A DNA stretch of 35,659 bases from Marinilabiliales bacterium (GTDB lineage: Bacteria > Bacteroidota > Bacteroidia > Bacteroidales > F082): assembly GCA_002869315.1 (NCBI GenBank), contig PKTD01000034.1:1-35659 (forward strand), read 5' to 3'. Below the pieces are notes generated by a model that was not told where the DNA came from, ran no database searches, and worked only from the letters and a program-made list of their open reading frames with translations. Position numbers and translations under genes: made by a program. Of the stretch, positions 1-35,659 are shown in pieces (within the stretch, counting starts at the first letter, position 1; every line of letters begins with the position of its first letter).

Positions 1-1911
1 ATTCTCGTAAACGAGTTCTTCTTTATGAAGTTCAGGTTCTACATCGTCGCCCTTATACTCCCAGGCAGAAACATAAGTAAAGTTTTTATCATCTCTTAAG
101 GCTTCACCTTCAGGTGTTTGATATTCTTCTCTGAAATGTCCTCCTGAGGATTCGTTTCTGTTCAGAGCATCTCTGGCCATCAACTCTCCTAGTTCGAAGA
201 AATCGGCAACTCTAAGTGCTTTTTCAAGTTCCACATTCATTCCGGTATTCTTTCCCGGAACTTTAACTCTTTGCCAAAACTCTTTTCGCAATTCAGCAAT
301 TTCCTTTATGGCCTTTTCAAGTCCTTCTTTATTCCGTGCCATACCCACGTGATCCCACATAATCAATCCCAAACGTTTATGGAATGAATCGACAGTTTCG
401 TCACCATTAACAGCAAGTAATTTGTCGATTCTATCCTGAACATCTTTCTCAGCCTGATCAAATTCTTTTGATCCCACATCAAAACGAGGAACAGTAATTT
501 GGTCGGCCAGATAATTTTGCATCGTATATGGAAGTACAAAATAACCATCGGATAAACCTTGCATAAGTGCTGAAGCACCAAGGCGGTTTGCTCCATGATC
601 GGAGAAGTTTGCTTCGCCACCTACAAACAAACCAGGTATAGATGATTGTAATTCATAATCTACCCAAAGTCCACCCATAGTATAATGTATTGCCGGATAG
701 ATCATCATTGGAGTTTCATAAGGATTCTCATCAACTATCTTTTCATACATTTGGAATAAGTTACCATATCTGGCTTCAATAACATTTTTACCAAGTCGGC
801 CAATGGCCTCTTTAAAATCAAGATAAACAGCAAGGCCTGTATTTCCAACACCATAACCTGCATCGCATCTCTCTTTGGCTGCTCTGGATGCCACATCACG
901 GGGAACAAGATTACCGAAAGCAGGATATCTTCTTTCCAGATAATAGTCTCTGTCTTCCTCAGCAATTTCAGTTGGTTTTAACTCACCTTTTTGAATTTTT
1001 TCTGCATCTTCCTTTTTCTTGGGAACCCAAATTCTACCATCATTACGCAAACTTTCACTCATAAGAGTAAGTTTACTTTGAAAATCTCCGTGAACCGGGA
1101 TGCATGTTGGATGAATTTGAACGAAACAAGGGTTTCCAAAATAGGCTCCTTTTTTATATGATCTCCATGCGGCACTACCATTTGATGTCATTGCATTTGT
1201 AGAAAGGAAAAATACATTTCCATAACCTCCGCTGGCAATTAATACAGCGTGTGCGGAATGACGCTCCAACTCACCTGTTACCAGGTTTCGAACAATAATA
1301 CCACGTGCTTTACCATCTATCTTCACAAGATCCAGCATTTCTCTTCTTGTGAAAAGTTCTACCGATCCTTTATTAATTTCTTTGCTTAATGAACTATAGG
1401 CTCCCAAAAGAAGCTGCTGTCCTGTTTGTCCGCGGGCATAAAATGTTCTAGAAACAAGAGCACCTCCAAAGGAGCGATTGTCAAGCAAGCCGCCATATTC
1501 GCGTGCAAAGGGAACTCCCTGAGCAACACACTGATCTATTATACTGTTACTTACTTCCGCCAAACGATATACATTAGCTTCACGGGCACGGTAATCACCT
1601 CCTTTTACTGTATCATAAAACAAACGATAAACACTATCGCCATCGTTTGGATAATTTTTTGCAGCATTTATACCACCCTGGGCTGCAATACTGTGCGCGC
1701 GCCTAGGACTGTCTTGTATACAAAATACTTTCACATTAAACCCAAGTTCGCCTAAACTTGCTGCTGCGGCACCACCTGCTAATCCGGTTCCCACAACAAT
1801 AATATCTATTTTTCGCTTATTAGCTGGGTTTACAAGGTTTTGATGTGCTTTATAATTTGTCCACTTCTCGGCTATAGGGCCTTCGGGAATTTTCGAATCT
1901 ATCTTAGTCAT
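1..1911 (-). CDS. sdhA: Succinate dehydrogenase/fumarate reductase flavoprotein subunit, 3' end cut by window edge
   Basis: FAD subunit that interconverts succinate and fumarate on the cytoplasmic face of the membrane complex. I translated it on the reverse strand from the ATG at 1911: 637 codons are open to the window edge, close to the full length of this family, so only the last few residues should be missing. Visible features are the dinucleotide-binding stretch [16 protein letters not shown] (about residues 39-54), the segment [15 protein letters not shown] with the His (H73) expected to bind FAD covalently, the substrate-loop motif [17 protein letters not shown] with the active-site Arg, HYTMGG, and the C-terminal FAD segment [20 protein letters not shown]. 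The start lies 8 nt after the sdhC frame, so the two are one operon; sdhB presumably follows outside the window. No internal stop or frameshift was found. SQR versus QFR direction cannot be decided from sequence alone. Confidence 0.97.
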
Positions 1912-1919
1912 ATCTGTTC

Positions 1920-2597
1920 TTATTTAGTAAAATAAATAACTAAAGGAATTAAAACGTAACCTACAGTGATTACGATAGCAAATAAACGTCCTATCGCTTT
2001 AATAAAAGGAGTATACTTTGGATGATTTAACCCAAGCTACTGGAATGCTGATTGAATTCCATGGTCGAGGTGGAAACCCAAAAATAAAAGTGCTACCACA
2101 TAAAATACAACATAACCAGGTATGGTAAATAAATCAACCACCAGGCTACCCATATCTTCCATCACTACACCGTCTACTTTTACTTCATGCATTTCTCCGA
2201 TAAGGCCTTTTGCCACAAGGAAGAAATTTATAAAGTGAATGATTAAGAACACAAAAATAATGACCGCAGTATGGATCATATATTTAGAGAAATACGACTT
2301 TTCAGAAGAGGCCTTTACTTTATAAGCATTTGGCCTTGCAATCCAGTTTTGGATTTGCAGTACAATTCCAAGAATTATGTGGATTATAAATCCGGCAAAC
2401 AAAACCCACTGGAATAACTGTATTACTGGATTTGTGCCCATGAAATGCGCCAACTCGTTAAACAAATTATGGTCGGAAGCCGTTATCAATGTTATGTTGA
2501 TGGATAAATGCACCAACATGAAGGTAAATAGGAATAAACCCATCAACGACATCCAGATTTTTTTAGCTACGGATGACAGCGAAAGTAAATTACTCAT
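1920..2597 (-). pseudogene. sdhC: Succinate dehydrogenase cytochrome b558 subunit with in-frame TAG
   Basis: Membrane anchor that binds haem and quinone for the SdhA/SdhB complex. The frame from the ATG at 2597 encodes 186 residues with four hydrophobic segments and His residues in LVHLSIN (H30), FIIHIILG (H73), LIIHFINFF (H121) and GFHLDHG (H176/H179), the expected haem-ligand pattern of five-helix, dihaem b558 SdhC proteins. After GIQSAFQ there is a TAG (2037-2039). The same frame then continues for 38 codons, starting LGLNHPKYTPFIKAIGR and including a fifth hydrophobic helix (AIVITVGYVLIPLVIYF), to a TAA at 1920-1922. That tail is what the family normally has after SAFQ. Without the TAG the protein would be 225 residues, the usual length. 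The tail ends 8 nt before sdhA. Either a truncated four-helix SdhC is made, the stop is read through, or the gene is newly dead or miscalled. Confidence 0.9.
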
Positions 2598-2943
2598 AAT
2601 TAAACATTTACTTGATAAAAAATTGTTAATTTTCAGTTTTTAATATACCCTACAAATGTCTGAAACTATTTAGTCAATTGCAAGTTAAAACACTAAAATT
2701 ATTAACTTCTGTTGTATTTAACTGTTAGTTTATAACACTCACATTAAGTGATTTTTATCACAAGTTGTTTATTTACTGCTAATTAATAAATATGGCCAGA
2801 ATGATTACCAGAAATTATTTTTAAGATATTTATTTTGTGTAAAAATAAGGAAGCCAAAAAATAAATGGAATTAATTCTTGTAAACAATCAAAAACATTTA
2901 AAACTGGCTAATTTTCTATATTTGTACTTAAATAAATTTGACC
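2598..2943. other. Divergent intergenic region between sdhC and the M24B peptidase
   Basis: AT-rich 346-bp spacer holding the promoters of two divergent transcripts. A TATATTTG box at 2917-2924 serves the rightward gene. On the leftward strand I found no clean TAnnTTTG box for sdhCA. No ORF, RNA gene or strong hairpin was seen. Confidence 0.6.
2917..2924 (+). promoter_or_regulatory. Bacteroidota -7 box (TATATTTG) for the M24B peptidase
   Basis: Matches the phylum consensus TAnnTTTG and ends 19 nt before the ATG at 2944. No convincing -33 TTG at the usual distance was found, so this rests on the -7 match and its position. Confidence 0.5.
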
Positions 2944-4236
2944 ATGAGATACTTAACTATAAATAATGAATTGTTTATTGAAAATCGTAAGAAATTCAGC
3001 AAACAACTAAAGGAAAAATCCGTTGCCATTTTTTATTCGGCAGACCAGTGCCCAAGAAATGGAGATCAGTACCATACATTTCGCCAGCAAAGTGATTTTT
3101 TCTATTTATCAGGTATTGATCAGGAAAAAAGTATTCTTATAATAGCCCCTGATCATCCTGACCAATCACTAAGAGAATGTTTGTTTCTCATAAAGACAAA
3201 TGAAAAGATAGCTAAGTGGGAAGGTCATAAATATACCAAGCAAGAGGCGGAATCTACTTCAGGTATAAAATCAATATTTTGGTTAGACGAATTTGATTTC
3301 TATTTAAATGATATTCTTTCTGAGAGTTCCAATGTTTACTTAAACCGGAATGAATATCCCAAGTTTTTTCCTGAGGCAGAGGAAAAAAATCACAGAGAAG
3401 GTGATAGATTAAAATTAAAATTTCCTTTGCACAATTATTATAGAAGTGCACCTATACTTGCTACAATGAGAGGTGTAAAATCAGATATAGAAAAAAAACT
3501 TATCGAAAAGGCATGCGACATAACTGAAAAGGGATTCAGGCAGGTACTAAAAACAACTAAACCAGCTATGTTTGAGTTTGAGGTGCAGGCAGAAGTAGAT
3601 TATATTTTCACAAAAAACAGAGCGAACGGACATGGATATGCGCCCATAATTGCTAGCGGCAAAAATGCTTGTGTTTTGCATTATATTGAGAACAACGATG
3701 AGTGCAAAGATGGGGATTTGTTATTGATGGATTTTGGTGCTGAATATGCAAACTATACAGCCGACATGAGCCGAACTATTCCCGTAAACGGGAAATTTAC
3801 CGAAAGGCAAAAACAATGCTATAATGCTGTTTTAGATGTGTTTAAAGAACTTAAAAAACTTTATGTAAAAGGAAATTCCAGCACGCTTATTAACCAAAAG
3901 GCCAATGAGTTAATGGAAACGGAAATGGTAAAATTGGGTCTCTTTACGAAAAAAGACATTGAGATGCAGGATAAGGATAACCCTTTATACAAAAAGTATT
4001 TCATGCATGGAGTATGTCATCCAATTGGCCTTGATGTGCACGACATAGGATCGAAACATCGAATTTTTGAGCCGGGAATGATTTTAACCCTGGAACCAGG
4101 TATTTACATAGAAGAAGAGAATATTGGAATTAGAATTGAAAATGACATTTTAATTACTGATGGCGCTCCAGTGGACCTGATGAAAAATATACCAATTGAA
4201 GTAGATGAGATAGAGAATATGATGAATCAATGTTAA
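2944..4236 (+). CDS. Xaa-Pro aminopeptidase, M24B family (first copy)
   Basis: Cytoplasmic dinuclear metallopeptidase that removes N-terminal residues preceding proline. The protein is 430 residues from the ATG at 2944; the frame could begin six bases earlier at a TTG, but the ATG gives the ordinary start MRYLTINNELF. The N-terminal half is an AMP_N-type domain. The C-terminal pita-bread domain has all five metal ligands in order: Asp in LLLMDFGAEYANYTADMSRT (two Asp), His in HGVCHPIGLDVHDIG, Glu in LTLEPGIYI, and Glu in IGIRIENDILIT. It is a diverged paralogue of the gene at 6234-7622. There is no signal peptide. It converges on the Crp/Fnr gene with a 17-nt gap and no visible terminator. 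Confidence 0.93.
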   Translation: MRYLTINNELFIENRKKFSKQLKEKSVAIFYSADQCPRNGDQYHTFRQQSDFFYLSGIDQEKSILIIAPDHPDQSLRECLFLIKTNEKIAKWEGHKYTKQEAESTSGIKSIFWLDEFDFYLNDILSESSNVYLNRNEYPKFFPEAEEKNHREGDRLKLKFPLHNYYRSAPILATMRGVKSDIEKKLIEKACDITEKGFRQVLKTTKPAMFEFEVQAEVDYIFTKNRANGHGYAPIIASGKNACVLHYIENNDECKDGDLLLMDFGAEYANYTADMSRTIPVNGKFTERQKQCYNAVLDVFKELKKLYVKGNSSTLINQKANELMETEMVKLGLFTKKDIEMQDKDNPLYKKYFMHGVCHPIGLDVHDIGSKHRIFEPGMILTLEPGIYIEEENIGIRIENDILITDGAPVDLMKNIPIEVDEIENMMNQC

Positions 4237-4253
4237 GAATTTAAACTCCAACT

Positions 4254-4883
4254 TCATAATTTATCAAAATCCTTTATCTTCTTTCGGATCCTGCTTAAAC
4301 TTTCGGGAGTAATTCCTAAGTAGGAGGCCAGATATTTTTGCGGAATAAGTTCTGTTAGTTTTTCATTGGAAGTTATTAATTCCTTATAATAATCTTCAGC
4401 AGTTTTTGAATACATTTGTAGTTCTTTCATTTCCCTTTGAACATAGAGTAATTCAATCATTCTTCTTCCAATTCTATCAGCCATAGGTGCTGAATCATAT
4501 AGAGTTTGCATATCATTCCATGACATACGATATGTCTTGATAGAAGAAACAGCCTCAACATTAATTAATGAAGAAGTACGCGTAATAAATGAAGCATATG
4601 AATTGAAAACAGAAATAGGGAAATTGAAGCGGAGTGTATATTCCATTCCATTTTTTTGTTGAAAAATCCTACTAACACCTTCATACATAAAGTAAATGTA
4701 ATTTTCTACTTCTCCTGCCCGACTAATTAATTCATTTTTTGAGAATGATTTATAAAACAATCTCTTTTCAAACTCATCCCAGTCCAATTGGCTAATTGGC
4801 ACAACCGATTCGATGAAGGCCCTTATAATTCCAAGTGATTTTTCGTGCATCTGTCTAGTTAACAAACATACGAAATAAATCAT
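4254..4883 (-). CDS. Crp/Fnr-family transcriptional regulator
   Basis: Predicted DNA-binding regulator with an N-terminal cyclic-nucleotide-binding-like beta barrel (about residues 25-125; core SKNELISRAGEVENYIYFM then EGVSRIF) and a C-terminal helix-turn-helix, IPQKYLASYLGITPESLSRI, near residues 180-200. This is the architecture of the small Bacteroidota Crp-like regulators. No Cys cluster of the Fnr type is present, so it is not an Fe-S oxygen sensor. The longest start (4883) abuts the TAA of the upstream M23 gene with no spacer. The first 11 residues (MIYFVCLLTRQ) do not look like the family, so the ATG at 4850 (MHEKSLG) is a good alternative. It probably shares an operon with the M23 lipoprotein. 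Ligand and targets are unknown. Confidence 0.85.
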   Translation of the reverse strand: MIYFVCLLTRQMHEKSLGIIRAFIESVVPISQLDWDEFEKRLFYKSFSKNELISRAGEVENYIYFMYEGVSRIFQQKNGMEYTLRFNFPISVFNSYASFITRTSSLINVEAVSSIKTYRMSWNDMQTLYDSAPMADRIGRRMIELLYVQREMKELQMYSKTAEDYYKELITSNEKLTELIPQKYLASYLGITPESLSRIRKKIKDFDKL

Positions 4884-6002
4884 TTAGAAATCAATATTAA
4901 CTACGCTAAATTGCTCCATCATTGCATTTTGCACTTCCAAAGGAGACGATGGTCCAGTTGTCAAATCTCCGGTTTTAGTATAATTATTAAATACAAATGG
5001 AATACCATTAGATTTCCAGAAATCCTTTCCATCGGCTATATGGAAATGCAAATGTGGCGATGATGAATTTCCTGAATTCCCTAACAATGCCAGCGGTTGT
5101 CCCACTTCCACATTTTCTCCTTTTTCAACCATGAAACTGCCTGGAATTATATGACAATAAAATGCATATTGTTTCTCTGCCAATTTAATTACAAGGTAAT
5201 TACCTGCATATTCGTTATCCGAATTAAAAACCACATCCGCCTGAGAACCATGGTTTTCGGTGCGGCCATCAATTTTATCAATAATTTCACCATTAGCAAT
5301 CGCATATAAGGTATCGCCATAATTAAAATAAGATTCATTTGTATCAGGATTGCCGCTGTAAATATCGTTCCAATCGGGGGCAAACTCAATTTCATCAAAA
5401 GCAAAACGTTCTGGAGTATACATACTTCCATCCAAAAATATCAAAACATCGAAATGATATTCTGATGTTGACTGGTTTGCGAAAAATAAATTGTTCCCTT
5501 TGAGAGGTGGGTTAATTACCAAAGGTTTTATATCAGTTCGGGGATTGAACTCAGCTCCCTCAAAACTAACTGATTCATTATTAGTTGTATCAGTGAAATA
5601 TAACCGATTTACAATAGTTTCTGGAACAGTTTCGCTAATCGGAACTGGAACTTGAACCGACATATAATAGCTATCCAATTTATCCCATTGTAAAAATTCG
5701 TTAGGCTTAATTGGTTCCTTATAGACTCTTCCTAAATCAGATGCTTTTATCTCAAACAAAACTTTGTTGCTACTTTTGTCTATAGCTTCAATCTTGTCCA
5801 ACTTTAAATGGTCTTTTTCATATTCCCACGTTTTTATTGTGTAACCAATACGATTATATAACTCCGTATTATAAACTATTTCACTCTTGGCAATTTCAAT
5901 CTTAGCATTCGCATAAGGGTTGTCAGAATTTTCTTTTTTACATCCTACTATTGCCATGCTTAGTATTAAGCATAATACAACAAAACTTAATGATCTTTTC
6001 AT
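4884..6002 (-). CDS. M23-family (LytM-like) peptidase-domain lipoprotein
   Basis: Predicted envelope lipoprotein: a hydrophobic signal ends in a lipobox with Cys21 (MAIVGC), followed by KKENSD. Residues about 25-200 are a Bacteroidota-type unknown domain. The C-terminal region is LytM-like, with GDTLYAIANGEI, GNYLVIKL, FYCHIIPGS, VEVGQPLALLGNSGNSSSPH and the HLHFH metal/catalytic motif. The first metal-binding motif of active M23 enzymes (HxxxD) is not intact: the corresponding place reads RFAFDEIEF, with Asp but no His. It may therefore be an atypical or inactive peptidoglycan hydrolase that binds or regulates instead. It is followed with no gap by the Crp/Fnr gene, suggesting co-transcription. 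Confidence 0.85.
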   Translation of the reverse strand: MKRSLSFVVLCLILSMAIVGCKKENSDNPYANAKIEIAKSEIVYNTELYNRIGYTIKTWEYEKDHLKLDKIEAIDKSSNKVLFEIKASDLGRVYKEPIKPNEFLQWDKLDSYYMSVQVPVPISETVPETIVNRLYFTDTTNNESVSFEGAEFNPRTDIKPLVINPPLKGNNLFFANQSTSEYHFDVLIFLDGSMYTPERFAFDEIEFAPDWNDIYSGNPDTNESYFNYGDTLYAIANGEIIDKIDGRTENHGSQADVVFNSDNEYAGNYLVIKLAEKQYAFYCHIIPGSFMVEKGENVEVGQPLALLGNSGNSSSPHLHFHIADGKDFWKSNGIPFVFNNYTKTGDLTTGPSSPLEVQNAMMEQFSVVNIDF

Positions 6003-6233
6003 ATATGATTTATTTGCTGGTAAATATATTGGTAGTTAATTGGATTTTAATTAACCTATGTTAAGATTTGTAAATTTTCTAACAACTTATTATACCGGCA
6101 TAATATTAAAAGATATGCTGAATATAATAATTTCTAAATGAATTACATCTATTTATAACTATTATAATTCTTATTCATCCTCTTTTTTCTTAATTTTACA
6201 TCTTAAAAAATAAAACTCATAAAGAATAGAGAT

Positions 6234-7622
6234 ATGTTTAAGAAAGAAGTATATGTTGAAAGAAGAAATCGTTTAAAAAAAGAAATTAAATCAGGTATCG
6301 CCCTGTTTTTAGGAAATGTTGATGCTGCATTTAATTACCCAGCTAACCAATATCATTTCCGTCAGGATAGTCATTTTTTATACTTTTTTGGTTTACAAAA
6401 CCCAGGTTTTGCAGGAGTAATTGATTTTGACAATGACAAAGACTATGTTTTTGGAAACGACTTCGATATTGACGATATAATTTGGATGGGTGTTCAACCA
6501 AAAGTTTCTGATCTGGCAGCTAAGGCTGGTGTTGAAAATACAGCGCCATATAAAGAACTTGCACAGATTATTGCCAAAGCGAAATATGAAGGAAAAAAGG
6601 TTCATTATCTGCCTCCTTATAGAGGAGAAACAATAATTGAATTATCAAATTTATTAGGTATAGCTAATGCAGATGTTAAACCGGGTGTATCAGTAGAACT
6701 TATTAGTGCAGTTGTTAAATTGAAGGAGATAAAAGATGATTATGAGATTGCTGAAATTGAAAAGGCAGTCGACATAGCTTATGAAATGCATACAACTTCC
6801 ATGAAAATGGCCATGCCCGGAACTGTTGAACAGGAAATTGCAGGCACCATTGAAGGAATTTCTCTGGCAAAAGGCGGACCGGTTTCGTTTCCAATTATAT
6901 TAAGTCAGGATGGGCAAACTCTGCACAATCATAATCATGACAATGTTTTAGAACTTGGCAGGATGATGGTTACTGATGGAGGAGCAGAAACACATGAGAA
7001 TTATGCAAGTGATATAACCAGAACAGTTCCTGTTGGAGGAAAATTCAATGAGCGTCAGGCAGAAATTTATCAAATAGTTTTGGATGCTAATATGGCTGCC
7101 ATTGAAGCTATTAAACCGGGTGTTAAATACCGCGACATTCATTTCCTTGCCGCAAGAGTTATAATTGAAGGACTAAAAAAGGCCGGTATAATGAAAGGCG
7201 ATACTGATGAAGCCTTAAAAGCAGAAGCACATACTTTATTTATGCCTCACGGACTCGGGCATCAAATGGGAATGGACGTGCACGACATGGAAGGTTTAGG
7301 AGAAGATTATGTAGGTTATGATGAAAATACTAAGCGTGCAACAACTTTCGGTACAGCCTATCTCCGTCTGGGAAAAGAATTAAAAACAGGTATGGTTCTT
7401 ACTGTTGAACCAGGAATTTATTTTATCCCCGACCTAATAGATCAGTTTAAAGCAGAAGGAAAATTTACTGATTTTGTTAATTACGATAAAGTTGAAACAT
7501 ATAAAGATTTTGGTGGCATAAGAATTGAAGATGATATTTTGGTTACCGAAACAGGATACAGGGTTCTTGGTAAACCAATACCAAAGACTATTGCTGAAGT
7601 TGAAGCAGTAATGAATAGTTAA
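6234..7622 (+). CDS. Xaa-Pro aminopeptidase, M24B family (second copy)
   Basis: A 462-residue cytoplasmic proline-specific aminopeptidase. Residues about 1-150 form the AMP_N domain (MFKKEVYVERRNRLKKE, then YHFRQDSHFLYFFGL). The catalytic half has the five metal ligands: Asp-Asp in MVTDGGAETHENYASDITRT, His in MPHGLGHQMGMDVHDM, Glu in LTVEPGIYF and Glu in GGIRIEDDILVT. The ATG at 6234 begins at the expected place. It resembles the gene at 2944-4236 in fold and motifs but differs clearly in sequence and in a longer insertion before the Glu motif, so the two are old paralogues, not a recent duplication. It is monocistronic and ends in a shared terminator with the convergent gene. Confidence 0.94.
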   Translation: MFKKEVYVERRNRLKKEIKSGIALFLGNVDAAFNYPANQYHFRQDSHFLYFFGLQNPGFAGVIDFDNDKDYVFGNDFDIDDIIWMGVQPKVSDLAAKAGVENTAPYKELAQIIAKAKYEGKKVHYLPPYRGETIIELSNLLGIANADVKPGVSVELISAVVKLKEIKDDYEIAEIEKAVDIAYEMHTTSMKMAMPGTVEQEIAGTIEGISLAKGGPVSFPIILSQDGQTLHNHNHDNVLELGRMMVTDGGAETHENYASDITRTVPVGGKFNERQAEIYQIVLDANMAAIEAIKPGVKYRDIHFLAARVIIEGLKKAGIMKGDTDEALKAEAHTLFMPHGLGHQMGMDVHDMEGLGEDYVGYDENTKRATTFGTAYLRLGKELKTGMVLTVEPGIYFIPDLIDQFKAEGKFTDFVNYDKVETYKDFGGIRIEDDILVTETGYRVLGKPIPKTIAEVEAVMNS

Positions 7623-7643
7623 TATTATTGTTAATAGTTTAAA

Positions 7644-7675
7644 CAAAAAAAGCAACCCTGTGGTTGCTTTTTTTG
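7644..7675. terminator. Bidirectional rho-independent terminator
   Basis: Stem AGCAACC/GGTTGCT (7651-7657 with 7662-7668) with A-rich sequence on the left and T-rich on the right. It can therefore end both the rightward M24B gene and the leftward gene at 7677. Confidence 0.85.
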
Positions 7676-7676
7676 T

Positions 7677-9188
7677 TTAGTATTCGGTTTGTTTTCTGTA
7701 CTCCCTCATCTTAACTGTCGGCTCAATAATTGAAAAGTCTTTCCACAAACTGTCGTTAAACTGCTCAACATAAATTACATCCATTTTTTCAGGCTGTATG
7801 AAGTTCGCAAATTTACTGTGTGAAATTTCTTCATAATCCAAAATCAGAAACTCTACCAACGACTGGCTTTTTATTCCAAGGTCTACTCCTACTTTAATTT
7901 CATTAAGCTTTTTGTCGAATAGCCATCTTTTTTTCTTCTTCAGTAAGGCAACACTTCTGTCGAAACCTACAGAAGACCCTTCCGACTTGGAAAAGTATTT
8001 TAATTTGTATACACTATCTTTCTTTTGAAAAAACACCGATCCTTTAAAATGATCTTCGGAAAATGAAACTCCCAATAAACTCAAATCTCTTCCATTTTTA
8101 CCTTCTGCATATTCATAATCGGCTTTTATTAATGCATATGTCTCGATAGATATATACATTCGACCTTTGTAAAGCCCTCTGCTAGCTGGCTCAAAATCTA
8201 TTATGTATACAGGCTCTCCACCAACACTAATTCCACCAGCAAGTGTATATTTATATCTGGCAGGTTTATATAAAAACTCCCATAGTTTTTCATCATCCAT
8301 ATTACTATATTTCAAATTGCCGGCAATTCTATAATTAAAGTACTTAAGTCTTCGTTGATTATTATCAGTAGTGTCGGTATTTTCCTTCTTTGTGGTAGTA
8401 TCATTTGCATCAATTTCGAGTTTCTGGCCAAAAACCCCACTTTTTATTTTCCAGTATTCTTCCTCAGCTGTATTGCTAAGAAGTTTATCAAACACCTTTT
8501 CCAATTGATCAAGTTCTGCAATATCTTTTTCCTTGAGTGAAACAGTTCTAATAGGATTGGTTTTGAATTTAATACTATCTTCTTCTACAGCAGAGAAATA
8601 AACATCTCCCATAAAATCAGTATAAGAAATAGAGTTTTTTGGTAAAGCATTTTCCATAGTCTGAACCATCTTTTCATCAAGTTCTTCGAAAGATGTCTTT
8701 TTCATATCCAGATTAAAATTTTCTATATCCGTATTTTCACGTCTACGCACAAACACTTTAGATACAGAAGTAGTTTTTTTGTAATTATTTTCCTTGTTTT
8801 CAATAACCTTTTTTACAATCTGTTTTAGATTAGGCGTGCTCCCAAAAATTAATGTTTCGCTAAGATTTATCATTTCCTCCTCTAAAAATATATCAGAGGA
8901 ATCCTTTATATTAACTAAACAAATTGTTCTGGTTTTATATCCAATATATTGAAATTTAATGCTGTCTGTTTGAGATAAGCCATTAGTATTTAAAGAAAAA
9001 TAGCCGGCTTCATTACTTATTACACCGCGATGTTTATTCAATACATATATATTGGCATAAGGCAGAGGTGTATTGCTTTTGCTGTCAAGTATACGACCTT
9101 TTAACTGAGAAACCCCTCTAAATTCTGTTTGTGCAATAATGCTAGTTGTGATTATTAGGGAAAAAAATAGTATTAGTTTACGTATCAT
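7677..9188 (-). CDS. Carboxypeptidase-D-regulatory-like domain outer-envelope protein of unknown function
   Basis: A secreted or outer-membrane-associated protein of 503 residues when started at the ATG at 9188, which gives a clean Sec signal (MIRKLILFFSLIITTSIIAQ). A longer frame to 9215 adds nine residues before the signal and is less likely. Residues about 25-110 are a CarboxypepD_reg-like beta sandwich (LKGRILDSKSNTPLPYANIYV, then YIGYKTRTI), common in Bacteroidota envelope proteins. The remainder lacks the TonB plug motif and is a conserved-looking beta-rich domain (YKYTLAGGISVGGEPVYIIDF). I cannot assign a role. Shared membership of this domain with SusC-like receptors does not make it a transporter. 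It has its own predicted promoter at 9262-9269 and no operon partner. Confidence 0.75.
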   Translation of the reverse strand: MIRKLILFFSLIITTSIIAQTEFRGVSQLKGRILDSKSNTPLPYANIYVLNKHRGVISNEAGYFSLNTNGLSQTDSIKFQYIGYKTRTICLVNIKDSSDIFLEEEMINLSETLIFGSTPNLKQIVKKVIENKENNYKKTTSVSKVFVRRRENTDIENFNLDMKKTSFEELDEKMVQTMENALPKNSISYTDFMGDVYFSAVEEDSIKFKTNPIRTVSLKEKDIAELDQLEKVFDKLLSNTAEEEYWKIKSGVFGQKLEIDANDTTTKKENTDTTDNNQRRLKYFNYRIAGNLKYSNMDDEKLWEFLYKPARYKYTLAGGISVGGEPVYIIDFEPASRGLYKGRMYISIETYALIKADYEYAEGKNGRDLSLLGVSFSEDHFKGSVFFQKKDSVYKLKYFSKSEGSSVGFDRSVALLKKKKRWLFDKKLNEIKVGVDLGIKSQSLVEFLILDYEEISHSKFANFIQPEKMDVIYVEQFNDSLWKDFSIIEPTVKMREYRKQTEY

Positions 9189-9261
9189 TCTTATTAAAAA
9201 CAGTTTATAATACATAAAGACGAAAGAACACCTTAATTGTTACTTTTACTTTACCAAAAAA

Positions 9262-9269
9262 CAAATTTA
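9262..9269 (-). promoter_or_regulatory. -7 box (TAAATTTG on the minus strand)
   Basis: Reads CAAATTTA on the plus strand, an exact TAnnTTTG match on the minus strand. It lies about 75 nt upstream of the ATG at 9188. Confidence 0.4.
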
Positions 9270-9470
9270 AGTATAATACTTATAGCATATTATATAACCA
9301 TTCTGTATCGACTAATAAAAAATGGACCATTGGTTAATGACATTTGACCAATTACCTTTAGGCTGTGTTTTAGCAGCCTATAAAGTTGGACAATGATTAG
9401 TATTTTAAATAACTAATAAACAAGCCTTGCCTGGAAAAGTAAAATTCTGTTAAAAAAACTAGGAATGATA

Positions 9471-10571
9471 TTAAAACTCAAACTTTCTTGCTATAGCCTG
9501 TTTTTTCACTGCTTTGATTATTGCCTGGTCAAGCATATTATCAGTATTATTCTTTCTTTTTTCAGCCACATATTTATCTCGCTGATCAGAAAGTTCCTTA
9601 ATTTGTTTAACTATTTCACTGCGCTTCTGGGATTTTTCCTCTATATATTCGGTTTGCTCCTGAGGGCTCATATTTTGCATTTCCTTAGGCAATTCTTCCT
9701 CATCCAACGACTCTAGTATTTTTTCATTTTCTGTATAAGCATCAACCAAGTCCCAATGAGAATTTCTATAGGAGGCTTTACTTTTTGAACTTATTCTTTT
9801 AATAGCCACACCTTCATTCATAGATAAGGCATTTTTATCCTGCTGTGCTTATCGTGTATAACTATCCTTTCCCAAATCTCCATAGGCAATATATGTTGAA
9901 TTTAGTTGATTATTAAGATCAACTATCTTATCGTCGTATGGAGTTTTAATATGAACATATTGCTCATCCTGATCAATATTCATATAGTTCCCACCTCCAA
10001 TATAGGCTCCATCTTTCCAAAAAGTTTGTTCACCCCTTTTAAAATCGCCACAAAAAATTGTATTCACAACTATCTCACGTTCATTTGCCCTCTTGCAGAC
10101 TTCTCTAAAATCTACATTTCCTTGATTGAATGGCTCATTACCAGCAATAAATATCAATTTCAAATCACTTGGGTTTTCATCCCACGACAATGCTTTTAGG
10201 GAGGATTGAATAACTTGTCCGCAATATTCAGAACCTCCATCTGTTTTCAATGAGAACAGATTCTCTGATATAATATCAAGATCACTGGTAAAAGGACAAA
10301 CTAGTCTTATATACCCTTCCCGCATAGATAAGTTATCATTTCCATATTCATACAATGCAATTTCGAGTTTGGCAGTCTCCCCCTCATACTTTGCCTCAGC
10401 CATTTCGTTAACTATATTCCATAGTTGTGATTTTGCCTGATCAATAAGGCCATCCATACTATTAGAGGTGTCGAGCAAGAGAGCAACTTTAATAGTGCTA
10501 CTTGATGGGTTTTGAAAAGAAAATAATGGGATTAAAATTAATAAGACGGAAAGCAGTTTTATATTTTTCAT
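9471..10571 (-). pseudogene. VWA-domain protein split by an in-frame TAA
   Basis: A single frame of 367 codons from the ATG at 10571 to the TAA at 9471-9473, interrupted by a TAA at 9849-9851. The first part (240 residues) has a signal peptide and a von Willebrand A domain with the MIDAS motif DTSNS (residues 34-38), then TDGGSEYCG and LIFIAGNEPF. The second part continues in the same frame: AQQDKNALSMNEGVAIKR, SHWDLVDAY, then a charged helical stretch (EELPKEMQNMSPQEQTEY, later KQIKELSDQRDKYVAEKR). In Bacteroidota VWA proteins of this kind the two parts form one polypeptide, the second following the same 'TYIAYG' segment. A single substitution (for example CAA or AAA to TAA) would explain the break. 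An ATG at 9821 could in principle restart the second part as a separate 116-residue cytosolic protein. Confidence 0.85.
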
Positions 10572-10606
10572 CTCTACAGTTTTTAAATAATAACCAAACC
10601 ATATGC

Positions 10607-10614
10607 CAAAATTA
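10607..10614 (-). promoter_or_regulatory. -7 box (TAATTTTG on the minus strand) for the VWA gene
   Basis: CAAAATTA on the plus strand matches TAnnTTTG in reverse and lies 35 nt before the ATG at 10571. The promoter appears intact although the gene is interrupted. Confidence 0.45.
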
Positions 10615-10828
10615 TTTTGCTTCCATATACCTTAAGTATTTTAACTAAGAGCAAAATCCAAATTCCATTGTTTTAACTAAGAATTAACAATTATCCGATT
10701 ATTCATGCTAAAATTCACTTTTATTTCACGAGAATTGCATTTTAAAATGTATAAAACCCCTATTTTATCAGCAATTTTCCAAAAAATTAATTTTTAATAT
10801 TTCCTTTGTGAAGAGATTTTAAAATATA

Positions 10829-10842
10829 TGCAAACGATTGCA
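10829..10842. promoter_or_regulatory. Predicted LacI-family operator (TGCAAACGATTGCA)
   Basis: A CG-centred near-palindrome of the type bound by LacI/GalR regulators, 142 nt before the susC-like start. Its CAAACGATTG core recurs at 17552-17561, and a symmetric version (CAAACGTTTG) at 17282-17291, both upstream of the amylase gene. Operator function is inferred from symmetry, recurrence and placement. The regulator gene is not in the window. Confidence 0.5.
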
Positions 10843-10983
10843 ATGTATTATTTTGAGTAAATTCGCGTACAGGGATAGTAAATAAAGAGTTATGGCAATG
10901 ATTTATTCGCTAATCTACTTCAAATTTACTAATTTAGCTGTGAAAACTTAATGCTTTCTTAAAGAAAATTTAAAATTTACAAC

Positions 10984-13962
10984 ATGTTTAAAAAATTTAT
11001 TCTTAAACGACTCCTATCGTCATTAATCATGATTATTGGGATCACTTCAATTAGTGTTGCCCAACAATTAGATGTTAGTGGCACTATTGTAGATGCCAGT
11101 GATGGTTCTCCATTAATTGGAGTTACTGTTATACAAAAGGGTACTACAAACGGATCCATCTCTGATGTAGATGGTAAATACAGTATTTCTGTACAAAGAG
11201 GCGACACTCTTGTTTTTTCATATGTAGGATATGAAGGTCAGGAATTGGTTGCCTTAGCCAATACTTTAAACGTATCTTTATCAGAGTCTTCTGAAATGCT
11301 TGAAGAGGTTCTGATTATAGGATATGGTACACAAAAGAAAACAGATAAAACAGGTGCTGTTGCTAAAGTTGAGGCTTCAGATCTAAATTCTGGTAATTTA
11401 AGTGACCCCATACAAGGACTGCAAGGTAAGGCTGCAGGTGTTTCCATTACCAAGAAAGGTGGTGACCCAAATGCTGGATTTACCGTAAGGGTTCGTGGTT
11501 CATCTGGATATGCTGCTTCTTCAGATCCTCTTTATGTTATTGATGGAATACCAGGAGCAGATCCAACTATGATATCTGCTGAGGATATTGAAAGTTATAA
11601 CATTTTGAAAGATGCAGCCTCTACAGCGATATATGGATCACGTGGTGCTAATGGAGTAATAATTATTACTACTAAAAAAGGAAGTGAATCGGATAAGAAA
11701 GGCTTAGCAGTAGGTAAAGTAACTTTTGACACAAAATACTCACTAAGTAAAGTAGACAGACTTGTTGATGTTCTTAATGCTCAGCAAATAAGAGATTACG
11801 CTGTGCAGTATAATAAAGAGTTTATTGATGGAGGTGCAAATACCAACTGGCAGGATGAAATATACCGCACTGGTAGCACTTTTGAGAAATCCTTGAGTTT
11901 TTCTGGAAGTTCTGACAAAAGTTTTTATAGAGCATCCATAACTCATAATGATTGGGTTGGAGTTATGCAGGGTACTTCTAAAGAAAGAACCACTGCTAAA
12001 ATTAATCTTACGCACAAAGGCATTAACGACAGATTAACTTTAAGTGCTAATATGGCGGTAGCCTTCGAAAATAATGATTACGAAAATTACAGCGGCAATA
12101 ATAAAGATGATATAGTTTATCAGGCATTAACAAGAAACCCAACTGATCCTGTTTATGATGCTGATGGTAATTTTGATAAAACACAAAGGGTATTTAATTA
12201 TGAGAACCCATTGGCAGTTATCGATATGGTAACTAATGTTAGGGATGCGAAAAGATATCTTGGTAGTTTAAAAGCCGACTTATTAATTGCTGAAGGACTT
12301 AATTTCACTAATACAGTTAGTTATATTAGGAATGATCAGGAATTTACATATTTCAGACCAAAAGGAGTTTTTGCTTCTGCAGACAATGGTTTTGGAAGAC
12401 GCAGTTATGACAATTACCAGGATAAACAATTTGAGTCCTATCTCACATATGTTAAAACATTTAATGCAGTTCATAATATAAACTTAATGGGTGGTTACTC
12501 ATGGAGAGAAGCTAGTTATGACGGTTTATATTCACAAGCTCAAAATCCACAATCACCTTATATCGGCGCAAACGACCTTAGAACATTTTCTGAAGTAGTA
12601 TATGGCGATGTTGGATCTTATAAAAGCAGTGAAACCTTAATTGGTTTCTTTGCAAGGGGTCAGTATAACTTCAATAACAAATATTATTTTACTGCAAGTA
12701 TTCGTAGAGATGGTTCTTCAAAATTTGGAATTAATAATAAATGGGGATGGTTCCCAACTGCATCTGCAGGATGGAATATTAATAAAGATTTCATGCAGGA
12801 TGTTTCATGGCTTGATCAACTTAAGTTAAGAGCCAGTTATGGTATCTCCGGTAACCAGGCATTTGGAGCTGGATACAGTCAGGTAAGTTACCGTCCAACC
12901 GGATTGGCTACAAATCCTGAAACAGGTCAGCAGGTAGTTACTTTTGAACCTGCAAGAAATAATAATCCCGACTTAAAATGGGAAAGAACTGCAGAAACAA
13001 ATATCGGTATCGACTTTGCTGTATTAAACAGTAAATTAAGTGGTACTGTTGAGGTGTATCAGAAACATACTACTGATATGTTATATCCTAAACCTGTTGC
13101 AATTGAGGGAGGTAATGTTTCAAACAGAACCTTCGACAATGCAGGAGAATTGCTTAATAAAGGTGTTGAACTTTATCTACAGGCTTATGTTGTGAATAAA
13201 TCTAATATCACATATAATACATCATTAACTGTTGCAAGAAACAAATCAAAATGGATTAACCTCTTTAATCCTGATGAAAGCAATGAAGATGGCGGTTATG
13301 AAAACAATGGATACCTAAGTGGTAGAGGTGCTGTTGGTGATGCTTTCTATATTATTCGTAATCAGGAAGGTCATGAAGTAAGTGAATTCTACTTACCTGA
13401 AATAGTTGATATTATTGATGGCGAATTTATTTTCAAATCAAAAACAGGTGGTTATACTAACCAATTAGCTAATGCACAACGTGTATTTGCTGGTTCTCCA
13501 AACCCTGAAATTGAATTGGGGTGGTCAAATAATTTCACGTTTTATAAAAACTGGACTCTCGACTTTTCACTACGTTCAATGATAGGACATAAGAAATACA
13601 ATGCAACCAAGATGTTTATGGATTCTCCATTCGATCTTCCTGACCTGAATGCTGTTGAAGATGCACTTTCATGGGCTGAACAAGGACGTGTTACTACTGC
13701 AGTTATTGCAACGGAATATCTTGAAGATGCTTCTTTTGTAAAATTAGACTACCTGGCTATTGGATATAATTTCGATACTAAGAAAATCAGTTGGTTGCAT
13801 GGTTTACGACTTTCAGTTGTAGCAAATAACCTCTTCACTATAACCAAATATACTGGTGCAGACCCTGAAATATACTATTCTAACCTGGCTTACGGATGGG
13901 ATCAATACAATGTATATCCTAATACAAGATCCTTTACTTTTGGTTTAAACGCAACATTTTAA
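10984..13962 (+). CDS. susC: SusC-family TonB-dependent outer-membrane receptor (starch/malto-oligosaccharide)
   Basis: A 992-residue outer-membrane transporter that imports oligosaccharides with its SusD partner, powered by TonB. In order: Sec signal (residues 1-27, ending SISVAQ), CarboxypepD_reg-like domain (about 28-115), TonB-box-like segment EEVLIIGYGTQKK, and a plug with the SusC signature DPLYVIDGIPG followed by ILKDAASTAIYGSRGANGV. A long beta barrel ends in the C-terminal aromatic signature FGLNATF, as expected for Bam assembly. It is the first gene of an operon with SusD-like (12-nt gap) and SusE/F-like genes. The starch substrate is inferred from the SusE-like protein and the adjacent GH13 amylase; the receptor alone does not reveal it. 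Confidence 0.95.
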   Translation: MFKKFILKRLLSSLIMIIGITSISVAQQLDVSGTIVDASDGSPLIGVTVIQKGTTNGSISDVDGKYSISVQRGDTLVFSYVGYEGQELVALANTLNVSLSESSEMLEEVLIIGYGTQKKTDKTGAVAKVEASDLNSGNLSDPIQGLQGKAAGVSITKKGGDPNAGFTVRVRGSSGYAASSDPLYVIDGIPGADPTMISAEDIESYNILKDAASTAIYGSRGANGVIIITTKKGSESDKKGLAVGKVTFDTKYSLSKVDRLVDVLNAQQIRDYAVQYNKEFIDGGANTNWQDEIYRTGSTFEKSLSFSGSSDKSFYRASITHNDWVGVMQGTSKERTTAKINLTHKGINDRLTLSANMAVAFENNDYENYSGNNKDDIVYQALTRNPTDPVYDADGNFDKTQRVFNYENPLAVIDMVTNVRDAKRYLGSLKADLLIAEGLNFTNTVSYIRNDQEFTYFRPKGVFASADNGFGRRSYDNYQDKQFESYLTYVKTFNAVHNINLMGGYSWREASYDGLYSQAQNPQSPYIGANDLRTFSEVVYGDVGSYKSSETLIGFFARGQYNFNNKYYFTASIRRDGSSKFGINNKWGWFPTASAGWNINKDFMQDVSWLDQLKLRASYGISGNQAFGAGYSQVSYRPTGLATNPETGQQVVTFEPARNNNPDLKWERTAETNIGIDFAVLNSKLSGTVEVYQKHTTDMLYPKPVAIEGGNVSNRTFDNAGELLNKGVELYLQAYVVNKSNITYNTSLTVARNKSKWINLFNPDESNEDGGYENNGYLSGRGAVGDAFYIIRNQEGHEVSEFYLPEIVDIIDGEFIFKSKTGGYTNQLANAQRVFAGSPNPEIELGWSNNFTFYKNWTLDFSLRSMIGHKKYNATKMFMDSPFDLPDLNAVEDALSWAEQGRVTTAVIATEYLEDASFVKLDYLAIGYNFDTKKISWLHGLRLSVVANNLFTITKYTGADPEIYYSNLAYGWDQYNVYPNTRSFTFGLNATF

Positions 13963-13974
13963 AGATTTACAACA

Positions 13975-15456
13975 ATGAAAAAGATTAATATACTTATTTC
14001 AACTATAATTGTGATCGCTACTTTCTCATGTACCAAACTTGATGAGAAGTATTTCGATCAGATACCGGCAGATCAGTATCCTGAAAATGCCGACCAGGTT
14101 GCAACTCTGAGCGTTAATGCCTATAAGAAGTTACAAAATATGGCTGACGACGGCGGCTGGTGGTTTCTTGCTCAGGAGATAAGCACTGATGAATTAGCAG
14201 GTCCTACACGAGGTGCCGACTGGTATGACGGAGGAAAATGGGTTGATGTGTACACACATTCATGGACAAATGATACAGAAAGTGTAAACAGAATGTGGAG
14301 TTTATTTTTTGATGGAATAAATGAATGTAATCGTACAATACAAACTCTTAGAGCAATCGGAGATAATGAACAAATATTAGCAAAAATTGCAGAACTGGAA
14401 ACATTAAGGTCATTCTTCTACTATCTGTTGATGGATAATTATGGAGATGTTCCTTATGTAACACAAATACTTGATGAAGGAGCATTACCTTCAAAGGTTG
14501 CCAGAGCTGATGTTTATGATAGTATTGTTTCCAATGTAGAAAGCAACCTTAAGTTTCTAAATACTTCCGACTTAAAATATATGGCTACCAGAAATATGGC
14601 TTTTGCTCTATTGGCCAAACTTTATATAAATGCGGAAGTTTATACCGGCACTCCACAATGGGAAAAAGCAGGTCAGTATTGTGATAGTGTAATCGCTGGT
14701 CCTTATTCACTTAGTGGTGATGTTAGTGCTCCTTTTGTTACAAATAATGAAAACAATTCTGAGATAATTTTCTCAATACCTTATGATGAGGATAATTTCC
14801 AGGGATTCAGACTGCATATGAGAACATTACATTATCAAAGTAATTTAACTTATGATATGTCTGTTGGTCCATGGAATGGCTTCGCAGTTGTTCCTGATCA
14901 TTTTGATACTTACGAAGACACTGATAGCCGTAAAGAAGCATATTTCATGTACGGACCTCAGTACGCTTCAACAGGTGAAGAAATAATAGAGAGTGTAACT
15001 GGAGAACCTTTGGTTATTGATCCATACCTCCCTGCACTTTCAATGACTGATGGATTTACTCCTGAACAGATCAGAACAACAGGAGCTAGAATTATTAAAT
15101 ATGAAATTAAAATGGGAGCAAAAGAAAATCTGTCAAACGACTTTCCACTTTTCCGTTTATCCGATTTCTATTTGATGAAAGCAGAAACTGAAATTCGTCT
15201 GGGAAGAAATGGTGACGAATGGGTGAATCCTATCAGATCAAGAGCAGGTGTTGATCCTTATTCCGGATGTACACTAGATCAGCTACTAGAAGAGAGAGGT
15301 AGAGAAATGTTTGTTGAGGGCCATCGCCGTCAGGATCTTATAAGATTCAATAAATGGCAAAATTCATGGTGGGAAAAAGCAGCCCACGGTCCTGAGCGTA
15401 ACACCTTCCCTATTCCTCAATGGGCAATAGATGGAAACCCAAATCTTGGGAATTAA
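13975..15456 (+). CDS. susD: SusD/RagB-family substrate-binding surface lipoprotein
   Basis: A 493-residue outer-membrane lipoprotein that forms the lid of the SusC transporter and captures glycan. The signal peptide ends in a lipobox with Cys19 (ATFSC) followed by TKLDEKYFDQIP, the usual start of SusD proteins. The tetratricopeptide-like scaffold is recognisable from MWSLFFDGINECNRTIQTLR, LRSFFYYLLMDNYGDVPYV and AFALLAKLYINAEVYTGTPQW. The C-terminal SusD signature is ERGREMFVEGHRRQDLIRF. It lies 12 nt after the susC-like gene and is surely co-transcribed. The length is ordinary. Starch specificity is inferred from the neighbours. Confidence 0.95.
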   Translation: MKKINILISTIIVIATFSCTKLDEKYFDQIPADQYPENADQVATLSVNAYKKLQNMADDGGWWFLAQEISTDELAGPTRGADWYDGGKWVDVYTHSWTNDTESVNRMWSLFFDGINECNRTIQTLRAIGDNEQILAKIAELETLRSFFYYLLMDNYGDVPYVTQILDEGALPSKVARADVYDSIVSNVESNLKFLNTSDLKYMATRNMAFALLAKLYINAEVYTGTPQWEKAGQYCDSVIAGPYSLSGDVSAPFVTNNENNSEIIFSIPYDEDNFQGFRLHMRTLHYQSNLTYDMSVGPWNGFAVVPDHFDTYEDTDSRKEAYFMYGPQYASTGEEIIESVTGEPLVIDPYLPALSMTDGFTPEQIRTTGARIIKYEIKMGAKENLSNDFPLFRLSDFYLMKAETEIRLGRNGDEWVNPIRSRAGVDPYSGCTLDQLLEERGREMFVEGHRRQDLIRFNKWQNSWWEKAAHGPERNTFPIPQWAIDGNPNLGN

Positions 15457-15531
15457 TAGCTACTTTTGTAAAAAATACAATAAAATAATTAATAAATAGT
15501 TTAAAACATTAATAATTTAATTTTTAATAGT

Positions 15532-17067
15532 ATGAGAAAACATAATTTTTTTAATCTATCGCTAACAGCATTATTATTAATGCTTGGGTTAGCAGTTACT
15601 TTTACATCATGTAAGAAAGATGATGATCCTGATCCAGACAATCCAGATATCGTTCTTGATGGAACTTATATCAAAGGCGCTGGTACTGCTTTAACTGAGT
15701 ACGACACTAAAGGAATGATGAAAATCACTCGCAATGAGGTTGTTCAGGAAGACAGATCTACTCTAATGGAACTTTATGTTGCAGTTAAAGGTGGAGCAGA
15801 CGGTTTCAACATTATTACTGTTGCAGGTTCTGAAATTACTATCATGGGACCAGGTTCTGATTTCGCAGAAGTAACTGAGCCTGATACTGATGAGCCAAAA
15901 GATGGGTTATGGAGAGGTTCCATAACAGCAACTGACACTAAATTTACAGTTCCTGAAGATGGTCTTTATCATGTTGCTTACGATTCTGAAGTAGGTATTG
16001 TAACTATTGCAAGAGTTAAGTGGGGACTTATTGGTGCAGCTACTGAAGGTGGCTGGGGCGAAAGTACAGAAATCGCTTCATCTGGTTTCGACTTAAACTC
16101 TATGACTTTCAGTGGAACTGATGTTAAATTAGTAAAAGGTGATTTTAAATTCCGTTATAGTAATGGTTGGAAAGTTATCCTTGATCCTGATTTCGACCTT
16201 GGTGATGGAAACACAGGTATCAAAGTAAATTCAAACTTTGGTGGTGCTGTTGACAATTTAGTTCCAGGTGGAGACAATATCGTTAATGATAATCCTGGTT
16301 ATTATACAGTAACTATGGTTTGGACTTTAGGTGAAGGTTATGCTGCTACAGTTGAAAAAACTGGTGATCTTGAGGTTGTTGATTATTCAGCTGTTGATCT
16401 TGGTTTAGTAGGTGACGCTGTTATTGTTGACGGAGAACCTGTAGGTTGGGACGTTACTGTAATGAACCACACTCCTACTGTAGAAGATGAAACTACTTAC
16501 ACATGGACTTTCGAAGGTGTTGAGTTCTCAACTGCCGGTTCATTTAAACTTCGTCAAGGACAAGATTGGAATGGTAAAGTTATTGGATACCCAGACGTAG
16601 TAATGGGTGGTACTGCTGCTAACAATTTTGAAACTAATGGTGATGGTAACTTTGTTCCTACTGTTGATGGTGTTTACGATATTTCCTTCGTAATTGATGC
16701 ATTAACTGAAACTTATACTTTCACTGTAAAAGAAGCAGGTGCTGCTGATCCTGAACTATTTATGTTAGGTGATGGTTGTGCTGCTGGTTGGGATAACACT
16801 GCTGCTCTTGCAATGAACGGTACTGATGGTTTATACACAATTACTGCTGACTTAACTGGAGGTGGTTATGTTAAATTTATCACTACTCTAGGACAATGGG
16901 CTCCAATGTATGGTACTGATGATACAGGTACTTCAACAGGTGGTCCATTAGTATTCAGAGAAACTGAATCAGATCCAGATCCAGCATCTATTCCTGTTGA
17001 CGCAGATGGTAATTATACTATCACTGTTAACACAAATGATATGACTTATACAGTTGTAGCTAATTAA
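15532..17067 (+). CDS. SusE/SusF-like starch-binding outer-membrane lipoprotein
   Basis: A 511-residue surface lipoprotein expected to hold starch or maltodextrins at the cell surface for the SusCD transporter. The lipobox has Cys27 (TFTSC) followed by KKDDDPDPDNPD, an acidic stretch of the kind that directs Bacteroidota lipoproteins to the surface. After an N-terminal domain come three repeats, each opening with a glycine-rich strand and a Trp typical of SusE/SusF binding modules: GLIGAATEGGW (165), LGLVGDAV then VGW (290), and LFMLGDGCAAGW (409). The codons are richer in GGT, GCT and ACT than those of neighbouring genes, suggesting strong expression. It is third in the operon, 75 nt after susD, and is followed by a strong terminator. 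Assignment to SusE rather than SusF is not possible from sequence alone. Confidence 0.88.
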   Translation: MRKHNFFNLSLTALLLMLGLAVTFTSCKKDDDPDPDNPDIVLDGTYIKGAGTALTEYDTKGMMKITRNEVVQEDRSTLMELYVAVKGGADGFNIITVAGSEITIMGPGSDFAEVTEPDTDEPKDGLWRGSITATDTKFTVPEDGLYHVAYDSEVGIVTIARVKWGLIGAATEGGWGESTEIASSGFDLNSMTFSGTDVKLVKGDFKFRYSNGWKVILDPDFDLGDGNTGIKVNSNFGGAVDNLVPGGDNIVNDNPGYYTVTMVWTLGEGYAATVEKTGDLEVVDYSAVDLGLVGDAVIVDGEPVGWDVTVMNHTPTVEDETTYTWTFEGVEFSTAGSFKLRQGQDWNGKVIGYPDVVMGGTAANNFETNGDGNFVPTVDGVYDISFVIDALTETYTFTVKEAGAADPELFMLGDGCAAGWDNTAALAMNGTDGLYTITADLTGGGYVKFITTLGQWAPMYGTDDTGTSTGGPLVFRETESDPDPASIPVDADGNYTITVNTNDMTYTVVAN

Positions 17068-17090
17068 TATTAGTTATTTAACTTTTATAA

Positions 17091-17129
17091 AATGCTGTCT
17101 GTTTTGTTTAAAACAGACAGCATTTTTTT
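17091..17129 (+). terminator. Strong terminator of the susCDE operon
   Basis: A perfect 15-bp stem (17091-17105 with 17110-17124), loop GTTT, followed by a T run. It lies 24 nt after the SusE-like stop and separates the operon from the amylase gene. Confidence 0.92.
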
Positions 17130-17281
17130 ATTTATAATATTACAAGCCTTACATAATTCCTATTACCATTTTCTATTTTACATATACAATTAGACTTGTT
17201 TTTATAGCAAAGCTAGCAATATTAACTAGTTTATCTGTGTTTGTAATTAATTAGCAAAATCCATCTGAAACCCCCAGCATA

Positions 17282-17291
17282 CAAACGTTTG
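17282..17291. promoter_or_regulatory. Predicted LacI-family operator (CAAACGTTTG)
   Basis: A perfect 10-bp CG-centred palindrome in the susE-amylase gap. It shares its core with the sites at 10829-10842 and 17552-17561. Confidence 0.5.
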
Positions 17292-17443
17292 CAAAGAGTT
17301 AATATTAACGCTCGCCAATAGCCTAAAAAGCAATTAATTGATGTTAAATTATTATCAATTAAACTTATTTTGCTTTAAAACAATTAAATTTGATTGATTA
17401 ATAAATGGTAATATAATTTCTTATACAATAATTTTTAGTTCAA

Positions 17444-17451
17444 TAATTTTG
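17444..17451 (+). promoter_or_regulatory. Promoter-like -7 box (TAATTTTG) without a downstream gene
   Basis: An exact TAnnTTTG match, 21 nt before a terminator hairpin and over 200 nt before any gene. If active it would yield a very short RNA of about 50 nt. Confidence 0.35.
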
Positions 17452-17472
17452 GATTACATAATTCTCTATTCT

Positions 17473-17506
17473 AAGCCTTCTCATCTTATATGAGGAGGCT
17501 TTTTTT
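17473..17506 (+). terminator. Isolated terminator hairpin in the amylase leader region
   Basis: Stem AAGCCTTCTCA with TGAGGAGGCTT (one G-U pair), small loop, then seven T. It is not at the end of any gene: it lies about 350 nt past the susE terminator and 167 nt before the amylase start. Confidence 0.75.
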
Positions 17507-17551
17507 AAACTTATGCAAAGCATTTAGATTACTTATCAATGCTGTATTTTT

Positions 17552-17561
17552 CAAACGATTG
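17552..17561. promoter_or_regulatory. Predicted LacI-family operator (CAAACGATTG)
   Basis: Same core as the site before susC, here about 85 nt upstream of the amylase -7 box. Confidence 0.5.
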
Positions 17562-17646
17562 TTAACACACTCCAGAAAGTCCATTTTAATGAGGACAATA
17601 TGACTAATACTTACAGTTGTAAGTGACTACCTATTATTTTATGGGG

Positions 17647-17654
17647 TATATTTG
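17647..17654 (+). promoter_or_regulatory. -7 box (TATATTTG) for the amylase gene
   Basis: An exact TAnnTTTG match ending 18 nt before the ATG at 17673. It indicates a short leader and transcription separate from the sus operon. Confidence 0.55.
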
Positions 17655-17672
17655 TAAATTAATTTTAATATA

Positions 17673-20468
17673 ATGAGAAAACTACAATTAATAATTTTAT
17701 CTATTACACTGTTTCTTGCTAGCCCAGGTTTTGCACAGTTAATAACATTAGATCCAACTTTTCCTACCGATCAGGATGCTGTAATTGTAACTTTTAATGC
17801 TGCTCTTGGCAGCGGAGGTTTGGAAGGATATTCAGGTGATGTTTATGCTCATACAGGAGTAATAACAAATAATTCCAACTCAGGTTCCGACTGGAAATAT
17901 GTAAAAGCAGCTTGGAATGAAAACATCCCCGAATGCAAAATGACTAATAAAGGTGGGGATATATGGGAGTTAAATATTTCCCCTTCTATCAGAGAATATT
18001 ATGGTGTTCCTGAGGGGGAATCTATTTTGCAACTTGCATTTGTATTCAGATCTGCCGACGGTAGTTTGGAAGGTAAAACCGAATCAGGTGGAGATATTTT
18101 TTACGATGTGTCGCAGGCTGGTATTCAGGTATTGATAACCCTTCCGGAAGAAAATCAACTAATAGTTGAAACCGATGATATAATTCACATAGAAGGCTCC
18201 AGCACTGATGCCGACTCAACATTCCTTTATAATAATGAAACTCTGCTTTATGCAGGTACTCAAGCCAACTTCCAGTATGATTTAACAGTAACTGCTTCAG
18301 GATTAAATTATGTAAAAGCTGTTGCTAAAAACGCCACTCAAATGGTGGTGGATTCTTTTTCATATTATAACCGTCCGGCAGTTGTTATTGAAGATGTACC
18401 TGATGGAATTATTGATGGTATAAATTATATCGATGACAATACTGTTATATTATGTTTATACGCTCCAATGAAAAACTATGTGTTTGCAATTGGCGATTTT
18501 TCAAATTGGGAAATCAACGATGATGTTTATATGAAGCGCTCATCCGACGGTTCCCGATATTGGGTTCAATTAAATAATTTAGAAGCAGGAAAAGAATATA
18601 TATATCAATATTTTATTGATGGAAACCTGAGAGTTGGAGATCCTTATGCCGACAAAGTTAGCGATCCGTGGAATGATCAGTATATTTCTTCTGCAACGTA
18701 TCCCGATTTAATTGAGTATCCATCAGGAAAAACCAGTGGAATAGCTACAGTTTTCCAGACTGCACAAACTCCTTATGAGTGGCAAATACCGGATTTTTCA
18801 GCCCCTGACCATGAGAATCTGATAATATATGAATTATTAATAAGAGATTTTACTGATGATCATGATTTTCAATCACTTATCGATACGCTTAATTATCTTG
18901 ACAGGTTAGGAGTTAATGCAATTGAACTTATGCCTGTTAATGAGTTTGAAGGTAATCTATCATGGGGTTATAACCCGAATTATTATTTTGCAGTAGATAA
19001 ATATTATGGCCCCAAAGATTCATTTAAGAGTTTCATCGATGCTGCTCATGAAAGAGGCATTGCAGTAATTATGGATATGGTTTTAAACCATGCTTATAAC
19101 TCATGCCCCTTGGTAATGATGTACTGGGATTCACAAAATAATCGCCCTGCTGGTAATAATCCATGGTTTAACGTAGAGTCTCCAAATAATGCATATTCGT
19201 GGGGTTCTGACTTCAACCACGAGAGCCAGGCCACAAAAGACTTTGTTGATAGAGTAAATAAATATTGGCTGGAAGAATATAACATTGATGGCTTTCGTTT
19301 CGACTTTACAAAAGGTTTTACCAATACTCCCGGAGATGGTGGTGGTTACGATCAGTCGCGAATTGATATACTCAAACGTATGAGCAATGTATTATGGGAA
19401 AGCAATCCTGATGCATACGTTATTTTAGAACATTTTGCTGATAACTCTGAAGAGAAAGTTTTGGTTAACAATGGCATGATGATATGGGGAAATATAAATT
19501 ATAATTATAATGAAGCTACTATGGGTTGGAATGATAATTCTAACTTCTCTTGGGTTTCTTATCAGGAAAGAAATTTCAGTTCTCCAAATCTCGTGGGTTA
19601 TATGGAAAGCCATGATGAGGAGAGACTGATGTTTAAAAATAAAGAATATGGAAATTCCAACGGGACAGATTATAATGTAAAAAGTCTTGGAACCGGACTC
19701 GAGAGAAACGGAATGGCGGCAGCATTTTTTATTACTATTCCTGGCCCAAAAATGATTTGGCAGTTTGGGGAATTGGGGTATGATTACTCAATAAATACTT
19801 GTGAAGATGGTTCCATTGATGAGTCATGTCGTGTGGCTCCAAAACCAATACGCTGGGATTATTTTGAAAATTGGCAAAGAGCAAAATTATTTTATGTTTA
19901 TCAGGCATTAATAGAACTTAAGAAAAATGAAGCTGCTTTTAGCACTAACGATTATAGTCTGTCACTTTCAGGGGCAACCAAAAGCATACATCTAAATCAT
20001 GATGATATGGATGTTACTATTATTGGAAACTTTGGAGTGAATACTGAATCTATCAATCCTAACTTCCAGCAAACCGGAACATGGTATGATTATTATACCG
20101 GCAACTCCATTGAAGTAAATAATACTTCATCAACTATAGATTTGGAAGCAGGAGAATATCATATTTATACCACAAAGCAACTCGATACTCCTCAAGTATT
20201 GGGAATCAAAAATATTGATGATGAATCTAACATGAGGATTAATATATATCCAAACCCTGCAAACAATATGATTAATATTAACTTTTTGGATGATAATTAC
20301 TCTAAATCAACCATTGAACTTTATAATATAGAAGGAAAACTAATGAAGAGTCTATATACGGTTCAAAAAAATAACAATATCAGTGTTAACGATATCAGTA
20401 ATGGTATATATATGCTTAAAATAAATACACTGTTTAATATTTATTCCAAGAAGGTTTTAATTAATTAG
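17673..20468 (+). CDS. Secreted GH13 alpha-amylase-family enzyme with type IX sorting domain
   Basis: A 931-residue glycoside hydrolase that should cleave alpha-glucans outside the cell. In order: Sec signal (1-21, ending PGFA), an N-terminal domain of a kind seen in Bacteroidota amylases (about 25-150, with VYAHTGVI and LAFVFRSADGS), a linker or Ig-like segment (150-235), a CBM48/E-set-like domain (about 240-340, VFAIGDFSNW), and the GH13 barrel from about 375. The four GH13 motifs are DMVLNH (D468-H473), GFRFDFTKG (nucleophile D544), VILEHF (acid/base E586) and MESHDEE (D648). Residues about 857-931 form a type IX secretion C-terminal domain (IYPNPANNM, then GIYMLKI and KKVLIN). The normal terminal TAG stop is at 20466-20468. 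It follows susCDE but has its own promoter. It takes the place of the SusG lipoprotein of Bacteroides. Exact linkage specificity is unknown. Confidence 0.93.
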   Translation: MRKLQLIILSITLFLASPGFAQLITLDPTFPTDQDAVIVTFNAALGSGGLEGYSGDVYAHTGVITNNSNSGSDWKYVKAAWNENIPECKMTNKGGDIWELNISPSIREYYGVPEGESILQLAFVFRSADGSLEGKTESGGDIFYDVSQAGIQVLITLPEENQLIVETDDIIHIEGSSTDADSTFLYNNETLLYAGTQANFQYDLTVTASGLNYVKAVAKNATQMVVDSFSYYNRPAVVIEDVPDGIIDGINYIDDNTVILCLYAPMKNYVFAIGDFSNWEINDDVYMKRSSDGSRYWVQLNNLEAGKEYIYQYFIDGNLRVGDPYADKVSDPWNDQYISSATYPDLIEYPSGKTSGIATVFQTAQTPYEWQIPDFSAPDHENLIIYELLIRDFTDDHDFQSLIDTLNYLDRLGVNAIELMPVNEFEGNLSWGYNPNYYFAVDKYYGPKDSFKSFIDAAHERGIAVIMDMVLNHAYNSCPLVMMYWDSQNNRPAGNNPWFNVESPNNAYSWGSDFNHESQATKDFVDRVNKYWLEEYNIDGFRFDFTKGFTNTPGDGGGYDQSRIDILKRMSNVLWESNPDAYVILEHFADNSEEKVLVNNGMMIWGNINYNYNEATMGWNDNSNFSWVSYQERNFSSPNLVGYMESHDEERLMFKNKEYGNSNGTDYNVKSLGTGLERNGMAAAFFITIPGPKMIWQFGELGYDYSINTCEDGSIDESCRVAPKPIRWDYFENWQRAKLFYVYQALIELKKNEAAFSTNDYSLSLSGATKSIHLNHDDMDVTIIGNFGVNTESINPNFQQTGTWYDYYTGNSIEVNNTSSTIDLEAGEYHIYTTKQLDTPQVLGIKNIDDESNMRINIYPNPANNMININFLDDNYSKSTIELYNIEGKLMKSLYTVQKNNNISVNDISNGIYMLKINTLFNIYSKKVLIN

Positions 20469-20493
20469 GATAATACTTATAGGCTAATAAAAT

Positions 20494-20521
20494 AAAAAAC
20501 GGCAATAATGCCGTTTTTTTT
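20494..20521 (+). terminator. Terminator of the amylase gene
   Basis: Stem AAAAAACGGCA with TGCCGTTTTTT, loop ATAA, T run, 26 nt after the stop. Confidence 0.88.
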
Positions 20522-20526
20522 ATGTA

Positions 20527-20556
20527 TAAAAAAACCCTTCCTGTTCAGGAAGGGTT
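20527..20556 (-). terminator. Terminator of the small secreted protein gene
   Basis: Stem AACCCTTCCT/AGGAAGGGTT (20533-20542 with 20547-20556). On the minus strand it is followed by seven T. Confidence 0.88.
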
Positions 20557-20581
20557 CAAACCAAATTAATTAATGAAAAAG

Positions 20582-20848
20582 CTATTTATGCTTGCTTCCA
20601 TCTTTTTTTTCATCCTTCTTCGACATTTTTTTGTCGTTACAGGATTTTTTGTCGAAATCATGTTTGCAACATGATTTTTTAGCGTCACAATTTTTCTTCG
20701 TTTTCGCGTCTTTTGCCTTTTTATCTTTATCGTCATCACCCATTGTTTTTGTGATAGCGATAGTTTCAGTTACCTGAGCGTATGATGTCATTGCCATTCC
20801 ACCCATAAATAACATGCTTAAACTTAATGCTAATAATTTTTTTCTCAT
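20582..20848 (-). CDS. Small secreted Lys/Asp/Cys-rich protein, unknown function
   Basis: An 88-residue protein with a clear Sec signal (MRKKLLALSLSMLFMGGMAM, cleavage near SYA-Q at 24/25). The mature part of about 64 residues is almost all Lys and Asp with a Cys cluster: NCDAKKSCCKHDFDKKSCND. The four Cys, a His and many Asp suggest metal binding or disulfides, but I recognise no family. It has its own terminator (20527-20556) and ends in TAG. It is divergent from the RprXY-like two-component genes, with a 215-bp shared spacer, so it could be a target of that system. A chance ORF is unlikely given the signal peptide and terminator. Confidence 0.8.
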   Translation of the reverse strand: MRKKLLALSLSMLFMGGMAMTSYAQVTETIAITKTMGDDDKDKKAKDAKTKKNCDAKKSCCKHDFDKKSCNDKKMSKKDEKKDGSKHK

Positions 20849-21038
20849 CGGTATAAATATTAAATATGTTTTTTAATCTTAATTTCTTTTTGTAGTTTTA
20901 CTCATTCTGTAAAAGTATTCAAAATACCTTTATTTGCACATGACAAAACTAATTGGTTTAAAACAGGCCTGCTGTTAACCGGCTGTTAATAACTGTTAAT
21001 AATATGTTAATTCCAAAAATTAAATCGCCCCATTGGCT

Positions 21039-21046
21039 TAATTTTG
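21039..21046 (+). promoter_or_regulatory. Possible -7 box (TAATTTTG) of the two-component operon
   Basis: An exact TAnnTTTG match ending 17 nt before the GTG start at 21064. It would give a very short leader. Confidence 0.4.
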
Positions 21047-21063
21047 ATTAAATATTCGATAAA

Positions 21064-22350
21064 GTGAATAAGAGGACACTAAGATTAATAATAGTTTTAA
21101 GTTCAATAGCATTGGCAGGGATAGTATTTACCCAGGTATATTGGGTGAAGGAAGCTGTGGATTTGAAAAAGGAACAGTTTGACAACAGTGTCCGTATTGC
21201 CAGCAAAAGCGTAGTTAATCAGTTTCTTAATCAGATGAGCGACAGTATTTTTAAAGAAAAAATCTATTTGCTTTCTTGCAGAAAAGATCACCTGGTAATT
21301 ACTGATTATATACAGCCAACATTACTCGATTCATTAATAGATTCAGAATTTGGGTGTATGCATATTGGCAATAAGTATTATTATGGCATTTATAATAAAC
21401 CAAGTGGTAAGTTTGTTGCAGGCAACTTTGAAAACTATGAAGAAAAAATTAGAAATTCTGAATTCCAGTTTTCTCTATATAGTATTTATAGGCCCGGCGA
21501 CTATTATTTAAGTATTTACTTTCCTTCTAGTACTAGTTATGTAATTAGTAAGATGAAAAGAATGATAGCCTTTTCAGCCATATTGCTTATAGTGCTTATA
21601 ACATCACATATATTTGTCGTTTATACTATTTTCCGACAGAAAAAATTATCGGAAATTAAAAATGATTTCATTAATAATTTAACGCATGAGTTTAAAACAC
21701 CTATTGCTACAACCTCACTGGCGGCAGAAATGCTTGTAAAGGAAAACATCAATAAAATCCCATTAAAAGTCAAGAAATATGCCAATGTAATACTGTATGA
21801 AAATACTCGTTTACAAACTCAGGTTGAGCAAATTTTAAGGATCGCTTCCCTCGAAAAGGGTAATTTCAATTTCAAATACGAGAAAATTGATATCCATCAA
21901 TTGATAAGTAGTGTGATAGTAAGTTTTGAACTCCGAATTGAAAAAAGTAAAGCAAGAATAACCACAAAATTAAATGCCAAGGATAGTGTTGTTTCAACTG
22001 ATATAACCCACTTAACAAATGTGATTTATAATTTGGTTGATAATGCAATGAAATATTCCCCAAAAGTTCCTGAAATAATTATAGAAACTAAAAATTCTAA
22101 AAAAGGCATTTTAATAAAAGTTGAAGATAAGGGTATTGGCATAGCAAAAAAATATCATAAGGATGTTTTTAAAAACTTATTCCGCATCCCCATGGGTAAT
22201 ATTCAGGATGTAAGAGGTTTTGGCTTAGGCTTGTATTACTCAAAATATGTAGTTGAAAGTTTAGGAGGTAGTATTGACTTACAAAGTGAAATTGGAAAAG
22301 GCTCAACTTTTGAAGTATATTTACCGATGAAAAAGTTAAAGAAAATGTAA
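21064..22350 (+). CDS. rprX: Sensor histidine kinase, RprX-like
   Basis: A 428-residue inner-membrane sensor kinase. TM1 spans about residues 7-26, an extracytoplasmic sensor region of about 140 residues follows, and TM2 is about 168-190. The HisKA domain carries the phosphorylated His208 in NNLTHEFKTPIATTS. The ATPase domain shows N (YNLVDNAMKYSP), G1 (EDKGIGIAKKYH) and G2 (GFGLGLYYSKYVVE) boxes, ending GKGSTFEVYLP. The start is GTG; no ATG in the frame gives a complete TM1. Gene order and domain content match the RprX-RprY pair of Bacteroidales, so the symbol is a similarity call. The response regulator follows after 41 nt. The signal is unknown. Confidence 0.88.
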   Translation: MNKRTLRLIIVLSSIALAGIVFTQVYWVKEAVDLKKEQFDNSVRIASKSVVNQFLNQMSDSIFKEKIYLLSCRKDHLVITDYIQPTLLDSLIDSEFGCMHIGNKYYYGIYNKPSGKFVAGNFENYEEKIRNSEFQFSLYSIYRPGDYYLSIYFPSSTSYVISKMKRMIAFSAILLIVLITSHIFVVYTIFRQKKLSEIKNDFINNLTHEFKTPIATTSLAAEMLVKENINKIPLKVKKYANVILYENTRLQTQVEQILRIASLEKGNFNFKYEKIDIHQLISSVIVSFELRIEKSKARITTKLNAKDSVVSTDITHLTNVIYNLVDNAMKYSPKVPEIIIETKNSKKGILIKVEDKGIGIAKKYHKDVFKNLFRIPMGNIQDVRGFGLGLYYSKYVVESLGGSIDLQSEIGKGSTFEVYLPMKKLKKM

Positions 22351-22391
22351 GTATCTAGATATTATATCGTAGATAAATAAATAAACATGAT

Positions 22392-23108
22392 ATGAATGAA
22401 GGTGAAGAGAAAAATAAGGTAAAAATCTTATTCGTTGAAGATGATCCAAATTTGAGTATGGTTCTTAAGAATTACCTTGAGATGATTGGCTATGAGGTTG
22501 ACCATGGTAAAGATGGCGAAGAGGGTTTAAGTTTGTTTAAATCTAATAGTTATGATATAGCTATACTTGATATTATGATGCCTAAAAAAGACGGACTTAC
22601 CTTAGCATCCGAAATTAAGGAAATACAAGCATCAATACCTATAATTTTCCTTACTGCAAAGAACCAAAAGGAAGACAAACTCGAAGGTTTTAAGCAGGGT
22701 TGCGACGATTATATAACAAAGCCTTTTAGCACTGAAGAACTTAATTTAAGAGTAAAAGCCATACTCAAAAGGTGTAAAAATATGGAGATGTCGTCTACAC
22801 CTGTAATTGAAAAATATAATATTGGAAAATTTCTGTTCGACTCAACTAATTTGGTTTTAACCTTAGATGAAGATGAGAAACGACTCACTCGTAAAGAAGC
22901 ATCTTTGCTAAAATTGCTTTGCGAAAACAAAAATGAGTTGCTGGCAAGGGAGGTTGCTCTTGAGACAGTTTGGGGAGAAAACGACTATTTTATTGGCAGA
23001 AGCATGGATGTTTTTATTGCCAAACTTCGTAAATATTTAAAAGCTGACCCCAATGTTAAAATCACAAATGTTCATGGCATTGGGTTCAAACTTGAGATCG
23101 AAGAGTAA
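22392..23108 (+). CDS. rprY: OmpR-family response regulator, RprY-like
   Basis: A 238-residue DNA-binding regulator paired with the kinase directly upstream. The receiver domain (about 10-125) has the acidic pair in FVEDD (E16-D18), phospho-acceptor D60 in AILDIMMPKKDG, T88 and K110 in YITKPFS. The C-terminal winged helix has RLTRKEASLLKLLCENKN, the recognition region GRSMDVFIAKLRKYL and the wing TNVHGIGFKLE. It converges on the oligopeptidase gene with only 8 nt between the stops and no visible terminator, so the two transcripts probably overlap at their 3' ends. Confidence 0.93.
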   Translation: MNEGEEKNKVKILFVEDDPNLSMVLKNYLEMIGYEVDHGKDGEEGLSLFKSNSYDIAILDIMMPKKDGLTLASEIKEIQASIPIIFLTAKNQKEDKLEGFKQGCDDYITKPFSTEELNLRVKAILKRCKNMEMSSTPVIEKYNIGKFLFDSTNLVLTLDEDEKRLTRKEASLLKLLCENKNELLAREVALETVWGENDYFIGRSMDVFIAKLRKYLKADPNVKITNVHGIGFKLEIEE

Positions 23109-23116
23109 TAAATGTA

Positions 23117-25156
23117 TTAATCATCATCAAGTAACATTAACAGAAAAGAATATTTCATTGCAGTTTCTTTAAATATCTCAAACCTTCCGGAAGCTCCACC
23201 ATGGCCAAAATCCATATTCGTCCATAATAATAAGGGATTACTATCGGTTTTTAATTTCCGTAATTTAGCAACCCATTTGGCTGGTTCCCAATACTGTACC
23301 TGTGAGTCGTGCAAACCTGTCGTTACAAGCATTGCAGGATATTCCTTTGCCTCAACATTATCATAAGGAGAATAAGAAAGCATATATTTATAATACTTTT
23401 CATCATTTGGGTTTCCCCACTCATCATATTCGCCAGTTGTAAGTGGTATTGATTCATCTAACATTGTGGTAATAACATCCACAAAAGGAACTGCTGCCAA
23501 TATACCTTTAAATAATTCGGGACGCATATTTATAATACTTCCCATTAATAATCCTCCGGCACTTCCGCCATAGGCAAATAATTTTTCTGATACAGTATAT
23601 TTTTCTGATATTAAATATTCTGCAACATCTATAAAATCAAAAAAAGTATTCTTCTTATTCAATAATTTTCCATCTTCGTACCACTTTCTACCTAACTCTT
23701 CGCCTCCTCTAATATGTGCAATGGCAAAAATAAAACCTCTGTCAAGCAAACTTAATCTGGCTGATCTAAATGTTGACTCTACAGTAATTCCATAGGAGCC
23801 ATACCCATAAAGCAATAGAGGGTTATTGCCATCTTTAATTAGCCCTTTTTTATAAACAATAGAAACAGGCACTTCCACCCCATCTCGTGATTTTGCATAT
23901 ATCCTTTCGGTAACATATTTATCAGAATTATAATCTCCTACTACCTCATCAACTTTTATTAAGTACTTATTTCCGTTATTCAAATTATAATTATAAACCG
24001 ATCTCGGTGTTTTTAGTGAAGTATAAGCATAACGAAACTCATTACTCTTATAATTTGGGTTTTGCATGCCCATGGCAAAATAATCATCCTCAAGGAATTT
24101 AATATAATGATATTTGGAAGTATTTATATCAACCACCCTAAATCTTGGAAGTCCGTTTTCTCTTTCAAAAATTATATAATGGTTTTCAAACTCCTCAATA
24201 TCTTCAAGAAGAATATTATCAATATGGGAATGTATTTCTTTCCAGTTTTTAAAGTTTGTATCATTATCCTTTACCTCCATAATTTTAAAATTAGGAGCAT
24301 TATAGTTCGTTAGGATTATAAATCTTTCACCCTGATGATAAATACTGTATTCAAGGTCCTTTTCCCTTTTATTAAAAATTGTAAACTTTCCTTCAGGATT
24401 ATCGGCCTGCAAAATTCTATACTCATCAGAAGTAGTGCTTTTGCTTCCAATTACCAGGAACTTATCTGATTTAGTTTTATAAATATAGGTAGTAAAAGTT
24501 GAATCCTTCTCATGATAAATAAGTTTATCCTCTTCAACAGATGTTCCTAGTATATGTTTATAAATCTTATAGGGCCTGAGGGTTTCATCTTTAACTGTGT
24601 AAAAAACTGTTTTATTATCATTGGCCCAGCACATATTGCCAGAAGTATTTTTTATTTCATCATCCAAAACTGCACCAGTCTTAAGATTTTTGAACTTAAT
24701 AGTGTACTTCCTTCTACTAACAGTATCTACGCTAAATGCTAATAAATTGCTATTGTCACTAATCTCCCATGAACCAATATTAAAATAAGAGTATCCTTCG
24801 GCCATTTTATTTCCATCCAGCATTACTTCCTCAGAACTGCTTTCTTCCAATGCCCGGCGACAATAAACAGGGTATTCACTTCCTTGTATAAAACGATGAT
24901 AATATTTATAAGCTTTTAATACAAAAGGTACTGACTCATCATCCTGTTTTATACGTCCTACAATTTCATCATAAATTTGTTTTTGTAAGCCTTCAGTTGA
25001 TTTCAATACATCTTTAGTATAATTATTCTCTTTTTCAAGATAATCAATTACCTCCTGATTATCTCTATCATTGAGCCAATAATAATCATCATGACGTATA
25101 TGACCGAATTCATTAAAAATTTTAGTATCAATTTTAGCAATTGGAATTTTGCTCAT
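23117..25156 (-). CDS. ptrB: Oligopeptidase B (S9A prolyl-oligopeptidase family)
   Basis: A serine peptidase that cleaves short peptides after Arg or Lys. The N-terminal part is a seven-blade propeller starting IPIAKIDTK then DDYYWLND. The C-terminal hydrolase domain has the nucleophile in GGSAGG, Asp in LHDSQV and His in FGHGGASGR. With the ATG at 25156 the triad falls at S532, D617 and H652, the numbering I recall for E. coli oligopeptidase B, which supports this start. A GTG at 25183 would add nine residues. The acidic residues around LTTGEYDEWGNP fit the trypsin-like specificity of the family. No signal peptide is seen, so it is probably cytoplasmic, working with the two M24B peptidases in peptide breakdown. 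It is transcribed alone or as the last gene after the TonB receptor (79-nt gap). Confidence 0.93.
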   Translation of the reverse strand: MSKIPIAKIDTKIFNEFGHIRHDDYYWLNDRDNQEVIDYLEKENNYTKDVLKSTEGLQKQIYDEIVGRIKQDDESVPFVLKAYKYYHRFIQGSEYPVYCRRALEESSSEEVMLDGNKMAEGYSYFNIGSWEISDNSNLLAFSVDTVSRRKYTIKFKNLKTGAVLDDEIKNTSGNMCWANDNKTVFYTVKDETLRPYKIYKHILGTSVEEDKLIYHEKDSTFTTYIYKTKSDKFLVIGSKSTTSDEYRILQADNPEGKFTIFNKREKDLEYSIYHQGERFIILTNYNAPNFKIMEVKDNDTNFKNWKEIHSHIDNILLEDIEEFENHYIIFERENGLPRFRVVDINTSKYHYIKFLEDDYFAMGMQNPNYKSNEFRYAYTSLKTPRSVYNYNLNNGNKYLIKVDEVVGDYNSDKYVTERIYAKSRDGVEVPVSIVYKKGLIKDGNNPLLLYGYGSYGITVESTFRSARLSLLDRGFIFAIAHIRGGEELGRKWYEDGKLLNKKNTFFDFIDVAEYLISEKYTVSEKLFAYGGSAGGLLMGSIINMRPELFKGILAAVPFVDVITTMLDESIPLTTGEYDEWGNPNDEKYYKYMLSYSPYDNVEAKEYPAMLVTTGLHDSQVQYWEPAKWVAKLRKLKTDSNPLLLWTNMDFGHGGASGRFEIFKETAMKYSFLLMLLDDD

Positions 25157-25235
25157 AAAATTTGATTTTGAATTTTGACTCACGAATATTGACTAATTGT
25201 TTTAATTGCCAATAGAATGAGATATTTAGAATAAA

Positions 25236-27569
25236 CTAAAAATAAAGACTTACACCCAGGCTTGGCATAAACGGAAGTTGATAAACTACCTCATTGGTAA
25301 CTAAATCCACATAGAAAATATTTTTTCTGTCGTATACATTAGTGACGCTAAGATTAGTTACTAGTTTGGTATTTGCTGCCAAAAAGAAATTTCTTTTAAT
25401 ATCTATATCCAATCGATGGTATGTTGGTAATCTACCCTGAAAAATTTCATCATACAATATACCCAATTGTCCATTCTCATATATATAATTTGAATTTATG
25501 CCATTTGGAAAAGTGAGGTGCTCATAAAATCCCTGTACTTGTGTAAATGGGAATCCTGTACCAAAATTCCATCTTGCGCTAAACTCCCACTGTTTTCTTT
25601 GACCAGTTATATACGACATTATCATATTGATATTATGACGTCTATCGAAGTGAGGGGTATAAGTAATCATATTACCATCTTTGTCTTCATATTGACGTTC
25701 TACAAAACCAAGCGAGTAAACTACCCAAAAATAAAATTTATTATAGTCATATTTTAATACCATATCGGCACCATATGCCTGTCCTTTTTCTATAATAAAA
25801 TCTTTAGTCTCAACATCAGAAGCCCCTGTTGGAGGTTTATTATTTTCATCATAGATTTTAAATCTATTGATATTTGTTAACTGTGGAAAATACTTATAAT
25901 AACCTTCAATATTTAAACTTAATCTATTGCTTAAGTCAATTTCTGCACCAATAATAGCATGTGTTGATTTTTGTAGTTTGCTATTAACATCTTTTCCATC
26001 AAATGTTTCAGGCAGGTTAGTTGGTCCTGTAAGGAAACCTGAAAAAAGGTTAACTACATCTCTATCGGAGGAAGCGGCTATAAGATTTTGGGAATACATA
26101 CCACCGGCAAATTTAAAACGTAAGCCAGGTGTGGCATTATATTTTACTGCCAGTCGAGGTTCAGGTGAAATCTCTGCCATTGAAGCATACCATTGAAGAC
26201 GTACACCTGGCTCAATAATAAATTTTCCAAGAATAGATTTGTATTTAAAATAAATCCCCAGTTGGGTAGTATTTTCCGACTGTTCTATTTTGCTTCCAAC
26301 AAAGTTTACCAATTCATAATCAGTCCTGTAGCCTTCAAGTTCGATTCCATATTTAAATTCATCTTTTCCGATGAAATAAGTAAAATCCAATCCTCCATTA
26401 AAGCCACCTATAGAACTTGAACGATTGGAAAGAGTGGTTGAATTTATACTACTTGTGTATTCAGAATATGCAAATCTACCTTCCAGTAGTACTGGTGATT
26501 TACCGGGAATAACAACAAAGTTAGCACCTCCACCATAAGAGTTCCAACCAAAATCAGAAATGGATTTATAATTATTTACTTTATCATTGAAGTTAAATCC
26601 AAACAAACTAAATTTTGATCCATTACCTGCACTTATAGTTGCTTTACCGTAAACATCCAAAAAATTAAAAGGAAGTCCGTCTTCATCAATATAATCATAT
26701 AACACCTTTGAACTTTGCTCAAGATAAGAGTTTTTAACCGACAGTATAAATGTAGCACTCCCTTTTCCGGGCTCTTTTTGTTTAACAATTGGCGCCTCCA
26801 AAACAGCCTTTGCACCAAATGTGGAAGCACTGACTGAACCAGAAAAACGTTTTTTATTTCCGTCTTTTGTTGTGATGTCCATAACTGAAGAAATACGACC
26901 ACCATGTTCAGCATTATAACCACCGGTATAAATGTCTGCGTTCCTTATTAATTCTGTTTCAAAAACCGAGAATAAACCAATTGAATGGAATGGATTATAA
27001 ATCATCATACCATCCAGCATTACTTTATTCTGTATAGGAGATCCTCCACGGATATAAAATTGTCCTCCCTGATCTCCCGTAAATACAACTCCTGGTATTA
27101 CCTGCAAATACTGGGCAATATCTGCCTGCCCGCCAATACTGGGTATTGCTTTTATTTCTTTAGGTGTAATCTTTACTACTGATGTTCTGGTTTCTGTTCT
27201 TGCGGCTATACGTTCACCACTAATGGTAACTGTTTCCAGTTCAAAAGATGATTTCTTTAAATATAATTGTTTATCTAATATCTTATTGTCTTCAAGTAAA
27301 ACAGGTATATTAATTGTGTCGAAACCTAAATATGTAACCTGCAATATGTAAGATCCCTGGGGCACTCTGCTAATAAGGAAGTAACCATTAATATCTGCTG
27401 ATCCACCAAAATTTGTTCCTTTCAGTATAACATTTGAAAACATTGCAGGCTCACCAGTCTCCTCTTCATAGATAAAACCACGTATAGCAGCATTTTGTGC
27501 AACAGTATAAATCGGCAATAAAACGACACTTAACAATAAGGCTATCAGTAATTTATATTTTAACATCAT
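25236..27569 (-). CDS. TonB-dependent receptor with carboxypeptidase-regulatory-like N-terminus
   Basis: A 777-residue outer-membrane receptor from the ATG at 27569. The frame can reach a TTG at 27602, but the ATG places the Sec signal (MMLKYKLLIALLLSVVLLP, ending VAQ) at the N-terminus. A CarboxypepD_reg-like domain (IRGFIYEEETGEPAMFSNV) covers about residues 27-110, followed by ETVTISGERI and a plug (YLQVIPGVVFTGDQGGQFYI then RGGSPIQNKVMLDG). The barrel ends in LGVSLYF followed by TAG, the normal C-terminal Phe of outer-membrane proteins. It lacks the SusC signature and has no SusD partner, so the substrate (metal chelate, peptide, vitamin or other) is unknown. It lies between oligopeptidase B and the LiaF/PspC pair. 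Confidence 0.92.
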   Translation of the reverse strand: MMLKYKLLIALLLSVVLLPIYTVAQNAAIRGFIYEEETGEPAMFSNVILKGTNFGGSADINGYFLISRVPQGSYILQVTYLGFDTINIPVLLEDNKILDKQLYLKKSSFELETVTISGERIAARTETRTSVVKITPKEIKAIPSIGGQADIAQYLQVIPGVVFTGDQGGQFYIRGGSPIQNKVMLDGMMIYNPFHSIGLFSVFETELIRNADIYTGGYNAEHGGRISSVMDITTKDGNKKRFSGSVSASTFGAKAVLEAPIVKQKEPGKGSATFILSVKNSYLEQSSKVLYDYIDEDGLPFNFLDVYGKATISAGNGSKFSLFGFNFNDKVNNYKSISDFGWNSYGGGANFVVIPGKSPVLLEGRFAYSEYTSSINSTTLSNRSSSIGGFNGGLDFTYFIGKDEFKYGIELEGYRTDYELVNFVGSKIEQSENTTQLGIYFKYKSILGKFIIEPGVRLQWYASMAEISPEPRLAVKYNATPGLRFKFAGGMYSQNLIAASSDRDVVNLFSGFLTGPTNLPETFDGKDVNSKLQKSTHAIIGAEIDLSNRLSLNIEGYYKYFPQLTNINRFKIYDENNKPPTGASDVETKDFIIEKGQAYGADMVLKYDYNKFYFWVVYSLGFVERQYEDKDGNMITYTPHFDRRHNINMIMSYITGQRKQWEFSARWNFGTGFPFTQVQGFYEHLTFPNGINSNYIYENGQLGILYDEIFQGRLPTYHRLDIDIKRNFFLAANTKLVTNLSVTNVYDRKNIFYVDLVTNEVVYQLPFMPSLGVSLYF

Positions 27570-27640
27570 TTCTGAGCAATTTTTTAAAAAATAAACGCCC
27601 AAATTACTTAAAAAGTATTAACACATTGCCTTATTGAGCA

Positions 27641-27669
27641 AAAAAAAGAGGGTTTAAAAAAAACCCTCT
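27641..27669 (-). terminator. Terminator of the pspC/liaF-like operon
   Basis: Stem AGAGGGTTT/AAACCCTCT (27647-27655 with 27661-27669). The minus strand then runs into seven T. Confidence 0.85.
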
Positions 27670-27707
27670 ATAACTCAAAAAAGAATTGGAATATATATCG
27701 ACAGGTA

Positions 27708-28646
27708 TTAATACCTGATAATGGTGAAACTAGATACTGCTGCTTCAGCATCAATAAAAACTTTGTTTGTTGCTTCATCAAAGTTTGAAGTAATATACTC
27801 TCCCCTGTCAGTCTTCTCAAAACCTTTAAGTGTTTTTCCTGATAGAACTGATTCAAGAGATAATTTACAACCAGATGATTTTGGCACATTAATTACAATT
27901 TCAGATGCACCTGCTGACAAATTAATGTCAGAAGTGTTGTAGAGGTCGCCTAACACAATATTAATAGATGTTGCGCCACCTTCAATATCAAGTCTTCTTA
28001 CTTTATATTTTTTTAAATCGAAATCAATTTTTGCTGCTCCGGCTTCCAAATCTATATCCCATACAGGCATTTTATTCAGTGAAATATTTACCGTATTTCT
28101 GTTGTTTTTTCCAAGGTTTATGGAAGTGCTTTCAATTTCAATATTTATGTCAGATGTGCTATCACTTGTTTTTAAGATATAACTGTATTCTGCACTATTT
28201 CCTTTTCTATCAAAATAAAGCAAGTCGTTAGTTGTATCGTCAATTACAAATTTACCCGCAGCTGCATCCATGTATAAGTCAACATAGGAAGAACTATCAT
28301 CATAAGGTATATTGAAAGTTTGAGTAGTATACTTATAATCAGACTCATCGTCATCATCCCATCGGTCATAGTCATGATGACTAAAGAAATCAAAAGACCT
28401 TGAATCATCATAATACTCAGTTCTGTTTACCATAAATGTTAATGAAGCACCTAAAACTGCTAGAACAAGTATTACCTTTATCCAGTCGTTTACTGGAATA
28501 ATAGAAACTCCCCATAGCACTAAAAATACAGGCCATAATCTCCACATAGAAACCCAATCGAAATAAACGATATTCAGGTTTTGTAGAATAAAAAGAACTC
28601 CTGCAAATATTAAGATAACTCCCCAAAATATATTTCTAAATTTCAT
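27708..28646 (-). CDS. LiaF/LiaI-like membrane protein with C-terminal beta-helix ('toast-rack') domain
   Basis: A 312-residue protein. Residues 1-75 hold three hydrophobic segments of the LiaI/LiaF type (FWGVILIFAGVLFILQNLNI, then WRLWPVFLVLWGVSII and WIKVILVLAVLGASLTFMV). A very acidic stretch (DRWDDDDESDY) precedes a repetitive beta-rich C-terminal domain with SAGASEIVIN and LEAGAAKIDFD repeats, as in proteins linked to envelope-stress sensing. It is encoded directly after the PspC gene (32-nt gap) and ends before a strong terminator, so the two form an operon. A role with PspC in membrane or cell-wall stress is inferred from families and pairing; the cognate regulator is not in the operon. 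Confidence 0.82.
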   Translation of the reverse strand: MKFRNIFWGVILIFAGVLFILQNLNIVYFDWVSMWRLWPVFLVLWGVSIIPVNDWIKVILVLAVLGASLTFMVNRTEYYDDSRSFDFFSHHDYDRWDDDDESDYKYTTQTFNIPYDDSSSYVDLYMDAAAGKFVIDDTTNDLLYFDRKGNSAEYSYILKTSDSTSDINIEIESTSINLGKNNRNTVNISLNKMPVWDIDLEAGAAKIDFDLKKYKVRRLDIEGGATSINIVLGDLYNTSDINLSAGASEIVINVPKSSGCKLSLESVLSGKTLKGFEKTDRGEYITSNFDEATNKVFIDAEAAVSSFTIIRY

Positions 28647-28678
28647 TTTCTTAGATTTTAAATATTCAATTAAAATAA

Positions 28679-29191
28679 TTATTTATTATTGTCATCATCC
28701 TTGTTTGGCTCCGCAGAAACAACTTGTTCTGCAGTTGCGTTATTATTAGACGAAGAAAGAATTTCCGGTTTAATCATCATTACTCCCAATATAACGAGTA
28801 CTATCGGCCAAAAGTCGATAACATTATAAAATGGGAATACTCTGTCGAATAAAATTATTAAACCAATAAGAATAAGGACAATTCCGGCAATAAGACTGGT
28901 GTTATTTTTCTTCCTTTCGTTAGATTCACCATGACCAGATACATCTTTATTGTCCATTGTATCATGCGTCGCTTCTGTATGGCCGGTTTTCGTAAAACCC
29001 ATTGGTTCTGCAGGTATTACTATCCATAAAATTATATATGCTAGAAAGCCTCCGCCTCCAAAAATAAGGAGCAAAACAAAGGCAATTCTTATTAATGCAA
29101 TATCAACGTTGAAATAATTGGCAAGTCCTCCGCAAACACCGCCTATCATTTTATCGCTAATTGATCTGTAAAGTCGTGATGTATTTTCCAT
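28679..29191 (-). CDS. PspC-domain membrane protein
   Basis: A 170-residue membrane protein. The N-terminal PspC domain (about 5-65) reads LYRSISDKMIGGVCGGLANY, then ALIRIAFVLLL and YIILWIVIPAEP, diagnostic of the family. A hydrophilic linker is followed by two more hydrophobic segments (SLIAGIVLILIGLIILFDRVF and FWPIVLVILGVMMI) of the LiaI type, then a polar tail. First gene of the operon with the LiaF-like protein; predicted promoter at 29218-29225. PspC proteins act in phage-shock/envelope-stress responses. No PspA is present in the window. Confidence 0.88.
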   Translation of the reverse strand: MENTSRLYRSISDKMIGGVCGGLANYFNVDIALIRIAFVLLLIFGGGGFLAYIILWIVIPAEPMGFTKTGHTEATHDTMDNKDVSGHGESNERKKNNTSLIAGIVLILIGLIILFDRVFPFYNVIDFWPIVLVILGVMMIKPEILSSSNNNATAEQVVSAEPNKDDDNNK

Positions 29192-29217
29192 GATATTTTT
29201 TTTAGTAATTTTTACGG

Positions 29218-29225
29218 CAAATATA
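29218..29225 (-). promoter_or_regulatory. -7 box (TATATTTG on the minus strand) for the pspC operon
   Basis: CAAATATA on the plus strand, 27 nt upstream of the PspC start: an exact consensus match at a suitable distance. Confidence 0.5.
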
Positions 29226-29436
29226 AAGTCGTAATCAAGGCCAGACTATATTTATTCGGCGAATGGGGGAATAAGGTCGGTAAAAGGCGATACTAATTAT
29301 TTTGTATTAACAAAATTTAATATTCATCAAAAACTATACTACATTTTCAAATATTCTATATTTACTTGACAATTCATGAATATCTGCAACTATGTGAATC
29401 TTAGTTTGTTTCTGTTATTTTAAAACAGGCTTTCCA

Positions 29437-29444
29437 TATATTTG
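29437..29444 (+). promoter_or_regulatory. Possible -7 box (TATATTTG) for the icd remnant-gltA transcript
   Basis: An exact TAnnTTTG match about 165 nt before the first codon of the icd remnant and 350 nt before gltA. It is the best promoter candidate for citrate synthase. Confidence 0.4.
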
Positions 29445-29609
29445 TGATTTAATTAACAGACAATTAAGCACATAGCTTTATTAAAAAGCACTTTAAATAG
29501 TCGGGATATGTAAAAAATATCGAATAAATTTACTACTTTTACGCCCCTGAAAAATCAGAGGGATTTAATAAATATTTAACATAATTGAATTAATTAATTT
29601 ACAACAAAC

Positions 29610-29777
29610 ATGAATAAAATTAAAGTAGCTAATCCGGTAGTTGAACTTGAGGGTGATTAAATGACCAAGGACCTTGCTTTAATTATTCACAGAAGTGAAG
29701 TATCGTGCGAGCACTATTTAAACACTGAAGACTTTCTTTCAGCACTTGACGAGAGGCTAAAAGCAAAGTTATCATAA
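29610..29777 (+). pseudogene. icd: Internally deleted NADP-isocitrate dehydrogenase remnant
   Basis: The first 16 codons read MNKIKVANPVVELEGD, the usual N-terminus of the eukaryotic-like (type II) NADP-isocitrate dehydrogenase, where the family continues E-M-T-R. Here a TAA (29658-29660) follows, then in the same frame 38 codons that match the C-terminus of the same enzyme: MTKDLALIIHR, then EHYLNTEDFLSALDERLKAK, ending at a TAA (29775-29777). The full enzyme has about 400 residues, so roughly 350 codons are missing, in a multiple of three. Both flanks of the lost segment would carry Met-Thr (ATGACC), so a deletion between short direct repeats is a plausible mechanism. The remnant lies 14 nt before gltA, and icd next to gltA is a known arrangement in Bacteroidales. 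No enzyme activity is possible. The upstream ORF or leader may still affect gltA expression. Confidence 0.88.
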
Positions 29778-29791
29778 AAAACCAAATTAAA

Positions 29792-31099
29792 ATGTCGAAT
29801 TTAAAAGAAAGATTATACAAAAAAATAGAGGCACATCGTCCACGTATAAAACGTTTACTTGATGAACACGGGGAAACCGTTGTTAACGACGTAACTGTTC
29901 AGCAAATTATCGGTGGAATGAGGGGTATTAAGAGTTTAATTACTGATATCTCATACCTTGACCCTTACGAGGGAATAAGATACAGAGGATATACTCTTCC
30001 TGAGGTATTTGACAAATTACCAAAACCAAAGGGAGCTAAAATGCCTTACGTTGAAGGTCTCTTTTATCTATTGCTAACAGGTGACATACCAACAGAAGAT
30101 GAGGTATCGGAACTTACTTACGAATGTGTTTTCCGTCGTCAACTTCCAAAATATGTTTACGAAGTTATTGATGCTTTCCCAAATAACAGCCATCCGATGG
30201 TTATTCTTTCTGCCGCAGTGATGTCTATGCAGAGAGAATCTATTTTCAATTTGAAATACCAGCGTGGTATGGACAAAACTGATTATTGGGATCCAACCTT
30301 CGAAGACGCATTGAACTTAATGTCGAAACTGCCTGTTATAGGGGCCCATATCTATAATAAACTTTATGCAAAACGAAGTAATGTTTATCAGGATCCTACT
30401 CTTGATTTCGGCGGAAACTTTGCATATATGATGGGTAAAGAACTCCCTTATGATGATGTTTCAAGAATGTACTTTATTTTACATGCTGATCACGAAAGTG
30501 GAAATGTTAGTGCGCATACTGGTCACCTTATTGCCAGTTCATTATCCGATGTTTATTATTCAATATCAGGTATGATTAACGGACTTGCCGGGCCGCTGCA
30601 CGGATTGGCTAATCAGGAGGTTCTGCGTTGGATACAGGATTTAAGAGCAAAAATGGGAGACAAAGTTCCAAGTGAAGATGTGATGAAGAAATTTGTTTGG
30701 GATACTCTGGAAAGCGGACAGGTAGTTCCAGGCTTCGGACATGCAGTACTTCGTAAAACAGACCCAAGATATCAGATCCAAAGAGATTTTAGTCTTGAAC
30801 ATTTTCCTGAGGATGAACTGTTTAAATATGTTGATATGCTTTACAAAGTTGTCCCTCCAATATTGCAGAAACAGGGGAAAGCAAAAAATCCATGGCCAAA
30901 TGTTGATGCACAATCGGGAGTTGTTCAATGGCAATATGGTGTAACCCAATATGACTATTATACAGTTCTTTTCTCAATAGGAAGAGCATTAGGTGTTTTA
31001 GCCAATATTATTTGGGACAGAGCATTAGGCTTCCCGTTGGAAAGACCAAAATCTATTACAACTGATATGCTTGAACAATTGGTTGGAATAAAGAAATAA
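29792..31099 (+). CDS. gltA: Citrate synthase, mitochondrial-like type
   Basis: A 435-residue enzyme condensing oxaloacetate and acetyl-CoA to citrate. It is of the eukaryotic-mitochondrial type, not the hexameric E. coli type: LHADHESGNVSAHTGHLIAS and INGLAGPLHGLANQEVLRW are nearly the mitochondrial sequence. Catalytic residues are H270 (GPLHGLAN), H317 (GFGHAVLRKTDPRY) and D372 (NVDAQSGV). No signal peptide is present; length is normal and the frame is intact. It lies 14 nt after the icd remnant, so it is probably transcribed with it, and ends in a strong terminator. With icd lost at this site, citrate could feed only aconitase products or biosynthesis unless another icd exists elsewhere. 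Confidence 0.96.
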   Translation: MSNLKERLYKKIEAHRPRIKRLLDEHGETVVNDVTVQQIIGGMRGIKSLITDISYLDPYEGIRYRGYTLPEVFDKLPKPKGAKMPYVEGLFYLLLTGDIPTEDEVSELTYECVFRRQLPKYVYEVIDAFPNNSHPMVILSAAVMSMQRESIFNLKYQRGMDKTDYWDPTFEDALNLMSKLPVIGAHIYNKLYAKRSNVYQDPTLDFGGNFAYMMGKELPYDDVSRMYFILHADHESGNVSAHTGHLIASSLSDVYYSISGMINGLAGPLHGLANQEVLRWIQDLRAKMGDKVPSEDVMKKFVWDTLESGQVVPGFGHAVLRKTDPRYQIQRDFSLEHFPEDELFKYVDMLYKVVPPILQKQGKAKNPWPNVDAQSGVVQWQYGVTQYDYYTVLFSIGRALGVLANIIWDRALGFPLERPKSITTDMLEQLVGIKK

Positions 31100-31112
31100 A
31101 ATACAATATTCG

Positions 31113-31120
31113 TATATTTG
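31113..31120 (+). promoter_or_regulatory. Possible -7 box (TATATTTG) for yjbQ overlapping the gltA terminator
   Basis: An exact TAnnTTTG match directly next to the gltA terminator stem, 43 nt before the yjbQ ATG. Transcription would start within the hairpin. Confidence 0.35.
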
Positions 31121-31152
31121 AAGCCCTGACATTAAAGCGTCAGGGCTTTTTT
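31121..31152 (+). terminator. Terminator of gltA
   Basis: A 10-bp stem AAGCCCTGAC/GTCAGGGCTT with an 8-nt loop and T run, beginning 22 nt after the gltA stop. Confidence 0.88.
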
Positions 31153-31163
31153 ATTTATATATC

Positions 31164-31574
31164 ATGATCCTTCAGAAAGAAATATCATTACAACCTATGT
31201 CAAAAGGGTTTCATAATATTGACAATATTATAATGCAATCACTGGGTAAATTGCCCGAAACAGCAATACTAAATGTGTTTGTAAAACATACTTCTGCCGC
31301 CCTTATGATAAATGAAAACGCCGATCCAGATGTGAGGCACGATATAAATTCTCTTTTGGAGAAAATGGCTCCCGAATCAGCACCATTTTACCGGCACACT
31401 ATGGAAGGACCAGATGACATGCCTGCACATTTTAAAAGCGCAGTATTTGGAAGTTCCATAAGTATTCCTGTTTCCAACCATCGTTTAAATATGGGCATTT
31501 GGCAGAGTTTGTTTTTTTGTGAGTTCAGAAATCATGGAGGTAGCAGGAAGATTGTACTTAGTCTTTATTATTGA
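31164..31574 (+). CDS. yjbQ: YjbQ family protein (UPF0047)
   Basis: A 136-residue single-domain cytoplasmic protein of the YjbQ/UPF0047 family, annotated in databases as a secondary thiamine-phosphate synthase-like enzyme, though its true cellular role is uncertain. Conserved motifs are all present: KHTSAALMINENADPDV, RHTMEGPDDMPAH, and MGIWQSLFFCEFRNHGGSRK. Length is normal. It lies behind the gltA terminator and its last 17 nt overlap the 3' end of the convergent acpH gene. Confidence 0.92.
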   Translation: MILQKEISLQPMSKGFHNIDNIIMQSLGKLPETAILNVFVKHTSAALMINENADPDVRHDINSLLEKMAPESAPFYRHTMEGPDDMPAHFKSAVFGSSISIPVSNHRLNMGIWQSLFFCEFRNHGGSRKIVLSLYY

Positions 31575-32154
31575 TTAGCCTTGTCTCACTTTCAACATAA
31601 GATTGTAATTGGGGATAAAACTCCTTGAAATGCTCTTCCAGTTTATCATAATTTTCGATAAGTTGATCAACTGCATTTCGCATCCCCGAAATATTTGAGG
31701 TTCGTCTGTCCATTCCGTAAAATACCTTTTTTAATTCATCAGTGTCAGCATAGCCTCCCAGCCAATTCTGACTTATCATAAAAGGTAGTATTCGTTGGCT
31801 TCTAGCCGGAAGTATGAAAAAATTTCTTTTTAATAAAGAGTATACTTTTTTTGTATAAGTGTTTAATGGCTCCGTACTATAATTATCCCATTTAGTAGCT
31901 AAAAAATGATCGTAATAAATATCAATTATAATACCGGAGAATTTTCCATATTCACTTCTGATTAATGACATGCTATTCTTAACTATCTCATGTCTATCAG
32001 TAAAACTATCAATTTTCCGGTGAAGTATTATACCATTAGCAATTCCTTCAGTATAATTCTTATGCTTTTTCCCTTTTACAGAATCTGCAATAAAGTTACC
32101 TATCATCAACTTATCATCATCACCCGACAAATGTGCATGTGCTAGAAAATTCAT
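31558..32154 (-). CDS. acpH: Acyl-carrier-protein phosphodiesterase (AcpH/DUF479 family)
   Basis: A 198-residue protein predicted to remove 4'-phosphopantetheine from holo-ACP. The family start MNFLAHAHLSGDD is followed by LMIGNFIADSVKG, then GIILHRKIDSFTDRH, YGKFSGIIIDIYYDHFLA and NWLGGYADTDELKKVF, all typical of DUF479. Length is right for the family. The ATG at 32154 is preceded by a TACTTTTG box only 4 nt away, so the message may be leaderless or nearly so. The 3' end overlaps yjbQ by 17 nt tail to tail. Confidence 0.9.
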   Translation of the reverse strand: MNFLAHAHLSGDDDKLMIGNFIADSVKGKKHKNYTEGIANGIILHRKIDSFTDRHEIVKNSMSLIRSEYGKFSGIIIDIYYDHFLATKWDNYSTEPLNTYTKKVYSLLKRNFFILPARSQRILPFMISQNWLGGYADTDELKKVFYGMDRRTSNISGMRNAVDQLIENYDKLEEHFKEFYPQLQSYVESETRLINNKD

Positions 32155-32158
32155 GCTG

Positions 32159-32177
32159 CAAAAGTAATTAATTACTT
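32159..32177 (-). promoter_or_regulatory. -7 box (TACTTTTG) overlapping a 16-bp palindrome upstream of acpH
   Basis: CAAAAGTA at 32159-32166 is TACTTTTG on the minus strand, 4 nt before the ATG. It overlaps the perfect palindrome AAGTAATTAATTACTT (32162-32177), a possible operator. Confidence 0.45.
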
Positions 32178-32302
32178 GAGCATTATTTTAGACTAACAAA
32201 CTCCTCTTCAGATACGAAATTATAGTACAATAATACTATCAAAATTCAATTTATAATCATTATAGATTGATTTATAAACCCCATGTTTTGGTTTTTATTT
32301 GA

Positions 32303-32310
32303 TAATTTTG
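32303..32310 (+). promoter_or_regulatory. -7 box (TAATTTTG) for iorAB
   Basis: An exact TAnnTTTG match, 34 nt before the iorA ATG. It is followed at once by CAAACGTTTT, a partial match to the LacI-type sites near the sus genes. Confidence 0.5.
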
Positions 32311-32344
32311 CAAACGTTTTCTATTTATATAAAAGATAAATATT

Positions 32345-33964
32345 ATGCAAGATTTACTATTACTAGGTGACGAAGCAATAGCACAGGGGGCCATCGATGC
32401 CGGAATATCCGGAGTTTATGCATATCCTGGCACACCTTCCACCGAAATTACAGAATATATACAGGCTTCAAAAGAAGCTGAAGACAGAGGAATTAAATCG
32501 ATGTGGTCGGCAAATGAAAAAACGGCTATGGAAACAGCCATAGGTATGTCGTATGCAGGGAAAAAATCGCTGGTTTGTATGAAGCATGTTGGACTTAATG
32601 TAGCGGCTGATGCCTTCGTAAACTCTGCTATTACAGGTGCGAACGGAGGACTTGTTGTTCTTTCTGCCGACGATCCATCAATGCATTCTTCACAAAATGA
32701 ACAGGACTCTCGTTTCTACGGAAAGTTTTCTATGATACCTGTTATGGAACCGTCAAACCAGCAGGAAGCCTATGATATGACACGTTATGCATTTGAACTT
32801 TCAGAGAAATTTGAAATTCCGGTTTTATTAAGAATAACAACACGTCTGGCACATTCCCGCTCAGGTGTTAAAAGAGTACAACCACAGGAGCAAAATGAAA
32901 TGAAACTCCCGTCAAACTTACGTCAGTTTGTGTTACTTCCTTCAATTGCCAGAAAACAATATAATGCCCTGTTAAACAAACAACAGGCAATGGAAGAAGA
33001 TGGTATAACATCAGGTTTTAATAAGTATATTGAAGGAGATAATAAATCTCTGGGTATAGTCGCATGCGGATTGGCTTACAACTATTTAATTGAAAATTAT
33101 AAAGATGGTAAACTTCCTTATCCTGTACTAAAAATCAGTCAGTATCCTGTACCAAAAACAATGTTACAGAAGTTGTATGATGAAGTAGAAGAGATTCTTA
33201 TCCTGGAAGAAGGATATCCTATAATAGAGGAACTATTAAGAGGTTATCTTAATTTGGGGAAAAAAGTTAGTGGCCGTATGGATGGAACCGTACCTAGAGC
33301 AGGTGAACTAAACCCAAACATTGTTGCTAAAGCAGTTGGTTTAGAAGTACTTGATGGCTTTGAGGGCTCATCAAATGTAAAACCACGTCCTCCTCGTTTG
33401 TGCGATGGCTGTGGTCATTGGGATGCATTCGGAGCTTTAAATGAAGCCCTTAAACCTTACTCAGGTGGCAGAGTACTATCTGATATAGGATGTTATACAT
33501 TAAGCGCCCTACCTCCTTTACAATCTATTAACAGTTGCGTGGATATGGGTGCATCTATCACTATGGCTATAGGAGCATCTGAGGCAGGACTTATTCCGGC
33601 AGTTGCTGCTATCGGAGATTCCACTTTTACTCATTCAGGAATTACCGGACTTTTAGATGCTGTTAACAGGAAAGCAAATATTGTTGTCTTAATTAATGAC
33701 AATTCAACCACTGGAATGACAGGTGGACAAGATTCATCAGCATTAGGAAAAGTGGAAGATATTTGTCGTGGAGTTGGTGTTGAAGAAGATCATATTAAAC
33801 TTATAAAACCATTACGTCGGAATTTTGAAGAGAACGTAGAAATAATAAGTAAGGAATTAGAGTATGAAGGGGTTTCAGTTGTAATTGCACGACGTGAGTG
33901 TGTTCAAACTTTAGCGAGAAGAATGAAACTAAAACATGCTAATAAATCTGCAACTACTAATTAA
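32345..33964 (+). CDS. iorA: Indolepyruvate:ferredoxin oxidoreductase alpha subunit lacking the C-terminal ferredoxin domain
   Basis: A 539-residue subunit of the enzyme that oxidatively decarboxylates aryl-pyruvates (from Trp, Tyr, Phe) to acyl-CoA with reduction of ferredoxin. The N-terminal pyrimidine-like domain begins LLLGDEAIAQGAIDAGI and YAYPGTPSTEITEYI. The thiamine-diphosphate domain has RLCDGCGHWDAFGAL, SDIGCYTLSALPP and AIGDSTFTHSGITG, with INDNSTTGMTGGQ completing the binding motif. It ends shortly after VVIARRECVQTLARR. Many archaeal and bacterial IorA proteins carry a two-cluster ferredoxin domain at the C-terminus; no CxxCxxC set is present here, so electron transfer must use another protein. 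Operon with iorB, 27 nt downstream. Confidence 0.94.
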   Translation: MQDLLLLGDEAIAQGAIDAGISGVYAYPGTPSTEITEYIQASKEAEDRGIKSMWSANEKTAMETAIGMSYAGKKSLVCMKHVGLNVAADAFVNSAITGANGGLVVLSADDPSMHSSQNEQDSRFYGKFSMIPVMEPSNQQEAYDMTRYAFELSEKFEIPVLLRITTRLAHSRSGVKRVQPQEQNEMKLPSNLRQFVLLPSIARKQYNALLNKQQAMEEDGITSGFNKYIEGDNKSLGIVACGLAYNYLIENYKDGKLPYPVLKISQYPVPKTMLQKLYDEVEEILILEEGYPIIEELLRGYLNLGKKVSGRMDGTVPRAGELNPNIVAKAVGLEVLDGFEGSSNVKPRPPRLCDGCGHWDAFGALNEALKPYSGGRVLSDIGCYTLSALPPLQSINSCVDMGASITMAIGASEAGLIPAVAAIGDSTFTHSGITGLLDAVNRKANIVVLINDNSTTGMTGGQDSSALGKVEDICRGVGVEEDHIKLIKPLRRNFEENVEIISKELEYEGVSVVIARRECVQTLARRMKLKHANKSATTN

Positions 33965-33991
33965 AATTATTAATCTTTAAAATTGTATAAG

Positions 33992-34576
33992 ATGAAGAAA
34001 GATATAATACTTGCAGGCGTTGGCGGCCAAGGTATATTAACTATAGCAACAATAATTGGAACTGCAGCACTTTCAGAAGGTCTCTTTTTAAAACAGGCTG
34101 AAGTTCATGGAATGAGCCAGAGAGGTGGAGATGTGCAATCACATATGCGAATTTCTTCAAACGAAATTGCCTCCGACCTTATACCTGAGGGAAAAGTTGA
34201 TATGATAATATCAGTGGAACCAATGGAGTCTTTGAGATATGTAAATATGCTAAACAGAAAAGATGGATGGCTCATTACCAGTATGAATCCGTTTGATAAT
34301 ATTTCCGACTACCCAGAACTTGAGGATATTCTTAATGATATTTGGAAATTACCACATTATGTAACTATCGATGCTAATAAAGTTGCCAAAGACAAGGGCT
34401 CTGTTAAGGCTGCTAATATTGTTGTTTTAGGTGCTGCTTCGCCCTATTTAAACATTAATTATGAATTACTTGAAAATGCTATAAAGAAAGTATTCAAAAA
34501 TAAGGGTGAAGACATTATTAATCTGAATCTTTTAGCATTAAAAGCAGGAAGAGATTATGCTGAAAAGCATACATAA
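33992..34576 (+). CDS. iorB: Indolepyruvate:ferredoxin oxidoreductase beta subunit
   Basis: A 194-residue gamma-type catalytic subunit partnering IorA. The start is the ATG at 33992, giving MKKDIILAGVGGQGILTIAT; a TTG nine bases earlier is in frame but gives an unlikely N-terminus. Diagnostic segments are the glycine-rich GVGGQGIL (9-16), KQAEVHGMSQRGGDVQSHMR, and DMIISVEPMESLRY. Length is normal. It is co-transcribed with iorA and no clear terminator follows. The pair supports fermentation of aromatic amino acids. Confidence 0.95.
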   Translation: MKKDIILAGVGGQGILTIATIIGTAALSEGLFLKQAEVHGMSQRGGDVQSHMRISSNEIASDLIPEGKVDMIISVEPMESLRYVNMLNRKDGWLITSMNPFDNISDYPELEDILNDIWKLPHYVTIDANKVAKDKGSVKAANIVVLGAASPYLNINYELLENAIKKVFKNKGEDIINLNLLALKAGRDYAEKHT

Positions 34577-34688
34577 ATATCTATTGTTTTTTTTATGTAA
34601 TTAATATTTTAATACGGCATTTTTGTGTCGATTTATAACATATTAATTATTTTCTCGTTTTCCTTTTTTATTCAAAAAAGTAATTACC

Positions 34689-34696
34689 TACTTTTG
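34689..34696 (+). promoter_or_regulatory. -7 box (TACTTTTG) for the M23 peptidase gene
   Basis: An exact TAnnTTTG match, 17 nt before the ATG at 34714. Confidence 0.5.
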
Positions 34697-34713
34697 GCGA
34701 AATTTTGTCTACT

Positions 34714-35659
34714 ATGTTAAAAAACATTTTCATTGTTTTATTGCTAATAATATCTTTATTATCATGTAATACATCATTAAATAATGATAGTTATAATGGT
34801 AATGAAGAAGCAAATATTTATATACCTAAAACCGAGTATGGAATTATTGTAGATAGCCTATTTGTAGTTAAGGACAAGGTTAAGAAGAATGAATTTTTGG
34901 CAGATATTTTATTAAAATATAAAGTAGACTATTATTATATCGATTATATAGCCAGATATACCCGCGATACTTTTGATGTGAGAAGAATAAGGTCTGGCAA
35001 TAACTATACTGTTATTTGCGACAATGATACTTCAAAGAAAGCCTTGTATTTTGCTTATGAAATTAACCCTTACCGCTATGTATTGTATAATTTTAAGGAT
35101 AGTTTACTTGTAAACAAGGGAGTTAAAGAAGTAGTTATTAAACCAGACACCATAAGCGGGGAAATTAGTTCCTCACTATGGAATTCCATTGCTGAAATTG
35201 GTGGAGACCCTAATCTTGCCAACAGTTTATCAGAAGTATATGCATGGACGATCGATTTTTTTGGACTTCAAAAAGGTGATAAGTATACTGTTTATTATGA
35301 AAAACAATATGTTGATGGAGAGTATATAGAATTAGGTAAAATTATTGCAGCCAATTTCCATCATATTGGAAATGACAATTATGCATTTTATTTTGTTCAA
35401 AACAATGAAGGAGATTATTTTGATGAAAAGGGTAATAGTTTGCAGCGCACATTTCTAAAGGCGCCTTTGAGATATTCCAGGATAAGTTCTGGCTTTTCGC
35501 ATTCCCGTTTACATCCTGTATTAAAAATTAGGAGACCACATCATGGGGTTGATTATGCAGCGCCTTCAGGAACACCTGTTTATACAGTAGGAGATGGCAT
35601 AGTTATTAAAAAAGGATATCAGAAAAGAGGCGGTGGAAATTATATTTCCATAAAACACA
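34714..35659 (+). CDS. M23-family peptidoglycan endopeptidase lipoprotein, 3' end cut by window edge
   Basis: Reading from the ATG at 34714 the frame is open for 315 codons to the window edge. The signal ends in a lipobox with Cys18 (ISLLSC). Residues about 40-240 form an OapA/CSD-like N-terminal region of the kind found before LytM domains in MepM-like proteins (FFGLQKGDKYTVYYEKQYVD). The M23 domain begins SRISSGFSHSRLHPVLK, followed by the intact first metal motif in RRPHHGVDYAAPSGTPVY (HxxxD) and GDGIVIKKG. The HxH motif should follow just outside the window. It is expected to cleave peptidoglycan cross-links in the periplasm. Unlike the M23 gene at 4884-6002, its visible metal ligands are complete. 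Confidence 0.93.
   Translation, partial: MLKNIFIVLLLIISLLSCNTSLNNDSYNGNEEANIYIPKTEYGIIVDSLFVVKDKVKKNEFLADILLKYKVDYYYIDYIARYTRDTFDVRRIRSGNNYTVICDNDTSKKALYFAYEINPYRYVLYNFKDSLLVNKGVKEVVIKPDTISGEISSSLWNSIAEIGGDPNLANSLSEVYAWTIDFFGLQKGDKYTVYYEKQYVDGEYIELGKIIAANFHHIGNDNYAFYFVQNNEGDYFDEKGNSLQRTFLKAPLRYSRISSGFSHSRLHPVLKIRRPHHGVDYAAPSGTPVYTVGDGIVIKKGYQKRGGGNYISIKH

Follow-up and report, generated by a model that had tools for sequence, protein, structure and literature searches.

The 168-bp remnant of a type II NADP-dependent isocitrate dehydrogenase gene (icd) that lies just before the citrate synthase gene gltA in a 35,659-nucleotide contig of a Marinilabiliales bacterium is very probably the footprint of a non-orthologous replacement of isocitrate dehydrogenase (IDH) after a deletion between short repeats, and not the sign of a broken TCA cycle. 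This contig, analysed at its full length and here called the window, is contig C278 of bin G000 (3.29 Mb in 324 contigs, 87.3% complete and 2.7% contaminated). The original prediction had read the scar as the record of a lost TCA enzyme. The loss of type II icd stood, whereas the loss of the TCA step was not supported, since the bin carries a monomeric IDH gene on contig C211 and aconitase-family genes. The type II gene is gone, and IDH as an enzyme has probably not been lost. The features of the locus are as follows.

29534..29541, + strand: promoter-like box in the leader, TACTTTTA (leader alignment with the nearest genome, G002, over 144 aligned positions)
29610..29657, + strand: 5′ piece of the scar, codons 1-16 of type II NADP-IDH, MNKIKVANPVVELEGD (translation, alignment to G002, shuffles)
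29658..29660, + strand: in-frame TAA at the join (translation; Glu, GAA or GAG, in the intact relatives listed)
29659..29666, + strand: AAATGACC, the remaining copy of a short direct repeat (comparison with the repeats of G002 icd)
29661..29774, + strand: 3′ piece of the scar, the final 38 codons of type II NADP-IDH, MTKDL...KLS (translation, TIGR00127, alignment, shuffles)
29775..29777, + strand: native icd stop codon, TAA (translation)
29792..31099, + strand: gltA, citrate synthase, intact, 435 aa, 14 bp 3′ of the scar

Translation of positions 29610-29777 gave MNKIKVANPVVELEGD, a stop, MTKDLALIIHRSEVSCEHYLNTEDFLSALDERLKAKLS and a second stop, with both pieces in one frame over 168 bp. When this translation was compared with the NCBIfam profile TIGR00127 (X at the inner stop), two matching stretches were found, the better of which (E 3.9e-12, 45.4 bits) aligned residues 17-54 with profile positions 370-407 of 409, and both the N- and the C-terminal ends aligned to type II NADP-IDH. 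The score is far below the curated cut-off (45.4 versus 397 bits), which identifies a remnant rather than a member of the family. Against the intact Icd of G002, identity was 85% over residues 1-20 (stop included) and 84% over residues 370-407. When the 330 bases ahead of gltA were shuffled 200 times, no shuffle attained the local alignment score of the C end (152) or that of the N end (85). Upstream, TACTTTTA is a putative promoter box, similar to the TAnnTTTG box of Bacteroidetes.

Alignment of the locus to relatives with an icd-gltA pair, which the original prediction had proposed as a check, showed that G002 keeps the whole gene at the position of the scar, with an intact 407-codon icd directly before gltA (contig PKTA01000017, locus L033). 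The two genomes are sisters in the gltA tree (support 100/99); their gltA genes are 98% identical as protein and 90.5% as DNA, and the leader upstream of the scar shares 86% identity with that of the intact G002 icd. More widely, icd was found directly upstream of gltA in 32 of 80 fetched gltA loci, the nearest relative included, and 7 of the 80 end too near gltA for the upstream gene to be judged.

The icd of G002 carries the 7-bp sequence AAATGAC at gene positions 50 and 1106. The distance between the copies is 1,056 bp, which is divisible by three, and subtracting it from the G002 gene (1224 bp including the stop) gives exactly the 168 bp of the scar. Many other relatives have the 8-bp AAATGACC on both sides, the genes compared at the join and the repeats being only those with both the GDEMT and the MTKDL motifs. 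Among 200,000 random deletions of G002 icd with breaks within positions 20-200 and 1000-1200, 0.13% had junction homology of at least 7 bp. Thus, the junction sits at a direct repeat and the repeat-to-repeat deletion reproduces the length of the remnant. The deletion alone would yield an in-frame GDE-MTKDL fusion, and the TAA needs one further base change, from GAA to TAA. We therefore confirmed what had been predicted of the scar itself, namely that it consists of the two ends of type II icd with a TAA at the join (TIGR00127 and the G002 alignment agree), that it lies at the native icd-gltA site, that about 350 codons are missing (352 net against the sister gene) and that recombination between short repeats at Met-Thr codons can account for it. 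We propose that the ancestral locus had icd as the first gene of an icd-gltA pair, as in G002, that a single in-frame deletion between AAATGAC(C) direct repeats would have removed the icd body, and that one additional nonsense change would have made the TAA. The leader and the start of gltA would survive such a deletion, so that the old icd promoter may continue to drive citrate synthase expression.

A join at a short repeat could also arise during data production, if the population had an intact icd and the contig misjoined its ends. Chimeras formed during amplification likewise tend to have microhomology junctions, which in this respect count for an artefact, as do the division of the bin into 324 contigs and its larger number of lone in-frame stops than in controls (see below). 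However, assembly k-mers are much longer than a 7-bp repeat, which counts against a misjoin. Moreover, a profile search of the bin at E 0.001 found no intact or partial icd body elsewhere, the 3′ piece of the scar being the sole TIGR00127 match, and type II icd over the cut-off was found in 0 of 21 family genomes with monomeric IDH, this bin included. Assembly collapse is therefore unlikely, and we consider an artefact of assembly or chimerism as a whole very unlikely.

We further considered whether the scar has been retained for a function as a leader, in which the 38-codon frame is translated from a TAAATG stop-start and couples translation to gltA. The 3′ piece opens with its own ATG immediately behind the TAA, and 14 bp separate its end from gltA; the leader is conserved with G002. 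However, in three congeneric genomes that lack icd (G001, G003 and G004), no icd frame can be recognised ahead of gltA, and their likeness to the scar extends at most to the final bases and the spacer, so that the coupling looks dispensable; we regard this explanation as extremely unlikely. Searches of the window against RNA families and against a phage collection gave no match.

Icd remnants before gltA were also searched for at 24 loci beyond the window's own (two sets of 12), chosen as having no type II icd there. Only G013, a genome of another genus with monomeric IDH, gave a clear result: a different icd 3′ scrap (locus L131; KVFKQENYLHNEDFLNA / NYLHNEDFLNA, about 105-25 bp before gltA) with a score of 58, reached in 0 of 200 shuffles. 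At the remaining tested loci no icd scrap was clear, the weak scores being those of the C end at L222 (reached in 2 of 100 shuffles) and of the N end in G003 and G004 (7 of 200 each). Over the last 45 bases before gltA, G001 shared 30 with the scar, G003 26 and G004 25, which was reached in 0, 1 and 3 of 2000 shuffles, respectively, and 8 further loci showed no match; this likeness may reflect the operon spacer alone. In G011 (locus L207, G011:C201, about 3700-6400), a near-full-length icd adjoins gltA and both genes carry many stops and frame changes, while the frames upstream are intact (DnaJ-like and PspC-like by reading of the sequence). G013 and G011 would represent further stages in such a loss.

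The substitutions in the scar were then compared with those of its sister. Polarised crudely by the majority of nine outgroup loci, which left 1 scar site and 5 gltA sites unassigned, the ratio of non-synonymous to synonymous changes was 7:7 on the scar branch and 4:7 on the G002 branch, with gltA at 7:60 and 5:47 on the same two branches. A conservation test did not set the scar apart from intact genes: it had 3 residues unseen elsewhere, and 10 of 44 distinct intact genes had at least as many. The substitution pattern of the scar is not clearly neutral, and the scar could be very young.

For the replacement, the relevant gene is on contig C211 of the bin, which encodes a full-length monomeric IDH (PF03971 positions 1-734, 1,283.6 bits), both halves of which match TIGR00178. 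The proposed search for an intact icd of either family elsewhere in the genome found no type II gene and one gene for the unrelated monomeric IDH. Its reading frame is interrupted by one TAA at codon 288 (locus L003, G000:C211 1667-1669, - strand), a codon that in 13 relatives is GAA in 4 (three of them close) and AAA, AGT, TCC, TCA, GAG or CAA in the others. Apart from the stop, only 2 of the 292 columns invariant in the 13 relatives are changed. The TAA may stem from an error in the consensus or mark a recent null allele, and because of it the activity of the monomeric IDH of this bin, as predicted from its sequence, is not assured. The tetranucleotide value of C211 was 0.136, at the upper end of the bin range of 0.078-0.139 (17 chunks, themselves in the reference), and the monomeric-IDH regions of G003, G004, G013 and G064 gave 0.29-0.47, that of G001 0.162 and a region of G002 0.118. 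C211 fits the bin, and origin from a very near relative remains compatible with these values.

Within the 8-13 kb compared, the monomeric IDH genes of G001, G003, G004, G013 and G064 had no neighbour in common with the gene on C211; a kinase-type neighbour on C211 had its best match in G003/G004, at 59%. In the tree of monomeric IDH, the G000 gene lies outside a group with 97/96 support that joins the other members of its genus and two genomes of another genus. Taken together, synteny and tree position do not support long co-inheritance of this gene with icd. The loss of icd was probably tolerated because the lineage would already have had the monomeric IDH, of an unrelated family and with the same reaction, elsewhere in its genome. 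A further IDH gene could also be missing from the incomplete bin (87%, 324 contigs).

The only PF00180 member of the bin, an intact protein of 398 aa (locus L001, G000:C157:3157-4350), was most like the homoisocitrate dehydrogenase AksF and scored below every NCBIfam cut-off. Decarboxylating dehydrogenases of this type are widespread in relatives of both IDH kinds. The gene was rejected as a specific replacement for icd, since it is 94% identical in G002, which has an intact icd, and since many type II genomes have one.

We found that the two kinds of IDH have a complementary distribution in the family, as in a non-orthologous replacement, relatedness being uncorrected. Over the cut-offs, 48 of 173 family genomes had type II and 21, G000 included, monomeric IDH, and none had both; in the remaining 104, the decayed G011 among them, neither kind was found, many genomes being incomplete. 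The hypergeometric value for this lack of overlap was 0.0006, which ignores relatedness and is uncorrected for incompleteness. In a set of 61 genomes (G000 and 60 relatives), the counts over cut-off were 28 for type II, 13 for monomeric and 0 for both. The kinds also alternate at short range: the genus of the window has type II in G002 and monomeric IDH in G000, G001, G003 and G004, and genus g3 has type II in three genomes and monomeric IDH in nine. On the gltA tree (58 rows, 57 labelled), the IDH kind switches at least 8 times; this is a gene tree rather than a species tree, covers part of the family's genomes, and leaves out type II loci L004, L008, L010, L022 and L028, which have no gltA within. 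A sign test on independent pairs was dropped as circular, the rows having been picked for having one IDH kind. The monomeric IDH genes of the family fall on two well-supported sides of their tree, and likely come from more than one source. They adjoin gltA in divergent orientation in several g3 genomes and one g11 genome. On three Bacteroidales contigs, L067 (end only), L080 and L090, the gene immediately preceding gltA, in the same orientation, is a monomeric IDH, which there occupies the position of icd in relatives. Given the monomeric IDH gene in the bin and two kinds that were not found together in 173 genomes, replacement is more likely than loss.

Lone in-frame stops were scanned by eye in 240.7 kb of the bin (the window, part of C211 and 14 other stretches), a kinase-rich, non-random sample drawn mostly from contigs of a kinase search. 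Five further mid-gene stops were found (L196:7268, L198:19005, L198:11229, L200:7962 and L206:2841). In three of the five, the domains that Pfam assigned before and after the stop belong to a single usual architecture, and in a fourth, a gene of glutamine-synthetase type, one domain spans the stop; L206:2841 and, outside the five, L203:6475 had no Pfam match, and L194:8088 is probably a gene end. Outside the window, the bin had lone stops in at least 4 other domain-bearing genes in 205 kb, versus one clear case in 867 kb of control sequence (86 loci, some overlapping, judged by eye without Pfam). The other control stops read as gene borders, antisense frames or unclear. The clear control case is the citrate synthase gene of L055, with an in-frame TAG at L055:5982; the leader sequence of L055 is the same as that of L132, from G026, and neither IDH kind was found in this relative. 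The excess of lone stops in the bin suggests consensus errors or a batch of young nulls, and for this reason the stop at the join of the scar is not necessarily an old change.

The two stops bear on the possibility of a true loss of IDH, in which icd was deleted, the monomeric IDH is a fresh pseudogene and no 2-oxoglutarate is made through either known NADP-IDH, so that the cell relies on imported glutamate, the AksF-like protein of C157 or reductive carboxylation of succinyl-CoA. Besides the stops in both IDH genes of the bin, this possibility draws on the remaining PF00180 member, which is intact, nearest to homoisocitrate dehydrogenase and under the cut-offs. It draws too on the remark that 2-ketoglutarate made by Icd has not been reported in anaerobically grown Bacteroides (PMC11304471), from which the step is perhaps dispensable in anaerobes. 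However, the monomeric IDH is otherwise fully constrained, the lone stops in other genes of the bin point to consensus errors, and the AksF-like gene is no specific substitute. We therefore consider a true loss unlikely. A version in which both NADP-IDHs have only just been lost, citrate synthase and the aconitase-family genes are kept, and the AksF-like protein or imported 2-oxoglutarate or glutamate fills in, is quite unlikely. Under the preferred explanation, replacement of type II by monomeric IDH, a missing icd beside gltA must not be taken as an incomplete TCA cycle.

In Bacteroides fragilis, AcnA, Icd and citrate synthase have the consecutive locus tags BF638R_3569, BF638R_3568 and BF638R_3567, as given in a legend of PMC11304471. 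This acnA-icd-gltA arrangement is like the proposed ancestor of the scarred locus in having icd beside citrate synthase. It differs in that B. fragilis has icd, whereas here only the icd ends are left and the aconitase-family matches of the bin lie on contigs other than that of the scar. Monomeric NADP-IDH is known in Corynebacterium and Azotobacter (PMC4360740, PMC10574006) and is less than 10% identical to other IDHs (PMC4360740). Full-length homologues (TIGR00178 / PF03971) are present in this bin and in G001, G003 and G004, the copy of the bin differing by its one in-frame stop. Some organisms keep two IDH kinds, such as Mycobacterium tuberculosis with types II and III (PMC10574006), in contrast to this family, where 0 of 173 genomes were found with both kinds examined here. 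Among the matches listed in our literature search, in which subscription journals are thinly covered, no title or abstract opening concerned IDH replacement in Bacteroidales.

Replacement of genes is a known and ordinary process, and the scar is a new, clean case of it in an uncultured group with frequent swaps. In non-orthologous gene displacement, an unrelated protein takes over one reaction of central metabolism. The present case is like this, with two unrelated proteins for one reaction that are mutually exclusive in the genomes examined. With a readable scar, 0 of 173 genomes found to carry both kinds and at least eight switches of kind on the gltA tree, the family offers a usable system for studying the timing and causes of swaps in a central NADPH-producing enzyme. 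Enzyme replacement is usually inferred from presence and absence; here, traces of the displaced gene can still be seen, in this genome as a scar where icd originally lay and in G011 as a decayed icd.
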